Source: Candidatus Electrothrix rattekaaiensis (GTDB taxonomy: Bacteria > Desulfobacterota > Desulfobulbia > Desulfobulbales > Desulfobulbaceae). From it: a stretch of 64,000 nucleotides of DNA. The notes beneath the pieces were generated by a model, which searched no databases, was not told where the DNA came from, and saw only the letters and a program-made list of their open reading frames with translations. This document shows positions 1 to 64,000 of the stretch, piece after piece; position 1 is the stretch's first letter, and each line of letters starts with the position of its first letter. Made by a program: the position numbers and the translations under genes. Location of the stretch: assembly GCA_032595675.1 (NCBI GenBank), contig JAVQMD010000001.1:434001-498000 (forward strand). Reading direction: 5' to 3'.

Positions 1-67
1 TTATCTTTCTACCTTCCCACAAGTGCGTAAGGTGCCCAATCTTTCACGGGTCTGCCGTTACAAAAAA

Positions 68-496
68 TCAGTCTTTCTTTTTAAATAACTCCAAGATACC
101 AAGGAATTCTCCCGGTTCATGAACAGGCAAGGATGCCTTTGCAAAATCCTTGGTATTTCTCGTAACAATATGCTGTGCTCCCGCATGAACAGCCGCCTCA
201 TGGAGAACCGCATCTTCAAAATCTTTAAATTCGGTGGCAAAGGCATTTTCAAGAACCAGTCGGTTGACCGGAGCTATGGCGAACAGGGAAAGTAAGGATT
301 GAACATGTCGGGAAGCCACTTCCTTATCAAGCATTTTTGTGCAGAGATAATGGATGGTTGTTATTGTGGTGGCACAGGCGAAACCGATAATTTCCGACTG
401 CTCCACTTTTGCCATGAGGAGGGCCGCATCAGTCGAGAACGGTTCTCTGTCCAACAGGACATCCAGAATGACATTGGTATCAAAGATTACTTTCAC
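68..496 (-). CDS. PIN-domain ribonuclease, putative toxin
   Basis: A 142-residue PIN-domain protein, the usual length for VapC-like toxins, which cleave RNA with a metal bound by acidic residues. The sequence shows the N-terminal DTNVILD motif, a central FEDAVLHEAA segment and a C-terminal RNTKDF motif, the expected layout of PIN acidic positions. Its ATG overlaps the stop codon of the upstream gene by 4 bases (ATGA), so the two are probably translationally coupled. No separate small antitoxin gene precedes it. Instead the upstream protein ends in a short antitoxin-like tail, which I infer may do that job. Being a PIN nuclease is well supported; the toxin role is inference. Confidence 0.8.
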   Translation of the reverse strand: MKVIFDTNVILDVLLDREPFSTDAALLMAKVEQSEIIGFACATTITTIHYLCTKMLDKEVASRHVQSLLSLFAIAPVNRLVLENAFATEFKDFEDAVLHEAAVHAGAQHIVTRNTKDFAKASLPVHEPGEFLGILELFKKKD

Positions 497-2289
497 AAAT
501 GCTTTTCTTCTAGGTATTTTTTGTAATCATCCTCTTCGAGATCGTCCTTTTTCAAAGCTCCCTTGAGTGATCGTACTGTGTGGGGCAGTGCCTGTCCCCT
601 TTCCTGGTTTTTATGTAATGATTCTAAAACCTTTTGCAAATCGTTTATTGCCTGAGTGACATTCTTGATTCTTTCAGTTGCATCATCAATAAGTGAGCCT
701 TCAGGAGTCTGCCAAGCACCGTGGGCTTTGCCTTTACCTCTTTTGATTTGCAAGTCGTTCAGTACTCCATGAATAGCCGGAACTTTACTTTCGTATCCTG
801 AATTTATTAAAATAAATTTTAATAAACCAAGCGTGCCCATCTGCTTGTTTGTATTCCCTAAGCCTACAGCTATCTTACTCAATGGCTTTTTCAAGAGCCC
901 TTCATTGGTAGTGTTGGCAAGCGCAATAATAAAGTCATGCCATTCATTTGCGTTCTCAGAGTTGACGTAATGTAAGCCCTTCGCTGCTGTTTCCCAGCTT
1001 CCTCCTTTTGGTTGCCAAATGATTAATTTTTCATTTCCAACTTCTGTTTCTCCTAATTTTTTAAGGGATCTTTTAAGTTGCTGAAGTGGTGATGCCTTAG
1101 AATATTGAGCCGCAAAATCTGTTTGGAACGCACGTTCTGATATCTCTCCTTTTGGCTCTTCATTGTATTGTAACCAGTGCAGCTGTTCTTTATAAGGAAG
1201 TCGTGCAAGGTATACAGCATATGTGTGAACTTGATTGTATTTATTGATATCGTAGGTTTGTAAAGACCACCCACCTCTACATGAGATCGTTCGTTCCTGT
1301 AACTCGTATTTATCAGGATTATTTTTGTATTTATCTAAGATTTCAGCTTTGAAGAAGATTGGACTGGTTTCATACGGCAACTCGCTTTCTGTAAAGTAAT
1401 TGGCAAAATTTTTTGGATCAATTGAGTAACCTTTCAGTATCTTATTATTTCTCCAGTCATTAATGATTAATTCTGCGTATTTTTTTTCAGTTTCAACTTC
1501 GTTGTCGCACCAAGATAGAAGTTGTTCTTTAGGTATTGTCGGTCGTTCAATATGGGCACCTTTAAATTCTATATAATCATTTTTACATTTTCTGAATTCA
1601 AACTTTGCTTCATATTCTTGTGGTTCATAGACTTTCGATGTAAAAGAATCAGTGTCGGGCCAGTCTGTGTTAGAACGAATAAAGGAGACATAGCGGATTA
1701 AAAACCAGTCGCCAAGGTAGAGTATTTTTTCAAGAGATCTTCTCCTCATCAGTATCAAATCTATACCTTTATGGTTGATTATTTTTATAATCTCAACCTG
1801 TTCTCCTGAATCATTAAGCCTGCAATAAGAATTTTGCTTTTCATTCCAGTGTAAATTTAATGGATGCGTGACTAATTGATTGAACTCATAGTAATATTCT
1901 TCACCTTTTGGTCTTCCAAAATATTCTCTGTCGAAGAATAATGGAATTTCGGAATTGCTAAAGTCAGCAAAAGCACCCCAGCATGGCTCAAGCCAATGGC
2001 GGTCTTTGCTCGTTACATGACTATAAGCTGTAGAGGGAGGATGAAAACTGAAAGCAGGTAGTTGTTTTTTGAAAATGTCAACAACTTTGCTTGGTAGAAG
2101 CATTGGGTAAAGCCAGTATCCCTCAGCTTTTTGAGTTGAGCAATGAAGAACAGTCCAGCCGTCAAAATCCGAGAAAATGAATTCCCAATCGCGTGAGGTA
2201 AAGGTTTCTTCTCCAGGAGATGTTTTGTGCCCATCTTGGACTCGGATTATCCTGTCTAGCAGGTTTAAAAATATTCTTTCCAGCATCAT
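493..2289 (-). CDS. Large protein of unknown function with antitoxin-like C-terminal tail
   Basis: About 598 residues from the ATG pair at 2289; an in-frame GTG at 2343 would add 18 residues. I do not recognise the family. It is soluble-looking, rich in Trp/Tyr, without signal peptide or membrane segments. Near the C-terminus there is a basic GKGKAHG stretch followed by a predicted coiled helix, and the last 25 residues (VRSLKGALKKDD through YLEEKHL) resemble the toxin-binding tails of small antitoxins that accompany PIN toxins. The stop overlaps the PIN gene start. Base composition is more AT-rich than the core genes. A fused regulator of the PIN toxin, or a defence effector, are both possible; neither is shown. 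Confidence 0.6.
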   Translation of the reverse strand: MMLERIFLNLLDRIIRVQDGHKTSPGEETFTSRDWEFIFSDFDGWTVLHCSTQKAEGYWLYPMLLPSKVVDIFKKQLPAFSFHPPSTAYSHVTSKDRHWLEPCWGAFADFSNSEIPLFFDREYFGRPKGEEYYYEFNQLVTHPLNLHWNEKQNSYCRLNDSGEQVEIIKIINHKGIDLILMRRRSLEKILYLGDWFLIRYVSFIRSNTDWPDTDSFTSKVYEPQEYEAKFEFRKCKNDYIEFKGAHIERPTIPKEQLLSWCDNEVETEKKYAELIINDWRNNKILKGYSIDPKNFANYFTESELPYETSPIFFKAEILDKYKNNPDKYELQERTISCRGGWSLQTYDINKYNQVHTYAVYLARLPYKEQLHWLQYNEEPKGEISERAFQTDFAAQYSKASPLQQLKRSLKKLGETEVGNEKLIIWQPKGGSWETAAKGLHYVNSENANEWHDFIIALANTTNEGLLKKPLSKIAVGLGNTNKQMGTLGLLKFILINSGYESKVPAIHGVLNDLQIKRGKGKAHGAWQTPEGSLIDDATERIKNVTQAINDLQKVLESLHKNQERGQALPHTVRSLKGALKKDDLEEDDYKKYLEEKHL

Positions 2290-2393
2290 TATCTCTACAG
2301 GGCAAAAATAATCTTTTGATTTTTTTTGAAAAAACGAGCCCACCCAAGCAACCTCGCTTCTTCTTTCTTACCGACAAGCCAACATTTGCTCAT

Positions 2394-3169
2394 TCAACCA
2401 TTCAGTTTCAACCGCTCAATATCATCTTCCAACTCCCGCAGACTCTCCTCCCGCTGAACCTGCTTCAGCCCCTCTTTATACTTTGCATACTCCAAAGCCG
2501 ATTTCTCTATAGCCTTCTGGTGACTGATCTTCCCGGCATGACTGAGAATCTCCCGTCCGTTGAGCTGAAGAACAGCATCCAGACGCTGTATCCAGTCCTT
2601 CATATACATGGGAACATGCTGTTGAGCCATAGTTTCGGCAAAGGCAAGGTATTGCTCCACCAGTAAACCGAGCAGTTTTATCTCATCTTCAGCAAGATAG
2701 TTCTTCGCAATACTGACATCGCTTTTGCGGACAGCCGTCTCTCCCTTTTTATCAAAGGACTGCATCCCCATCAGCCGGAGTTCCTAAGATACTCTTTCAG
2801 ACATTGCGTTGCCCAGATACGAAATTGAGTTGCAAGGTGCGACTTCACCCTGTAACCGACTGAAATTATGGTATCGAGATTATAAAATTTCCTCTTCCTC
2901 TCAACCCTGCGACTGCCTTCCGTTTGAACCTGTAAGAATTCCTTACAAGTTGCCTGCTCAAACAGTTCTCCTTCAGCGTAGATATTCTTCAGGTGCATTG
3001 TAATGTTCTGAGGTTTCACCTGAAAAAGCTCCGCCATATGGGCCTGGGTCAGCCAGACCGTCTCCTCTTCTAGGCGGACATCAATTTTTATATCACCGCT
3101 TGGATTCTGATAAATAAGAAGCTGCGACTTGTCAGGCACCACATCTTTTCTCATCATATACTCTCTCAT
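2394..3169 (-). pseudogene. Broken RhuM-family gene
   Basis: Two fragments of one gene. The 5' part (start near 3169 or 3154) encodes the RhuM N-terminus: a winged-helix-like segment with VWLTQAHMAELFQV, NITMHLKNIYAEGEL and YNLDTIISVGYRVKSH, ending FRIWATQCLKEYL. It then hits a stop at 2771-2773. The 3' part (2394-2771, 125 residues), in another frame, encodes the family's C-terminal segment (IKLLGLLVEQYLAFAE, ILSHAGKISHQKAIEKS). Intact RhuM proteins are about 340 residues, so roughly 100 internal residues are missing and the frame is shifted. The family is common in accessory islands; its function is poorly known. Confidence 0.75.
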
Positions 3170-3239
3170 CTCCTGGCCACATCTGACTGTCTGTCTTGAC
3201 AGGTAACCCTGCACCGAATTCGCTGTAGAAAAATTATGA

Positions 3240-3776
3240 TATGGCAGAATACCTGAAAAATCCGTTATACTCAATTATGGTTACACAACAAAAAATAGAC
3301 TGGCACAGACTACTCGGGCTGATCTTCACTGACTTTTTTACCGGTTCGGCCTGGAACGTGGAGCTGGAAAAAGACCTTTCCATGAAAAGGCAGCTACTGG
3401 ATATCAGCATTCTGTTCTGAACGAAATTCCGCATGCGAAACACAACGCGATCTGGCATCTGTTCAGCGGCATTCCCGGAGAGGTTGAGTTCGCAGCCCGT
3501 CAGTACAGAGGAAAAACTCAGGAAATCAGCACCGTGCTGAACAGCCTGTTCGATAATTACAATCTGGAGGGATTCCCTGTGTCTTACACAATGAAAGATT
3601 TTCAAAGAGATTATGTTAAAAATCATCTGGGGCTGCTTTCGCCCGATGAAGTGCTTGATAGGTTTTCACCGGATGAGGTGCTGGGCAGGTTTTCACCCGA
3701 CGATCGTCTGAAAGGACTATCACCGGAAGAAATTCAGCTGTACCTGAAAAAACTTAACGAAAAGGCGAAAAAATAG
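3240..3776 (+). pseudogene. Decayed PD-(D/E)XK (Rpn-like) nuclease gene with octapeptide repeat
   Basis: Reading frame 3240-3419 gives MAEYLKNPLYSIMV, then FFTGSAWNVELEKDLSMKR, matching the start of Rpn-like PD-(D/E)XK proteins (the ELEK pair is the nuclease signature). After a stop at 3417 the sequence continues in the next frame with HNAIWHLFSG, EVEFAARQY and the 3534-3776 segment. The middle of the protein, about 100-150 residues, is absent. The tail carries tandem units of the type FSPDEVLG / LSPEEIQL, an 8-residue repeat typical of this family in large-genome sulfur bacteria. These proteins are thought to act in recombination or genome rearrangement; this copy should be inactive. Confidence 0.6.
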
Positions 3777-3821
3777 CGTTTTGTTGACTTGGCAGGAAAT
3801 TCGAAATTTCCGAATTTCCTA

Positions 3822-6800
3822 TCAACTCTTGACCATATCTGACCGACTTTCCCGCACCGCATCCAGCACCCGCTGAAAGGCAGCCATAGCAAAGGGCTTT
3901 GCAAGAAAATCATTCATACCCGCCTCAAGGCAACGCTGCCGATCTTCCTCTGCCACGTTAGCAGTCAGGGCAACAATCCACGGCTGGCGGTCCGCAGCAA
4001 TCTCTGCCCGGATGCGCTGGGTTGCCTCAAGTCCGTCCATAATCGGCATATTCACATCCATAAAGATCAGATCATAAGCCGCCTCATGCATCTTCTCCAA
4101 GGCCTCCTCGCCATTATTGACAATATCCACAGCAAGATCGAACTTCTTGAGAAAAGTACGGATCAGCACCTGATTCCCCGGATTATCGTCCGCTGCAAGC
4201 ACTCGGAGTTTTTCTTGGTCAACCGGCTCAACAGGCTCGTCTGACTTGATAACTTCTGTTTTTTTCTTGTTATGATAAGACATAGATCCTGTTGTGTTTT
4301 TTTTCCGCACAGTCTCCAGCACCCGCTGAAAGGCGGCCATTGCAAAAGGTTTTTCTAAAAAATCGTTCATGCCAGCCTCATGGCAACTCTGTCGGTCTTC
4401 TGCTGACACAGCAGCAGTAATGGCAACAACCCACGGCTGGCGATCCGCAGCAATTTCCGACCGGATGCGTCGGGTCGCCTCCAACCCGTCCATAACCGGC
4501 ATGCTCACATCCATAAACACCAAGTCATAATGCGTTGCACGAATCTGCTGCAAGGCCTCTTCCCCGTTATCAGCAAATTGCGCTACCAGATCAAATTTCT
4601 TGAGAAAGGTACGAATCAGCATCTGATTGCCCCGGTTATCATCAGCAACTAAAATATGCAGTCCTGTTATCTTGCTGGACGCAACAACCGTATCAGGCGC
4701 ATCCTCTTCCTGACAGGGCAAAATAGTTACCCCCCGAACCTGCTTATTGGTTAACGAATGCACAAGCCCTTTCATGGTCAGCGGCTTATTAAGTATTACC
4801 GGCTCTGTCCCATTGGGCATGAGTAGTTCATATTCTATTGCATAGATAGGATAGGCCAGTAAAATTGGCGGCCTGGACAAGGTGTTGATGAATTGCTTCA
4901 GGCGTTTCCGCCCCAAAATATCCAACCGATCCAAGGCCGTATCATCAAGTAAAAGCATGTCCGGGTGCGGCGACAGATCTGCGGTGGCAAAATGCTCAAC
5001 CGGGACAGACATGGTGTGGAGACCAAGAAACAGCAAGGGCTTATCCACAGTCCGTTCCAAAGCCGAATTGCAGATAAGCAGGAGAATACGTTGCCCTGAA
5101 AATTCTGGATTTGGCAAATCCATCCAGGTTGCAGGCTGTTCTTCAGCAATCTGTAAGGGAATCGTAAAGGAAAAACAGGCCCCTTCTCCAAGCTTGCTCT
5201 CCACCGAGATGTGCCCGCCCATGAGCTCGGTCAGTTGCGTACAGATACTCAGGCCCAGACCGGTACCCCCGTATTTACGACTGGTCGAAGATTCTGCCTG
5301 CGAAAAGGAACGAAACAGTTTTTTGATATTTTCCTTAGCAATACCGATACCAGTGTCGCGAACACTCCAGGTCAGCAGAGTCCCGCTCTCATCAACCCGA
5401 GCCGCGACTTCCACCTCTCCCTTGTCTGTGAATTTTAGACTATTTCCCACCAGATTAAGCAAGATTTGTTCAATACGGGCCGAGTCGCCGACAATCCGGC
5501 AAGGCAGTTGCGGGTCTATGTCGGCAATCAGTTCAATGCCCTTAACCCCGGCCTTGGGACTCATCAGGGTCAGAACCTTTTCCACACAGCTGTGCAGCAG
5601 AAAGGGGTGCTCATCCAGTTCCATCTTTCCGGCCTCAATCTTGCTGAAATCCAGGATATCATTCACCAGGCGAATCAGACTGTTACCACTGGAGTGAATA
5701 ATTGAGGCAAAATTATGTTGTTCCTTATTCAATTTGGTATCCAGCAGGATCTCTGCCATGCCAATAATACCGTTCATGGGGGTACGGATCTCATGGCTCA
5801 TAAAGGCAAGAAAACCTGCTTTAGCTTGGGAGGCTCCTTCTGCTGCCTCTTTGGCCTCACACCAAGCATTTTCTGCCCGGATAATAAAACGGGAAAAGAA
5901 CCAGGCAAAGAGCACAGAAAAGACAATGCTGAGAACAAGAGAAAGACCGATATTGATCAAAAAACCATGCCGAGCCTCCCGGACCAAGGCATAGGAAGCA
6001 TCGCGGCGACCGACCAGCACTGCTGCAAAATCCACTGACTCTGCTACATTATAGTTCCCCACAAAACGTGTTCCGGCATAATCAAAGGGTTCCAGTTTAG
6101 AGACTCTGGCTAAGGCCCTATGGCGCAGACTGACTTTAATATCATTAACAAAAGGGTAAGGAAGTTTTTTTCCGAGCTTAAACGGTGCCTTGGAGTTGGC
6201 ATACAGGACTCTGCCCTGCCCATCGGTAATGTAAATTTCCGCAAACTGGTTTTCCATGCCCGAGCCTGCCTCTTCACCAATTTTTTCCAACGCGTCGGAT
6301 ATTCGGAAAACACAGCGTACCTGCACTGTATGCCCGGTGCGATCAACAACAGAAAACTCCATGGGCAGAAAGACCTCAGTACGAAGGTCATACCGGATAA
6401 AGACCGGCACACAAACTGCCGTTACTCCGGGCCTGCCTGGAGTACAGGATTCTGTCAGCATCCTGCCGACCCCGTCTGCATCATCAGCAGACAGTCGGGC
6501 GATTTCTTGATTTTTCAGGAGATGGAGAGGCACCCCGTCGCGGCGCAATACCACGGCCAACATATCCTCGGACTGATGAAACAAGGTGTCCAGTAAACTA
6601 TCACGTTCCATTGAATCCGAATTATCAGTAAGGATAGCGGTAAGCTGATCCAGACTTGCCTTCCAGGTCAGCGTGTTGACCTGATTAATCTGAAGCGTGA
6701 TCTGTTTGGCAAGAAGAGAAAATTCATTATTGAGTGAGCTGGTGAACTGATTTTCCACATTACGGAGCAGCTTCCAGACAATAATACTGTAGGGGAGTAT

Positions 6801-6914
6801 GCCGACCAGCAGGAAAGAAAGAAGGAAGGCATTGAAGAGCATTTTTTTATTCAAGCGGGACAGTCGCATGGAAGACGGTTCCTGCGGTGCAATAGAAGAT
6901 TCGGGCATTTTCAT
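3822..6914 (-). CDS. Membrane-bound hybrid sensor histidine kinase with two receiver domains
   Basis: 1030 residues. Domains in order: cytoplasmic start, membrane helix about 28-50, large periplasmic sensor region to about 315 (Cache-like), second helix about 315-340, HisKA with [10 protein letters not shown] (phospho-accepting His374), HATPase_c with N, G1 (DTGIGI) and G2 (GGTGLGLS) boxes near 490-590, a degenerate receiver-like linker, then two full receivers with phospho-acceptor Asp at about 802 and 953 (both FMD). The two receivers are near-duplicates. No HPt domain is present, so a separate phosphotransfer protein or direct output is expected. Its start overlaps the FecR gene stop by 4 bases, implying one operon and a shared envelope signal. 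Confidence 0.93.
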
Positions 6915-9280
6915 TCGCTCACACCCTCAGCAGAATATTCAGCAGTATTGCCGAGTATGTCCTGCACCCGAATTTTCCGCACCTTTACAGTCCCGGCTAC
7001 GCCGGACAGAACAAAGACGCTACCTGCAAAATCGGAACCGTCTTCTTTTCCTTCTCCTGTGCGTTTAAGGGTACCCTTGAAAAGCGTCCCGTTGACCTCA
7101 ATGATAAAGGAACCGCTACGTGTGGTGCCTGCTCCAGAATCGTTAATCCGGGCAGTCAGCCGGACCACTTCGCCTCCTTTAGTTTTCGTCGGAAAAACAT
7201 CTTTACGGAGGATTTTCGGCGGTTGCGAATCACGCAGAACAGTCTCCTTCCAAGAACTCCGGTTGCCTGCCAAGTCCTCGACATCAAGCCGCAGTTCGTT
7301 AGAACCCTCAGTCAGAGAAACAACTTCCTTAAACCTCCTGTCGGATAACCTGAGAACTCTGTCGTTGAGGGTAATGTTCCCTTCTTCGCCTTCTTCGGAA
7401 ACCGTTCCGCTCAAAGTAAGCTGCCCATCAGCTGTTGCCTGCACAATATCGTCGACCTGGATTTCAGGAGGATGGAGATCGATAATGATTTGGAGATGCA
7501 GCGTTTCTCTTTGTTTGTCTGGGCCGACAGCCTCCACATCAATCGAATGATCCCCTTCGCTGAGATGGAGCAGATGAGTAAAGTCACCGCTGGCCTGTAC
7601 CGGCTTTTTATTGATCTGTAAACGGGCACCGGGCAGCAGCCGTCCAGAAATTGCCACTTCTTCTGTCTTGCTGATGATTTTCTCCGGGCTGTCAAGCCGG
7701 ATAAGCTTATTATCCGGCCTGATGCTTACTGTGTACTCAACCGTAGTGTTCTTGCTTGCCTGATGATCTGTAGCCTCGGCCCTGATTACCGTTTTTTTGC
7801 CCTTGAGAGGGACTGTATATCGAAAATGTCCGGTACTGTCCGGCCTGACCTCCTGCCCGTTGATCCGTAGCAAGGCCTCTTTTTCCACCTCACCGCGCAC
7901 TTCAATTTTTTTCTCCGCAGTCGTTATATCCTTGTCTGGAGAGTGCAGCACAAGAAACGGTGGCTGCTTATCAGGATCAACAAAAAAATTCAAGGGTTCT
8001 GAATAAGGTCCGAGGCACCCGTCCTGATCAATCGTTTTGATTCTGAAAAAATACATCCCGGCGGCAGGGGCCTCCCACTTAAAGCTTTGTGTTTTGATCT
8101 TTTTGGAAAAAATCTGTTCTGTAAACGTTGAGCTGCTGCTGATTTCAATCTGATAATGCTGAGCACCGGCAACCGGCTCCCATGTAATAAGGATCTCTGT
8201 CCCATAGAGCCTCTGCTCAGATTCGGGACTGAGGATCTCAGGCGGGGGAAGGAGTGCTTTCGGGGTCGTCGGCTGATACCCAGGAACAATCTTAGTTCCC
8301 TGATTTTTTTTCACCGTCACCTGCCCGCCTCCAGAACCGATATCTATTTCACCGTCATAATTCGAAATTCTGGTAACATTTTCCTTGTCACGGGAAGTGA
8401 GAAAGTTGAGTGAACGGACATCCGTGGTGATGTCAGGCAGATTCACTTTAAAGCGTTTCTGTTGACTAAGTGAGGCGAGATGGACCAGAATGTCCCCCTC
8501 AATCATGGACACGCTGTTGCTGTAGGAAGAGCGAATGATATTCTTTTCCATGCTGCCGATAACGACCAGCGCATGTTCATCCAGAGAGAGCTCACTTTGA
8601 TCACTGAATGTAATCCGGCAACGTGAGTCTGCCAGGGTGCGGACTCTTTCCCGTTCCTGCAATCTCTGCTGCAGCTCGATTTCCTGCCAACGCGAAGCAT
8701 CAGGGGGACGATTCTGCACTGTGCCTGATTTGGCGGATAACCATGCTTCTACGGAAGCTGTCTGCGCAATTTTTGCCTTGTTCAGAGCTGTCAAAGCCCC
8801 GGCCTCTGCGAGGCTGGCCTGCTCTACGGCCTCCTGTAAATGGCCCTCCTGTTTGAGGTGCTGAGCCTGATCACGCAAGCGGATTGCTTGGGCGATTTCT
8901 TTTTCCGCCAGTAGGGCCGCTCCCTCGCGGTTGGCTTGACTGATAAGAGATGCGGCACGTTCAAGATGTCGGTCTAACTTTTTGTACAGCCCCACAGGAA
9001 TACGCAAAGATGTGCCTGGGGAGGCCGTATCAGGATGTTCAATCCCGTTGCAGCGAAGGATGACCGGCCAAGCATCCCCGTCGCCAAGCAGGCGTTCACT
9101 GACCTGCCGCAGGGATTCATCCGCTTTGAGGGTAATTTGAACATCATCAGGCGAACCAGCTGCCAAAACAGCCGTGTCCGGTAGAAAGACTGAACAGAGA
9201 AAGAGAACACAGACAAACGGAAGGGGAATATTCTTTTTTTCAGACAGCATCTTGATACTCAAGACAAACCGGTGCCCCAT
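6911..9280 (-). CDS. Secreted LysM-FecR protein with Ig-like repeats
   Basis: 789 residues. An N-terminal signal peptide (hydrophobic [14 protein letters not shown], cleavage near VLAAG) is followed by a LysM-type module (about 45-105), an Ala/Gln-rich helical stretch (about 110-210), a FecR-type domain (about 225-335, with [17 protein letters not shown] and TDVRSL), a fibronectin-like module near 350-440, and several Ig-like repeats to the C-terminus. It probably sits in the periplasm, LysM binding peptidoglycan and the FecR fold sensing or transducing an envelope signal. It is coupled by ATGA overlap to the hybrid kinase downstream, so I infer a sensor partner. The first Met, MGHRF, precedes a second at position 11; either could be the start. 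Confidence 0.85.
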
Positions 9281-9370
9281 ATTATTCCTCTGCGCAACAT
9301 GTTTATAACGGTCTTCCGACCAACCTCAAATTTTTAATTCATCATCTCAAAAAGTATCAGAATTTGAATC

Positions 9371-9544
9371 TTATATCAAGGGCGGCAAATTATCGGCAAA
9401 ATTCAGGTATACCCAGAGACTCCCACAGAGACAGATCACAGCATAGGTAACCCAGGGCGTTTCATGGTGCTCAGGTACAGACTCTCCCTGTTCATGATCA
9501 GCTCCATAGGGTGTAATATTATTTAACGACGCTTTCTCAACCAT
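9371..9544 (-). CDS. Small single-pass membrane protein
   Basis: A clean 57-codon frame. It has a charged, Glu/His-rich N-terminal half (GADHEQGESVPEHHE) followed by one hydrophobic segment (WVTYAVICLCGSLWVYL). A GAGGGGAG sequence lies 10 bases before the ATG on the minus strand. It is 90 bases upstream of the LysM-FecR gene in the same direction and could be the first gene of that signalling operon. No family recognised. Confidence is limited by the size; conservation in relatives would settle it. Confidence 0.45.
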   Translation of the reverse strand: MVEKASLNNITPYGADHEQGESVPEHHETPWVTYAVICLCGSLWVYLNFADNLPPLI

Positions 9545-9876
9545 ATACCTGGGGCTCCCCTCACAACTCTTTTTATTCTTTCAGAATACTTCCAAAATGG
9601 GTAACGAGCATAACCAGAAAAGGATACCCGTCTTTCCAACAGCTCGCAAGGACTTTACCTCTTGTTTCCACCGCAATATTTTCACATCACCTTCCCATAC
9701 AGTACGAACAAGAACCTTTGATGGGTCTTGGATATCTCTCTCATATCCTTTCTGGACAAACAGAATTCAATTGACAAAGCAGAAACAGCGTCTTAGTCTT
9801 GCTTGAAAGCAGATCTTCCCCTTCCCATTTTATCATTCCCCTCTACACAGAAGAAAAGCTAAGCAAGGAATAAATT
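9545..9876. other. Intergenic region, divergent promoters expected
   Basis: About 330 bases between the minus-strand signalling operon and the plus-strand RNase gene. It must hold the promoters for both directions. I see no convincing gene, riboswitch or consensus promoter; the open frame at 9597-9806 has no ribosome binding site and looks random. Confidence 0.4.
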
Positions 9877-10869
9877 ATGAAGAAAGTTATTATATCATCT
9901 CTGCTCATCACCGCCTTTTGCTGCGGCAACGTGTTCGCTTCTGAGGACGTGAGCGGAACTTTTAAAGCGGTTAAGGAATGCGAGGCATACAACTCGTTCA
10001 AGAAAAAGACCAATCCCGGTCAGGTTACAGTGAAGAAAGGCAAGACCTATAAAGCGGTTGAGGTCAATAAAGGCAAGGAATGGGACTGGATTCGGGTTGT
10101 TGTGGACTCCGCGAAAAATGATCTGCGCTGGGTGTCCAAAGAATGCGGTAAAGCAAAGCTTCAGTCCGCCTCTGACAACGAACAGGAAAAAAAGAATGTC
10201 AACAAATGCACCACTCCCAATCTGTATGACAGCTACGTGTTGTCCATGACTTGGCAACCCGGCTTTTGCGAGCATTCTTCGTATCAGGGATCCAAGCCCG
10301 AGTGCGATGCCATGATGAAGCAAAACAAGGATAAACTCGTCATATCTCACCTGACCCTGCACGGTCTTTGGCCGAACAAGAGGGAATGCGGTCGCGATTA
10401 CGCAAACTGTGCCGACACAAAGCTAGATTTAAAAAAATCTACTGTGGAGGAGATCGACGACTGGATGCCGAATTTCTTTTTCTCCACAGCTTTTGGCAGC
10501 TACGAATGGAAGAAACACGGCACCTGTCAGGAGCGGGACGATGACACCTATTTTTTGCTGGCAAAGGAGCTCCTGCAACGGGTGGATACATCTGCTATCG
10601 GCACCTACCTGCGGGACAACATCGGCGAGACCATCAATGCGGATGCATACAAAAAACATATTGAAAAGAAGTTAGGCAAAGAAGTGGCCGACAGGGTGCA
10701 GCTGGTCTGTTCGAAGAAGAAATACCTTCAGGAAATCAGGCTTAATCTGCCCAAGAAGATCGTGGTGGATGATGATATTGCCCAAATGGTTGCCGGGGCC
10801 AAGTCCTTTGGAAGCTTCACGTCACGATGCGCCAAGGATATTTATATAGAACGATCCGGCAAGAAGTGA
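9877..10869 (+). CDS. Secreted ribonuclease T2 family protein
   Basis: 330 residues with a signal peptide (MKKVIISSLLITAFCCGN, cleavage near VFASE). After an N-terminal 75-residue segment that looks SH3-like (GTFKAVKECEAY, TYKAVEV, WIRVV), the RNase T2 domain shows both active-site blocks: HGLWPN (His162) and EWKKHGTC (Glu210, His214). T2 enzymes cut single-stranded RNA through a 2',3'-cyclic phosphate and act in the periplasm or outside the cell. Many Cys residues suggest disulfides. A good AAGGAATAAATT ribosome site precedes the ATG. It is probably a nutrient-scavenging nuclease. The N-terminal extra module is less common. Confidence 0.92.
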   Translation: MKKVIISSLLITAFCCGNVFASEDVSGTFKAVKECEAYNSFKKKTNPGQVTVKKGKTYKAVEVNKGKEWDWIRVVVDSAKNDLRWVSKECGKAKLQSASDNEQEKKNVNKCTTPNLYDSYVLSMTWQPGFCEHSSYQGSKPECDAMMKQNKDKLVISHLTLHGLWPNKRECGRDYANCADTKLDLKKSTVEEIDDWMPNFFFSTAFGSYEWKKHGTCQERDDDTYFLLAKELLQRVDTSAIGTYLRDNIGETINADAYKKHIEKKLGKEVADRVQLVCSKKKYLQEIRLNLPKKIVVDDDIAQMVAGAKSFGSFTSRCAKDIYIERSGKK

Positions 10870-10941
10870 TTGGTTTAACATGAAATACCTTGCCTGTTTT
10901 CCGTCCCTTGGACGGCGAGCAAGTCTCTGGGAGGTCCAGTG

Positions 10942-13900
10942 ATGACGAAATTACATGTGTTGACGCAAAGATCGGAATCGAAATTATGGGTTTGGCGGGA
11001 CAAGGCCACCGGTTCCGATTCTGCGCCTGCCTACGATGCCCAGGACAAGGGAAGCGATGCTGACGGATTGCGGTTCTTTGAGGCATCGCTTGATCACCAG
11101 ATCCATGAACCGGCCCATGCGCAACTCTACACTCTGGACCAAAACCAGAAGTGGGCTTGGAAGGATTGCCATAAGGACCTCCCGCGCATTGGAGAATATC
11201 GTTTCCCCGAGGATCTCTGGATGTCCGAAGGGGCAGCACGGGTGGTGAGTGAAAACCCCTTTGCAGGCAGCGGCAGCAAAGAAATTACCATCCATCTCGT
11301 CACAGCAAAGAAATATCGAGAAGGGCAACTGTATATCTGGATCCCCGGAAAGGAAGGGCGGGCTGTGCGGTCGACAGAGGAAGACGAATATGGCCCCGTC
11401 TATACAGTTAAGCTCACAGAAGAGGAGCAGCATATGTTCCTCTTTAAATTGAGAGACAAAAACGGTAACTATGAACCTGACTATGCCAATCGTCTCTGGG
11501 TGGCCCAAGACGGCGAAGCAATCTGGGTACACAGTCAGGCATCAGCAATCAGCACGGTGCCGCCTGTACAGAAACCCCTCATCGTCCATACCCGCCAATT
11601 CAATATCGCTGCTCCGCTGTACCTCCATATCTGGCAGGAGGATTCCGATTTTGTCACCACCATTGAGGAAAGCACAGTCGAAGCGGACGGATGGGTCCGC
11701 TTCGAGTACCTTGTCTACACCGGACGCGAGTACCGTTTCATGCTCTACAACCCGGCTCTGCCCAATGTCTGGGAGAGCGAAGAGGCGATACGTAAGGTCT
11801 TCCTGACAGAGGACGGGGTAGCCTGGGCTATTCATAGTGACGGCAGCAAGAGCAAGCTGGGCAAGGAAGTCTGGACCCTGGAGGGTGATCACGAGCTGTT
11901 TGGCAGCCTCCCGGCCCGTGACAAAGAGGTCTGCCTTGCAATCGCGGCCAAGGCCCCTGGCTCTCCCCAGGAGGAGCCTTTGACGCTGGATGTCTGGATC
12001 AACAGAGCGCGATCGCTGCTCCATACCGGCCTTCAGGCTGATGCGGACGGCTGCTTTCGCTTCCGAACATATCCCGAGGTGGTGACCTCGTTCCGCTTTT
12101 ATGGTCAAGGGAAGGCTGAGCCCGTAGAGCGTCATTTCATTAAGGCGGAGAACGACGCAGATCTCGTCCAAGATTCCATCCACCGCTATGTAGTCCTGGG
12201 CCGGGCCGATGTCCTGACCGAGCAGCCTTTGGTCGACCTTTTCAGCGACCCGCCTTTCCCTATCCAGCGACCGGGTGCCTGGGTTGCTGACAATCAGGTG
12301 CGCTTTGCCGTTCATTGCCCGACCGCTGCTAGCGTCGAGGTGATAGGCCAATGGACCAACTGGAAGGAAAGCCCCCTTCCCATGCGTTCAACCCGTGACG
12401 GAGCCTATTGGTGGGCCGAGATATCGCTGGAAGATCTCACTGAAGCAGGCACCAAGCCTCTTCATGGTATGCTCTATAAATTCCGGCTCAATCAAACACG
12501 CAATGTGCAGGATCCGGCAGCGGACTGGGTGGAGAACTCGAATTTAGAGAGTGCCTCAAAGCTGGTAGACCATCAGTATTTTTCCTGGACTGACAGCCAC
12601 TGGCAGAGACCGGGCTGGGAGTACCTCAATCTCTACCAGATCCATCCCTCGTTATTCAGTAAACGGGACGGCCTTCAAGGGCTTGCTGCTGTGACCCATG
12701 AGCTGAGCGATCCAGACGGCTACCTCCGCAAGGTCAAGGCAACAGCCCTGTTGCTGATGCCCACCTGCGAATTTGCCGGGGATCATGGCTGGGGCTATAA
12801 TCCTTCCTTCTTCTACTCGGTGGAATCCGCCTATGGCGGCCCGGACGCCCTTAAACGCCTTGTCGATACCTGTCATCAGCAGGGAAAGGCCGTGCTGATG
12901 GACCTTGTCTTTAATCACGCCGGTGCCTCGGACAATGTGCTCTGGAGCGTGGCCGGGCAGAGCTTCTTTGACGGGGATACTGCCTGGGGCGCGATGATCA
13001 ACTTTGACCATCCCCAGGTGATTCATTTCTTTGCACGCAACTTAGTCCATTTTATGGAGGACTACAGGATCGACGGGTTCCGTTTTGACTTTACCCGGGT
13101 TATCCGGTTTGGCGACCGATGGGAAAACCACGTTCGACGCCCCGGCTCTGGTGGAGGCTGGGAATTTCTGCAACGACTGCGTCAAGCTGTTCAGGCCATT
13201 GATGCTCGATGCCTCCTGATGGCGGAGAACCTACCTAACGACTGGGAGCTCACTTATCCAGAAGGTCCTATGGATACCCAATGGTGCGATGACTTCCATG
13301 ACCGTTTGGTCGATGCCTGCCGGGGCTGGGATGTTATGGGGAGATTGGCCGAAGCAATGAAGCTCACCCACACGGCCTGCACGCGCTGGCACGAGGCCAC
13401 CATTTATGCTGAAAGTCATGATGAGGTGGGGAATGAGTCCAACCGCATAAGCCATGTGGCTGGGTTTGGGCAAGGAATGCGACGAAGCAAGGTAGCTGCT
13501 GGAGCCACACTCCTTGGTCGGGGCATCCCGCTTTCTTTTATGGGGTCGGAAACAGGGGAATGGCGCCAGTTTCCCAAGGGAGATGATTCAGCACTGGATC
13601 TTGATCATTACGAAAGAGACACATCAGCTTGCCGCCTGCGCAACTGGTGGAACCGACTTGCTGAGATCCGTTTCGGCAACCCACGCCTGGAAGGGCCTGC
13701 ACCGCTTCGGGTCACCTTTGCCCAGGAAGGCATGTTGGCCTTTACGCGCGGAGAGGGGAACGATCTCTTTGTCCTGCTCAACTTCGGCCATCGGGCTGAC
13801 TGGCACTCGCTCACGGAGCTGAATCTTCCTGATGGCGAGTACAAAGAACTGGTGAACTCAACCTGGGGGCCGTATCAAGTCGAGGGAGAGGATGAACATG

Positions 13901-13986
13901 GCAACGGTGGCTGGGATGCTCATCTCCACCGAGGAAGCTGGCTCCATATCCCTGACTACGGTGTTGTGGTGTTGGAGAGACGTTAG
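10942..13986 (+). CDS. GH13 alpha-glucan enzyme, branching-enzyme-like, with long N-terminal extension
   Basis: About 1014 residues. The ATG at 10942 is preceded by GGGAGG at good spacing; an upstream GTG at 10939 is also in frame. The first 430 residues form repeated beta-sandwich modules, some resembling carbohydrate-binding or pullulanase-associated domains. From about 450 there is a CBM48-like segment (VRFAVHCPTAASVEVIGQW), then a TIM barrel with GH13 regions: DLVFNH, GFRFDF (nucleophile Asp about 716), MAENL (acid/base Glu about 762) and SHDEVGN (Asp about 827). The SHDEVGN block favours a glycogen-branching-type enzyme. No signal peptide is seen, so it probably acts on intracellular glycogen. 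No other glg gene lies beside it. Confidence 0.88.
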   Translation: MTKLHVLTQRSESKLWVWRDKATGSDSAPAYDAQDKGSDADGLRFFEASLDHQIHEPAHAQLYTLDQNQKWAWKDCHKDLPRIGEYRFPEDLWMSEGAARVVSENPFAGSGSKEITIHLVTAKKYREGQLYIWIPGKEGRAVRSTEEDEYGPVYTVKLTEEEQHMFLFKLRDKNGNYEPDYANRLWVAQDGEAIWVHSQASAISTVPPVQKPLIVHTRQFNIAAPLYLHIWQEDSDFVTTIEESTVEADGWVRFEYLVYTGREYRFMLYNPALPNVWESEEAIRKVFLTEDGVAWAIHSDGSKSKLGKEVWTLEGDHELFGSLPARDKEVCLAIAAKAPGSPQEEPLTLDVWINRARSLLHTGLQADADGCFRFRTYPEVVTSFRFYGQGKAEPVERHFIKAENDADLVQDSIHRYVVLGRADVLTEQPLVDLFSDPPFPIQRPGAWVADNQVRFAVHCPTAASVEVIGQWTNWKESPLPMRSTRDGAYWWAEISLEDLTEAGTKPLHGMLYKFRLNQTRNVQDPAADWVENSNLESASKLVDHQYFSWTDSHWQRPGWEYLNLYQIHPSLFSKRDGLQGLAAVTHELSDPDGYLRKVKATALLLMPTCEFAGDHGWGYNPSFFYSVESAYGGPDALKRLVDTCHQQGKAVLMDLVFNHAGASDNVLWSVAGQSFFDGDTAWGAMINFDHPQVIHFFARNLVHFMEDYRIDGFRFDFTRVIRFGDRWENHVRRPGSGGGWEFLQRLRQAVQAIDARCLLMAENLPNDWELTYPEGPMDTQWCDDFHDRLVDACRGWDVMGRLAEAMKLTHTACTRWHEATIYAESHDEVGNESNRISHVAGFGQGMRRSKVAAGATLLGRGIPLSFMGSETGEWRQFPKGDDSALDLDHYERDTSACRLRNWWNRLAEIRFGNPRLEGPAPLRVTFAQEGMLAFTRGEGNDLFVLLNFGHRADWHSLTELNLPDGEYKELVNSTWGPYQVEGEDEHGNGGWDAHLHRGSWLHIPDYGVVVLERR

Positions 13987-14059
13987 CAAAAAAGGAGGAG
14001 GTTTTTCAGGCGAGGCTTGTCTTCGCCCTGTAGCATTAAAAAGAAGTGCAGACATTCCA

Positions 14060-14083
14060 GGCGATCACAAGGATCGCCCCTAC
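14060..14083 (-). repeat. GTAGGGGC-family palindrome, copy 1
   Basis: Core GGCGATCACAAGGATCGCC, a 7-bp perfect stem with a 5-base loop, followed by CCTAC; read on the minus strand it begins GTAGGGGCGATCC. The 19-base core is identical to that of the copy at 56417. It lies between the GH13 gene and clpB and could form a transcript-end hairpin. Confidence 0.7.
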
Positions 14084-14194
14084 AGGCCAACACCCTGAGT
14101 ACAAACCTCTTTCCTCCGCATCCCCAAATATCATCCCCTCTCAGTAACCAAGTCCACCGCCACTCCCCCCTCGTCACCACAGCACCCTTCACCC

Positions 14195-14222
14195 TTGACA
14201 CCCTGCAAATCATTCTTATCTT
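14195..14222 (+). promoter_or_regulatory. Possible sigma-70-type promoter for clpB
   Basis: TTGACA (14195-14200) and TATCTT (14217-14222) separated by 16 bases, about 70 bases upstream of the clpB start. The -35 is a perfect match and the -10 is weak, as often seen at heat-shock genes with overlapping alternative sigma sites. Confidence 0.35.
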
Positions 14223-14294
14223 CTTTTTCAAGAACGTGGAAGGCTAACCCTCTGTTTGTAGAGGGAAGAGGATATAAAGAAGAGAGGAGGAACC

Positions 14295-16886
14295 ATGCAG
14301 CTTGATAAATTCACCGTGAAATCCCAGGAAGTAATCCAGACCGCGCACAGTCTGGCCGAGCAGTTTGGCAACCCGGAAATGCAACCCGAGCATCTGCTCA
14401 AGGCCCTGCTGGAGCAGCCTGAAGGCGTGGTGGTGCCGATCCTCCAGAAGCTCGGCGTGACCCCGTCCGTGGTGCTCAGTGAGACCGACCAGCTGATCGG
14501 CAAATTGCCCAAGGTCTCGGGTTCCGGGGCAGGGCAGTCCTATATGTCCAAGACCTTCACAAAGGTGGTAGATCAGGCAGCCAAGGAAGCCTCCTCCATG
14601 CAGGACGAGTATGTCAGTCAGGAGCACCTCTTCCTCGGTATCCTGAAAAGCGACACCCTGGCTCCGGTTGCCCAGATGCTCCAGCGTATAGGTATCAACC
14701 CGGTGACCTTTCTCCAGGCCCTGACCACCATCCGGGGCAATCAGCGGGTTACTGACCCTTATCCTGAGGACAAGTACCAGGCCCTGGAAAAATACGCCCG
14801 CAACCTGACGGATGTGGCCCGAAGCGGCAAGCTGGATCCGGTCATCGGGAGGGACGAGGAGGTTCGCCGGATCATCCAGGTACTGAGTCGCCGCACCAAG
14901 AACAACCCGGTGCTCATCGGTGAACCGGGTGTGGGCAAGACAGCCATTGTCGAGGGCTTAGCCCAGCGTATTGTTAACGGCGATATCCCGGCCACCCTGG
15001 AGGGTAAGCAGGTCATCTCGCTGGATTTGGGTCTGCTCATCGCGGGCGCGAAATACCGGGGTGAGTTTGAAGATCGGCTCAAGGCGGTGCTCAAGGAGGT
15101 GGAGAAGAAGGCGGGCGAAATTATCCTCTTTATCGATGAAATTCATACTCTGGTTGGAGCCGGGGCTTCGGAAGGTTCAATGGATGCCTCCAATATGCTC
15201 AAACCTGCCCTGGCACGGGGTGAGCTGCACTGCGTGGGCGCAACGACCCTGGATGAGTACCGCAAGTATATTGAAAAGGATGCAGCCTTGGAGCGTCGCT
15301 TTCAGCCGGTCCTGATTCAGGAACCCAGCGAAGAGGACACCATTGCCATCCTGCGCGGGATCAAGGAAAAATATGAAGTTCATCACGGGGTGCGGATTCA
15401 GGATGCAGCCACTGTGGCAGCAGTTATGTTGTCCAATCGCTACATCTCAGATCGTTTTCTGCCGGACAAGGCCATTGACCTGATCGATGAAGCGGCATCC
15501 AAGCTGCGCATCGAGATTGACTCCATGCCCACCGAGATTGATGAGCTGGATCGTAAGCGGATCAAAATGGAGATTGAGCAGGAGGCTCTGAAAAAGGAAA
15601 AAGACAAGGCATCCAAGGAGCGGTTGGAGCGGCTGAAAAAGGATCACGCCGAGCTGAACGAACAGCTCAACGCCATGAAGGGTCAGTGGCAGCTGGAAAA
15701 AGATGTTATCCAGCGCATCCGCGAGACCAAGACCCGGATCGACGAGGCCCATATTGAGGAGCAGCGGGCCGAGCGGCTTGGTGACCTGAGTAAGGTGGCG
15801 GAGATCCGTTACGGCAGAGTCGTGGAACTGGAAAAGGAACTGGAGGCGGAAAACAGCAAACTGGCCGAGATCCAGGAAAACAGCCAGATGCTCAAGGAAG
15901 AGGTCGGTGCCGAGGATATCGCTGCGGTAGTGGCGAAATGGACCGGTGTGCCGGTGGATAAGCTGCTGGAAGGGGAAAAGGAAAAGCTGGTCCAGGCTGA
16001 AGGACAGCTGGCGAAGCGGGTCATCGGCCAGAAAGAGGCCATCACCTCGGTGGCTAATGCGGTGCGCCGGGCCAGAGCCGGTCTCCAGGACCCGGATCGC
16101 CCGCTGGGTTCCTTTATCTTCCTCGGCCCCACCGGTGTGGGCAAGACCGAGCTGGCACGCAGTTTGGCTGACTTCCTCTTTGACTCGGAACAGGCCATGA
16201 TCCGCATTGATATGTCCGAGTACATGGAGAAGCACTCGGTGGCCCGACTGATCGGTGCCCCTCCGGGCTATGTAGGCTATGATGAAGGTGGAATGCTCAC
16301 TGAGGCGGTGCGACGGCGACCCTATTCCGTGATCCTTCTGGACGAGATCGAGAAGGCCCACCCGGATGTGTTCAATGTCCTGCTTCAGGTACTGGATGAC
16401 GGACGGATGACTGACGGCAAGGGCCGGACGGTGTCCTTTAAAAACACCATCATGATCATGACCTCCAACCTGGGCAGTCATATTATCATGGAGCTGGGCC
16501 AGAAAGACCCGGAGGAGATGCGACGGCAGGTGGATGAGCTGCTGCACCGCCAATTCCGGCCCGAGTTCCTCAACCGGGTGGACGAAATCATCACCTTCCA
16601 GGGACTCACCCGCGATGATCTGCTCCAGATTGTGGATATCCAGATTGCCCGCATGGCCAAGCGGCTGGAGGAACGCAAGCTGACCGTCGAGCTGACCGAA
16701 GCGGCCAAGCTCTTCCTGGTGGAAACCGGCTATGATCCCAGCTACGGTGCCCGGCCCCTGAAACGAGCCATTCAACGCTATATTGAAGACCCGCTGGCCT
16801 TGGAGATTTTGGAGGGGCGTTTCAGTGAGGGCGATACGGTGCGGATTGATCGGGGGGAGGAGAACCGGTTGGTGTTTGGGAGGTAA
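14295..16886 (+). CDS. clpB: ATP-dependent disaggregase ClpB
   Basis: 863 residues, the standard ClpB length. The N-terminal repeat domain starts [21 protein letters not shown]-1 has GEPGVGKT near residue 209 and [13 protein letters not shown] coiled-coil middle domain spans about 410-530. AAA-2 has GPTGVGKTE near 611 and the ClpB-type [21 protein letters not shown]. The C-terminal D2-small domain carries [14 protein letters not shown]. It is a cytoplasmic hexamer that, with DnaK, pulls proteins out of aggregates. GAGGAGG precedes the ATG. It is transcribed alone and ends just before a palindromic hairpin. Confidence 0.98.
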
Positions 16887-16906
16887 GGAAGAGTCTTCTG
16901 AGGTTA

Positions 16907-16928
16907 GGGGCGATCTGCTGATCGCCCC
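16907..16928 (+). repeat. GGGGC-type palindrome, probable terminator hairpin of clpB
   Basis: GGGGCGAT CTGCTG ATCGCCCC, an 8-bp perfect stem followed by TTCT. It sits between the convergent clpB and acyltransferase genes. It belongs to the same family as the copies at 14060, 35017, 56416 and 60931. Confidence 0.65.
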
Positions 16929-16935
16929 TTCTCCC

Positions 16936-18915
16936 TCACTGCGTCGGGGGAGCTTTCATTGTTGGTCGAATAATGTCGAGAAGTTGCTGTCCAAAATGAT
17001 GCGCCGCCTTTATAGAGCCATCAATGGAGATGTGTCCTCCGTCTGAGTACCAGATTTCACCACTGGCAGAGTCGAGAGCCGCGCAGGAATCTTCTTGGCA
17101 GAACACATCAAAGGGGTCGAGAAACCAGGTGTTTTCTTCGCTGGCTGCATACTCTTGCAGCCTTTTATTGATATCGAAACCAGAGCCTTGCGATTTTGGA
17201 AACACCACAGAGTCCAGGCAATTATTCGGAAGGTAGTTGGGTCGATTGAGGCATGAGATAATTCCGTTTCTATTGCCGCTTCCCGGTGGATTCCCGATAA
17301 GAATGAGCCTCCTGTCTTTCCCGATTTTTTCTCTTATATTTTCAATGTTTTTTATCATGAAGTCCAGAAAGTCTTTCTTTTTTTTGAAGACGAAAGGCTT
17401 ATCATTAAGATCGCAGATACCTTCTGGGAAATACCAAGCCCATGCCTCGGAAAGGACAAGTGGTGTATTATATTCATCCAATAAGCTAAACATCTGTTGC
17501 GTACGCTCCGTACATTCGTGATCAGGTTTTCCTTGGATAAAAGAGGTTATCCCAGGGCCCATGAGGCAGGAATAGTCGGTGACCGTCCTTGCAGCAATCT
17601 TCTCCTGCTGAAAAAATTGGTCAAAGCCGGTCGCGTATTGCAGCATAAAGCTATCACCGGCGAGGAGGACATCATAATATTTTTTCGGCTTTCTTGTACC
17701 AATGAGACCGGTAAATCGGTATCCTTTTCCACCATATTGGTCAATATGAAACTGATCTGCATCCTGTAGCTTGCTGTAGTTGGTGTTGATTCTTTCTGGA
17801 AGACCTTCTTTTTGAATAAGCGTGACAGCAGCAGTGACTAGCAGGGCCGCACAGAAGATATAAAAAAAGATAAGGAATTTTCGAGAAATGATGATTCCTT
17901 TACGGAAGGGCTGCTCAATGAATCTCCAGGATAGCCATGCACAGAGAAAAGTCGCCAGCAGCAGACCAAATCGCTCTACACGTTCAATCTCGGAATAATG
18001 CCAGTACTTATAAAAGATCAGGAGGGGCCAATGAACAAGATAGAGCGAGTAAGAAATCAGGCCTATACCAACAGCTAAAGGATTTCTCAGGAGATAACCG
18101 AGAAAACGGGCTTGTCCGCTGTATATGGCAAGTGATGCACCCAGGCAGGGAATGAGGGCGGAGAGTCCTGGGAAGGCTGTCTGTTTATTAAAGGCGAAAA
18201 AACTGTACAGGATCAGCAGAAAAGCGGCAAGCTGGAGTGGCTCCAGAAGAAGTTTCTTCTTGGGCTGGTGATGAATCACCCAGACCAGACCGGCTCCGCA
18301 GGCAAATTCGATAATACGAAACGGGGTCAGGAAAAAGGCACCAGTTGGATCAGAATCCAGCCAACGTTCTGCTCCGTACAGAGAGGCTACACTGATAAGG
18401 AGGAGAAAGAAGGGCAGCCAGATTTTTTTGCCCAGCTTGGAGAAGACAAAGAGGATAGCTGGCCAAACCAAATAGAATTGCTCCTCAACAGCAAGGGACC
18501 AAGTGTGAAGCAAGGGTTTAAAGTCTACAGCGGTATCAAAATAGCCTGCTTCCTTCCAGAAGAAAAAATTCGATACAGAGAGGACACTGTAGAGTAAGGA
18601 TTTACCGAGCCGGAGTAGGTGCTCCGGGGTGAAGAGCAGGTAGCCGAACAGTAGCGTTAGCAATAAAGTAGCGTATAAAGCAGGAAATAATCTTTTGACC
18701 CGACGGCTGTAAAATCGGGCAAAAGAAAAAGACCCCTTACCAATATCTGCCATAATATTTCGGGTAATCAGAAAACCAGAGATAACAAAGAAGATATCAA
18801 CTCCGGTGAACCCGCCCGAAAATGTTTTGAAATCAAGGTGATAAAACAAGACCCCGAGAACTGCCCAAGCCCGTAAGCCGTCTATTTCCGGCGAGTATTT
18901 TTTTGGAATGACCAT
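16936..18915 (-). CDS. OafA-like O-acyltransferase with C-terminal SGNH domain
   Basis: 659 residues. The N-terminal acyltransferase-3 domain (about 1-350, ten or so membrane helices) starts SPEIDGLRAWAVLGVLFYH, has the conserved FFVISGFLIT, and includes SLAVEEQFYLVWP. The C-terminal SGNH-hydrolase-like domain contains GDSFMLQY (Ser nucleophile, about 420) and the DGGHIS block near 635 with the catalytic His. Such proteins O-acetylate surface polysaccharides at the inner membrane, the SGNH domain receiving the acyl group in the periplasm. It is last in the polysaccharide cluster, which suggests O-antigen or capsule decoration. Confidence 0.92.
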   Translation of the reverse strand: MVIPKKYSPEIDGLRAWAVLGVLFYHLDFKTFSGGFTGVDIFFVISGFLITRNIMADIGKGSFSFARFYSRRVKRLFPALYATLLLTLLFGYLLFTPEHLLRLGKSLLYSVLSVSNFFFWKEAGYFDTAVDFKPLLHTWSLAVEEQFYLVWPAILFVFSKLGKKIWLPFFLLLISVASLYGAERWLDSDPTGAFFLTPFRIIEFACGAGLVWVIHHQPKKKLLLEPLQLAAFLLILYSFFAFNKQTAFPGLSALIPCLGASLAIYSGQARFLGYLLRNPLAVGIGLISYSLYLVHWPLLIFYKYWHYSEIERVERFGLLLATFLCAWLSWRFIEQPFRKGIIISRKFLIFFYIFCAALLVTAAVTLIQKEGLPERINTNYSKLQDADQFHIDQYGGKGYRFTGLIGTRKPKKYYDVLLAGDSFMLQYATGFDQFFQQEKIAARTVTDYSCLMGPGITSFIQGKPDHECTERTQQMFSLLDEYNTPLVLSEAWAWYFPEGICDLNDKPFVFKKKKDFLDFMIKNIENIREKIGKDRRLILIGNPPGSGNRNGIISCLNRPNYLPNNCLDSVVFPKSQGSGFDINKRLQEYAASEENTWFLDPFDVFCQEDSCAALDSASGEIWYSDGGHISIDGSIKAAHHFGQQLLDIIRPTMKAPPTQ

Positions 18916-18993
18916 TGTTAACAGTTCGATTAAGAGAGAGTCTAATATTCAGGAGGGCAGCGGTCGCCTCCTATATCGTAACCTGCAATGAAT

Positions 18994-20568
18994 TTAGAAA
19001 TTAAAATATAGAAATTCTGTTGGTTCAACCCGCAGCAGCCGATATAATGCCATAGAGAATAAAATGCCGCTCAGCAGAGCCCAATAGCAGTTCGGTCGGA
19101 AGGAAAGCAGGAAATCCGTGGTCTTCATGACCGCCAGCTGCAAAACACCAATCTTACTCGAAGCGATATATTCCTTTTTTTCTTTTCTCACCATTCCAGC
19201 TATCTGGCAGGAGTTGGGCAGTAAGAAAAGCACCAACGAAAAAAATAACAGAAACCAATACATTTGTCCGGGAAGCACGAGCGTTCCACTGAGTTTTGCA
19301 AGATATGGTTGCACTACTTCAATTCGCTGAAATACTTTTTGTACACTTGCTTCCGTTGTGACTCCATTCGCCCCGACCATTCCTTTGAGTACCTGAAATC
19401 CCTGTTGGAGATTTGTTGCACGAAAAATGACCCAGGTAGTATTAACAAAGAGAAAGGTAAACAGCCAGCCGAATATGGCGGGTATTCTCAGACCAATTTT
19501 TTTCCAGAGACGATGAAGAATCAGAGCAGCTCCGTGAAGTCCTCCCCAAAGGACAAAGGTCCATCCAGCACCGTGCCAGAGTCCGGCGAGGAAAAAGGTG
19601 ATGAACAAGTGGCAATAGGTGCGTAACTCGCCTTTGCGATTACCTCCGAGAGGAATATAGAGGTAATCTCGAAGCCAGCGTGACAGCGTCATATGCCATC
19701 TACGCCAGAAGTCCTGAATACTTGTCGCCTGATACGGTGAATTAAAGTTTATCGGCAGAACAATATTAAAAAATAGGGCAGACCCAATGGCCATATCTGT
19801 ATAGCCGGAAAAATCAAAGTAGAGTTGAAAGGTGTAGCTAAGACTGGTTCCCCATGCGTCAAAGAGCGTCAGGGCGGTTTCTGTTGCGAAACCTTTGCTG
19901 GCCCAGGCGGCAAATTGATCCGCAATCCATACCTTTTTAAAAAAACCTAAAGAAAAGAAAAAGAGTCCTAGTGCGGCGTTCGGAGATGAGAATACCCGGT
20001 TGCGCAGGCGACGGAACTGAGGCATCATCTCCTGATGATGGACAATAGGTCCGGCGATCAGCTGGGGAAAAAATGAGACGAAAAGGCAGTAGCTGAGAAA
20101 ATCATACTCCTCCGCATTTTTTTTACTGCAATCGACCAGATAGGCGATCTGCTGAAAGGTAAAAAAACTGATCGCCAGCGGCAGTGCGAGATGCGGTAGT
20201 GTTAACGAGGTATGCAGGAGCTGGTTAGCATTTTCAAAAAAGAAATCAGTGTACTTATAATAACCGAGTAATGCGATATTGAAGAATACCCCTGTGAACA
20301 GCACAGTCTTGTGGGCGACTCGATATCTCTTGGCCGGATTGCTTTTTTTGCCCGTCTTACGGAGCATGGTACCGAGGGCAAAATTGACCAAAATGGACGT
20401 GATCAAAATCAGGAGATAGGAGGCATTCCAATAGCGATAAAAAAAAAGTGAAGCCAGCACTAGCCATGCCGTTGCCGCCTGGGCAAAGCGAAATCTGTTG
20501 AGGAGGAAATAGACAAATACCGTACAGGGCAGAAAAAGAAAAAGGTAAACCGGAGAATTAAAAAGCAT
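18994..20568 (-). CDS. MBOAT-family O-acyltransferase (AlgI-like)
   Basis: 524 residues, multi-spanning. The family motif region is clear: FWRRWHMTLSRWLRDYLYIPLGG followed by the invariant His in LAGLWHGAGWTFVLWGGLHG (about 330). MBOAT proteins such as AlgI move acyl groups across the inner membrane for transfer to polysaccharides. The preceding gene, 12 bases upstream, encodes an SGNH-like partner, the arrangement seen for AlgI with AlgJ/AlgX-type proteins. The cluster thus has two independent acyl-transfer routes. The start MLFNSPVYLFLFLP is typical of the family. Confidence 0.93.
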   Translation of the reverse strand: MLFNSPVYLFLFLPCTVFVYFLLNRFRFAQAATAWLVLASLFFYRYWNASYLLILITSILVNFALGTMLRKTGKKSNPAKRYRVAHKTVLFTGVFFNIALLGYYKYTDFFFENANQLLHTSLTLPHLALPLAISFFTFQQIAYLVDCSKKNAEEYDFLSYCLFVSFFPQLIAGPIVHHQEMMPQFRRLRNRVFSSPNAALGLFFFSLGFFKKVWIADQFAAWASKGFATETALTLFDAWGTSLSYTFQLYFDFSGYTDMAIGSALFFNIVLPINFNSPYQATSIQDFWRRWHMTLSRWLRDYLYIPLGGNRKGELRTYCHLFITFFLAGLWHGAGWTFVLWGGLHGAALILHRLWKKIGLRIPAIFGWLFTFLFVNTTWVIFRATNLQQGFQVLKGMVGANGVTTEASVQKVFQRIEVVQPYLAKLSGTLVLPGQMYWFLLFFSLVLFLLPNSCQIAGMVRKEKKEYIASSKIGVLQLAVMKTTDFLLSFRPNCYWALLSGILFSMALYRLLRVEPTEFLYFNF

Positions 20569-20579
20569 AGCGTCTCTGC

Positions 20580-21752
20580 TTACTGATTGTTAAGACAGGT
20601 CTTGAATTCCTGAGTTATGCCCTTTAGGTCATAATTGTGAGCAGCAGCTTTAATACGTTTGATATATGCAGTAAGATTGTTTGTGGTGAGTAATCCTTTC
20701 TGTTCAGCCATCAATGTTAGAATTTTCGAGTTGATATCTTTATGGTAATGGCTCTGATCTTTATAATTGGCGATATTGCCGGTAAATTCAAAGTCATCAA
20801 AACCAAAAATATGGGTATTTGAAAATGAAGAAGATAGCTGGACAACATCTTCAATAAAGAATAAATATGATTGATAATAACTGATATCGTGCCGTTCCTG
20901 TATACTGTACCAAAGTCGTGAATAAGGAGGGAAAAAGAGCAGAAACTCTGTCTCGGGATGTTCCTTGATAAGAGATAGTATGTATTTTTCAAAGGTGCTA
21001 CGAGCATTAATTCGACAGTTTTCACTCAGCTTTTTACCCCACTTCGTATCCTGGCCTTTTTCTATTTCTTGGGAGAGGTTGATAATGAGCTGAAGAAATT
21101 CTTTAAAAGGTTGTGATTTCTTACTCCAATAACACCAAGCTTGTGTACCGCCAAATGCCTTGGCGTAATAGGGAAACCAAGGATAGAGTTCATGGAGAGA
21201 TCTTTTTCTGACACCTGGCACCTTTTTCATGCAGGACTTGGTTAAGTCCCAGCATTGGAAGAGCTGCACATCAAAATAAATGCGGAAGTCGTCCAGCGGG
21301 TTGCTGTTATAGAGAAAAGAATACTGCTCTGGAGGCAGATCTGTGCTGTATTGCCCCACCCCGACATAGGGCAGATGGTCTAACGAAATAATAACCTTAC
21401 GTACATCCTTTTTGCGAAAAAGATGTTTTAGGACAATATTCCGTTCGCTGAGCAGTGAACCGGCCATGGACAGGTTGATAAATTTTCCTCCAAGTTGATG
21501 AGAAGCTTCCTCGGTAGAAAAATTTTCCGCCATGCTGTTGCCTAATATAGCGGAATCAAAGGGATAGCTATTGATAAGCCCGGCATTCTGAAAGCGAGCA
21601 TTGTTGATAAAAACGGGATTTCTGAACCAAGGCTGATGAAAAAGTTGCCATGGGTCAAAGATAAATCCATAAAGCATGAGAATGCCGAATAGAGCGGCCA
21701 CCGTAGAGAAAAAATATACACCATACCGTTTTGATGACCTGTAAACACCCAT
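20580..21752 (-). CDS. SGNH-like membrane-anchored protein, MBOAT partner
   Basis: About 390 residues from the ATG at 21752 (a TTG at 21782 would overlap the upstream gene). One N-terminal membrane anchor (YGVYFFSTVAALFGILMLYGF) precedes a periplasmic domain beginning with AILGNSMAENF, which resembles the SGNH nucleophile block (Ser in GNSM), and a later SLAGSLL-like segment. Proteins of this kind encoded next to MBOAT genes accept the acyl group and attach it to the polysaccharide. The family assignment is by context and motif only; overall similarity to AlgJ or DltD is not evident. A DxxH motif is suggested by SHYHKD near the C-terminus. Confidence 0.65.
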   Translation of the reverse strand: MGVYRSSKRYGVYFFSTVAALFGILMLYGFIFDPWQLFHQPWFRNPVFINNARFQNAGLINSYPFDSAILGNSMAENFSTEEASHQLGGKFINLSMAGSLLSERNIVLKHLFRKKDVRKVIISLDHLPYVGVGQYSTDLPPEQYSFLYNSNPLDDFRIYFDVQLFQCWDLTKSCMKKVPGVRKRSLHELYPWFPYYAKAFGGTQAWCYWSKKSQPFKEFLQLIINLSQEIEKGQDTKWGKKLSENCRINARSTFEKYILSLIKEHPETEFLLFFPPYSRLWYSIQERHDISYYQSYLFFIEDVVQLSSSFSNTHIFGFDDFEFTGNIANYKDQSHYHKDINSKILTLMAEQKGLLTTNNLTAYIKRIKAAAHNYDLKGITQEFKTCLNNQ

Positions 21753-21757
21753 GTTGC

Positions 21758-23431
21758 TTAACCCAAAATCCGCTTCCACCAAGGCCGAGGCTGCTCAGGA
21801 GCTTGCAGCTGATCTGGAAAACAGAGCTGATGTGTATTGAAAAATTGCTGTACCCCTGTTTCTTTGAGTTTAATTTTGATCTCCAGAAGGTCCCCGGTGT
21901 CAATAACTTCTTGTTGCAGTTCCGGCAAAACAAATATCGGATCCTGCCCGTAGGAAAAAATAATATTCTTTTTTTCCGGAAATAGCCATTTTGCATCACC
22001 GGTCAAAAAAAGGATCTGGAAATCATTTGGATCGCTAAAGGATATAATATCAGATTGTTGCGTTTTGTTGTATACTGTAAGAGATGCAATTTCAATTATG
22101 CCTACCCGAATACCGGGGTCCAGACGAAGCCAAAGCGGCGATTCTTCTGCTGGCAGTTCAAAGGAGATTGTCGCCCATTCCTCGCTTCTATAATGTCGCC
22201 ACTGAGATTTTTCGCTGACAAATTTTCCCTGACCATCCCAATATAATTCAGCAAAGTTATTTTTATCTGTTTCCTTCCCGCGCCATATAGCCTTTTCCCG
22301 ATCTGAAAAAGACTTTTGAGCAGCAGCCTGAAAAAAAGGTCCTCTCGCCTCAAACAGTTCTTCTGTATATTGTTTGAGGTACTCTCTGCTTGTCGGTCGT
22401 TTGGCTGTTATTTCTACCAGTGCTTTTTCAAACAGATCAGCGCATTCTTCCCAATCCGGCCATTTAGAGGCGGTCTGTATCGCTCCCTGTTTGAGGCGTT
22501 CCAGCTCCTGTGGGTTTTCTTTGAGATGCCGAAGATAACGAATAACCTCTTCCTCCTCATCTCGGGCAACGACATAGCTGTTTTGATTATGAACAATGTA
22601 TTCGTCATGACCGGTGACATCATAAACCAAGGCCGTGCCGCCGCAGTGGAACATTTCCAACGGAGGGCCGAACATGCCTTCCACATAACTGAGCTTGAGT
22701 ACGAGGTCGCAGGAACGATAGATCTCTGCGGTTTCGTGAATAGAAACCTGAGAGAAGACCCTGTCAACATGCTCGTATTGATCAACAGGAGATGATGTGA
22801 GAAGCCAGATTTCATCGGCCCCTGCTTTTTTTGCCAGCCTAATGGAAGCGGGGACGTTTTTATAGGCAACATCAATTGGCCCTTCCACCAGGACTCGGAA
22901 GCGGCCCGGTTCACGGGGAGCAACGGCTTTTCCTTTGGCAGTATAGATGTCCTTGCGAATGCCGTTGCGCACCAGTTGGGGATAATTATTGTATTTTCTA
23001 TAGATGTAGTCCTGGATCCAAGCAGCCTCGGTAATGATCGGCAGGGCGTAGGAATAGGTTTTTTCGCAGATCTCCTGCCATACACCTATGTCTTTTGTCC
23101 TGTAGTTTGCCGGGTCCGGCTCTTCAAAAAAACGGGTCTCTATGGATTGGACAAAATAGGCGTAATGCGCGGCTTTGAGTTCATGAAGCAAGAAGGGGCT
23201 CTGCCACCAAGTTGCCAGTACCATATCAAAGGATTCCGCCTTGGCCTGTTCCAAAGTGAGCCATTCCAGTTCATGGGCAGATGAATGCCATGCATGTTCT
23301 TCTGGTGTCACCTCCTGCTTGGTTACCAGGATAACTCGATGCCCCTTTTTTTTCAGCCGGGAGGCATGTTCATAAATAACATAGGTTCCTCCGTTAATCC
23401 TTGGGGAACCCAGAAAAATACCTATTTTCAT
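21758..23431 (-). CDS. Glycosyltransferase (GT4/GT-B fold) with extra C-terminal domain
   Basis: 557 residues. The N-terminus MKIGIFLGSPRINGGTYVIYEHA is the GT-B donor-side Rossmann start with a glycine-rich loop. A middle region has PGRFRVLVEGPIDVAYKN and the donor-binding stretch KLSYVEGMFGPPLEMFHCG (Glu pair of GT4 enzymes) near 235-260. The last 170 residues, after about 385, form an additional beta-rich region that is not part of a basic GT4 enzyme. It probably acts in the cytoplasm on the exported polysaccharide. Five bases separate its stop from the next gene. Confidence 0.85.
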   Translation of the reverse strand: MKIGIFLGSPRINGGTYVIYEHASRLKKKGHRVILVTKQEVTPEEHAWHSSAHELEWLTLEQAKAESFDMVLATWWQSPFLLHELKAAHYAYFVQSIETRFFEEPDPANYRTKDIGVWQEICEKTYSYALPIITEAAWIQDYIYRKYNNYPQLVRNGIRKDIYTAKGKAVAPREPGRFRVLVEGPIDVAYKNVPASIRLAKKAGADEIWLLTSSPVDQYEHVDRVFSQVSIHETAEIYRSCDLVLKLSYVEGMFGPPLEMFHCGGTALVYDVTGHDEYIVHNQNSYVVARDEEEEVIRYLRHLKENPQELERLKQGAIQTASKWPDWEECADLFEKALVEITAKRPTSREYLKQYTEELFEARGPFFQAAAQKSFSDREKAIWRGKETDKNNFAELYWDGQGKFVSEKSQWRHYRSEEWATISFELPAEESPLWLRLDPGIRVGIIEIASLTVYNKTQQSDIISFSDPNDFQILFLTGDAKWLFPEKKNIIFSYGQDPIFVLPELQQEVIDTGDLLEIKIKLKETGVQQFFNTHQLCFPDQLQAPEQPRPWWKRILG

Positions 23432-23453
23432 AAGAAAGACAAGTGGGTTGGAA

Positions 23454-24602
23454 TCAGGTGGCTGAATCGGAAAACAAAGCTTTCATTTTGCGATAGGGAG
23501 CAGCTAAAATATTCCCCAGCAACCAGCGTTTCGATGCAAGGATATCATGCAGTTGTTTTTCTGCCGCTGCCAATCGTTCGTTTAGACTGTTGATAACAAG
23601 CTCCTGTTCTCGATAGAGGTATTTGTCGATAATGAATATCTGCTCCGGAGCAGGCGGAAGGCAGGCGGAAGGGATTTCACTTTTTTTATAGATAAGATTG
23701 AGCACGATTCGGGAAAAGGCAAGCGGTACATCAAGGCATTTAGCCTCGAAAAAATAGCGTAGCAGTTCTTCTTCAAGGGAGACATCCACCCAGCTCAAAA
23801 TTTCCTGTTCAAAGCCGTTGGCGACAAGGTATTTTCCATGATCCTTACCAAGGGCCAGTTCAAAATCGTGATAGCTCGCCCCTCTGCCCCATCGCATGAT
23901 GGAGGTGTCCAGATCTTGGCAGGAAAGAGATGCTGCATCGGTAAAACAATTGCCGAATCCTTCTCTTGGTGATCGGTCAGCGTAGCGAGCGTATAATTCT
24001 GTGGGCAGAAGATGCTGAAAAGGAAGAAGAGAAGTATGCGTATCAGTATATTGCAGCAGGTTCGGTGTCTCGGTGACGACCAATATTCCGTCGGGATTCA
24101 GCAGCTCCCAGCATAATTTTATAGTTTCATGACGCTCCTGAATCGTCTGGTGTTCAAGAACAGCAAAGAGGAGGATAATATCAACCCCGTCCGCGTGATT
24201 TTCCTTCAGAGTACCGACGAGATGCTGAGGTGCAACAAGATGCAGGGCTACATTATCAAACTCCATAACCTCCATGCGTACCCGTGCTCCAGAAAGGGCC
24301 TGTTCATCAATATCGTAACCGTCTATTTTTTTGACAAAATGGGCAAACGCAGCTGCACTCGAACCCGTGCCGCTGCCGATTTCAACAAGGGTTTTATCAC
24401 GCAGATCAATCTGTTTTGCGGTCCAAGGTACCACATGCTTCAAGGCCTTGTTATATCTCCTGTAGACATTGGCTTTGATGTCTTCTTTGCCGGTTTCTGT
24501 GGTCAGAAACTCCTGATCGTAATTTTTGAAATAGGTGGCCAGCAGGGCGTCCTCAATTCGGCGCAGCTTGTCGCTGTCTTGGATAATATACTCTTCATAC
24601 AT
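23454..24602 (-). CDS. SAM-dependent methyltransferase
   Basis: 382 residues. Class I motif I is visible as LVEIGSGTGSSAAAF (about 72-86), followed by the acidic IDGYDID at the end of strand beta-2 and IILLFAVLEH for motif IV. The C-terminus has a coiled segment (EQELVINSLNERLAAAEKQL). Placed between the exporter ATPase and the glycosyltransferase, it is a candidate for methylating the terminal sugar. In Wzt-type systems a terminal modification is what the carbohydrate-binding domain reads to end chain growth. That link is inference. Confidence 0.82.
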   Translation of the reverse strand: MYEEYIIQDSDKLRRIEDALLATYFKNYDQEFLTTETGKEDIKANVYRRYNKALKHVVPWTAKQIDLRDKTLVEIGSGTGSSAAAFAHFVKKIDGYDIDEQALSGARVRMEVMEFDNVALHLVAPQHLVGTLKENHADGVDIILLFAVLEHQTIQERHETIKLCWELLNPDGILVVTETPNLLQYTDTHTSLLPFQHLLPTELYARYADRSPREGFGNCFTDAASLSCQDLDTSIMRWGRGASYHDFELALGKDHGKYLVANGFEQEILSWVDVSLEEELLRYFFEAKCLDVPLAFSRIVLNLIYKKSEIPSACLPPAPEQIFIIDKYLYREQELVINSLNERLAAAEKQLHDILASKRWLLGNILAAPYRKMKALFSDSAT

Positions 24603-24693
24603 CGGTCTGCTTCCTGTACAGGTCGAGTTGGGTCAGTACGCTTTCAGCGGTCCGTTTGATTTTGAAATCAGCTACGGGATGAGAACGTTCCAT
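24595..24693 (-). CDS. Possible 32-residue leader ORF upstream of the methyltransferase
   Basis: ATG at 24693, reading MERSHPVADFKIKRTAES to a TGA at 24595-24597 that overlaps the methyltransferase start (24602) by 8 bases. It fills most of the 120-base gap after the ABC ATPase gene. I see no good ribosome site. It may be a translational coupling leader or simply chance. Confidence 0.22.
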   Translation of the reverse strand: MERSHPVADFKIKRTAESVLTQLDLYRKQTDV

Positions 24694-24722
24694 GTATATT
24701 GCACTGTAGAATGGTTTGGCGT

Positions 24723-26036
24723 TCATGTACTTGGTTTTACTGGGGTAATAGTTAGTTTTTTCAGATCATTGTTGAACATGCCGTGGATGGATCGTCCCGG
24801 CGTTACAGCGGTTATTGAGGCGATATCATGGGCCCAGCATTGTACAACATGCCCCAAGGGGATCAAACCTTGGCCGATTCCTACGGTAATGGTGTATTTA
24901 TAAGGGTATACTTCCGGCCATATGAATGAATACTCAACGAAATTATAGCCAGCATCAAGATGCAGGGCCGAAGCGTCAAGACAAAGGCTGTTTTCACCGA
25001 AGAGCGCATTGCCTATTCTGTCCTTGATGTTATATCCAAAGATGATCTCATTCATGTCTATGACAGCATGAACAAGCAATCGGATAGTGATGATGTCTCC
25101 CTGCTGTACCACGTTGATCGGCTTTCCCTGGCTGGTGATACTTAAGGACTCAATAGCAACCTGCTCAACACCAGAGCGTTTTTTATCAGGTACGCGTGTC
25201 CATTGGGGAAAATCATCTACGAGCTTTGCCATTTTTTCGGTAATATCTTGCGGTAACACCTCGGCCCGCTCTACAGTTTTTGTTTTTTCTCCCCCGCTGA
25301 AATGCTCGTCGTGGAGTATCTTGGTGTACTGATTGACCCCCTCCATCGGATCTCCGTCAAAGGCAACTTTGCCATTTTCCAGCAGCAGAACTCGATCGCA
25401 GAGGTTGATAATCGAGTGCATATCATGGCTGACCAGCACAATAGTGCAGCCTTCCATCATTTTCTGCATATGGGTCATACATTTTTGCTGAAAAAAGATA
25501 TCACCGACAGAAAGTGCCTCATCAACAATGAGGATTTCTGGCTTCACGCTGACCGCAGCAGCAAAGGCCAAGCGGATATACATACCGCTGGAGTAGGTTT
25601 TGACTGGCCGGTCGATAAATTCTCCAATATCAGCGAACTCTGCAATTTTCTGGAATCGTTCATCAGTATCTTTTTCAGAAAATCCCTGAATTGCCGTATT
25701 GAGATAAACGTTTTCCCTTCCGGTAAATTCTGGATTGAAACCAGCACCAAGCTCAAGCAGGGCAGAAATGCGTCCATCCACCGCCACAGTTCCTGAAGTA
25801 GGCTGCTGAATACCGGTGATGAGCTGAAGCAAGGAAGATTTGCCGCTACCATTTCTTCCGATAACACCGAGGGCTTGCCCTTTTTTGATATCAAAATTGA
25901 TATTATTGAGTGCGCAAAACGGCGTATGATATTTCTTGCCGTACGGATGAAATATCTCCAAAAGCCGATGCATCGGTTTCCGGTAGAGCGAGTATGTTTT
26001 GGTTACGTTATGAACCGAGATGGCCAAATCAGACAT
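24723..26036 (-). CDS. wzt: Polysaccharide ABC exporter ATPase, Wzt-like
   Basis: 437 residues. The nucleotide-binding domain (1-240) has Walker A GVIGRNGSGKSSLL, signature YSSGMYIRLAF, Walker B ILIVDEALSVGD and the switch His in LVSHDMHS. The region after about 290 (VAIESLSITSQGKPINVVQQGD) is the Wzt C-terminal carbohydrate-binding beta-sandwich. It powers export of a finished O-antigen or capsule chain across the inner membrane with the permease encoded 5 bases upstream. The C-terminal domain implies that chain-end modification is recognised before export. Confidence 0.93.
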   Translation of the reverse strand: MSDLAISVHNVTKTYSLYRKPMHRLLEIFHPYGKKYHTPFCALNNINFDIKKGQALGVIGRNGSGKSSLLQLITGIQQPTSGTVAVDGRISALLELGAGFNPEFTGRENVYLNTAIQGFSEKDTDERFQKIAEFADIGEFIDRPVKTYSSGMYIRLAFAAAVSVKPEILIVDEALSVGDIFFQQKCMTHMQKMMEGCTIVLVSHDMHSIINLCDRVLLLENGKVAFDGDPMEGVNQYTKILHDEHFSGGEKTKTVERAEVLPQDITEKMAKLVDDFPQWTRVPDKKRSGVEQVAIESLSITSQGKPINVVQQGDIITIRLLVHAVIDMNEIIFGYNIKDRIGNALFGENSLCLDASALHLDAGYNFVEYSFIWPEVYPYKYTITVGIGQGLIPLGHVVQCWAHDIASITAVTPGRSIHGMFNNDLKKLTITPVKPST

Positions 26037-26040
26037 AGGG

Positions 26041-26850
26041 TTACAGCACGTCGGGAAACTGAGGTTTCAGTTTCTTGAAAATATATGCACCGCTGGCCAG
26101 CATTCCAAGGGTGAACAGCCAGTAATACACAGTGTATGCTAGATGGTTCCAAAAGGGCTGAAAGGTAATAAATGAATCTCGATAACCCTGAATAATATAG
26201 TAGACAGGATTCAGCTTGAGAAACCATTGCACCTTAGGGGGCATCATTGTGATATCCCAGAAAATCGGGGTAACCCAGAAGCCGACCTGAAGGAGAACCG
26301 TGACCAGCTGGGCCACATCACGGACAAAGACGTTCAGCGCGGATAAGGTCCAGGAAATACCCAGGGCAAGCACTAACATGCAAAAGAGATAATAACCGGC
26401 CTGAAAATAGTACAGACTGAAAGGCATCTGCTGAAAGACCAGTAGGACAAGCAGCACGAGCAGAAAAATAGCATGAGTGACCATGCCGGACAAAATTTTT
26501 ACCACCGGCAGAATCTGCGGCGAAAAAATGGTTTTTTTCACCAGATGGCTATGGGCGACAATAATATTTGTTGAACCGCTGATAATATCGGAAAAGATGT
26601 ACCAAGGAGCTAGACCTGCTGTCAGCCAGACGATAAACGGTACATCGTTCAACGGTTTTGCCTTGAATCCCACGCTGAAAACAAACCAGAATACCGTGAT
26701 CATCACGAGCGGATGAATCAGGGTCCACAAGAGTCCGAGCGAGGATCCCACATACTGCGCACGTATCTCTCTGACCGCCATAGCGGTGATCAGGCGGCGT
26801 CGAGCATGGAGCAGGCGAAAAAAAGATAAAAGACTGTTCATGTCATGCAA
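26041..26850 (-). CDS. wzm: Polysaccharide ABC exporter permease, Wzm-like
   Basis: 269 residues, six membrane segments, ABC-2 type permease. Family features include the amphipathic start LITAMAVREIRAQYVGSSLGLLWTLIHPL and the C-terminal VTPIFWDITMMPP and NPVYYIIQGYRD. It forms the channel partner of the adjacent ATPase. As the first gene of the minus-strand cluster it probably follows the cluster promoter in the 26851-27153 gap. Confidence 0.93.
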   Translation of the reverse strand: MHDMNSLLSFFRLLHARRRLITAMAVREIRAQYVGSSLGLLWTLIHPLVMITVFWFVFSVGFKAKPLNDVPFIVWLTAGLAPWYIFSDIISGSTNIIVAHSHLVKKTIFSPQILPVVKILSGMVTHAIFLLVLLVLLVFQQMPFSLYYFQAGYYLFCMLVLALGISWTLSALNVFVRDVAQLVTVLLQVGFWVTPIFWDITMMPPKVQWFLKLNPVYYIIQGYRDSFITFQPFWNHLAYTVYYWLFTLGMLASGAYIFKKLKPQFPDVL

Positions 26851-27153
26851 AAATATATTACAGGGCGGATTTCTTAGAGCTGAGACAAGTTAAGGATAAT
26901 TACAGGAAGCGTTGCGAAAAAGCAACTTTTTTGTCGTCAATCTCTGGGAAGGTACATAATCATCTCCAGGTACTGCTTGCCGGGTCGGAAATCTTCCGGT
27001 ATGATAGCTTCTCTCCTATCATGCGAGGAAAAGAGGGAATGTGCCGATGTCGATTGAAGACGGAACAGCGATTCGCCCTGTGAGCATATCCTGCCATAAA
27101 TTTATCTTGGAAATGCCGTTTTCCTGAATATTACCCCCTAGCCTGTTGAACCA
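26851..27153. other. Divergent intergenic region between wzm and glyS
   Basis: About 300 bases that must hold promoters in both directions. It contains a small plus-strand terminator-like hairpin (26911-26932) and a perfect 7-bp inverted repeat ATGATAG / CTATCAT (27001-27007, 27016-27022) that could be an operator or hairpin. No gene seen. Confidence 0.4.
26911..26932 (+). terminator. Small intrinsic-terminator-like hairpin
   Basis: GTTGC GAAAAA GCAAC followed by six T residues on the plus strand. It lies upstream of both divergent genes, so it would only act on a short leader or antisense transcript starting inside or before wzm. The stem is short (5 bp). Confidence 0.35.
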
Positions 27154-29226
27154 ATGACACAATTACTTTTTGAAATCGGAACAGAAGAGATACCTGCTAG
27201 TTATATACAGCCTGCACTTGCCTTTATGGAACAGGCTGCTCAGGTGAAATTAAAGGAACTGGGGCTGCATTTCAGCGCGGTTCGCACCGTGGGAACTCCA
27301 CGTCGTCTGACCTTGGCTGTCGACGGACTTCAGACTCGCCAGGAAGATCGCCGTCAGGAACACACAGGGCCAGCCAAAATGGCTGCTTTTGATGCGGACG
27401 GGCAGCCGACCAAGGCCGCCCAAGGGTTTGCCCGTTCCCGAGGGGTTGCTGTGGAAGATTTGCAGATTATCGAAACCAAGAAGGGCGAGTACCTGATGGC
27501 GGTGGAGGAGATCAAGGGGCAGGAGACCAGTGAGTTACTTTCTGCTCTGCTGGATGAGCTTTTACGCTCTATTCCCTTCCCTAAATCCATGCGCTGGGCA
27601 GACAGCAGTATGACCTTTGCCCGTCCCCTCCAGTGGCTTTTGGCCCTGTATGACGGCAAGGTTGTTAATCTGACCATTGAAGGCGTACAGAGTGGGACAA
27701 CAACCTGCGGGCACCGTTTTATGCATCCTGAGCCAGTGGAGATTCGTGATTTTGACCATTATCAGGAAGTCTTAACGGCCAAGTCCGTGTTGGTTGACCA
27801 AGATGCGCGACGTGAGGCTGTCATTGAAACGGTCAAGAAGGCGGTAGGCGAGCGGGTAGGGGACAAAGGGCAGCCTGTTTTGGATGAAGGCCTGATTGAT
27901 ATTGTGACCAATTTGGTGGAAATTCCCTGGGGGATTTGTGGCAGCTTTGATGAGAAATTTCTGGCCCTGCCTGATGAGGCCCTGATCACCTCCATGCGTG
28001 AGCATCAAAAGTATTTTCCCGTGAAGGACAGCGAGGGGGCTCTGCTGCCCTTTTTCGTTGCCGTGAATAATACCGATGTTAAGAATAAGGCAATGGCAGC
28101 CAACGGGCATGAGCGTGTTCTGCGGGCTCGCCTTGAAGACGGGTTGTTTTTCTTTAACAAGGACAAAGAGAACCCCCTTGCCGATCGAATGAAGGATCTT
28201 TCCGGGATTATTTTTCAGCGTAAGCTGGGGACTATGGCTGAGAAGAGTGAGCGTCTGGTTGCTCTTGCCGCTTTTCTTGCGGAGCGACTGGCTCCAGACA
28301 TGCAAGAGGAGGCCAAGCGAGCTGCACAATTGGCCAAGGCCGACCTGCTGACCGAGATGGTCGGGGAGTTCCCTTCCTTACAGGGAATCATCGGTCGGGA
28401 TTATGCCCTGCTTGATGGCGAAAAGCCTGCGGTTGCCGATGCTGTGCATGAGCATTACCAGCCGGTTCGGGCAGGAGGGCAATTGCCTGCCTCTCTGCTC
28501 GGTGCTGTGGTCGGGTTGGCTGATCGAATGGACACGATGGCCGGTTGTTTTGCCATCAATGAGCGTCCTACCGGGAATAAGGATGCCTTTGGCCAGCGTC
28601 GGCTGGCCTTGGGAATGATCGCTCTTCTTCGTCATTATAATCTGCATATTTCTTTGGTAGAGCTGGCTGGACAGGCTTTGCAAGGCTATGCCGCCAAGGT
28701 AACCCCGGCAGAGGATACTCTGGAACAGCTCATCGATTTTATCCGTCTCCGTTTTGAAAACGACCTGATCGCTTCCGGGATGAAACAGGAGGTGGTTGAG
28801 GCGGCGACCTCGGCGGGTTTTGATGATCTGACAGATTGCTTGGCCCGGATAGAGGCCTTAGACAGTATGCGAAATCGGGAAGAGTTTGCCGTGCTGGCAG
28901 GTTCTTTTAAGCGAATCCGTAATATCACCAAGGGGAATCTCGAAACAGGGGTTGATCCTGCCCTTTTTGCTGAAGAGGCGGAAAAGGAGCTGTTCTCAAC
29001 CTGTACTGCTGTTCAGGAGCAGGTACGTCCGATGATCGAGAACCGGTCCTACAGCGAGGCCCTGGCAGCTATGTTGACCATGAAGGGCCCTGTGGATCGC
29101 TTTTTTGATGATGTTATGGTGATGGATGAGGATTTGGCAATACGGGCCAACCGATTAAATCTACTGACCGGTCTGGGTGACTTGGTTCGTCAGGTGGGTG
29201 ATATCTCCCGGATGCACGCAGAGTAA
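27154..29226 (+). CDS. glyS: Glycyl-tRNA synthetase beta subunit
   Basis: 690 residues, the usual length. It starts MTQLLFEIGTEEIPA, the family N-terminus, has MREHQKYFP and the HD-like region around GAVVGLADRMDTMAGCFAI, and ends in an anticodon-binding domain with FFDDVMVMDED. It joins GlyQ in the alpha2-beta2 enzyme that charges tRNA-Gly. glyQ normally lies immediately upstream. Here the upstream neighbour is the divergent polysaccharide exporter, so glyQ must be elsewhere. The gene ends at a strong hairpin terminator. Confidence 0.97.
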   Translation: MTQLLFEIGTEEIPASYIQPALAFMEQAAQVKLKELGLHFSAVRTVGTPRRLTLAVDGLQTRQEDRRQEHTGPAKMAAFDADGQPTKAAQGFARSRGVAVEDLQIIETKKGEYLMAVEEIKGQETSELLSALLDELLRSIPFPKSMRWADSSMTFARPLQWLLALYDGKVVNLTIEGVQSGTTTCGHRFMHPEPVEIRDFDHYQEVLTAKSVLVDQDARREAVIETVKKAVGERVGDKGQPVLDEGLIDIVTNLVEIPWGICGSFDEKFLALPDEALITSMREHQKYFPVKDSEGALLPFFVAVNNTDVKNKAMAANGHERVLRARLEDGLFFFNKDKENPLADRMKDLSGIIFQRKLGTMAEKSERLVALAAFLAERLAPDMQEEAKRAAQLAKADLLTEMVGEFPSLQGIIGRDYALLDGEKPAVADAVHEHYQPVRAGGQLPASLLGAVVGLADRMDTMAGCFAINERPTGNKDAFGQRRLALGMIALLRHYNLHISLVELAGQALQGYAAKVTPAEDTLEQLIDFIRLRFENDLIASGMKQEVVEAATSAGFDDLTDCLARIEALDSMRNREEFAVLAGSFKRIRNITKGNLETGVDPALFAEEAEKELFSTCTAVQEQVRPMIENRSYSEALAAMLTMKGPVDRFFDDVMVMDEDLAIRANRLNLLTGLGDLVRQVGDISRMHAE

Positions 29227-29251
29227 GCATTGCATAACGACATGCTGCAAT

Positions 29252-29286
29252 AAAAAAAGGCTGCCCGACAAGGCAGCCTTTTTTAT
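29252..29286. terminator. Bidirectional intrinsic terminator between glyS and ccsB
   Basis: AAGGCTGCC CGACAA GGCAGCCTT, a 9-bp perfect stem flanked by an A run on the left and a T run on the right, so it can end transcription from both convergent genes. Confidence 0.85.
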
Positions 29287-29314
29287 TTAAACACCTCAGG
29301 TGCCGCGCCCTTCC

Positions 29315-30169
29315 TTAGCTGGCCCCGTAACTGTGCAACCCTGCCAAAAGAAAGTTGACACCGAAATAGGTGAAAAAAACAGAAAGAAAGCCCAGTATCG
29401 CCAGCCAAGCAATGCGAGAGCCGTTCCAGCCCTGAGTGAATCGAGCATGCAGAGCCAAGGCATAGACAAACCAGGTAATAATGGACCAAGTTTCCTTGGG
29501 GTCCCAGCTCCAATAGGTACCCCATGCCTCGTTGGCCCAGACAGCCCCGGTGATAATACCGGCTGTCAGCCACATGAAACCGAAGATAATGGTTTTATGG
29601 GTCAGATCGTCAAGCACGGGCAGTTCTGGAAGGCTGGAAAGCAGGTTATTCTGCGAGAGTTTGCGTTTGACTGCAAGATTTTTGAGAAGATAGAAGATAC
29701 CGACACCGGCGGCAACGGCAAAGGCTCCGTAGCCGATAAAGCAGGTAATAACATGGGCGAGCAGCCAGTTGGATTGGAGGGCTGGGACCAGTGGGCTGAT
29801 ATCCTGGTTAATTCTCGTGGAAATAGAGGCATAGGCCATAGTGGTGACCGCCAAGGGCATAACAAAGGCACCCAGTACGCTGGCTTTGAACTTCAATTCC
29901 AGCAGGATGTAAAAGAGGGTTGTACACCAAGCAAAGAAGACCAGCGACTCATACATATTGGTCAAAGGAGCATGGCCTATACCGACTTGGTAGGATTCAT
30001 GCCAGCGTAGGCCTAGAGCCCCTGTGTGGATCAGAACACCGATGCTGGCCAGGATCAGCCCGACCAACCCGATCTTTTTATGACGGAAAACGAGCAGGCC
30101 GATATAAAAAGCCGCAGAGAGCAGGTATATTATGGTGGTATAACCAAAGAGTTGAGAACTGTTTATCAT
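29315..30169 (-). CDS. ccsB: Cytochrome c biogenesis protein CcsB/CcsA-type (heme handling)
   Basis: 284 residues, about eight membrane helices. It has the tryptophan-rich heme-binding motif WGTYWSWDPKETWS (about 220-233) with flanking His residues (HVITCFIGYGAF, ALHARF) that define the CcsA/CcmC superfamily. NMYESLVFFAWC is conserved near residue 88. With ResB it forms the system II heme lyase that exports heme and attaches it to apocytochromes in the periplasm. It follows resB by 60 bases on the same strand. Confidence 0.94.
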   Translation of the reverse strand: MINSSQLFGYTTIIYLLSAAFYIGLLVFRHKKIGLVGLILASIGVLIHTGALGLRWHESYQVGIGHAPLTNMYESLVFFAWCTTLFYILLELKFKASVLGAFVMPLAVTTMAYASISTRINQDISPLVPALQSNWLLAHVITCFIGYGAFAVAAGVGIFYLLKNLAVKRKLSQNNLLSSLPELPVLDDLTHKTIIFGFMWLTAGIITGAVWANEAWGTYWSWDPKETWSIITWFVYALALHARFTQGWNGSRIAWLAILGFLSVFFTYFGVNFLLAGLHSYGAS

Positions 30170-30229
30170 GTATCTGTCCGATAGGTAGTGAGTTATGCGT
30201 GATCAATATTTTTTGGTGAAGTTCTGAAG

Positions 30230-31624
30230 TCATTTTCTCTTTGCAAAGTCTTCAGTAAGTGAAGAAAACGTTTTGGCAAACCCAAAGCTGTTTTTATTGG
30301 CATGACCTGCAAAAAGCACCATGGGTTGCCCGTCTATTTCATAGACATGGGCCCATATCTTTCGATGGGACATAAAAAAGGCCATGTATAGCCCTATGAG
30401 CATCAGGGCGCAGCCCGAATAGACCCACCAGACGCCGGGATCTTTTGCAACCTGAAGGCCTGTGGCAAAATGAGGGCTGATGCTGAGTTCGTACTTTGCC
30501 TTTGGGCGTTCAACAATGACCGGAGTGCCGTACATCAAAGGAAACATAGACGGCGGGCCATCAGAATCCATCATCCAGATTTTCATCTCAGTGCTGCTTC
30601 TTCCGTCAGGAGTCTGAATCGGGCGAGCAGATTGAATACGTATCATAGCATTAGACCCGCCTTCCTGCCATGTATTGGTTACTGAATAGTTTTGTGGATC
30701 AACCGGGAAGGCATGAGTATTGCCACTGGTTATCTCGCGAAGTTTGATTATGGCCGCGCCTATCTGGTTGTAACTTGACTGATAAAAGGTGATGCCCTTG
30801 TAGATGAGAGGCTTGTTGACCTCAATGGTGGTGGTGAGCACCTCTTTGCCGTCCTCGATGACCGTCAGGTTGGAGAGGTAATCCTTGGGCATGGAGGAGC
30901 CGGGATAATAATGAATCTCGAAATAATTACAGCGGACAGTAAAGCCGAGAGGGATCTTTTTCTCATCAGCATAGGAAAAAACAAAGTCGCTTTGTGCGGT
31001 TTCTGGCAGAGAAATTCCTCCTTTAAAAGCGAATTCACGATCTCCTAAAATCTTGGTGGCAACAGTTGAAGAGCCGATAACAGCCCCAAGCAGGATGATC
31101 AGAATGGAGATATGCACCACATAAACGCCGTAACGGGTCCGCGCCCCTTTCTGGGAAAAGAAGAGGGTGCCGTACTGTTTGTCGCGGCTGTCGGGCTTCC
31201 ATCCTTGCCGGGTGAGATATTTTTTTACTTCCTCTGTTGCCGTGGTAAGGGAGCCTGCAATCTTTTCTTCCTTGTGCAGCTTCATCTTGGGCAGGCGATC
31301 CGGATCAGTGGCCAAGTTATCCTTGCGCACCATTTTTATCACAGTGGGAATGCGATCTAGGCTGCAAATAATAAGGTTCAGGCTAAACGCCCCGAGCAGG
31401 CAGAGAAACCAGACAGAGTTGTACATATCATCAAGATTGAGTGTCTGGATCACTTGAGCGAAAGTTTCTCCCCTGTGTTCAACATAATGCTCAGCCGTTT
31501 TATTCTGCTCGATAACCGTGCCGATAATTGAGGTCGATGCAAGGAGGGCAATGAGAAGCAGGGCGAGTTTGACAGAGGCCAGAAATGCCCAAATTGGATT
31601 TTTCGATTTTGATGCCATGTGCAA
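30230..31624 (-). CDS. resB: Cytochrome c biogenesis protein ResB
   Basis: 464 residues. Three N-terminal helices start with IWAFLASVKLALLLIALLASTSIIGTVIEQN, a family hallmark. A large periplasmic loop (about 200-390) has GITFYQSSYNQIG, and a final helix (WWVYSGCALMLIGLYMAFFMSHRKIW) follows. It is the scaffold subunit of the system II cytochrome c synthetase. First gene of the resB-ccsB operon. Met1 and Met3 are both possible starts. Confidence 0.94.
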   Translation of the reverse strand: MHMASKSKNPIWAFLASVKLALLLIALLASTSIIGTVIEQNKTAEHYVEHRGETFAQVIQTLNLDDMYNSVWFLCLLGAFSLNLIICSLDRIPTVIKMVRKDNLATDPDRLPKMKLHKEEKIAGSLTTATEEVKKYLTRQGWKPDSRDKQYGTLFFSQKGARTRYGVYVVHISILIILLGAVIGSSTVATKILGDREFAFKGGISLPETAQSDFVFSYADEKKIPLGFTVRCNYFEIHYYPGSSMPKDYLSNLTVIEDGKEVLTTTIEVNKPLIYKGITFYQSSYNQIGAAIIKLREITSGNTHAFPVDPQNYSVTNTWQEGGSNAMIRIQSARPIQTPDGRSSTEMKIWMMDSDGPPSMFPLMYGTPVIVERPKAKYELSISPHFATGLQVAKDPGVWWVYSGCALMLIGLYMAFFMSHRKIWAHVYEIDGQPMVLFAGHANKNSFGFAKTFSSLTEDFAKRK

Positions 31625-31883
31625 TGAGGTAATCTGTTCGTGAAATTAAAGAAATGGATAATTGAGGGTTGGAAGAAGATATCTTTATTATTAAAAGATA
31701 TTCAAGCATGGGAGGGGAGGGCTGTCAATCTTTTTTCGTTGTGTTGTTTCCTCTCTTGAACAAGAGAATGAGAAGAGGAGGAGAGTATGCCGCTGGGACA
31801 GTTGAGTCGAGGCCGAAGGTTACGTTTTTATGGCATAGCATGCCTTATGGGGAAAACAGAAAGGGTATCCCCTTTTTCCTCTA
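31625..31883. other. Upstream region of resB
   Basis: About 260 bases that probably hold the resB promoter. I see no convincing gene. The sequence becomes AT-rich to the right, marking the start of an accessory strip. Confidence 0.3.
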
Positions 31884-32096
31884 TCAACTCAACCCGTCAG
31901 ACATTTCCAACCGATCAAATTTATTAGGATCTAAAAAGAAACCGTCTGCTATAACCATACGGCGTCCATCAATCATTCTAAGGTCACCTTTAATCCACTG
32001 ACCTTTGAAATATTGTTTTTCCCTTTTAATTCCTCTTAAAACGAAGTCTTCTTTCACCCGCAGTGAGTATCTACAGTTATTCATATCTGACACCAT
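31884..32096 (-). CDS. Small hypothetical protein
   Basis: 70 residues, basic N-terminal half (YSLRVKEDFVLRGIKREKQYF) and a final LDPNKFDRLEMSDGLS. No domain recognised. The frame has sensible codon use and a compact hydrophilic composition but no strong ribosome site, and its neighbours are non-coding. It could be a remnant of a larger gene. Confidence 0.35.
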   Translation of the reverse strand: MVSDMNNCRYSLRVKEDFVLRGIKREKQYFKGQWIKGDLRMIDGRRMVIADGFFLDPNKFDRLEMSDGLS

Positions 32097-32228
32097 ATCA
32101 ATACAAAGGAAAGCTTTATTACCCGTAAATTGGTAGAAAACAAAATAATGGCTCAGATAATACTACAAAGGGTTTTTCCTAACCTCAAGAATAAATTTAA
32201 GATGTTTTTTACGAGACCGACGAGAATG

Positions 32229-32362
32229 GGGGCATGCGGTGAGCATGTACCCGGTAGATTGACCATAAAAAAGGGTCGCTAGCATAAGCTGACGGCCCTT
32301 TTTCGTTTTACATAAGATCTCTTATGCGACTTGTTCTCTTAGAGGATTTAACCGGGTACGTC
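32229..32362. repeat. Nested inverted-repeat element
   Basis: Outer arms GTACCCGGT (32247-32255) and ACCGGGTAC (32351-32359), with GGGG and CCCC further out, enclose about 95 bases that contain a terminator-like hairpin (32267-32303) and a second small hairpin (AAGATCTCTT near 32312-32321). The arrangement resembles a small non-autonomous mobile element or a structured RNA. No coding potential. Confidence 0.45.
32267..32303. terminator. Intrinsic terminator hairpin
   Basis: AAAAAGGGTCG paired with CGGCCCTTTTT (one wobble pair), with an inner AGC-ATAA-GCT stem, and T or A runs on both sides. It can act for the minus-strand outer-membrane-like gene, which ends at 32395. Confidence 0.65.
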
Positions 32363-32394
32363 CCCTATTAATTACTATTAATTATTATCAAGTT

Positions 32395-33096
32395 TTACAA
32401 TCCAGTCGTAAAATTATATCCTATAGCGAATGACCACCAAACGTCATCTTGATGCTCAAATTTATCTCCAGCCTCACCTGAGACATGATCAATCCCAGCC
32501 ACGAGACCGATATCAAAAGTATCAGTAACTGACCATACTGCTCCTACAGCATAAGAAATACCACTCGCTGCTTCTACCTCTGCGGTTGAAATATCAGAAA
32601 CTGAAACCTGTGTCATTCCGAAGGTGGCAAGTAGAGAAATATAATTTCCTTTAAAGGCAATATAAGGGCCTAACGTAGAATCACCATAAAGATTCCCGGA
32701 ACGTATTTTGAAAGGTATGACCAAAGCTCCGACATCAATACCACCAACTCTCTTATACTTATAACTTGGTATCTGGTTGCCGCACACCTTGTAAGGCTTG
32801 TCAATATCAACAGTACCATTACCTGTAACATAATCAAAAGTTACTATCATTACGTTTTCATCAGATGATAACTCTCTAAATATCGAATCCTTACCAGTGC
32901 TATATGTTACGCTTGGAGCATTACAATCTCCACCCTTATCGATGATCTTATCAAGATCAAAGCTGGCCCTGTATGTTACATCAAGATTGAAAAAAGTTTT
33001 CGTAATAGAGTCAACCCCCTTATTGGCACTATATCCAGTAACGGCAAACAGAAAAACATGAAAAAAGGCTGCAAATACCAAAAATAAACTTTTCAT
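32395..33096 (-). CDS. Putative outer-membrane beta-barrel protein
   Basis: 233 residues. A signal peptide (MKSLFLVFAAFFHVFLFAVTGYSA) is followed by alternating beta-type strands, and the C-terminal strand WWSFAIGYNFTTGL has the aromatic-rich pattern of outer-membrane barrels, although it ends in Leu rather than Phe. Two Cys residues (DCNAPS, VCGNQIP) could pair. An AAGGAGGG ribosome site precedes the ATG. It stands alone in an AT-rich stretch. Function unknown; general similarity to transporter-like or OmpW-sized barrels only. Confidence 0.65.
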   Translation of the reverse strand: MKSLFLVFAAFFHVFLFAVTGYSANKGVDSITKTFFNLDVTYRASFDLDKIIDKGGDCNAPSVTYSTGKDSIFRELSSDENVMIVTFDYVTGNGTVDIDKPYKVCGNQIPSYKYKRVGGIDVGALVIPFKIRSGNLYGDSTLGPYIAFKGNYISLLATFGMTQVSVSDISTAEVEAASGISYAVGAVWSVTDTFDIGLVAGIDHVSGEAGDKFEHQDDVWWSFAIGYNFTTGL

Positions 33097-33289
33097 TTCA
33101 CCCTCCTTTTTTAAAAAATGATAAGAAAAATACTCTTCCTGTTAAGTATAAGCACTTATAAACTTAAATATCAATTATATTTTCTTTGTCCTTACGGAGT
33201 GATACGAAAATACTGGTAGCGCTATGTCGTACATAATAGAAATAACTACTATTAATAATGATTGATAATTGCAAGAAAATATCATGTCG

Positions 33290-33357
33290 GTATCACACCC
33301 CGTAGCCATGCGGTTTGTAGGTCGGGGTCACAGATTCGACTCCCAAACTCATCAAGC
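33290..33357 (+). other. tRNA-like 3'-half fragment, copy A
   Basis: Contains GTATCACA, AGCCATGCGG, AGGTCGGGG and a T-loop-like ATTCGACTCCC, ending ATCAAGC. The same ordered blocks occur on the minus strand at 56450-56530. It lacks a full cloverleaf, so it is not a functional tRNA by eye. It sits at the right edge of an AT-rich strip and may be an integration-site remnant. Confidence 0.4.
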
Positions 33358-33507
33358 GTCATTGCAAGCATTCCCCAGGAAAAGAAAGAAACATGCTCTT
33401 TCCTCTTGAAATTTTCCGCAACATAAGCTAGTTGTTCGGAGTCCTGCTCAGTTAAAGGGGAAAATTGCCCTACGTTCGGCAGGAGTCTTCCGGGAACGGT
33501 TGGACAT

Positions 33508-33780
33508 ACCTTGTTGCATATTTACAACAGGGGAGCCGGAAGGTACAACGCGACGTTTGAAATGTACAACGAGGCATTCGAAGTTTAAAACGTCGTACTT
33601 GAAGTTTCGAATGAGGTATTTTAAGCATCAAATGAGCCATTCGACGCTTCAAACGTGGCACTTGAAGCTTCATGTGAGGCATTCGAAGCTTAAAACGTGA
33701 CGTTTGAAGCGTGAAACGCGGTGTTTGAAGCGTTCAATAAGGCGTTTGAAGTTGCAAAAACGGTATTTTAACTCGCAATA
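33508..33780 (+). repeat. 21-bp-period degenerate tandem array A
   Basis: About 11-13 units. A GAAG-like tetramer recurs at 33559, 33580, 33601, 33622, 33643, 33664, 33685, 33706, 33727, 33748 and 33769, exactly 21 bases apart. A typical unit reads GAGGCA, TTCGAA, GCTTAAAAC. Units differ by several bases but never lose register in this stretch; one 20-base unit precedes it. The array ends about 40 bases before the ATG at 33811, which has a GAGGAGG ribosome site. Every frame reads as a heptapeptide repeat, so the open frames over it are artefacts or an unusual product. Confidence 0.85.
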
Positions 33781-33810
33781 AGCCAAGTAAAAACAGCAGA
33801 GGAGGCTATC

Positions 33811-34069
33811 ATGGCACGTTTTCCCACTCGTGAAGCGGACATCAGAACTTTAGTGCAGAAGATCATCGGTGGACGGGGGCAAGGCGGCCTTTTATCGGGT
33901 TGAGCAGCGGCAATTGCCTGACGGGGAATGGACAATGGTCGGCACGGCCTTGGAAACAGAGATCACCCTGAATAATCAGAAGCGCGGCAAAGAGCATGAG
34001 TACCGGGTCATTGCTGTGAACAAGGCTGGCGAAAGCGACCCGAGCAATACCGTGGCCGCAGTGCTGTAG
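33811..34069 (+). pseudogene. Deleted remnant of a fibronectin type III protein gene
   Basis: ATG at 33811 after GAGGAGG starts MARFPTREADIRTLVQKII, then leaves frame and stops at 33902. From 33869 another frame gives DGGKAAFYRVEQRQLPDGEW, ETEITL, EYRVIAVNKAGESDPSN, a clear fibronectin type III domain. The N-terminus and the domain match the two ends of a roughly 200-residue family, so an internal deletion with frameshift has removed the middle. It directly follows the 21-bp array. Confidence 0.65.
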
Positions 34070-34120
34070 CGGAGAACGAAAAAAGAGCGGCTGATCTGAG
34101 GAAAATATTACAGGGGAAAA

Positions 34121-35005
34121 ATGAATATTCTTATTTCCGGTGCATCCGGTTTAATCGGCACAGAGGTTACTCGTTTACTGGCAGAACAAGGGCATAGCGT
34201 TTTTGCTCTGAGCCGAAGTACCGAACATGCTCCGTCTTGGGACATCGGTCAAAAAAATATTCAGTTGGGTAAAGACGACCGGATTGATGTGGTTGTGCAT
34301 CTTGCCGGTGAAAATGTCGCTCAGGGACGCTGGACAGCAGACAAGAAAGAACGGATTTTACAGAGCAGGGTCGAGGGAACAGGTCTTCTTGCTGAGTTTT
34401 TTGCAGCAGCTGCGTATAAGCCTCGTCTCATGATTTCCGCCTCTGCCATAGGATTCTACGGAGAGCGGGGTGACGAGGAGTTGGACGAAGGTAGTGCAAA
34501 AGGAACAGGGTTTCTCGCTGATGTGAGCAAGGCCTGGGAGGAAGCCGCCCGACCTGCGACAGAAGCCGGTATCCGGGTGGTGAATACGCGCTTTGGAATG
34601 GTGCTTAGTCCAGACGGAGGTGCTTTGGCCAAGGTGCTCTTTCCTTTCAGGATGGGCCTTGGCGGGCCTGTCGGGGACGGGAATCAGTACATGAGCTGGG
34701 TCAGTATTCATGATGTGGCTCAGGCCATTCTCCATATTATTGTGCAGGAGGATCTGCACGGGCCGGTCAATATCGTTGCTCCCCATCCTGTAACGAATCA
34801 GCAATTCACACGGGTATTGGGCAAGGTTTTGCGACGACCGGCATTTCTTCCTGTCCCGAAATTTTTTCTGTCGTTTTTCCTCGGGGAAATGGCCAAGGAA
34901 CTGTTGTTTGCCAGTGCGCGGGTCTATCCTCGCAAGCTTCAGGATTCGGGGTATGTCTTTGCGAGCTCTGATCTTGCGTCGGCCTTGAAGAGTCTGCTGC
35001 GCTGA
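34121..35005 (+). CDS. TIGR01777-family NAD-dependent epimerase/dehydratase-like protein
   Basis: 294 residues, extended SDR fold. MNILISGASGLIGTEV gives the glycine-rich dinucleotide motif, VVHLAGENV is the family's third-strand block, and SASAIGFYGERGDE carries the YxxxK-region variant with Tyr but no canonical Lys. The C-terminal domain has GDGNQYMSWVSIHDV. Members (YfcH/SulA-like) are widespread and of unknown substrate. The gene is followed by a palindromic repeat and an insertion sequence. Confidence 0.9.
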   Translation: MNILISGASGLIGTEVTRLLAEQGHSVFALSRSTEHAPSWDIGQKNIQLGKDDRIDVVVHLAGENVAQGRWTADKKERILQSRVEGTGLLAEFFAAAAYKPRLMISASAIGFYGERGDEELDEGSAKGTGFLADVSKAWEEAARPATEAGIRVVNTRFGMVLSPDGGALAKVLFPFRMGLGGPVGDGNQYMSWVSIHDVAQAILHIIVQEDLHGPVNIVAPHPVTNQQFTRVLGKVLRRPAFLPVPKFFLSFFLGEMAKELLFASARVYPRKLQDSGYVFASSDLASALKSLLR

Positions 35006-35016
35006 TTTCGATCCGG

Positions 35017-35042
35017 TAGGGGCACGGCGTGCCGTGCCCTTA
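35017..35042 (+). repeat. GTAGGGGC-family palindrome, copy interrupted by an IS
   Basis: GTAGGGGCACGGC GT GCCGTGCCCTTAC, a 9-bp perfect stem. Its last bases, TTAC, form part of the target duplication of the adjacent insertion sequence, so the IS inserted at the edge of this palindrome. Confidence 0.7.
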
Positions 35043-35044
35043 CA

Positions 35045-36828
35045 CTCGATGAGCCAGTTTTTTTATCTTGACACATTTTCCCCAAGTTTATTCCAAATCA
35101 AAGTGACTTAGTCACCCGGCAGCTCTGTATTGCAATGATGGACTTGCTTCCAGTCGACCAAGATCCCTACCTACCATGTGTTTTTTCGAGGGAGCCAAAA
35201 AAATGACAGATTCTTTTACCTTGGAAGCAAGTTGTTCGAGTGCCTTAGCTGGATTTTCCGACTGTAGGAGTTCTTGTATGAACATGAATAGGCTGTCCAT
35301 GCTAATCTGGTGCCGTAGGGTTCCAACAGTAGCTGCGGGAAGTTTGTTCTTAATCCTGGCTAGTTGGTCCGGATGAAAAAGGAGGCAATGATCAACCAGC
35401 AGGCTCAGGATCAAGCTGTTGCGAGACCCCTCCTCACCTGTCAGCTTGGTCAAAGTCGCCCATCCTTCATTGGCCTTCCAGTCCTGAAAAAAAACCTCTA
35501 CAAGCCATCTTAGAGTGTAAGCCTTTACAATATCCTCTGTTCTCCATGACATATCGGTAGCGACGAGGTAGCGGTATTCATCCTCATCTTCGTATTTTAA
35601 CGCAACAATGAAACGTTTAACGCCTTGGCTGGGTACATACAGGCGTGCGCTGGCAATAGTGGCCGTTATTTCTTTTTCCCCACGAATTTTTATTTGTCGG
35701 AGTACTCCGGAGTTGCGGGAGAAATATTCTTTCACGCTAATATTTTTGCCACGGTGCCGAACGTTTCTATTTCTATCTACCTGACTGATAATCTGTGTTG
35801 ATTTATAGACAGATGCGGCACCGGCAAGGAATTTTTTATTACCATATAGCGCATCTGCGTTAATACAATTCACCTTAATATCAGGATGTTTTACCTTAAA
35901 TTCTTTGAGAAGCTGAATCGCAAGTTCATTTTTTGAAGGATAGTTTGAATTTTCAGGCGGTCTTTTCGGTCGTCGAGCCGCCGGAATTCCAATTTTTTTG
36001 AGTTGTTTGCATTTTTTTCTCCATTGAGTCACAGCTGGATCAGGCATGTAAAATTTAAATCCTACCGGAATGGTAATGCTTGGTGCCGTGAGAATAAGAA
36101 ACACCACGCACTGGCCCATCGCATAGCCACCGGTCGCCTTATCTTTAAGTTTATGTACCCACGAAATTTTTTTCGTACTTTTGGAGCGATGATTGTCCGA
36201 CTCGTCAATATTAAGAGTTCCAAGGGTGACTCTGTATGAAGAAAAGATAACATTTACTGATACTTGAAACATCAAGGGCCAAGGAATTTTGGAGTGACAA
36301 AACATCCAGGACAGAGCTTTCTTTTTGTATCTGCCCAGGCTGACTTTTTCGAATCTTGCCCAGCATACCGAATTAGTTGCCAGAGTGGCTAAGGCGCAAA
36401 AAGCCAACCAGTATTTTTGTTTTTTTGACAGACCGTTGCCAGGACTGTGAATTCTAACCTCTTCGTCTATTTTTTCAAAAAAATCAGTGATAAAATCTGG
36501 TAATTTTTTGCCGATAACCATGAGGCCTCTCTTCGTTGATGACAACATTGAGGGTTCATTGGTATAATAATATTTGTATTTTGAACAGTTAAATTTCGAC
36601 TCGCTATCTTTACGGGCACTTTTTTGGGGAGTTGGCCTGGCTTTAGAACGTTGAAGGGTTTCGCAAAGCTTAATCCAGAGTTTTATCGTTAGACCAATCT
36701 CCCCATTTTTTTTTTGAGCTAAAAGTACCTCTGAACAGGTTTTCTCAAGCCCGAGGTCTTCAATAAAGATGCCCTAATTTGACATAATTCTTGAAAAATT
36801 CGCAAGGTGAAAAAACTGGCTCATCGAG
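35045..36828 (-). mobile_element. Complete insertion sequence, IS4-type, 1784 bp
   Basis: Terminal inverted repeats share CTCGATGAGCCAGTTTTTT exactly (19 bases) and then match TATCTTG against CACCTTG. A 5-bp direct repeat TTACA flanks both ends (35040-35044 and 36829-36833), the signature of a single transposition event. One transposase gene lies inside on the minus strand. The element separates the TIGR01777 gene from a zinc-finger-like gene. Ends and duplication are intact, so it may be recent. Confidence 0.92.
35112..36548 (-). CDS. IS4-type DDE transposase
   Basis: 478 residues. DDE core residues can be placed at TLNIDESDNH (first Asp), CINADALYGNK (second Asp) and RWLVEVFFQDWKANEG (Glu), the last being the YREK-like block of IS4-related enzymes. 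The N-terminus contains a helical DNA-binding region and a WARFEKVS segment. It catalyses cut-and-paste of the surrounding element. The frame is full length with no stop. About 280 bases of the element upstream of the start are non-coding. Confidence 0.9.
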   Translation of the reverse strand: MLSSTKRGLMVIGKKLPDFITDFFEKIDEEVRIHSPGNGLSKKQKYWLAFCALATLATNSVCWARFEKVSLGRYKKKALSWMFCHSKIPWPLMFQVSVNVIFSSYRVTLGTLNIDESDNHRSKSTKKISWVHKLKDKATGGYAMGQCVVFLILTAPSITIPVGFKFYMPDPAVTQWRKKCKQLKKIGIPAARRPKRPPENSNYPSKNELAIQLLKEFKVKHPDIKVNCINADALYGNKKFLAGAASVYKSTQIISQVDRNRNVRHRGKNISVKEYFSRNSGVLRQIKIRGEKEITATIASARLYVPSQGVKRFIVALKYEDEDEYRYLVATDMSWRTEDIVKAYTLRWLVEVFFQDWKANEGWATLTKLTGEEGSRNSLILSLLVDHCLLFHPDQLARIKNKLPAATVGTLRHQISMDSLFMFIQELLQSENPAKALEQLASKVKESVIFLAPSKKHMVGRDLGRLEASPSLQYRAAG

Positions 36829-36841
36829 TTACAGTATCAGC

Positions 36842-37513
36842 CTATTGCAGTTCAACCCCAGGCCCTTCATCTGCAAAAGCCGGGCGTTGCTCCGGGGTGT
36901 ATGCCAGTCGCCCTTTTTGCTGTAAAAGTTCTTCAAAACGGATAAGATCTTGGTCTGTGGTCATCTCTTCCACGTCAAGTTGAGCAAATCGGCATTCGCA
37001 GTGGATTAACTGGCCGCCGCACCAAGGACAGACTTCTACCGGGCAGCCTAGCTCATGCTCTTCGCCCGTGGCTGCGTGACAGGCCGGGCAGGTGTCAATA
37101 TCGGTCTGGACAGGTTCGTAGAAGGGGAAATTTTCCAGATCTCGGGCCTGCTCGCAGAATACTTCGGCAGAGGAAAAATCGAAGAAACGGAGCAACTCCT
37201 TGTCCAGATAGCCTTCCTGCATGCTGCCGTGAAATTCAATACCTTCGCTGGACATCAGATAGAGGTAGGCATCAAGGGATGTCACCGCAGCGAGGAGAAA
37301 GACTCCAGCTTTTCTCCCGACGAGACGCAACTCTTTTATCCAGTCGTCCTGGGCCTCGGGCAAACAGCGGTAAAATTCATCAAGAACGTCTAGGGCTAGA
37401 CGATCTTCACGGAAGATAACCAACAGATCATGGGCCTGTGCTTTTTGGTCATCAGGGACCGCGTATTGCATCAGGTCTCGGATACGTCTTCGTTTCTCTT
37501 GTAGCTCATCCAT
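36842..37513 (-). CDS. Hypothetical protein with zinc-binding Cys clusters
   Basis: 223 residues. The N-terminal 120 residues are alpha-helical and acidic. Residues about 140-175 have CPACHAATGEEHELGCPVEV, then CPWCGGQLIHCEC, two zinc-ribbon-like knuckles. No enzyme motif recognised. The ATG (37513) follows a weak ribosome site. The IS right end lies 8 bases after the stop, so its terminator region may be disrupted. Confidence 0.65.
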   Translation of the reverse strand: MDELQEKRRRIRDLMQYAVPDDQKAQAHDLLVIFREDRLALDVLDEFYRCLPEAQDDWIKELRLVGRKAGVFLLAAVTSLDAYLYLMSSEGIEFHGSMQEGYLDKELLRFFDFSSAEVFCEQARDLENFPFYEPVQTDIDTCPACHAATGEEHELGCPVEVCPWCGGQLIHCECRFAQLDVEEMTTDQDLIRFEELLQQKGRLAYTPEQRPAFADEGPGVELQ

Positions 37514-37929
37514 ATGTTTGTATCGTTTGTATCGCTTTATTTCGCTTATCTTGTTGAAATGTCTTGATCCGGTTGTCGGATATTGCTATACGCCTTGATT
37601 CTTTTAAAGAAGTGATGTAAAAATGATTTCGTGCGGCGTAACTGACAGGTGACAGCGCGGAGGTGACAGCTCGGCCCCGGTGCCTTATTGTTACTGCCGC
37701 CCGGATTGTCTTCCCCCCTCTTTGATTGTTCCGGATATAACTGTTCGGGATTTCGAATCATATCATGTTTCATATCAGCCTGTTCTCAGGCTTGACAGGA
37801 TTGTAACCGAACAGGGGGAAACACGCATTATGTTTTCAATCTCCGACCATGAATTGCATCCGCTGCTCTGTTGAGGTTGCACAACAAACGGTGCATAACA
37901 AGGTAAACTACAACATAGAGGTCTTCATT
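37514..37929. other. Intergenic region upstream of citrate synthase
   Basis: About 415 bases between divergent genes. It contains a direct repeat of GGTGACAGC (near 37647 and 37661) and a TTGACA at about 37793 without a clear -10. I see no gene; the open frames here lack ribosome sites. Confidence 0.35.
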
Positions 37930-39228
37930 ATGAGTAAAGAAAAGAGCGCTCCAGACGCCACCCTTACTGTTGAGGGGAAAACATATTCTCTGCCTGTTGT
38001 TTTCGGGACAGAAAATGACAGGGCTATAGATATCGGCAACCTGTTGCAACAGACTGGCTACACAACGCTTGATCCCGGCTATAAAAATACAGCTTCCTGT
38101 ACCAGTGATATCACCTTTCTTGATGGCAAAGAAGGCATTCTTTCCTACCGGGGCTATGCTATTGAAGAACTGGCGGAAAAATGCGTTTTTATCGAGGTGG
38201 CCTTTCTCTTGGTGCATGGCCATTTGCCGAATCCGACAGAATATGAGAATTTCAGGCAGCTATTGAAGCGTTTTGCTTTGATTCATGAGGATATGATCCA
38301 TTTCTTTGATCATTTTCCTCCGAATTCACCGCCTATGGCTATTCTCTCGGTGATGGTCAACAGTTTGAGCAGCTATTACCCGGAGATGAGTGATGATCCG
38401 CTCAAGACGCTTGATGCCACTGCGGCTCGGCTGATTTCCAAGATTCGGACGATTGCGGCATTTACCTATAAGAAGAGCATGGGGCATCCTTTGGTCTATC
38501 CTCGTCCTGATCTGAATTATTGCGGTAATTTTCTGAACATGATGTTTGACAAGCCCGTGCATCCCTATGCGGTCCGTCCAGAGGCGGTTGCGGCCTTGAA
38601 TAAACTGCTTATTCTCCATGCCGATCATGAGCAGAACTGTTCAACATCAACCGTCCGTTTGGTGGGGAGTGCTGGCGTTAATCTGTACTCTTCTATCTCC
38701 GCTGGCATCAACGCTCTCTGGGGGCCGCTGCACGGCGGTGCCAACGAGGCTGTGGTGACCATGCTGGAAACTATTCATGGCGATGGCGATAATTTTAAAA
38801 AATATATTGAGATGGCCAAGGATAAATCCGATCCGTTTAAGCTGTCCGGTTTCGGGCATCGGGTGTATAAGACCTTTGATCCGCGCGGTAAGATTATCAA
38901 AGAGGCATGTGACGATCTCTTGGAGGTTCTGAATGTCTCAGATCCGCTGCTTGATATCGCGCGACGGCTTGAAGAGATAGCCTTGAGTGATGATTACTTT
39001 ATTGAGCGCAATCTTTTCCCGAACGTGGATTTTTATTCCGGCATTATCTATCGGGCCCTAGGAATTCCCACCAATATGTTTACGGTGATGTTTGCCCTGG
39101 GGCGTCTTCCCGGCTGGATTGCCCAGTGGAAAGAGCAGCAGGAGGATCCGAACGGGAAGATAGGTCGTCCGCGTCAGGTGTATATCGGAGAACCCTCGCG
39201 TCCCTTTGTTCCGATGTCGAAACGGTAA
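37930..39228 (+). CDS. gltA: Citrate synthase
   Basis: About 432 residues starting MSKEKSAPDATLTVEGK, chosen because it follows AGAGG and matches the family start; an upstream in-frame Met at 37849 would add 27 residues. Active-site blocks are present: ILHADHEQNCSTSTVR (His), GPLHGGANEA (His) and FGHRVYKTFDPR with Asp. Length and the HADHEQN block point to the hexameric type II form, usually NADH-regulated. It condenses oxaloacetate and acetyl-CoA in the TCA cycle. Followed by a hairpin terminator. Confidence 0.96.
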   Translation: MSKEKSAPDATLTVEGKTYSLPVVFGTENDRAIDIGNLLQQTGYTTLDPGYKNTASCTSDITFLDGKEGILSYRGYAIEELAEKCVFIEVAFLLVHGHLPNPTEYENFRQLLKRFALIHEDMIHFFDHFPPNSPPMAILSVMVNSLSSYYPEMSDDPLKTLDATAARLISKIRTIAAFTYKKSMGHPLVYPRPDLNYCGNFLNMMFDKPVHPYAVRPEAVAALNKLLILHADHEQNCSTSTVRLVGSAGVNLYSSISAGINALWGPLHGGANEAVVTMLETIHGDGDNFKKYIEMAKDKSDPFKLSGFGHRVYKTFDPRGKIIKEACDDLLEVLNVSDPLLDIARRLEEIALSDDYFIERNLFPNVDFYSGIIYRALGIPTNMFTVMFALGRLPGWIAQWKEQQEDPNGKIGRPRQVYIGEPSRPFVPMSKR

Positions 39229-39283
39229 GAACCGGTAAGGCAAGTTGAGCAAGTTAAGGCGGGATCATTGTAAATAAAGTAAA

Positions 39284-39322
39284 TAAAAAAGGCCGGAAAA
39301 GAAAAATTCTTTTCCGGCCTTG
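39284..39322. terminator. Intrinsic terminator after gltA
   Basis: GGCCGGAAAAGAA AAA TTCTTTTCCGGCC, a 13-bp perfect stem preceded by an A run, so it works best for minus-strand transcripts (tRNA-Cys) and forms a stable hairpin for gltA. Confidence 0.75.
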
Positions 39323-39333
39323 AATTATTGTAT

Positions 39334-39408
<75 letters not shown>

Positions 39409-39596
39409 TCTGGTGTAACGTGTAAAACGTAACGTGTAACGCGAACCTTTATACTCATACTTGACGATGTTGACAAGGAAAAAATTTTCTCTTTTTGTTT
39501 TGTAGGACACATCATTCTCACTCAGTATCGGCCTGAATATGTTTTTTTCTCCGAAAGAACAAGAAGGTCGGGACTGGATTATTATCAGAAGAAAAA

Positions 39597-40337
39597 ATGG
39601 GAACCACACTTGAAGTATTACTTCTGGATCAGGCAGAGCAGCTTGCGGAACTCCAGAAAAAGCTCGGATACACCTTTGCAAAGAAAGAATCTTTGCTGTT
39701 GTCCATTATTCACAGCTCTTTTGCCTTTGAGCGTCTGGAAAACAGTCAGCATAATGAAACACTGGAGTTCCTTGGGGATGCCGTGTTGGATCTCACCATA
39801 GGACATATGCTCTTTACCCGTTTTCCGAAAAAGCGCGAAGGGGAGCTGACCCGAATACGGTCCGCCCTTGTTAATGAGGCCGGGCTGGCAACGGTTGCTC
39901 TTCGTCTTGATCTGGGAAAATATCTGCTCCTCGGTCGGGGCGAGGACAGCTCCGGGGGACGGGAAAAATCTTCGATTCTTTCCTGCGCCTATGAGGCCTT
40001 GGTCGGAGCCATGTTTATGGATAGCGGTTATGAGACTGTCTTGCAGCATGTGCAAGAGATCTTTGACCCTATGATTGAGCAGCAGGGTGAAGAACTCATT
40101 CATGCTGATGCGAAGAGTCGCTTGCAGGAGCATCTTCAGGAATTGCATAATGAAGGGCCGCTGTATGTTCTTGATGAGGAAGAGGGGCCAGCGCATGCAC
40201 GAATTTTTTTTGTGTCAGCTCGATTTCGGGATCAGATCCTCGGTACCGGTAAAGCGGGGAGCAAAAAAGAGGCGGAACAGCGGGCGGCTCGCGCTGCTCT
40301 GGCATTGCTGTTGGAAGAGCAGGAAGCTCAGAAATAA
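39597..40337 (+). CDS. rnc: Ribonuclease III
   Basis: 246 residues. The RNase III signature NETLEFLGDAVLDL (about 55-68) holds the metal-binding Glu and Asp, with YEALVGAMFMDSG giving the second acidic pair. A double-stranded RNA-binding domain follows (about 170-240: SRLQEHLQE, GSKKEAEQRAARAAL). It processes rRNA precursors and regulatory RNAs in the cytoplasm. Start ATGGGAACC fits the family. A GC-rich hairpin follows the stop. Confidence 0.96.
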   Translation: MGTTLEVLLLDQAEQLAELQKKLGYTFAKKESLLLSIIHSSFAFERLENSQHNETLEFLGDAVLDLTIGHMLFTRFPKKREGELTRIRSALVNEAGLATVALRLDLGKYLLLGRGEDSSGGREKSSILSCAYEALVGAMFMDSGYETVLQHVQEIFDPMIEQQGEELIHADAKSRLQEHLQELHNEGPLYVLDEEEGPAHARIFFVSARFRDQILGTGKAGSKKEAEQRAARAALALLLEEQEAQK

Positions 40338-40348
40338 TACAAAAGACA

Positions 40349-40372
40349 CCCCTCCCCCTGAAGGGGGAGGGG
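40349..40372 (+). terminator. GC-rich hairpin after rnc
   Basis: CCCCTCCCCC TGAA GGGGGAGGGG, a 10-bp perfect stem without a following T run. It may slow or end transcription, or be a short dispersed repeat. Confidence 0.5.
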
Positions 40373-40417
40373 GGGGTATGAAGAAATAAATCGCTATCAC
40401 CTATCGGGGTATACTCT

Positions 40418-42424
40418 ATGCATTTTTTCGTGATGTTCTGCTGTACACTGTTCTCCATGCTCCTGTGGTGCGGGCATACGTTTGCCGGTAATAATATTGA
40501 GTTCCTAGATAAAGAACTGATCCAGGACTTGAACCACGGTATTTATGAGGTGGTTACGCCGAAACTGGAAGACGACAAGATAACCTATGCCAGAAAACTT
40601 CCTTTTGAAAAATTGGACTATGTGGAGCGGAATGAAAAATATCACAGCATAGGAACGGCATTTTTTATCAATAAAAAACAGCTGATGACTGCCGAGCATG
40701 TCTTTGACTTCACCTCTTTTTCCCTGTATAAAGATTTTTTTATCCGTGATACGGAGGGAAAGGTTTATCCGGTCAATAAGGTCTATCATTGCTCAAATCG
40801 TCGTGACATGATGGTCTTTGATCTGAAAAAGTATCCAGAGAAAATAACCACGCTGACCTTTAACCGGAAGGTCGAGATCGGGGACACGGTTTTTTCCGCA
40901 GGTAATGCCTTGGGCGAGGGGATCTCCTATCGGGCTGGCCAGGTGGCCTCTTTTACGCCGGAGCGGGCCTATGGCGATTGGGATAATATTCGTTTTTCCT
41001 CTCCGGCATCTCCTGGAAATAGCGGTGGTCCTCTGCTCAATACCGACGGTGAGGTGGTCGGCTTGATTGTTCGAAAGAATGACAGTGAAAACTACAATAT
41101 CGCCGTCCCGATCAGCGAGTCGGACAAGTTAGGTGATCAGGCGGGATTTCATGACCGTAATGTCACCGTTGTCATAGAAGGCACCTCGGAATCGCTTATC
41201 AGAGATTGGACATATCACCTGCCGCTACCTGCAACCCTAGAAGAGCTGAAGCAAAAGGCGCAGGACTCTCTGGGGACGTTTTATAAGGGTTTGAGAAAAG
41301 AACTGACGGAGAAGGTGAAGGAGAAGAACTTTCCCCATGGCGAACGATTTCGTTTCTTTTTAAGAAATCAGCCGCTCATTCAAGGATTTTCATCTGTTAT
41401 GCCGGATGTCAATTTCAGGAAATGGACAGCCGCATCTCAGCATTTGAAGAAAGAACCCTTGGCTGCGGACCAGAGTGTTTATCATGGTCAGGCGAAACAT
41501 TTCGATATGCAGGCTATCATTGAAAAACCCAAGAACGTTGATCTGAAAACCTTTCTGGATTCTCCGAAAATGATTTTGGAGACCTTGTTCGCCGCAACCC
41601 CTTATTTTCGTTCTCTCGGAGCGGATAAGGTCGCCGTCACCAGCTTAGGCGAGCCGGAGAGTACGGAAATCTGGCAGGATAATCTGGGCCGTACATGGCG
41701 TTCCGCTCTCTGGTATATCCCGTATTCGGATTATTTCCTCTCTGCTCATTGTCTTCCTTATCCGAACGGGGTGATGTGCAATTTTCAGGATGAATCGACA
41801 AGTATTCTCGGGCTGGATCATTTTGCCAGCATTCAGGAAGGCTCTGATGAGCTGGTTGTCGGTTATGAGGGAGGGCTTGACGATTGGGAAGAGTACCTTG
41901 CCCTTGGAGAAAAATATCTGCCAACCTTTTTTCAGCAGGTTGCAATCAGCCATGAGGGTGATCGGACCAGGATCGACCTGAAAGATTTTCAGATTGATTT
42001 GAAGAATACGGAAATTACCGGCGACTCAAGCCTGCGCCTGCATCTTGGTTATGCCAATGATCAGCTGCTTGCCGAGGATTTGGTTATGCTGGGATTATTT
42101 CCGAAAAAGGGGCGGACAGCCTCTTACGCGATTCGACCGTATTATGAGCCGAGTCCGTTCAGCTCTGATGCCTATACCGGCAGCTGGGAAGAGGTCATTG
42201 CCGGAACCGGTGATTTTTCCGGGAAAAAACGTGCCAGAGGCAATAAGATTATTATCCGAAAAACTGCCTTGCAGACAGAAAAAACGATTATCGATCCGCA
42301 TGATCGGAAAATAAAAAAGATCTTCACTGCTGGCTGTACCTACAAGGATTCGGCAGCGGAAGACGAGGATGTGGAGCAGGATTGCGAGCGTTTTTTTCAG
42401 AGTATAGAATTTATTGAAAAATAA
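40418..42424 (+). CDS. Secreted trypsin-like serine protease with large C-terminal region, paralogue 1
   Basis: 668 residues. A signal peptide (FFVMFCCTLFSMLLWCGHTFA) precedes an S1-type protease domain of about 220 residues with catalytic His94 (LMTAEHVF), Asp130 (NRRDMMVFD) and Ser202 (SPGNSGGPLL). The remaining 450 residues have no recognised domain; they include several Cys residues that may pair and a conserved TFLDSP, SLGEPE and FQIDLK pattern shared with the next gene. Expected in the periplasm or outside the cell. The next gene is a tandem paralogue collinear over its whole length. Confidence 0.85.
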   Translation: MHFFVMFCCTLFSMLLWCGHTFAGNNIEFLDKELIQDLNHGIYEVVTPKLEDDKITYARKLPFEKLDYVERNEKYHSIGTAFFINKKQLMTAEHVFDFTSFSLYKDFFIRDTEGKVYPVNKVYHCSNRRDMMVFDLKKYPEKITTLTFNRKVEIGDTVFSAGNALGEGISYRAGQVASFTPERAYGDWDNIRFSSPASPGNSGGPLLNTDGEVVGLIVRKNDSENYNIAVPISESDKLGDQAGFHDRNVTVVIEGTSESLIRDWTYHLPLPATLEELKQKAQDSLGTFYKGLRKELTEKVKEKNFPHGERFRFFLRNQPLIQGFSSVMPDVNFRKWTAASQHLKKEPLAADQSVYHGQAKHFDMQAIIEKPKNVDLKTFLDSPKMILETLFAATPYFRSLGADKVAVTSLGEPESTEIWQDNLGRTWRSALWYIPYSDYFLSAHCLPYPNGVMCNFQDESTSILGLDHFASIQEGSDELVVGYEGGLDDWEEYLALGEKYLPTFFQQVAISHEGDRTRIDLKDFQIDLKNTEITGDSSLRLHLGYANDQLLAEDLVMLGLFPKKGRTASYAIRPYYEPSPFSSDAYTGSWEEVIAGTGDFSGKKRARGNKIIIRKTALQTEKTIIDPHDRKIKKIFTAGCTYKDSAAEDEDVEQDCERFFQSIEFIEK

Positions 42425-42683
42425 GGCTGTTATTTTATGTTCAGGGTGTTATCCTGAGCTGGCTTGTTGAACCTTGTCAGGGTTCTTTGATGCGGAGACC
42501 GCCCTGACAGACGGTGATTGATTATGCTCAACGTTATGCTCAACGTACTTCGATGCCGAGTATCTTCCGGTTTGTATTCTCCATAAAGGAGGTCGGTTTC
42601 AGGCTCTATCCGTTAAAAATGTTTTCAGAAGAGCAAGTCGTCAAGGCTTGTCGAGGGATTACGATGGATTATGAGGAATTATT
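42425..42683. other. Spacer between protease paralogues
   Basis: About 260 bases. It has a direct repeat TATGCTCAACG (near 42524 and 42535) but no clear hairpin terminator or promoter. No gene seen. Confidence 0.3.
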
Positions 42684-44729
42684 GTGAATTTTTTTATGAC
42701 ATTCTGCTGCACGACGCTTTCCGTACTGTTGTTATGCGGGGAGGCATTTGCCGTTAATAATATTGAGTTTCTGGACAAGGAGCTTATTCAGGATCTGGAC
42801 CACGGTATTTATGAAATTGTCACCCCGAAACAGGAAGACGAAAAGATTAGCTATGCCAGAAAGCTGCCCTTTGAAAAGTTGGATTATGTTCAGAGAAACG
42901 AGAAATATCACAGCATAGGAACGGCTTTTTTTATTAATGAAAAAGAGCTGATGACCGCAGAGCATGTCTTCGGCCTGCGATATTTTTCGCTGAATACGGA
43001 CTTTTTTATCCGTGACAGCTCCGGTCGGGTCTATCCGGTTAATACCATAAGAAAATGTTCGACTCGTCGGGATATGCTGATCTTTGATTTGCAAAAATAT
43101 CCGGAGAAAATCACCCCGCTGCATTTTAATCGGCAGGTTGAAATCGGTGATACGGTTTTTTCCGCTGGCAACGCTTTGGGAGAGGGGATTTCGTATCGGG
43201 CCGGACAGGTGGCCTCGTTCACCCCTGAACGGGTCTATGGAGAATGGCAGGATATTCGTTTTTCTTCTCCGGCTTCACCAGGAAATAGTGGTGGTCCCTT
43301 GCTGACTACAGCAGGTGAGGTTGCCGGTGTGATTGTTCAACGAAGTAATTTGGGGGAGAATTATAATGTTGCTGTGCCTATCAGCGAAGCAGATAATCTG
43401 GGGGATAAGGCAGATTTCCACTTCCGCAATGTTACGAAGAGAATCCAAGGCACGGTTGCTTCACTCAGTAGGGATTGGGCTTATACAACTTCCTTACCGG
43501 CAACGGTTCCTGAGCTTGCCCATCAGGTTCAGGAAACTCTAACGGCTTTTCACAGAACCCTGCGTAAGGAGCTGAAAGAGCAGGTCAGGGAGAAGAACTT
43601 TCCCGAAGGAAAGCGATTTCGTTATTACCTCAGGAATCAGCCTGCTCTTCACGGGCTCGCCGCAGTAACTCCTGATATTTCTTTCAGAAGATGGGAAGCA
43701 AAACAGGTGGAGCTGGAGAAAGAACCTCTTGCTGAAGGGCAGAATGTTTATCATGGCACTCACCCTCTGAGGGTGAATCGTTTTCGTCGTCCTGATTCTG
43801 ATTATTTTGACATGCTGGTGATTGCCGAAAAACCGAAAGGAATTGATCTGAAGACGTTTCTGGATTCTCCGTCCATGATTCTGGAGACTGTGTTCAGTGC
43901 TGTGCCTTATTTTCGCTATGTCGGATGGGAGAGAGTCCCGATCACCAGCCTGGGCGAGCCGGAGAAAACCGAGACATGGCGTGACGAACTGGGCAGACGC
44001 TGGACAGCTTCTCTCTGGTATCTCCGGTATTCTGACGAGTTTCTGTACAGCAGCTGTCTTCCTTCCCCCAAGGGGGCGGTCTGTACCATTATGAATACGC
44101 GGGCGAGCCTGCTCACACGGGATTACATTGCTGCCTCCCGTGAATCATGCGACGAGCTGGTTGTCGGCTATAAGGGGAGTCTTGATGATTGGGAGGAGTA
44201 TCTTGCCCTTGGTGAGGAGTACCTGCCGACCTTTTTTCACCAAGCTGAAATCAGCCATAAAGAGGGGCGAACGAAGATCCGTCTGAAAGATTTTCAAATC
44301 GATTTTAAGGACCCAGAAATCACCGGTGACTCAAGTCTGCGCGTACATCTTGGGTATGCCAATGATCAGCTCCTTGCTGAGGATCTGGTACAGTTTTCGT
44401 TGTTTCCTGGAAAGGGGAGTCCGGCCTCTTACAGTATTCGCCCATTATTTGAACCGAGCCCCTTTAGTGCTGATGCCTATGTCAACACCTGGAAAGAGAG
44501 TATATCTGGTACCGGTGATTTCTCCGGGAAAAAGCTTGCCAGAGGAGATCAGTTTATTATCCGAAAAGCCGCTCCGAAGACGAAAAAAACGATCACATCC
44601 CCAGATGATCAGAAATTAGAGAAGATCTTCACGATCAGCTGCACTTATAAGGATTCCATAGCAGGTGAGAAGGATGTGGAGCAGGATTGTGAACGTTTTT
44701 TTCAGCGTATAGAATTTACTGAAAAATAA
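42684..44729 (+). CDS. Secreted trypsin-like serine protease with large C-terminal region, paralogue 2
   Basis: 681 residues from a GTG (42684); an ATG at 42696 is possible. A signal peptide (MTFCCTTLSVLLLCGEAFA) is followed by the same protease layout as paralogue 1, with catalytic His94 (LMTAEHVF), Asp in STRRDMLIFD and Ser202 (SPGNSGGPLL). The long C-terminal region is collinear with paralogue 1 apart from an insertion near residue 360 (THPLRVNRFRR). All triad residues are kept, so both copies are probably active, with divergence spread along the C-terminal half. It arose by tandem duplication. Confidence 0.85.
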   Translation: MNFFMTFCCTTLSVLLLCGEAFAVNNIEFLDKELIQDLDHGIYEIVTPKQEDEKISYARKLPFEKLDYVQRNEKYHSIGTAFFINEKELMTAEHVFGLRYFSLNTDFFIRDSSGRVYPVNTIRKCSTRRDMLIFDLQKYPEKITPLHFNRQVEIGDTVFSAGNALGEGISYRAGQVASFTPERVYGEWQDIRFSSPASPGNSGGPLLTTAGEVAGVIVQRSNLGENYNVAVPISEADNLGDKADFHFRNVTKRIQGTVASLSRDWAYTTSLPATVPELAHQVQETLTAFHRTLRKELKEQVREKNFPEGKRFRYYLRNQPALHGLAAVTPDISFRRWEAKQVELEKEPLAEGQNVYHGTHPLRVNRFRRPDSDYFDMLVIAEKPKGIDLKTFLDSPSMILETVFSAVPYFRYVGWERVPITSLGEPEKTETWRDELGRRWTASLWYLRYSDEFLYSSCLPSPKGAVCTIMNTRASLLTRDYIAASRESCDELVVGYKGSLDDWEEYLALGEEYLPTFFHQAEISHKEGRTKIRLKDFQIDFKDPEITGDSSLRVHLGYANDQLLAEDLVQFSLFPGKGSPASYSIRPLFEPSPFSADAYVNTWKESISGTGDFSGKKLARGDQFIIRKAAPKTKKTITSPDDQKLEKIFTISCTYKDSIAGEKDVEQDCERFFQRIEFTEK

Positions 44730-44741
44730 GGATTTCTCTCA

Positions 44742-45758
44742 ATGCGGATGAATCCCGAGCCTCTCTTGGTTATTCCTGTTTTCATCCCCCATGAGGGCTG
44801 CCCCCATTGCTGTGTGTTTTGTAATCAGCGGAAGATTAGCGGGTTCACAGAAAAATCCGTGACAACCGAAGATGTACGGGCAACCGTACAGACTTGGCTT
44901 GACAGGGACGGCCCGGCTCAGCGCAAGGTTCAGGTTGCCTTTTACGGGGGGAGTTTTACCGGCTTGCCGCAGGCCCGACAGGAGGAGTTGCTTGGGGCGG
45001 TTGCGCCTTTTCTGGACCAGGGCAGGGTGCAGAGTCTTCGTTTATCCACCCGGCCTGATTATATTGATCAGAAACGCGTTGCCCTGTTGCGCCGCTACGG
45101 GGTCTCCACGGTGGAACTCGGGGTGCAGTCCATGAACGACCGGGTGCTGGCCCTGGCAAAGCGCGGCCACAGTGCTGCTGATGTAGATAGGTCTGTCCCT
45201 CTTCTCCGGCAAGCCAGGATGGAGGTCGGTATTCAGTTGCTGCTGGGCTTGTCGGGCGATACTCGGACGACGCTGCGACAAACCGTTGAGCAGGTCATCA
45301 CCTTGCGCCCTGATTTTATCCGCATCTATCCTCTCCTGGTGGTGCAGCATAGCGAATTGGCAGAGCAATATAAGCAGGGAGAATATACGCCCTTCACCCT
45401 GGATAAGGCCGTGGTGCTGGCCACCTGGATGAAACAGCGTTTTGATCAGGCCGGTATTCGGGTGGTGCGCATGGGCTTGCAGGCCGGTCCAGAGCTGGAA
45501 GCCTCTTTGCTGGCTGGCCCTTGGCATCCGGCTTTTGGTGAGCTGGTGGCCTCCCGTTTGATGTTACGGCGGACGAGAAAGTTACTGGCGCAGGTTTCCT
45601 CTGAGAGGATGGTGGAAGTACGTATTAATGAACGGGATCAGTCGGTGTTTCGCGGGATGAGATCCGCCAATGTCAAGCGGCTGCAACAGCTTGGGCTTTG
45701 GCAGCGTATTGTCCTGAAAACAGATTCCGCCCTGCCGCGTGGTGCGGTGAGGGGCTAA
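44742..45758 (+). CDS. Elp3-like radical SAM protein
   Basis: 338 residues. The [4Fe-4S] cluster motif is C20-x3-C24-x2-C27 in HEGCPHCCVFCNQRK. The barrel continues with AFYGGSFTGL (the GGE-like SAM site), LSTRPDYI, VELGVQSM and the LGLSGDT block. The C-terminal half lacks the acetyltransferase domain of true Elp3. Such short forms resemble YhcC/TIGR01212 and HemN-like enzymes and probably act on tRNA or a small molecule. It begins 12 bases after the protease stop. A truncated second copy of its 3' half lies at 46604-47211. Confidence 0.85.
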   Translation: MRMNPEPLLVIPVFIPHEGCPHCCVFCNQRKISGFTEKSVTTEDVRATVQTWLDRDGPAQRKVQVAFYGGSFTGLPQARQEELLGAVAPFLDQGRVQSLRLSTRPDYIDQKRVALLRRYGVSTVELGVQSMNDRVLALAKRGHSAADVDRSVPLLRQARMEVGIQLLLGLSGDTRTTLRQTVEQVITLRPDFIRIYPLLVVQHSELAEQYKQGEYTPFTLDKAVVLATWMKQRFDQAGIRVVRMGLQAGPELEASLLAGPWHPAFGELVASRLMLRRTRKLLAQVSSERMVEVRINERDQSVFRGMRSANVKRLQQLGLWQRIVLKTDSALPRGAVRG

Positions 45759-45861
45759 TATTTTGTTAATATTGACTTGCGCAGTATCATGTGAGCCGGG
45801 CAGCTGAAGGTCGGCAGAAAAACTGCCGGGGGAAGAAACACGGTTGTACCGATGCCGCCTC

Positions 45862-45897
45862 TTGACTTGTACATATTGTACTGTATAATTTTGTACA
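45862..45897 (+). promoter_or_regulatory. Promoter with three TGTACA-type operators of the toxin-antitoxin module
   Basis: A near-consensus promoter TTGACT (45862-45867) and TATAAT (45884-45889), spacing 16. Inside and around it are TGTACA (45868-45873), TGTACT (45877-45882) and TGTACA (45892-45897). TGTACA is the known core of YefM-type antitoxin operators, so the antitoxin encoded next probably represses here. Confidence 0.75.
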
Positions 45898-45909
45898 GGA
45901 GGAAATGCT

Positions 45910-46140
45910 ATGGTTAAAGTTGCTTTATCAGAATTTCGGGCACACATGTCCAAGTATCTCATGTATGTTCTGGAGGGACAGGAAATCCTGCTTACTTCCC
46001 GAGGTAAGGAAATTGCCGAACTCAGACAGCCCGTCAACCGACAGGAGGCCGCCAGAGAGAAATTGGCCCGGATAGCCGCAACAGCCGAGACAGGCGACGT
46101 TATTTCTCCAGTTATTGATGATTTGGGAGCTGCCCGGTGA
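45910..46140 (+). CDS. Phd/YefM-family antitoxin
   Basis: 76 residues. The DNA-binding N-terminal domain is recognisable: VALSEFRAHMSKYLMYVLEGQEILLTSRGKEIAEL matches the Phd/YefM pattern. A flexible tail follows (ISPVIDDLGAAR) that would wrap the toxin. It follows AGGAGG and overlaps the toxin gene by 4 bases. The operator sites in its promoter fit autorepression. Confidence 0.88.
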   Translation: MVKVALSEFRAHMSKYLMYVLEGQEILLTSRGKEIAELRQPVNRQEAAREKLARIAATAETGDVISPVIDDLGAAR

Positions 46141-46520
46141 TTATTCTGGATACCTGCGTCTTTATCTGGCTCGGACTTGAGCAGGAGAAGTTGACATCGG
46201 CTGCGATGTCGGCAATTCAATCAAACCGATCAGCAATATCCGATATAACTTTTCTGGAAATCGGCTATCTTGTTCGGAAGAACAGATTGAAGATCTCCTG
46301 CACTGCCTCCGACTTCGCAAATCTGGTTGTTGATGCGCATGATATCGAGGTAATATCAATTACACCTGAGATTGTGGAAACAGCCTTGGGTTTCCCTGAA
46401 GAAGTCAACAACGACCCTGCCGACAGGATTATAAGTGCCACTGCTGTCATCCATGAATCCCGCCTCGTCACTTCTGACAGGAATTTGCTGAAGGTCGAGC
46501 AAATTCCCACTGTTTGGTGA
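46137..46520 (+). CDS. PIN-domain toxin (VapC-like)
   Basis: 127 residues from a GTG that overlaps the antitoxin stop. PIN acidic positions can be placed at ILDTCVFIW (Asp), ITFLEIGYL (Glu), NNDPADRIISATA (Asp) and LVTSDRNLL (Asp). VapC toxins cleave tRNA or rRNA when the antitoxin is lost. The module lies between a complete and a truncated copy of a radical SAM gene. Confidence 0.88.
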   Translation: MIILDTCVFIWLGLEQEKLTSAAMSAIQSNRSAISDITFLEIGYLVRKNRLKISCTASDFANLVVDAHDIEVISITPEIVETALGFPEEVNNDPADRIISATAVIHESRLVTSDRNLLKVEQIPTVW

Positions 46521-46603
46521 AACTCCGCATAGGGTTAAAACAAGGACTCAGGGCATCCAGTGCCCGTAATATGCTGGATATCCGACAGGGCAGCGAGGTG
46601 TGG

Positions 46604-47211
46604 CAAACGCGGTCATCGCGCTGCTGATGTTGCGCAGGCGGTACCTGTTCTTCGGGCAGGCCGGAATGGAGATCGGCATTCAGCTGATGCTGGGTTTGCC
46701 GGGTGACACCCGGACGACGCTGCGACAAACCGTTGAGCGGGTTATTGACCTGCGCCCTGATCTCCTTCGTATTTATCCTCTCCTGGTTGTGCAGCACAGC
46801 GAATTGGCAGCGCAATACAAGCGGGGAGAGTATACGCCGTTTACCTTGGATAAGGCCGTGGTGCTGGCCACCTGGATGAAACAGCGTTTTGATCAGGCCG
46901 GTATTCGGGTGGTGCGCATGGGCTTGCAGGCCGGTCCGGAGCTGGAAGCCTCTTTGCTGGCTGGCCCTTGGCATCCGGCTTTTGGTGAGCTGGTGGCCTC
47001 CCGTTTGATGTTGCGGAAGACGAGAAAGTTGCTGGCGCAGATTCCCTCCGAGGGTACGGTACAAGTACGTATAAACGAACGGGATCAATCCGTCTTTCGC
47101 GGAATGAAATCAGCCAATGTCAACCGGATGGGACAGCTGGGCCTTTGGCAGCGCATTGTCTTGAACACAGATTCCGCCTTGCCGCGCGGTACGGTTAGGA
47201 TGCTTTCCTGA
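46604..47211 (+). pseudogene. Truncated duplicate of the Elp3-like radical SAM gene
   Basis: Corresponds to the 3' 60 percent of the gene at 44742. Homology begins at TGGCAAACGCGG, where one base is missing relative to TGGCAAAGCGCGG in the full copy, so the first codons are frameshifted. From QAGMEIGIQLMLGLPGDTR on, the frame is intact to the stop. The iron-sulfur cluster motif is absent, so no radical chemistry is possible. Long stretches, such as the TPFTLDKAVVLATWM region, are almost identical to the full copy. Confidence 0.85.
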
Positions 47212-47312
47212 CGGAACTATGATTACAGCAATCCGCAGTAAAAGCGGGAAAAGTGGTCTGGCCCGGTTTGCGTAAGAATGGTGCGGGGGCGGACAGTACC
47301 GGGGCTTCCGAG

Positions 47313-47753
47313 CTATCTATTTTCCTGCAATCGAAAACTGGCTGCAATCTTTTTCAGTATTGCCAGGACACCGGCATCCCTGCTGTAAGTACAAATTTGT
47401 TGCTGACTGACTGTCATGCAGGTTCCGTCCTCATCTTGGAATTGCCGGGGATTGATCCTTATCCAATTTGCCGAATCCTCCTCTTTACCAATCTGTTGCA
47501 GGTTAATAGTCCACATTCCTTCACCGGTTCCAGCAGATAAAGCTCCGGCAGTCTGATAAAGAAAGTCGTCTATAAGCTCCCACTCTGTCGGATAGGTAAA
47601 GAGAAAGCCGGACTTCGGGTTATTATACTCCTGCCATGCCGCTGGATTCTTATCTGTTCCTGAGTCAGCCAGCAGGAGGGAAGGGTTGAAGAAAAAAGAA
47701 CAAACTGCTACTGTAAGCAAGGCGCGACCAAAAAATAATGTTGACTTGTTCAT
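47313..47753 (-). CDS. Small secreted protein, PsbP/DUF1795-like
   Basis: 146 residues. A signal peptide (ALLTVAVCSFFFNPSLLLA) is followed by WQEYNNPKSGFLFTYPTEWEL, a pattern common to PsbP-like and DUF1795 lipoprotein-type folds, then MWTINLQQIG and two Cys residues (GTCMTV, QICTY) that may pair. Function unknown. It is convergent with the truncated radical SAM gene and about 120 bases downstream of the sigma-54 activator in the same direction. Confidence 0.6.
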   Translation of the reverse strand: MNKSTLFFGRALLTVAVCSFFFNPSLLLADSGTDKNPAAWQEYNNPKSGFLFTYPTEWELIDDFLYQTAGALSAGTGEGMWTINLQQIGKEEDSANWIRINPRQFQDEDGTCMTVSQQQICTYSRDAGVLAILKKIAASFRLQENR

Positions 47754-47872
47754 CAGAAACCTCTTTGTTTCGTTGCGCTAGTTATGCTGTTATGCTGTTA
47801 TGAAGGGATATATGATCCATGTAATGAATCCCATTGTACCCTGAAAGTCAACAGGAAATCTGTCCCTTTTTC

Positions 47873-49279
47873 CTACCTCCTAAACTCCTCCCGCTTCAGC
47901 CCATACTTCCGCATTAATTTATGCAGCTGCCGGGTGCTGACTCCGGCAGCCTCCGCGCTTCGGTTGATTTTTCCCTTCTTGCTGCTCAATACCTCCTTGA
48001 GGTAACAACGCTCAATCTCCTCAATTCCCCGCCTTCGTACTTCCGCTAGCGGAAGCATGGTGTCCATCTGGATTCGTGTCAGGGTGTCATCGTACACAAA
48101 GAGTTCTGCCGGAAAACTGTCCGGCAATAAAAGAGAAGACCGTTCAATGATGCAGGATCGTTCAATGATATTTTCCAGCTCACGGATATTTCCCGGCCAG
48201 GAGTATTTGAGAAAGGCATCAATAACCTGGGGATGGATATCAACAATCTCTTTTGCATACAAACGGTTGAATCGGCGGATAAAGCCCTCGGTCAAGCCGG
48301 GAATATCCTCTTTCCGGTCGCGCAGGGGCGGCAGTTCAATGGGAAAGACATTCAGGCGATAATAGAGATCGTTGCGGAATTTTTTTTCTTCACAGAGTTG
48401 TTTGAGATCTTCATTGGTTGCCGCGATAACCCGGACATTTACTCTGGTGTCCTGTTCACTGCCGACCCGTTGCAGTAAACCATCCTGAAGCACTTGGAGC
48501 AGTTTTATCTGGGCAGACGGTGTGATGGTGCCAATCTCATCAAGAAAGATCGTGCCGCTATTGGCCACCTCGAATCGACCCTGTTTTTTTTTTATCGCAC
48601 CGGTAAAAGCACCTTTCTCATGACCGAAAAGCTCACTCTCCAGCAGGGTATCGGGTATTGCCCCGCAATGGACACTGATAAAGGGTTCATCCCGTCTGTT
48701 ACTGTGTTTATGGATAAGCCCGGCCAGTACCCCTTTGCCTGTCCCGGTCTCGCCTGTGAGCAGCACCGTGCTCTTGGTAGGTGCCACAGCACGGACATCT
48801 TCAAACACCTTATTCATGGCCGGGCATTCAGTATGGACAAAAGGAGCTGAGTCCCGATCCCAGAACTGATCACGGAGATAGTCAAGCTCGGACTGAACCT
48901 GCTGAGAATCCTTCAGGTTGTTGATGATCAGGCGAATTTCATCGGCAATGACAGGGTACATAAGATAATCGCTGGCCCCCTGTTTTACCGTGGAGACAGC
49001 CTCTCGCAGCATTTCCTGAGAGGTCATGACCACGATATCCAGACTCGGGTACCGGAGCCAAAAGGGTTGCAATACCGCCTTGTAACCGCTTGCATTATTT
49101 TGAGCTGTGCGCCGGAGGATTTCCATGTCGACAAAGAGAAACTCACAGCGATGGGTGTTCAAGATGCTTAACGCCTCAACTAAAGACGAGCAGGCAAAGA
49201 TGCCTGCCTTTTCAATGCAGCTTTTTTCAAACACTGTCAAGACCTCATGGTCTCGACTTACAAGTAAAAAATTACGCAT
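47873..49279 (-). CDS. Sigma-54-dependent response regulator (NtrC family)
   Basis: 468 residues. A receiver-like domain (1-125) has LFVDMEIL with the phospho-acceptor Asp, but the usual N-terminal acidic pair is reduced to SRDHE. The AAA domain has GETGTGKGVLA, the sigma-54 contact loop ELFGHEKGAFTGA and GTIFLDEIGTI. A Fis-type helix-turn-helix is at the C-terminus (GKINRSAEAAGVSTRQLHKLMRKYGL). It should drive open-complex formation at sigma-54 promoters. A perfect -24/-12 site lies 220 bases away on the opposite strand, in front of a zinc-ribbon gene. Confidence 0.93.
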   Translation of the reverse strand: MRNFLLVSRDHEVLTVFEKSCIEKAGIFACSSLVEALSILNTHRCEFLFVDMEILRRTAQNNASGYKAVLQPFWLRYPSLDIVVMTSQEMLREAVSTVKQGASDYLMYPVIADEIRLIINNLKDSQQVQSELDYLRDQFWDRDSAPFVHTECPAMNKVFEDVRAVAPTKSTVLLTGETGTGKGVLAGLIHKHSNRRDEPFISVHCGAIPDTLLESELFGHEKGAFTGAIKKKQGRFEVANSGTIFLDEIGTITPSAQIKLLQVLQDGLLQRVGSEQDTRVNVRVIAATNEDLKQLCEEKKFRNDLYYRLNVFPIELPPLRDRKEDIPGLTEGFIRRFNRLYAKEIVDIHPQVIDAFLKYSWPGNIRELENIIERSCIIERSSLLLPDSFPAELFVYDDTLTRIQMDTMLPLAEVRRRGIEEIERCYLKEVLSSKKGKINRSAEAAGVSTRQLHKLMRKYGLKREEFRR

Positions 49280-49297
49280 GATTCACCATGAGAACAT

Positions 49298-49310
49298 GAA
49301 CTTCAAGTTC
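49298..49310. promoter_or_regulatory. Palindromic site GAACTTCAAGTTC, likely activator binding site
   Basis: GAAC-n5-GTTC palindrome just upstream of the activator gene start and about 190 bases upstream of the sigma-54 -24 element. A further GAAC half-site occurs at 49328-49331. The same half-sites recur at 49433-49445. Confidence 0.5.
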
Positions 49311-49432
49311 TTATTTTTTAATAGTAGGAACTGAAGATTCTCAATATCTTGCTGACGCTTGATATGCAAGCGTTAATTTTCATTTCCTTGCTTTTTTTAC
49401 ATGTACAGGTGTCCAGGATCGGGGATGTATAG

Positions 49433-49445
49433 GAACCTTGAGTTC
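49433..49445. promoter_or_regulatory. Palindromic site GAACCTTGAGTTC, likely activator binding site
   Basis: A second GAAC-n5-GTTC palindrome, about 55 bases upstream of the sigma-54 -24 element. Pairing of two such sites at enhancer distance fits binding of the neighbouring NtrC-type activator. Confidence 0.5.
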
Positions 49446-49497
49446 TTATTGTTGACGGATGATTTTTTTATTTCCTTTTGTAACGGCATGTTGACTG

Positions 49498-49515
49498 TTG
49501 GCACAGTGCTTGCTT
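49498..49515 (+). promoter_or_regulatory. Sigma-54 (-24/-12) promoter
   Basis: TTGGCAC AGTGC TTGCTT. The GG at 49500-49501 and the GC at 49512-49513 are exactly 12 bases apart, the defining spacing. The zinc-ribbon gene starts about 45 bases downstream. Confidence 0.88.
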
Positions 49516-49557
49516 AATAATAGATTAGGAATCTATTTTATTTGCTGAGGAGGCATT

Positions 49558-49740
49558 ATGAAAATTAAGAGATGTCCCGCCTGTGGTGGAAGAATCAATA
49601 TCTATTACGACCATGAGCCCGGTGACGAGGTTTACTGTGAGGATTGTGAAAAAGAATTTCAGTTGTTAAGGGTTGATCCTATCGTGTTGGAAGCCTTTGA
49701 TCATGATGAAGAATTTTATTTTGAAGAGGACGAATATTAA
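49558..49740 (+). CDS. LysW-like zinc-ribbon small protein
   Basis: 60 residues. A four-Cys zinc ribbon, CPACGG then CEDCEKEF, with an acidic C-terminal tail rich in Asp/Glu. Size and layout match LysW/ArgW amino-group carrier proteins, but the C-terminal EDWGE motif, whose last Glu carries the substrate, is replaced by FEEDEY. It therefore may not be a carrier and could be a regulatory zinc protein. Preceded by GAGGAGG and a sigma-54 promoter. The next gene starts 43 bases downstream. Confidence 0.75.
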   Translation: MKIKRCPACGGRINIYYDHEPGDEVYCEDCEKEFQLLRVDPIVLEAFDHDEEFYFEEDEY

Positions 49741-49783
49741 CCCGGAGGGTTACGCTCAGCAACTTTCTTCAAGAGGGGGAAGT

Positions 49784-50035
49784 ATGAGGAGTATTACTGT
49801 GACCGGAGTGCTTGTTGCCGATCAGTGGGAAGCTGACGGCAACATTGCCGATTTGGCTTTATTGACCGATGACGAGGAAAAATATCTCATCAGTCCTGGG
49901 GAGTTTGGCGAGGATTTTAACGCAGTGCTTCGGAAAAAAATTGAAATACAAGGGGTGCTGACGACCGGGGACCAGGAAAGGAGAATCCGTGTTCTGGATT
50001 ATCGTCCTGTTGTCCCGACAACGAGCTGGGCGTAA
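49784..50035 (+). CDS. Small hypothetical protein in the sigma-54 operon
   Basis: 83 residues from ATG 49784 (ribosome site AGAGGGGGA). Sequence blocks SITVTGVLVADQW, YLISPG, IEIQGVLTTGDQ and RIRVLDYRPV look like a small beta-barrel of OB type, resembling short nucleic-acid-binding or metal-protein maturation factors. No family recognised. Co-transcription with the zinc-ribbon gene is likely. Confidence 0.65.
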   Translation: MRSITVTGVLVADQWEADGNIADLALLTDDEEKYLISPGEFGEDFNAVLRKKIEIQGVLTTGDQERRIRVLDYRPVVPTTSWA

Positions 50036-50096
50036 AACTTGTCATAAGGAGCTACGGGCTCAAGCAGAAGAATTTTGAGGATCAGAATCAGGGACT

Positions 50097-50145
50097 GTAC
50101 TGCTTCGGCATGGCGGTTCTTTTTGGGAACTTGTCGAAGCAGTAC
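50097..50145. other. Long hairpin downstream of the sigma-54 operon
   Basis: GTACTGCTTCG (50097-50107) pairs perfectly with CGAAGCAGTAC (50135-50145). Inside is a second stem GTTC / GAAC. It may be a transcript-end structure or small RNA; there is no strong T run immediately after it. Confidence 0.5.
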
Positions 50146-50226
50146 GTATTCTTCGTTTTTTGAGGGAGTTAAAGCGAGATCTCTTCCAAGGAAAAAGCCC
50201 TTCCGTTAAGTTGCTGTGCTACCTGC

Positions 50227-50772
50227 TTATTCAGTAACTAATTTGTACAGTTTAGCGTCTTTATAGAGAGAATCCAGCAGTTTTATAAACAGATCAGCAT
50301 CCATGTTGCATTGCGTAGAAAACATTTCTTCGTATGCGATCAGGTCTCTTCGTTTGAGCACCGCGTCAGCATCCAGATTAAAGACATCCATCTGCCAGTC
50401 TGGGAATCCTCTTTTTACCACCTCTGTGTCGACAATCCGAGTGATTCGTGCATGGCGAGGATCCTGTTCAAGAACGGTCATGAGTTTTTCCAGGTTCTCC
50501 TGCATGCCTTCGAGTACCTGGAGAAAATTACCGTTATGATAGAACAGCACACCGGTAATGCCGAGATCGGGGTTGTTTTTGACGGATGATTTTTGGATCT
50601 TTATAAGATCTCTTCCGATATCCTTGTCCTTCCCGGTGTAGTCACTTATGTAAATTATCAGATGCATGAGTTCGTTATTCCAGGAATTGTTATTTTTTGA
50701 TTTGAGTAGTAAACGATCAACACCTTCATGGTCATCTCCCTCCTGCTCATTTTTGTTTTTGTTAAGGCTCAT
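50227..50772 (-). CDS. BLUF-domain blue-light photoreceptor protein
   Basis: 181 residues. The flavin-binding BLUF fold is evident from LIIYISDYTG (key Tyr, residue 41), VKNNPDLGITGVLFYHNGNFLQVLEG (Asn and the photoactive Gln), and FPDWQMDVF (the Trp/Met near the flavin). All light-cycle residues are present. A hydrophilic 35-residue N-terminal extension precedes the domain; Met36 is an alternative start. The last 35 residues are helical. No output domain is fused, so signalling is probably by protein contact. No partner is evident next door. Confidence 0.9.
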   Translation of the reverse strand: MSLNKNKNEQEGDDHEGVDRLLLKSKNNNSWNNELMHLIIYISDYTGKDKDIGRDLIKIQKSSVKNNPDLGITGVLFYHNGNFLQVLEGMQENLEKLMTVLEQDPRHARITRIVDTEVVKRGFPDWQMDVFNLDADAVLKRRDLIAYEEMFSTQCNMDADLFIKLLDSLYKDAKLYKLVTE

Positions 50773-50847
50773 GATGTTCTGAACCGGATATGAAAAAGGA
50801 TAGAGAAGAAATGAAGAGGTTGCAACCGGTTTTTCCTTTTTTCTTTC

Positions 50848-52533
50848 TTACCCCACCGCAACCGCTTCAAGCTCACTGCCGTCCGTGAGCAGCAGATAGG
50901 ATTTCAGGTTGCGCAGCCCCTGGATTTCTTCAAGGCGTAAATACTCTTCAACCTGTCTGATACCTTCTTCCTTTTTTTTTCGCCAAGCTCGGTTCCCGTC
51001 TTTCTTTTTACAGTATTTCAGCTCAAACAAAAATTGATGGTTAGCCTTGATCGGGTTTCGTTCCAACAGCAGGATATCCGGATAGCGCTTGTTCATTTCA
51101 GGCTCGCTTTTGATATAATAGGCTTTGGACTGATAGAGCAGGGTCAGCACGATCACCTTGATATGTTTTTCATCCATGTTCATGAAATCACGATTGGACA
51201 AAAGAGATAAAACCGTTTTTATCTCAACGGTCAGAGGGACGATATCTCCTTGCAGAGCCAGCTCTCTGACCGCCTTTTTCAGCCTGCCGCTGTTAATGGA
51301 TATCTGCGAACGCTGCTCCAGTTCAACCTTGAAATACTCGAAATAGAGGCGCATGATAACATGATTCGGGACAGTAAAGGCGGTCTCTTCCAAATCAGCT
51401 TCCAGGATGGTGATAAACCCCATAGAGAAGAGCAGGGTGATGAAATCATCGCGGTCGAATTTTTTTATAATATCAATCTTGTCTTTATACTCTGCCGTCA
51501 CCCGGCCAACAGAGAGCAGCCGCTCAAGCACTCGGTAGTTGCGTTCACAGTCTCCGATGGAGAAAAACTGAATAATCTTGCTGTAATCCGAGGCGATATT
51601 GGCATCCAGCATTCTTTTCGGGTATTGACAGGTCTCCAGGTCGAAATGTTTGGCAAAGTAGAGCACCATATCCGGGTTATAGACCCGTTCCGTACTGTCT
51701 TCGCTGAACAGATATCCATTATACCATCTCCTCATATCCTGCATGAGCTGATCCTGATCAGGCAGGCAGTCGGTTAGGTCGCGCAGAATCGTTGCTGTTT
51801 CGCTGTCAGTAAACCCGAGGGCCTCATTAAAATGTCGATGCTGGCTGATATTGTCGCCGATGTTAAAGCCGCTGGTCAGGCTGTCCAAGGTGATAGAGGT
51901 GATGCCGGTGATGAAGAAACGATCAACAATGCCTTCCATCGTGGCGGTCTTGATGGTTTCGTAGAAGCTGCGAACAAATCCTCCTTTGCCGATGATTTGT
52001 TTGTATAGGGTCAGATCATTACCGAGAACGGCATTGGCAAAATGGTCGTACTCATCAATCAGAATATAGATTTTTTGTTCTCTGATAATTTCAAAAAAAG
52101 CCTTCATCAGGGATGCCGGGGAAGGCTGAGATTCCATCAGTTGGATCGACTCGGTCTGATATTGATAATCCTCCAGAAAAATGCGCAGTCTCCTGGTCAC
52201 CTCAAAGGAAAAATCACGTTGAATGGTTTGTTCGTTTTCCGCGCTGATCCCGCTGAAATCCATGAACAGGATTTGATAGCTGTTTTTCAGGGGAGTCGGG
52301 GTGCTGCCGATAGAGAGATTAGCAAACAGGGTGTCGAATGTATCCCTATAGCGAATATCATAATAATACTGCATCGTGGAAAGAAAGAGGCTTTTGCCGA
52401 AACGACGGGGACGGAGCAAGATGTTGAATTTGCCCTGCTGTTCCAGTTTCTCTATGTATGCAGTTTTATCAATATAGAGGTAGTCCTGTTCAACGATATC
52501 TTTAAAATTGCTTAAACCGTAAGGGATTTTCAT
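50848..52533 (-). CDS. AAA-ATPase-like protein with C-terminal PD-(D/E)XK nuclease domain
   Basis: 561 residues. It starts MKIPYGLSNFKDIVEQDYLYIDKT, the standard start of this family, then RPRRFGKSLFLST (Walker A variant) and ILIDEYDHFAN (Walker B). The C-terminal domain ends with ILLLERN...FLFELKYCKK, the PD-(D/E)XK nuclease-like core. These proteins are very abundant in some sulfur-cycle bacteria and often occur in many copies. Mobile-element or defence roles have been suggested but not shown. The frame is complete. Confidence 0.85.
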   Translation of the reverse strand: MKIPYGLSNFKDIVEQDYLYIDKTAYIEKLEQQGKFNILLRPRRFGKSLFLSTMQYYYDIRYRDTFDTLFANLSIGSTPTPLKNSYQILFMDFSGISAENEQTIQRDFSFEVTRRLRIFLEDYQYQTESIQLMESQPSPASLMKAFFEIIREQKIYILIDEYDHFANAVLGNDLTLYKQIIGKGGFVRSFYETIKTATMEGIVDRFFITGITSITLDSLTSGFNIGDNISQHRHFNEALGFTDSETATILRDLTDCLPDQDQLMQDMRRWYNGYLFSEDSTERVYNPDMVLYFAKHFDLETCQYPKRMLDANIASDYSKIIQFFSIGDCERNYRVLERLLSVGRVTAEYKDKIDIIKKFDRDDFITLLFSMGFITILEADLEETAFTVPNHVIMRLYFEYFKVELEQRSQISINSGRLKKAVRELALQGDIVPLTVEIKTVLSLLSNRDFMNMDEKHIKVIVLTLLYQSKAYYIKSEPEMNKRYPDILLLERNPIKANHQFLFELKYCKKKDGNRAWRKKKEEGIRQVEEYLRLEEIQGLRNLKSYLLLTDGSELEAVAVG

Positions 52534-52822
52534 AATGATCCAGTTGCTGATTCAGTTGCTGATTCAGTTGCGTTGTCGGGAAAGGCCCTGGTGAGATTCC
52601 CGCTGTCGTTGCGCTGCTGTTGTGCTGTCGTTGTGCTGTGTGCCGTCATTTACTGACGACAAGGGACAAGAAGAACCCCTTGACGCACTCCGCCGCACCC
52701 TTTAGAATGTTTTTTTTCGGAGAAGCAGAGGTTATCGGCAAAGTATAGCATTATTCCTGCGACCGAGTAAATAATCAATCTCTAATCAATCTCTAATCAA
52801 GCCATAGCAACGGAGCCAATAT
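52534..52822. other. Divergent intergenic region
   Basis: About 290 bases. Short direct repeats CAGTTGCTGATT (near 52550) and TCAATCTCTAA (near 52777 and 52788) are present, with a few CTGTCGTTG-type repeats. No gene or clear promoter seen. Confidence 0.35.
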
Positions 52823-53845
52823 ATGACCGCCGACGTGACAGCAAGGACGGTTGACTTCAAGGTCGGTGAACGCAATGTCTTTTTTCATCTCCTCACCGCC
52901 TGTAATCTCGCCTGTCAGCATTGCTATATCAATCCTCCCCAACACGGAACAGCAACCCTGCCCGCAGAGACCGTGCTCAAATGGCTGCGTCTTTTTGCCC
53001 GCCCTGAAAAGGAGAGCAATCTGATCCTGCTTGGCGGCGAACCTACGCTGCACCCTGAGCTGGCTCGGATTATCCGGGCGGCCAAGTCCATGCGCTATGC
53101 AGTCACGGTGGATTCCAACGGCTATCTCTTTCATGATCTCCTGGAACGGATCAGACCGGCAGAGCTGGATTTTCTGAGCTTCAGCCTGGACGGACCTGAT
53201 GCGGCGGTCAATGATCCCATTCGCGGGGAGGGTGTTTTTGCGGTCTGCACGGAAAATATCCGTCAAGCTGTGGAGCTTGGTTTTCGCACCAGCCTGATTT
53301 ACACGGTCTCCTCCCGCAATATTGATCATCTCCATCGGATGCCTGCCTTGCTGGCGGAACTCGGAGTACGACGTTTCTTTATCCAGGTGATCGGCCTGCG
53401 GGGAAAACCCGCTGTTGCTTCCGCAGAAGGGGAACAATGGCAGGTTGAGCCGGGCCATTGGCTGGAGGTCGTGCCCGAGGTGGCGCAGCAGGCAGCTCGT
53501 GCCGGTATCCATGTCACCTATCCCAAGGTCTTTCTTGATCCAGAGGAGCCTTTTGCCTGCGCCGGTCGGGTGGCGGAGAATTATTTCATCTTTCCCAACG
53601 GCAGGGTCTATCGCTGCCCGCTCTGCGAGGATTATCCGATCCACAGCCTCTGTGTTGAGGAAGATCGGCTGGTTCAGCGGGAGGGCCTGTATGAAGATCG
53701 TTTCTTTGCCCTGGATATACCGGAAGGCTGCGTGATGAATAAACTCCTCCAACCTGATACCCTTGCGTATCACCCGGACGGCAGACCAAAACACCGCATT
53801 TCCTGCTGCATGTTGAAGCAGGAAATCCTGCCGCTGAACTCGTAG
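52823..53845 (+). CDS. Radical SAM protein with C-terminal auxiliary Cys cluster
   Basis: 340 residues. The cluster motif is C27-x3-C31-x2-C34 in LLTACNLACQHCYINPP. It has LILLGGEPTLHPEL (SAM-binding GGE) and FLSFSLDGPD. After residue 245 a second Cys set (FACAGRVAEN, YRCPLCED, HSLC, CVMNK, ISCCM) suggests a SPASM- or Twitch-like auxiliary cluster, as in peptide- or protein-modifying enzymes. The next gene, 34 bases downstream, encodes a TPR-methyltransferase, so the two may modify one target in turn. No small precursor peptide is visible. Confidence 0.88.
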   Translation: MTADVTARTVDFKVGERNVFFHLLTACNLACQHCYINPPQHGTATLPAETVLKWLRLFARPEKESNLILLGGEPTLHPELARIIRAAKSMRYAVTVDSNGYLFHDLLERIRPAELDFLSFSLDGPDAAVNDPIRGEGVFAVCTENIRQAVELGFRTSLIYTVSSRNIDHLHRMPALLAELGVRRFFIQVIGLRGKPAVASAEGEQWQVEPGHWLEVVPEVAQQAARAGIHVTYPKVFLDPEEPFACAGRVAENYFIFPNGRVYRCPLCEDYPIHSLCVEEDRLVQREGLYEDRFFALDIPEGCVMNKLLQPDTLAYHPDGRPKHRISCCMLKQEILPLNS

Positions 53846-53879
53846 AGACACTGAATACAATGACAGATACGATGATCCC

Positions 53880-55091
53880 ATGGAAGATATACAACAAATA
53901 TATACCCAGGCGGTTGCAGCCCATGAGCGCGGAGAGGTCGCTGAGGCTATAGAAGGTTACGGAAAAATTTTAGCCCAATTCCCGGATGCGGATGTGGTGC
54001 TCTATAATCAGGGTTTGGCCCTGTTTGACTCGGAGCGTTATGATGAGGCCGTCGCTGTCTTTTCCCGGGCAGCAGAACTGCGTCGGGATGATGCAGATAC
54101 TTGGTATAATCTGGGGCTGGCTCTGAAAAAGGAGCAGCGGCATTCCGAGGCAACAGATGCCTACAAGCAGGCCTTGGCTCTGCAACCGGATGACCCGGAT
54201 ATCCTGTTCAACCTTGCCAACTGTTGTCGGGAGAGCGGGGACAGGGAAGAGGCGGCGGTGTATTATGCCCGGCTGCTTGAGCTGGAACCGGATAATGTTT
54301 CGGCTCTGAATAATTTCGCCTACCTCTGCCATCTGCGCCATGATAATGCGCAGGCCGAGCAGTTGTATCTGCGGCTTCTTGCCCTGCAACCTGAGCATCC
54401 TGGTACCCGGCACATGCTGGCCGCCCTGACCGGCAAGTTCACAGGTACGCCGGAGAATGCCTATGTCCGCGATCTTTTTGATCAGTACAGCGACAGCTTT
54501 GAGCAGAGTTTGGTGGGAAAGCTGGGGTACTGCGTTCCAGAGCTGCTCTTTGAGCTGGCCTTCCGTACCTTTCCCGTACAGGGGATACAAAGCAGGAGGA
54601 TATATAAGCACTGTCTGGACCTCGGCTGCGGCACAGGGCTTGCTGGCAAGCTTTTCAGCACCTGTTGCCAGCGGCTGAGCGGGGTGGATCTGTCGGAGAA
54701 GATGATTGCCCGCGCTGCTGAAAAGGGTATCTATGACCGGCTTGTTGCCGATGATGTGGTGCATTTTCTTTGTGAAGATGGGCAGCAGTATGATTTGCTG
54801 GTTGCCGCTGATCTGTTCACCTATCTGGCTGATCTGGAACCGTTGCTCCATGCTGCTTTTCAGCGGACCGCAGCCGGTGGGATATTTATCTTTTCCACGG
54901 AACATGGCGAGAAACATCAGTGGCAGGTGCGACAAACCGGGCGTTTTGCCCATCGTCCCGAGTATGTGGTTGAGGTTGCGCAACGCAGCGGCTGGCAGCT
55001 TGTCACTTCCGAGGAGGCGGACCTGCGTCGGGAGGAGGATGCCTGGATACGGGGTGATCTTTTTGTTTTGATTAAAGAGGATGCTTCCTGA
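53880..55091 (+). CDS. TPR protein with C-terminal SAM-dependent methyltransferase domain
   Basis: 403 residues. The first 190 residues are tetratricopeptide repeats (YNQGLALFDSERYDEAVAVF, TWYNLGLALKKEQRHSEATDAY and similar). The second half is a class I methyltransferase with CLDLGCGTGLAGKLF (motif I) and SGVDLSEKMIARA. TPRs usually bind a partner or a peptide. It lies directly after the radical SAM gene on the same strand and is probably co-transcribed. Confidence 0.88.
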   Translation: MEDIQQIYTQAVAAHERGEVAEAIEGYGKILAQFPDADVVLYNQGLALFDSERYDEAVAVFSRAAELRRDDADTWYNLGLALKKEQRHSEATDAYKQALALQPDDPDILFNLANCCRESGDREEAAVYYARLLELEPDNVSALNNFAYLCHLRHDNAQAEQLYLRLLALQPEHPGTRHMLAALTGKFTGTPENAYVRDLFDQYSDSFEQSLVGKLGYCVPELLFELAFRTFPVQGIQSRRIYKHCLDLGCGTGLAGKLFSTCCQRLSGVDLSEKMIARAAEKGIYDRLVADDVVHFLCEDGQQYDLLVAADLFTYLADLEPLLHAAFQRTAAGGIFIFSTEHGEKHQWQVRQTGRFAHRPEYVVEVAQRSGWQLVTSEEADLRREEDAWIRGDLFVLIKEDAS

Positions 55092-55415
55092 TGCCTCATT
55101 CTTCTTTCCTCCTGTTCTTCTTCTCTTTTGCGGGTAGATAATACCCGCCTTGCGCTTTATGGTCGGGTAAAAGTTATCCGGCCCCTTTCTTTTTTTGGGT
55201 AAGAAGTCTCCTGAAACCATTGGAGAAAAATATATTCTCCGTCTTTACAAGCCTGTAAATCTGCGGTACGATATTTTTTCGTGCCACGAATTTCTTTTTC
55301 TTTGTGAGAACAGCATGTTTTTTGCAAGGTACATTGCACGAAATATCACCCTCCGCTGTGACAGCTCCCCGAGGACGGCTTTTTCCATGCTCCTGAACAG
55401 GAAAAGCGGCTCCTT

Positions 55416-55709
55416 GCTCTTTTCTTGCGAGTTGTTGCAGGAAGAAAGCGGCGGCTCGCAATTGTCCTGCCAAGGCTGGCAACTCAGTTGCGGGAGCCTG
55501 CAACTCTCTTGCGGGAGCTTGCAACTCTCTTGCGAGAGCTTGCAATTCAATTGCGGAGGCTCGCAACAAGCTTGCGGGGTCTTGCAACCTTCTTGCGGAT
55601 GCACGCAGGAAGCCTGCCAAAGGCCGCAACGAAAAAAGATGTCCTTGCAATTGAGTTGCAAGGGCTTGCAGGAAAGAATCCAGAACACGCAATGCAACAT
55701 ACGCCTGTG
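55416..55709 (+). repeat. 21-bp-period degenerate tandem array B
   Basis: GCAA or GCAG recurs at 55437, 55458, 55479, 55500, 55521, 55542, 55563, 55584, 55605, 55626, 55647, 55668 and 55689, 13 times exactly 21 bases apart; a GCTC fits at 55416. In the left-hand units examined (to about 55490) a second GC step sits 11 bases after the first. A typical unit is GGGAGC, TTGCAA, CTCTCTTGC. Register is kept while sequence drifts. All frames read as heptad repeats (GSLQLSC, LATLLRE, ARELQAP). The array ends about 50 bases before an AGGAGG-preceded small gene. Confidence 0.88.
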
Positions 55710-55757
55710 GCTTGAGAGCTGCGGCGTTTTCATACAACGAAACAGGAGGGCACCATC

Positions 55758-56102
55758 ATGTTGACGCGAAGTGTACCGAAGTTGTTGCAGGAAGCAGGAG
55801 AAGTAAAAGAGGCCCTGGAAAAGATCGGGGCCGGGCTGCCGGATGCCATCTCAGCGGTTGAGATGGAGACCAGGATTGTTGCCTTGGAAGGAAAGGTCAG
55901 TGCGCTGGATGCGGTCAATGCTGATCGGACGCGGCTGGTGAATGAGAAGGGCGATACGGCTGAGGATCTGAGTGATTATCTGGTGCGGGTTCGGGCGGCG
56001 GTCAAGGGGATTTTCGGGGACGATTCCTCGGAATACGAGATGGTCGGCGGAACCCGGGCGAGTGAGCGGAAGAAGCCTAAGAAGAAGGATAAGGAGGAGT
56101 GA
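55758..56102 (+). CDS. Small hypothetical protein following array B
   Basis: 114 residues starting MLTRSVPKLLQEAGEVKEALEK after AGGAGG. It is helical (AVEMETRIVALEGKVSALDAVNADRTRL) with a C-terminal VRAAVKGIFGDDSSEYEMVGGT and RASERKKPKKK. The SSEYE-VGGTR-SERK ending recurs in a family of small proteins found in bacteria with large accessory genomes. No known function. It occupies the same position behind a 21-bp array as the broken fibronectin gene at 33811. Confidence 0.7.
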   Translation: MLTRSVPKLLQEAGEVKEALEKIGAGLPDAISAVEMETRIVALEGKVSALDAVNADRTRLVNEKGDTAEDLSDYLVRVRAAVKGIFGDDSSEYEMVGGTRASERKKPKKKDKEE

Positions 56103-56149
56103 TGCTTCCCGGCCCGGAGAGGAATCTCAGGGCTGTTGGCGTATCCAGG

Positions 56150-56385
56150 CAGATTGCAACCTCCAGATAGACCAGCTCTCCTTTCCCCTGATTGCTTTGC
56201 AAAACAATGGGACCAGCGGGGGCATGGTACCGGTCACCGGGAACGGTGATTATACACTGCCCGGTTTTGCCGATCCCGCTGTGACCTCCTTGGAAATACG
56301 AATGAATAACTATGATGATCTCAAGGCGATGGTCCGTAACAACTATGGCGGCAAGCTGGTGGATATCCTGGATGTGACGGTGTAG
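56150..56385 (+). pseudogene. C-terminal remnant of an unknown protein
   Basis: In one frame the sequence reads LQIDQLSFPLIALQNN, GGMVPVTGNGDYTLPGF, VTSLEIRMNNYDDL and ends VDILDVTV, which looks like real beta-rich protein, but there is no start codon or ribosome site and the upstream frame belongs to another gene. Most likely the 3' end of a deleted gene. Confidence 0.35.
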
Positions 56386-56415
56386 ATACGGTTGTGAGCG
56401 GATGAGAATCTCATA

Positions 56416-56436
56416 GGGCGATCACAAGGATCGCCC
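56416..56436. repeat. GTAGGGGC-family palindrome, copy at 56.4 kb
   Basis: GGGCGATC ACAAG GATCGCCC, 8-bp perfect stem. Its core is identical to that of the copy at 14060. The left flank is TAGGG and lacks the full GTAGGGGC end. Confidence 0.7.
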
Positions 56437-56449
56437 GGTGTGTTTCTCT

Positions 56450-56530
56450 GCTTGATATCGGGATTCGAACCCGCGCCTCGACCTGTAACCCGCATGGCTG
56501 CGCGGTCTGTTTTTTCGGCTGCTGTGATAC
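56450..56530 (-). other. tRNA-like 3'-half fragment, copy B
   Basis: On the minus strand: GTATCACA, AGCCATGCGG, AGGTCGAGG, the T-arm GCGGGTTCGAATCCCG, then ATATCAAGC. The block order matches the copy at 33290. The T-loop is a perfect TTCGAAT. Acceptor and D-arms are missing. It lies at the left edge of the AT-rich ATPase/TOPRIM segment. Confidence 0.45.
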
Positions 56531-56659
56531 TGGCGTGGGTACTTTTTGTTGATTTTTTAAGGTGAAGCTTCAAAAAAATGTTTGTTAGATTAAGTATAAT
56601 AAGTTATTTTTTAGTGGGGCATCTGGGTGTAAAAAAAATATATAGTCCAATTCGATAAT

Positions 56660-57799
56660 ATGCGTTTAATATCTTTAAAATATTCTCAGTGGGATCAAGG
56701 CGGGAATAATTGGTCGATAGAAGATTTTTCTTGTGCAAAGATTAATCTTATTGTGGGGCAGAATTCTATAGGAAAAAGTAGAACTATTAATGTTATTAAC
56801 GGCTTGTCTTCAATGTTAATAGGGAAGGAGATAAAGATAGGCTATGCTCAGTATAAAGCTTATTTTAAAGATCAAGAAGACTTGATTGAATATTTGTTAG
56901 AATACGACAATTACAAGATAGTCAAAGAAACTTTAAAAATTGGCGATACTTTTTTTTTGGAGAGAGAAGAGGATGGTATTGGTTCAATCTATGCTGACCA
57001 ACTTAAACAGCAGATAAAATTTCAAGTTCCTGATACGAGTATTGCTTCCGTCGTAAAACGGGACTCTATTCAGCACCCCTTTCTTCAACGACTTTATAAT
57101 TGGGGGGAATCTACAAGGCTATATAGATTTGGGACAAGTCTTGGAAAAGAAAATCTTGCCATTTTTAAAGAAACTCCCCCTTCCGAGGAAGAACGAAGGA
57201 AAATAGATGTTCGGAATACATCAAATGTTGTGGTTTTTTTAAAACAAGCTATTAAGGATTTTGGTGATAGTTTCGTTTCTTCCATTTTAGATGATATAAA
57301 TAGGCTTGGATACAACCTTACCGATATTGGAGTTGCTCCAATAGTTAACTCTGTAATTTCGACACCAATGTTAGATGTTCCAGAAGGAATTTATATAAAA
57401 GAAGCTGAACACGATCATATAGTTGAGCAGATTGAAATTTCTCAAGGTTTATTTCGTTCATTATCACTATTTATTCAATTGAGATTTTCTGAACGTTATA
57501 GTCAGCCAAGTTTGATTCTAATTGATGATATTGGAGAGGGTTTGGATTATGAAAGATCTACAAAGCTCATACAAAATATTATAGATATAGCAGAATCTGA
57601 AAATATTCAACTTATCATGACGACAAACGATAGATTTGTTATGAATAATGTCTCTCTTGAATATTGGTCAGTAATGAAACGAGAAGGGAGCTGTTGTCAT
57701 TTTATAAACAGCAAGGATCATAAGGAGCTATTTGATGATTTTGATTTAACCGGATTGAGTAATTTTGATTTTTTTACATCAAAATACTATAACAAATAG
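56660..57799 (+). CDS. AAA/ABC-type ATPase, first gene of a putative defence pair
   Basis: 379 residues. Walker A is GQNSIGKS (33-40) and Walker B is LILIDDIGEGLD with the Asp pair at 289-290, followed by MTTNDRF in the sensor position. The layout resembles the OLD-type and AAA_15/21 ATPases of anti-phage systems, with a short insertion between the two halves. The gene is AT-rich, unlike the flanking core genes, and is followed after 10 bases by a TOPRIM-like gene. No ribosome site stands out, but the start ATG fits the ATPase N-terminus (LISLKYSQW). Confidence 0.82.
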   Translation: MRLISLKYSQWDQGGNNWSIEDFSCAKINLIVGQNSIGKSRTINVINGLSSMLIGKEIKIGYAQYKAYFKDQEDLIEYLLEYDNYKIVKETLKIGDTFFLEREEDGIGSIYADQLKQQIKFQVPDTSIASVVKRDSIQHPFLQRLYNWGESTRLYRFGTSLGKENLAIFKETPPSEEERRKIDVRNTSNVVVFLKQAIKDFGDSFVSSILDDINRLGYNLTDIGVAPIVNSVISTPMLDVPEGIYIKEAEHDHIVEQIEISQGLFRSLSLFIQLRFSERYSQPSLILIDDIGEGLDYERSTKLIQNIIDIAESENIQLIMTTNDRFVMNNVSLEYWSVMKREGSCCHFINSKDHKELFDDFDLTGLSNFDFFTSKYYNK

Positions 57800-57809
57800 A
57801 ATAGAGTGA

Positions 57810-58550
57810 ATGAGAAAAATAGCAATTTTTGTAGAGGGGCAAAGCGAACAAATATTCGTAAGAAATATACTGTATCATATTTCAGGAAATGTAAGCTTTA
57901 GCTTTGAGTGCATCAAGATACATGGCGGGATTGATAGAAATGTTCCATATGCCGTGAGAAACCATGATTCTCAAATTTTTTTTCTAATCATAAATGTTGA
58001 AAATGATAGCAAGGTATTATCTTTTATAAAAGAACGAGAGAAAGCCCTTTTTGAAAAAGGTTATAATAGGATTATAGGCTTGCGAGATATGTATTCATTA
58101 GAATACCGTAAACGGTCGAAAGATAAGATAGATCTCAATATAAATGAAAATTTTATTAAGGCCCATGATAAAATTATTTGCTCAATGTCTTCACCTGAAA
58201 ATATTAATTTTTTCTTTTCAATAATGGAATTTGAAGCGTGGCTATTAGGCATGCACACAATATTTGAAAAGATAGATGATCGTTTGAGTGTCGAGTTAAT
58301 TCAAAGGAAACTTGATATTTTATTGGATCAAGTAGACCCTGAAACCGCTTTTTTTCATCCTGCTGCTGTTTTGGATAAAATTTTCAATCTTGTAGATATG
58401 TCGTATAATAAAAAGTATGATGATTTAGAATCAATTACAAGTAAAATAGAGCTGGATGATATAGCTAAACTCGTGAACTCTGGAGGATGCTTAAGTTTTG
58501 CTTCTTTTTATAAAAATATCAAAGAAGAGTTTTTTAACTGTTCTGCATAA
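57810..58550 (+). CDS. TOPRIM-like (DUF4276-type) protein, partner of the ATPase
   Basis: 246 residues. It starts RKIAIFVEGQSEQIFVRNIL, the TOPRIM Glu strand of DUF4276-like proteins, and has FFFSIMEFEAWLLGM, their EFEAWLL signature. The canonical DxD is not obvious (INVENDS). ATPase plus TOPRIM pairs occur in OLD, Gabija and PARIS defence systems, where the TOPRIM part is a nuclease. Same AT-rich composition and 10-base spacing to the ATPase gene point to one module. The partnership is strong inference, the defence role moderate. Confidence 0.75.
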   Translation: MRKIAIFVEGQSEQIFVRNILYHISGNVSFSFECIKIHGGIDRNVPYAVRNHDSQIFFLIINVENDSKVLSFIKEREKALFEKGYNRIIGLRDMYSLEYRKRSKDKIDLNINENFIKAHDKIICSMSSPENINFFFSIMEFEAWLLGMHTIFEKIDDRLSVELIQRKLDILLDQVDPETAFFHPAAVLDKIFNLVDMSYNKKYDDLESITSKIELDDIAKLVNSGGCLSFASFYKNIKEEFFNCSA

Positions 58551-58843
58551 CTAACAAAGTTATTCTGGGAGGTGCCCGCATTGCGGAGTGCGGTGATTAC
58601 AAGGCACCAAAAAAGGCCGCCAGCTTATGCCAGCGAATTCTTTTTCTATATGTTCAGAGTACAACCCCCGAAAGGCGGAAGCCTTAAACATCGCCATACC
58701 TCGCTGCTTGGCCAGATGTCCAGCTCATCAACCGACTGCGGCACAATTTCAGCAATCAGGATGTTGCCCTGACATTCCGGCTCAATCGAGTCCGGCAGGA
58801 CTCAGGGCTTCTCGTTTAACACCAACACATCCTGAAAACAGAT
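58551..58843. other. Region between the defence pair and DUF4160 gene
   Basis: About 290 bases. Base composition returns to the GC level of the neighbours. I see no gene with a ribosome site; the plus-strand open frames here look random. Confidence 0.3.
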
Positions 58844-59086
58844 ATGCTTTTCATGAAACCCTGTGAGGATATCATTCTGTACCTGCACCGTTATCAGGAT
58901 GGTACACCGCATCTTCACGCAACATATCAGGGGCAGGAGTCGATCATCACCCTGCCTGACGGCGATCTCCGCCAAGGAGAACTGCCAGAGGAGAAACTGC
59001 GGCAGATCCAGGTATGGATTGAGACGCACCAACATAAATTCATGGCGGACCGGGAAGCAATCAGGTTCCGCTCCTCCTCAGAATAA
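58844..59086 (+). CDS. DUF4160 domain protein
   Basis: 80 residues. Typical DUF4160 pattern: ILYLHRYQDGTPHLHATYQGQ, IITLPDGDLRQGELP and LRQIQVWIETHQHKFM. Such proteins are usually paired with a DUF2442 protein in toxin-antitoxin-like loci, but I see no DUF2442 partner here. No good ribosome site. Function unknown. Confidence 0.65.
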   Translation: MLFMKPCEDIILYLHRYQDGTPHLHATYQGQESIITLPDGDLRQGELPEEKLRQIQVWIETHQHKFMADREAIRFRSSSE

Positions 59087-59153
59087 ACAGCTGCCTCAGC
59101 CTTGGGAGCTTTGCCGGATTCCCCGCTTTTTCTCCGTCCCTGTTGACAACACA

Positions 59154-59483
59154 TCACTTTACCGCATACGCCCTGTCATGCGGACCAACTGTCAGGAACA
59201 CAACGGTGTTATCTGGAAAGTCTTCACAGAAGCAGAATTCACAGTCCGGGATGGTGCGACATTCTTCGCAGATGACAAAGACAATACGAAAGTTTCGATC
59301 TATCCGGCTGCTCCGACAGCCCTTCAGGTTAAGCCGTCCGGTAGCATCCGCCAACGCTTCCGTATTGCGGTACGGATCATCCAGTATCCTTTCCGCTTTT
59401 TTTCTGATCCTTGCCTTGAGGGAAGAATATCGTTTCAAATTGCGGACAAATTGTTTTTCGTAAATCGCTCCGTAGCGGCTCAC
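59154..59483 (-). CDS. RelE/ParE-family toxin
   Basis: 109 residues. RelE-like pattern: YEKQFVRNLKRYSSLKARIRKKAERILDDPY, then LNLKGCRSSRIDRNFRIVFVICEE and the C-terminal FLTVGPHDRAYAVK. Conserved basic residues of the mRNA-interferase surface are present. It overlaps the upstream antitoxin gene by 4 bases (ATGA). Confidence 0.85.
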   Translation of the reverse strand: MSRYGAIYEKQFVRNLKRYSSLKARIRKKAERILDDPYRNTEALADATGRLNLKGCRSSRIDRNFRIVFVICEECRTIPDCEFCFCEDFPDNTVVFLTVGPHDRAYAVK

Positions 59484-59704
59484 TCCCAGACCTCTTCATG
59501 CGAAATGAACTCAAGTCCGCCATGTTCATTCCGCTCCTTCAGCTCTGTCAAATCGTCGTAAAGAGGACTGTCAGGGGCAAGATGAAAGACCTCCGGCTGC
59601 CGCTGTTCAACGATTGCGTTTAATTCCTCCCGGACAACACGGCGGATAACCGGCTCCAATGCTCTGATAAATTCCTCTATAGCCGGGATGCTCTTTGTCT
59701 GCAT
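59480..59704 (-). CDS. Antitoxin of the RelE-type pair
   Basis: 74 residues starting MQTKSIPAIEEFI, with GGAGGAAAGATA before the ATG; an upstream in-frame start at 59800 is less likely. N-terminal helix rich in Arg/Glu (PVIRRVVREELNAI) and an acidic tail (YDDLTELKERNEHGG), as expected for an antitoxin. No clear DNA-binding motif. Co-operonic with the RelE-like gene. Confidence 0.75.
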   Translation of the reverse strand: MQTKSIPAIEEFIRALEPVIRRVVREELNAIVEQRQPEVFHLAPDSPLYDDLTELKERNEHGGLEFISHEEVWE

Positions 59705-59988
59705 TATCTTTCCTCCTTCCGTATGAACCTTGTTCTGAATCCTGATTACTTTGCTCCGATTCCTTATTGTTATGGTAATATGCCGCTTAACCGGCTGCAA
59801 GGAATATCAGTCGGTCACAACGGCAATGCGTTGCTCAGCCCTGAGTTCGCTTGGATTCAGTTTTTTTATCCGCAGTGTTCATCGCCTGTTGACAATAGAT
59901 AACTCCTGCCCGTAGTCTTATAAATAGAGGAGAAGAAAATGAAGTGAATGGTCCTTCAAATATTTCAAGGTCAGGAGTGCGAGAAAAG

Positions 59989-60522
59989 ATGAAGAGGTCA
60001 GCGCGTGAATTGTTTTTTGGGAAGGTTCTTTGTGTACTTGTTCTCTTGAGTGCTCTTACTTGGCCTCACTCAGGATATTCCAAGATGTATCTCTGGAAAG
60101 ATGAACAGGGAGTCTTTAATGCATCAGAAGAGAAACCAGGGTGGTGGCCTCTGCAACCGAATTGTATAGGATGGGTACCGGGAAAAGAGAATAAGGTTCT
60201 TGACTTTAATTTGACCCAAAAGAAGCTGACAATATGTACTTTGGAAGTGGACGAGGAAAAGGAGGATCATAAGAAAATTATCAAGAGAAAGATAGAGGAG
60301 GAGCCGGAGCCTGTTAAAGAAATTATTGAACCCACTGATAAGGAGGTTCGCATTTACTGTGCGTACAGGAAAAATATTATGCGTTTTCTGGATGTTCCGA
60401 ATAGCGAGGAGGCCGCAGCTGAACATGTAAGCGAAGAGTATGGAATAACTGTGGGAGAATTACAGGCGATAGACACGAAGGTTGTTGATTTTAAGGGTGG
60501 AGATTATAAATGTGTTTATTGA
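59989..60522 (+). CDS. Small secreted protein with DUF4124-like start
   Basis: 177 residues from ATG 59989 (ribosome site AGGAG); a GTG at 59944 is in frame. Signal peptide FGKVLCVLVLLSALTWPHSGYS. After it YLWKDEQGVFNASEEKPG resembles the DUF4124 pattern. A Lys/Glu-rich linker (about 95-120) precedes a C-terminal domain with YCAYRKNIMRFLDVPN. The final stop overlaps the next start by one base (TGATG), which suggests translational coupling. Confidence 0.6.
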   Translation: MKRSARELFFGKVLCVLVLLSALTWPHSGYSKMYLWKDEQGVFNASEEKPGWWPLQPNCIGWVPGKENKVLDFNLTQKKLTICTLEVDEEKEDHKKIIKRKIEEEPEPVKEIIEPTDKEVRIYCAYRKNIMRFLDVPNSEEAAAEHVSEEYGITVGELQAIDTKVVDFKGGDYKCVY

Positions 60523-60896
60523 TGGTTGGGAAACGCATGAAGCACCGTGGGAAGGAAAGCTCCAGTCGTATACAGCGCGAAGCCGAGACCGTCGCGGTGA
60601 TGATTGGCCAATACTGCCGAATAAATCACGGTGAGGGGAAAGATCTCTGTGCGGACTGCGCCGAACTGCTGAGCTACGCCGAACGCAGTCTTGCCAACTG
60701 CCCTTTTCAGGAAGGCAAAACAACCTGCGGTAACTGCAAGGTCCATTGCTATAAACCGAGTATGCGGGAGAGGATCCGTGAGGTGATGCGGGTTATCGGC
60801 CCTCGCATGATTCTGACCAACCCGGTCATGGCGTTACGACATGCTGTGGACGGGTTGCGCAAGGAGCCAGTGCAAAAGAAAACAGCGGAAAAATGA
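60522..60896 (+). CDS. ygbA: YgbA-like nitrous-oxide-stimulated-promoter family protein
   Basis: 124 residues. Cys-rich pattern: LCADCAELLSYAERSLANCPF and KTTCGNCKVHCYKPSMRERIREVMR, followed by IGPRMILTNPVMALRH, all typical of the family (PF11756). The E. coli member is induced by nitric oxide. The four conserved Cys may bind a metal or cluster. The start overlaps the upstream stop. Confidence 0.85.
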   Translation: MVGKRMKHRGKESSSRIQREAETVAVMIGQYCRINHGEGKDLCADCAELLSYAERSLANCPFQEGKTTCGNCKVHCYKPSMRERIREVMRVIGPRMILTNPVMALRHAVDGLRKEPVQKKTAEK

Positions 60897-60930
60897 TTCT
60901 GCGACCTGCTGCCGCCTGCGAGGGAACGCT

Positions 60931-61013
60931 GTAGGGGCGGTACCTGCGTGTCCATCCTTCATGCCGCCCTGAGAATCTGAGAAATAAAGGGCAGCACATA
61001 GGTCTGCCCCTAC
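60931..61013. repeat. GTAGGGGC palindrome pair, BIME-like element
   Basis: GTAGGGGC (60931-60938) and GCCCCTAC (61006-61013) bound an 83-base element that contains further GGGCAG / CTGCCC pairing (60989-61008). It lies between the convergent ygbA and thioredoxin-reductase-like genes. It is the longest member of the palindrome family in the window. Confidence 0.7.
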
Positions 61014-61040
61014 CATTCCTTACCGAAAACGGTGGTGCAA

Positions 61041-61952
61041 CTACTGCCGTTTCTTCTTGGCAAACATCGCCGCTTCCATGCCTGCCACACATCCTTCGCC
61101 CACAGCCTTGGCCATTTGGTACGGAGGGCCGACAATATCTCCGGCAGCATAGATACCGGGAATGTTGGTTTTCTGTTTGCGATTGACGTCAATATATTTG
61201 AATTGTTCCGTGTCCAACATCACTCCGACTTGGGTGGCCAGTTCAAGGGCACCCTTGGACCCGAGCTCAATGAATACTCCGTCCACCTCAATCTTTTTAC
61301 CGCTCTTCAGGAGAACTTCTTCCACCTTGCCTTGCCCCATGATCTCCTGTACCCAGTCGCCTGTGTGCAGCTCAACTGCGCTGGCATGGAGTTTGGTCAG
61401 CATGGCCTCGGAGCCTTGCAGCTCTTCCGCGACCAAGTAGACCTTGGCTGCATAATCCAGCAGCGTTAATGCGCCGTCAATGGCTGCGCTTTGGTTGCCG
61501 ACCACCATCACGGTGTCGCCTCGGTAGAAGTTGGCATCGCAGTCAACGCAGTAGCTGACCCCCATGCCGCCAAGTTCTTTTTCTCCGGGCACGGAGAGCT
61601 TGTTTTTGGAAACCCCCATTGCAAAAATCAGGGTCCGGCTGGTGACAGCATCGCCGCTTTCCAATTCCAGGGTGAACAGTTCATCCTCTCCTTGGGCTAT
61701 CTTTAGGACGTCATCGGGCCGCATATCAGTGCCGAAACGCTCAAGCTGGCTCACGCCTGCTTCCAGCAAGTCCTTACCGTTGGTGACACCGCTGATACAG
61801 GCGTAATTTTCCACATGCGCCCAATAGATGGCGCTGTTTTCAATCCGTCCTAGGAGCAGGACATTGGTTTTTTTTCTGGTTGCATGAATGGCCGCTTGGA
61901 TACCTGCCGGGCCTGTTCCGATTATAACAACATCATAGATTGCATCCGACAT
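61041..61952 (-). CDS. trxB: Thioredoxin-reductase-like flavoprotein
   Basis: 303 residues. FAD motif VVIIGTGPAGIQAA near the start, NADPH-binding motif VMVVGNQSAAIDGAL (slightly atypical) and redox-active CVDCD (about 137-141). C-terminal FAD contact IYAAGDIVGPPYQM. It reduces a thioredoxin-type partner at NADPH expense in the cytoplasm. No thioredoxin gene is adjacent. Because the NADPH loop differs from the usual GGGxxA, a ferredoxin- or other-partner variant is possible. Confidence 0.85.
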   Translation of the reverse strand: MSDAIYDVVIIGTGPAGIQAAIHATRKKTNVLLLGRIENSAIYWAHVENYACISGVTNGKDLLEAGVSQLERFGTDMRPDDVLKIAQGEDELFTLELESGDAVTSRTLIFAMGVSKNKLSVPGEKELGGMGVSYCVDCDANFYRGDTVMVVGNQSAAIDGALTLLDYAAKVYLVAEELQGSEAMLTKLHASAVELHTGDWVQEIMGQGKVEEVLLKSGKKIEVDGVFIELGSKGALELATQVGVMLDTEQFKYIDVNRKQKTNIPGIYAAGDIVGPPYQMAKAVGEGCVAGMEAAMFAKKKRQ

Positions 61953-62316
61953 GGAGACCTCCGCTTGTCATTATGGATGTTTTTCTTCGTTTTTTCAGTG
62001 AAGATTTAACTCTCTGAAAAAAAATGAAAATAATTTACTTGATTTTGTTTTGAGTTATGTACACTATATTGAGTTCAGGGTCGACATAATTATCAGAACC
62101 CGTTATACTCTTTTTAAGTTTTTTTGAGATGAAATAATGGGTAAAGTCGCTCTGATTTTATCCTCTTGAGTTCCTATAAGACCTCGCATCTTCAACCTGT
62201 TTTAACGATAAAAAGAGAGGGAGTTTTTTTGTTGTGTTGTCCATGGTCGATAGTAGGCTGGGGTTGAACAGTATCGCTGATTATGGCTGAATGAACTGAT
62301 CAGTAGGAGTGAATTT
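61953..62316. other. Divergent intergenic region upstream of tolQ
   Basis: About 360 bases, AT-rich near 62000-62060, probably holding promoters for both the trxB-like gene and the tol operon. TATATT occurs at about 62065 but no well-spaced -35 is present. No gene seen. Confidence 0.35.
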
Positions 62317-63009
62317 GTGAATCTTTCTGTGTTTAGCATGATGGCGCATGCCGGCTTGGTGGTGAAGCTGGTTATGCTTATCCTGCTCATTTTTTCCGTA
62401 CTTTCTTGGTGGATTATTGTATCCAAATATATCCTGTTTTCTCGGGCTCGTTATGCATCGGAAGATTTTTTGGCGGACTTCTGGGAGTCCAAGACGCTGA
62501 ATAACGCCTATGAGGCGGCGCAAAATTTTACGCTCAGTCCAGAGGCATCGGTCTTTGTCTCGGGTTTTAACGAGCTGCGTAAGCTCAGTGCTGCACGCAG
62601 CGAGCGGGCCAAGGTAGAGACCCTGCAAGGCAAGCTGGCCTCTATGGAAAACCTGAGCAGGGCGATCCGCAAGGCCCAACTGGTGGAAACTGATCGCCTA
62701 GAGCGTTCTCTTGCCTTTTTGGCCACAACAGGGAGTGCCACACCCTTTATTGGCCTTTTCGGAACCGTGTGGGGTATCTTGACCTCATTTCAGGAAATCG
62801 GAGCGCACGGGTCAGCCTCTTTGGCTGTTGTTGCTCCGGGTATTGCCGAGGCCTTGGTCGCCACTGCGGCAGGATTGGCTGTGGCGATACCGGCGGTTAT
62901 TTTTTATAATTTTTATTCCAATAAATTGGCTGGGTTTGAATCGGATATTGAGAATTTTTCTTTTGATTTTTTAAATCTGGTTGAACGTGATATGCTGTCA
63001 AGAGAGTAG
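62317..63009 (+). CDS. tolQ: TolQ, proton-channel subunit of the Tol system
   Basis: 230 residues from a GTG with AGGAGTGA before it. One N-terminal helix (LVVKLVMLILLIFSVLSWWIIVSK) and two later helices (TPFIGLFGTVWGILTSF and VATAAGLAVAIPAVIFYNF), the MotA/TolQ/ExbB pattern with the conserved TVWGI and ATAAGLAVAIPA. Forms the proton-driven motor with TolR that energises TolA for outer-membrane constriction and integrity. First gene of the operon. Confidence 0.94.
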   Translation: MNLSVFSMMAHAGLVVKLVMLILLIFSVLSWWIIVSKYILFSRARYASEDFLADFWESKTLNNAYEAAQNFTLSPEASVFVSGFNELRKLSAARSERAKVETLQGKLASMENLSRAIRKAQLVETDRLERSLAFLATTGSATPFIGLFGTVWGILTSFQEIGAHGSASLAVVAPGIAEALVATAAGLAVAIPAVIFYNFYSNKLAGFESDIENFSFDFLNLVERDMLSRE

Positions 63010-63076
63010 TCGCAACGTATCCAGGAATTTTTTGGTGTAGCTGACAATATTCATTTATCACTGAGTTGTATTTTTT

Positions 63077-63496
63077 ATGGGACCTTCCGGGGGGAGAGGC
63101 CGAAAAGGCCTGAACGCTGAAATCAATGTGACCCCGCTTGTGGATGTCATGTTGGTGTTGCTGATTATCTTTATGGTGACAGCCCCGATGATGACCCAGG
63201 GGGTGGATGTTGATCTGCCGAAAACCACGTCGAGGGCCCTGCGCCAGCAGGAAGAGCCTATGGTGGTGGAGATAGACAAGGAAGGAAGAATTCATCTGGG
63301 AAAAACAGAGGTTCATCTGGCTCTTATGCGGCAGGAACTGGAAAAAATGCCGCAGGAAAAAAAGAAAGAACCAATCTATCTGCGGGCGGATGAAAAGATT
63401 TCTTACGGTCTGGTGGTTCAGGTGATGGCCCAGATAAAGCAGGCCGGTTTTGAAAAGCTGGGTATGGTGACCGAACCGGACGACAAGGAGAAGTAA
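63077..63496 (+). CDS. tolR: TolR, proton-channel subunit (ExbD family)
   Basis: 139 residues. A single helix preceded by LNAEINVTPLVDVMLVLLIIFMVTAP, with the membrane Asp (VDV) that carries protons. The periplasmic part has MVVEIDKEGRIHL, MPQEKKKEPIYLRADEKI. Partner of TolQ, 67 bases downstream in the operon. Confidence 0.94.
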   Translation: MGPSGGRGRKGLNAEINVTPLVDVMLVLLIIFMVTAPMMTQGVDVDLPKTTSRALRQQEEPMVVEIDKEGRIHLGKTEVHLALMRQELEKMPQEKKKEPIYLRADEKISYGLVVQVMAQIKQAGFEKLGMVTEPDDKEK

Positions 63497-63532
63497 CAGA
63501 CTAAGAACAGACCAAGCGGCATTGAAAAAACT

Positions 63533-64000
63533 GTGAAGAAGACAAAGAACGGCTTGTACATCGGTGATACTTGGGAGGAGTTCGTGGCGCAGCGGGAAAG
63601 GCTGCCGAACTGGAAAATTCCCCTGAGTATAGCGGCTGTTCTTCATCTTGTTGTTTTTACGAGTGCTGCTGTTTTTCCGGATATCGGTAAAAAGTTTAAT
63701 CCGGATAATGTGATCACTATTGATCTGCTCTCTTTGCCTTCGGGAGCTGGACCGGAAGAGGATGAAAAACCGGCAGAGCAGCCTGCCCCGGAAGTTAAAG
63801 AGGTTGCGGAGGCGGCAGAACCAACCCCGGTGCTTCCTGTTGTTGCACCGAAAAAAAAATTGAAAGTTGCACCAAAGGTTACGCCAAAGGTTACACCAAA
63901 AGTTGCACCAAAGGTTGTGCCGAAAATTGTAGCAAAACCGGCAGCTTCTCCTGAACCGGTTGCTCAGGTTAAACCTGTTTCACTTCAGCCTGTAAAACGA
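63533..64000 (+). CDS. tolA: TolA/TonB-like energy-transducing protein, 5' part (cut by window end)
   Basis: At least 156 codons without a stop, from a GTG at 63533; the start is uncertain because no ATG or good ribosome site precedes it. A single membrane helix (IPLSIAAVLHLVVFTSAAVF) is followed by an acidic Pro/Glu region and then a Pro/Lys/Val repeat (KVTPK, KVAPK, KVVPK), the extended periplasm-spanning segment of TolA/TonB proteins. It follows tolR by 36 bases, so TolA is likely. Confidence 0.8.
   Translation, partial: MKKTKNGLYIGDTWEEFVAQRERLPNWKIPLSIAAVLHLVVFTSAAVFPDIGKKFNPDNVITIDLLSLPSGAGPEEDEKPAEQPAPEVKEVAEAAEPTPVLPVVAPKKKLKVAPKVTPKVTPKVAPKVVPKIVAKPAASPEPVAQVKPVSLQPVKR

Follow-up and report, generated by a model that had tools for sequence, protein, structure and literature searches.

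An apparently non-coding 21-bp-period array in front of a small multicopy gene of Candidatus Electrothrix is linked to the gene family across phyla

In the 64,000-nt stretch of the Candidatus Electrothrix rattekaaiensis genome analysed here (the window; source assembly of 4.48 Mb in five contigs), a degenerate repeat in strict 21-bp register stands in front of a small gene, raising the question of what the array is and whether it belongs to the gene. This array, array B (55416–55699, plus strand), comprises ~13 units of 21 bp with the core unit GGAGCYTGCAACTCTCTTGCG. The original prediction described GCAA or GCAG recurring every 21 bp, and we found the motif at 13 of 13 predicted positions (55437 + 21n, n = 0 to 12, the last at 55689–55692), compared with at most five GCA[AG] in one 21-bp register in 5000 shuffles. 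Lag-21 identity over 55416–55758 is 0.491 vs. 0.251 in shuffles (sd 0.025, maximum 0.340), and lags 42 and 63 are as strong (0.488 and 0.543, respectively). TRF places the core of the array at 55475–55598, and only array B and a second array, array A, exceed 50% lag-21 identity over 150 bp in the window. The pattern first described is therefore real, with two amendments. A second GC does follow 11 bp on in 10 of the 13 units, but the half-period proposed from it does not generalize, as the 10.5-bp harmonic is not in general excess (z = 0.6, 33 arrays). Furthermore, the array was thought to run straight into the Shine-Dalgarno sequence, whereas ~50 bp separate the last GCAA (55689–55692) from the AGGAGG at 55744.

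The leader that carries this AGGAGG (55700–55757, plus strand) is well conserved across four loci (L001, L024, L025, and L026), and the best sigma70-like site between array B and the gene is no better than in shuffled sequence. The gene itself (55758–56102, plus strand) encodes a 114-aa protein of a multicopy family with a C-terminal GGTRxSERKK motif, hereafter the GGTR family. An AlphaFold2 model has helices at residues 6–23 and 33–86 and a low-confidence basic C-terminus. Pfam and NCBIfam gave no family for it at E ≤ 1, a structure search with the model returned nothing at E ≤ 0.001, and no recognised DNA-binding fold was found by sequence and structure searches; a PDB sequence match (6mol_A) was discarded as an artefact of weak repeated matches. 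Downstream, a terminator-like hairpin, CCCGGAGA-GGAA-TCTCAGGG, can be read from the sequence at 56112–56133 (plus strand), and homology among L001-type copies (L005, L006, L026, L030, and L038) stops ~5–15 bp beyond it. The cassette is abutted by the C-terminal remnant (56131–56382, plus strand) of another multicopy family, of ~360 aa and HU fold.

Searches of its own genome with the 114-aa protein gave 17 matches (E ≤ 10), six of them full-length, and 8 of 37 genomes, its own included, contain matches. Named relatives, among 80 of the 103 related loci, come from Ca. Electrothrix, Ca. Electronema, and other Desulfobulbaceae, which makes a cable bacterium the probable host. A second GGTR subfamily (MAYKRKSS...LDLGNGLT) has the C-terminal EYEMxGGTRxSERKK in common with the first, and the family occurs in 8 further genomes with 1–18 matches each, five of which hold 12–18 matches per genome on many contigs. 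All 31 significant N-terminal GGTR matches in six genomes are full copies, and several C-terminal-only pieces exist. We do not claim a retroelement-like 5′ truncation, because pieces with the N-terminus alone (e.g., G004:C1:4776660 and G002:C141) occur in the HU-like family without a partner piece and because the C-terminus is the more conserved end. At one locus (L004, G000:C1:2255581-2258919), the 1.1 kb after a complete GGTR gene contain additional C-terminal GGTR pieces of the same orientation, which gives the impression of cassettes that were stacked and then eroded.

We evaluated the association of array and gene by scoring 19 periods (14–32 bp) in up to 1 kb upstream of each family locus. 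After merging, 122 loci gave 101 distinct ones, of which 94 are full by an open frame of at least 100 aa; the split is rough, since one of the seven fragment rows outside the 94 (L036) has a full gene. L129–L148, which are partly duplicates, were left out of the count. The best upstream period was 21 bp at 86 of the 94 loci (the array B locus included; 68 with a score of at least 0.52), compared with 4 of 93 in the downstream control (one with a score of at least 0.52). A first pass over 120 rows that included duplicates had given 85 at 21 bp above threshold, with 6 of 121 controls above it at any period. By phylum, with labels assigned by hand from record titles and kinship, the 21-bp loci are 42/44 in Desulfobacterota, 35/39 in Cyanobacteriota, 5/5 in Acidobacteriota, 2/2 in Chloroflexota, and 1/1 in Bacteroidota, and 1/3 among loci without a phylum. 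The eight remaining loci have arrays of ~41 bp (L102), 20 bp (L108 and L119), or 22 bp (L041, near a contig end), no clear array (L039 and L095), or almost no upstream DNA and yet are scored as misses (L106 and L107). The link between the 21-bp period and the GGTR gene family thus spans five named phyla, although two contribute only one or two loci each. In the source genome, each of the 11 full copies examined (L001–L006, L008, L009, and L012–L014) has a 21-bp-period array upstream, and the array letters differ between GGTR subgroups (L001–L015); blastn separates the arrays into clusters. The period is kept in relatives, as expected of the protein-array or structural role originally suggested, and the array does go with the gene behind it.

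Two further gene families are preceded by arrays. Array A (33571–33751, plus strand), the second 21-bp array of the window, has another unit sequence and precedes a disrupted gene of a third multicopy family (MARFPTREADI... plus fibronectin III, or FN3; 33811–34069, plus strand). This FN3-family gene lies in two pieces in different frames; its relatives at L019 and L020 are intact at ~201 aa and have 21/42/63-bp-period arrays upstream. The HU-fold family, with 2–30 matches in each of 7 genomes searched, is preceded in the source genome by arrays of 23 bp at 8 of 10 loci, with 24 bp at one and no clear array at another (L163), and 23 bp is never the best period in its downstream controls, one of which scored 0.70 at 27 bp. 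Pfam HU-DNA_bdg is found in 6 of 8 HU-like members (best E 1.1e-6; member 1 is below the curated cut-off, with 13.1 vs. 30 bits). The top Foldseek match is a putative DNA-binding protein (4fmr), HU chains align at Z of about 10 over 71–88 residues, Ig-like parts follow the HU domain, and DUF4469 is present in 5 of 8 members. Within one genome the period is therefore specific to the gene family: 21 bp in the GGTR and FN3 families and 23 bp in the HU-fold family. Two turns of B-DNA per unit, as originally put forward, are weakened as the whole explanation of the period by the 23-bp arrays of this sister family.

The gene is a much better predictor of an array than an array is of the gene. A 400-kb sample of the source genome (G000) contains five non-coding arrays of the 21-bp class and four of the 23-bp class, and no complete gene of any of the three families lies within 2.5 kb of these nine. 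Orphan array L173 has a weak GGTR fragment from the N-terminal part nearby, and orphans L167 and L169 look, by eye, like the arrays of L008 and L009. The 23-bp arrays L170, L175, L181, and L183, which have no HU-like gene within 2.5 kb, share a TACCTAGGTA-type palindrome. A 400-kb sample of Westiellopsis holds 13 arrays of the 21-bp class, some before unrelated genes, and 21-class density in three genomes carrying the GGTR family is 5–13 per 400 kb. Comparison of genomes by their GGTR matches is no more than suggestive of a control of array presence by gene presence. G006, of the same genus, has two GGTR matches, a partial one at E 1e-14 and another at 0.04; its 800 kb hold no 23-class array and three 21/42-bp arrays, one coding-embedded by elimination (the coding filter covers the first 400 kb), compared with five and four in 400 kb of G000. 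G012 has no GGTR match better than E 0.155 and one 22-bp array in 400 kb, whereas G007 has 11 GGTR matches with five 21-class arrays, some coding in appearance, and no 23-class array.

Comparison of arrays suggests that unit length is kept while sequence changes. Orthologous arrays differ by one missing 21-bp unit plus substitutions (L001/L024) or by a 42-bp gap plus substitutions (L003/L031), and in the Nostoc cluster (10 of 16 arrays examined) the units change together and remain 21 bp long. Across 13 orthologous or paralogous array pairs, in which some loci are used twice, four internal gaps measure 21, 3, 1, and 1 bp; only one is unit-sized, and small slips are therefore rare, not absent. 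Substitutions in these pairs fall on the three codon positions as 159/186/117 in arrays vs. 91/71/248 in genes, the array counts being not perfectly uniform (p = 4e-4). The spectra of 33 arrays have a strong fundamental (z 17.7), reflecting half-unit asymmetry, and no excess of the 3-bp harmonic over column-permuted arrays. Raw period-3 signal (0.6–11.7 in arrays, spanning the genes' 1.5–8.9) is uninformative because 3 divides 21. The arrays are thus apparently non-coding.

Of 32 array clusters, 16 show dyad symmetry beyond the null (z > 1.64), where ~1.6 are expected (mean z 1.55), and the other 16 show no significant symmetry. The test counts Watson-Crick pairs only and sets the best centre against 100 column permutations; the clusters, separated by blastn (30 of 21 bp and two of 20 bp), are not fully independent, L003 and L031 being orthologous, and exclude L016, a fragment with a 23-bp array. 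Both 20-bp arrays score below the null. HU-like family arrays are above the null in 11 of 14 cases (mean z 2.58), in a hand-delimited set that contains one 24-bp array and related pairs (L155/L164 and L152/L154). Of two earlier tests, one admitted G:U pairs at the best centre, and in the other, conditioned on purine/pyrimidine opposition, 26 of 33 clusters are positive (mean z 1.47). G:T and A:C mismatches are depleted to the same degree (0.87/0.86 and 0.70/0.68), which means that neither strand is favoured. We found no compensatory pairing within units: within-unit pairing is not better than between-unit pairing (mean z −0.51 and −0.34, with a slight downward bias from choosing the centre on between-unit pairing), the outcome expected of half-sites that are read independently. 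Dyads without G:T bias or compensation are more in keeping with DNA sites bound by a dimeric protein than with RNA hairpins; tetraloop-like forms can be drawn in single units, but these two counts speak against hairpins. The phased protein-binding element of the original prediction is a better fit to the sequence than a coding repeat, while its bent-DNA variant is not supported: a simple nearest-neighbour roll model gives no clear excess of curvature over column-permuted arrays (mean z 0.23; 4 of 32 above 1.64), and array B itself has z −1.08.

Between array and gene, the interval considered, some loci have promoter-like sites. TTGACA-N17-TAnnnT was seen by eye ~20–70 bp past the array in five of six 23-bp loci examined, and 9 of 16 Nostoc-cluster loci have TTGGYT-N18-TAWAAT as their best site, 19–28 bp beyond the array. 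A promoter after the array as a universal rule was rejected, the best site in most loci being no better than in shuffled sequence. Fifteen rows, representing 10 distinct Desulfobulbaceae loci, have arrays that end within ~40 bp of the start codon, leaving no space for such a site, and the array in those 10 loci is therefore transcribed or overlaps the promoter.

Array B is genuine and belongs to a class already known but lacking an explanation. Subirana and Messeguer (IJMS 2021, PMC8161180) described bacterial tandem repeats of constant size (20–23 nt) and variable sequence, a class reported earlier in J Bacteriol 2020 (10.1128/JB.00229-20, as cited there); they point out that 20–21 nt spans two turns of the helix and raise the idea of a protein that polymerises along the DNA. 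Our arrays resemble these satellites, as the paper presents them, in unit length (20–21, or 20–23, nt), in sequence that differs between arrays, in the presence of several families per genome, in their generally non-coding nature, and in their occurrence in Cyanobacteria and others. Four features of constant-size satellites are present here: units of 20–23 nt, varied units per genome, apparently no protein coding, and dispersed arrays. The general class is thus already published, without a function. Apparently new, relative to PMC8161180 as consulted, whose main text lacks the words upstream, downstream, flank, and adjacent, are the linkage to gene families, the family-specific period, the dyad-symmetric units, and the unit-length differences between orthologues. 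No report of gene linkage for such arrays appeared in the literature searched, which reached few subscription papers, and the passages of PMC10580974, PMC6749651, and PMC8625621 retrieved do not bear on it. The TAACTGA direct repeats of marine Beggiatoaceae (PMC4679880) are likewise short, intergenic, and in filamentous sulfur bacteria; unlike our 21-nt, variable-sequence arrays, they have a fixed 7-nt unit. Satellites of this class have, in the sources above, been described without function or partner until now, and the tie to multicopy gene families, one of them of HU fold, gives candidate proteins.

We propose tentatively, at a little short of an even chance, that array B is a non-coding cis DNA element on whose dyad-symmetric sites a dimeric protein probably assembles cooperatively. 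Its ~13 sites, one per 21 bp or two helical turns, would carry the protein along one helix face, and the array, the coiled-coil gene behind it, and that gene's terminator would form one unit. Selection would keep the spacing while site letters drift or differ wholesale between cassettes, so that each cassette would have its own address. From sequence patterns we infer that a protein binds the array, that it does so as a dimer, and that the binder may be the product of the cassette or of a paralogue; such a binder would control or organise its own locus.

The arrays could instead be ordinary 20–23 nt satellites, born by slippage, neutral or nucleoid-packaging, and located upstream of mobile multicopy genes without serving them. 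This reading, which we consider somewhat unlikely, gains from the published precedent of a constant-size, variable-sequence class with no known function (PMC8161180), from arrays dispersed in intergenic DNA without these genes, and from the orphans that resemble arrays of L008 and L009; yet it does not predict 86 of 94 upstream vs. 4 of 93 downstream, far above a density of 5–13 21-class arrays per 400 kb, nor a period that follows the gene family within one genome (21 vs. 23 bp). Remnants of integrated replicons are very improbable as a source. In parC/ParR centromeres and plasmid iterons, too, tandem sites some 20 bp long adjoin a small gene, but our arrays are dispersed and multicopy (five of eight genomes hold 12–18 matches each, spread over many contigs), and Pfam detected neither ParM-like nor Rep or relaxase families in the nine reading frames around array B. 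One of 72,556 plasmid records carries a relative of the Nostoc protein, and no viral contig was confirmed.

Readings in which the array is expressed fare less well. As RNA, transcribed repeats would act as hairpins or as a protein sponge regulating the gene, in the manner of the ToxIN-type (type III) antitoxins, in which a repeat array lies directly upstream of a small gene. Array B has that layout, the 10 Desulfobulbaceae loci have arrays near the start codon, and the purine/pyrimidine half-unit asymmetry is strong in many arrays. Nevertheless, we judge this improbable: the units lack RNA pairing signals (no preference for G:T over A:C and no compensatory changes), promoter-like sites lie between array and gene in the five HU-like and nine Nostoc-cluster loci above, and no Rfam family reaches its gathering score in 55000–56700. 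The 114-aa protein is modelled as two helices, and Pfam (E ≤ 1) and NCBIfam searches with it found no ToxN/CptN/TenpN-type toxin. A heptad-repeat peptide (7 residues for each 21-bp unit), encoded separately or as a fusion with the gene, is scarcely plausible. Heptad-like patterns occur in one or more open forward frames of many listed arrays, 21 is divisible by 3, the L012 gene's own frame is open through much of its array, and single arrays (L012, L013, and L015) make heptad coding attractive. It failed on codon position and frame constancy: array substitutions lack the third-position bias of genes, no 3-bp harmonic excess is present, the position of the open frame relative to that of the gene varies among the arrays listed, and periods of 20 bp (L108 and L119), ~41 bp (L102), and 23 bp (the sister family) occur.

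The cooperative-assembly proposal for array B has a broader and distinctly doubtful extension, namely a cross-phylum cassette with a private address, in which each protein family would assemble on its own upstream array, recognised by period and dyad. The coiled-coil GGTR and FN3 families would use 21 bp and the HU-fold family 23 bp, and site letters would diversify so that paralogues avoid cross-reaction. If this is true, the orphan 20–23 nt satellites of many bacteria would be its detached addresses. The linkage gives a testable rule, that the period follows the gene family, with many natural replicates in unrelated phyla, including bench-testable Nostoc-type cyanobacteria.

Further repeats and genes were observed in the window beyond the cassette. 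A tRNA-like dispersed repeat lies at 56451–56530; its reverse strand looks like a tRNA 3′ half, it has 19 genome matches, it also appears, by eye, in the flanks of L031, L033, and L155, and ARAGORN called no tRNA at this position. Beside the cassette, 56660–58550 encodes a probable AAA_21-type ATPase (just under the Pfam cut-off) followed by a DUF4276 protein, a pair that resembles an abortive-infection or OLD-type defence module. Near the window end, a separate array of 12-bp period with the unit GTTGCACCAAAG occupies 63829–63986.
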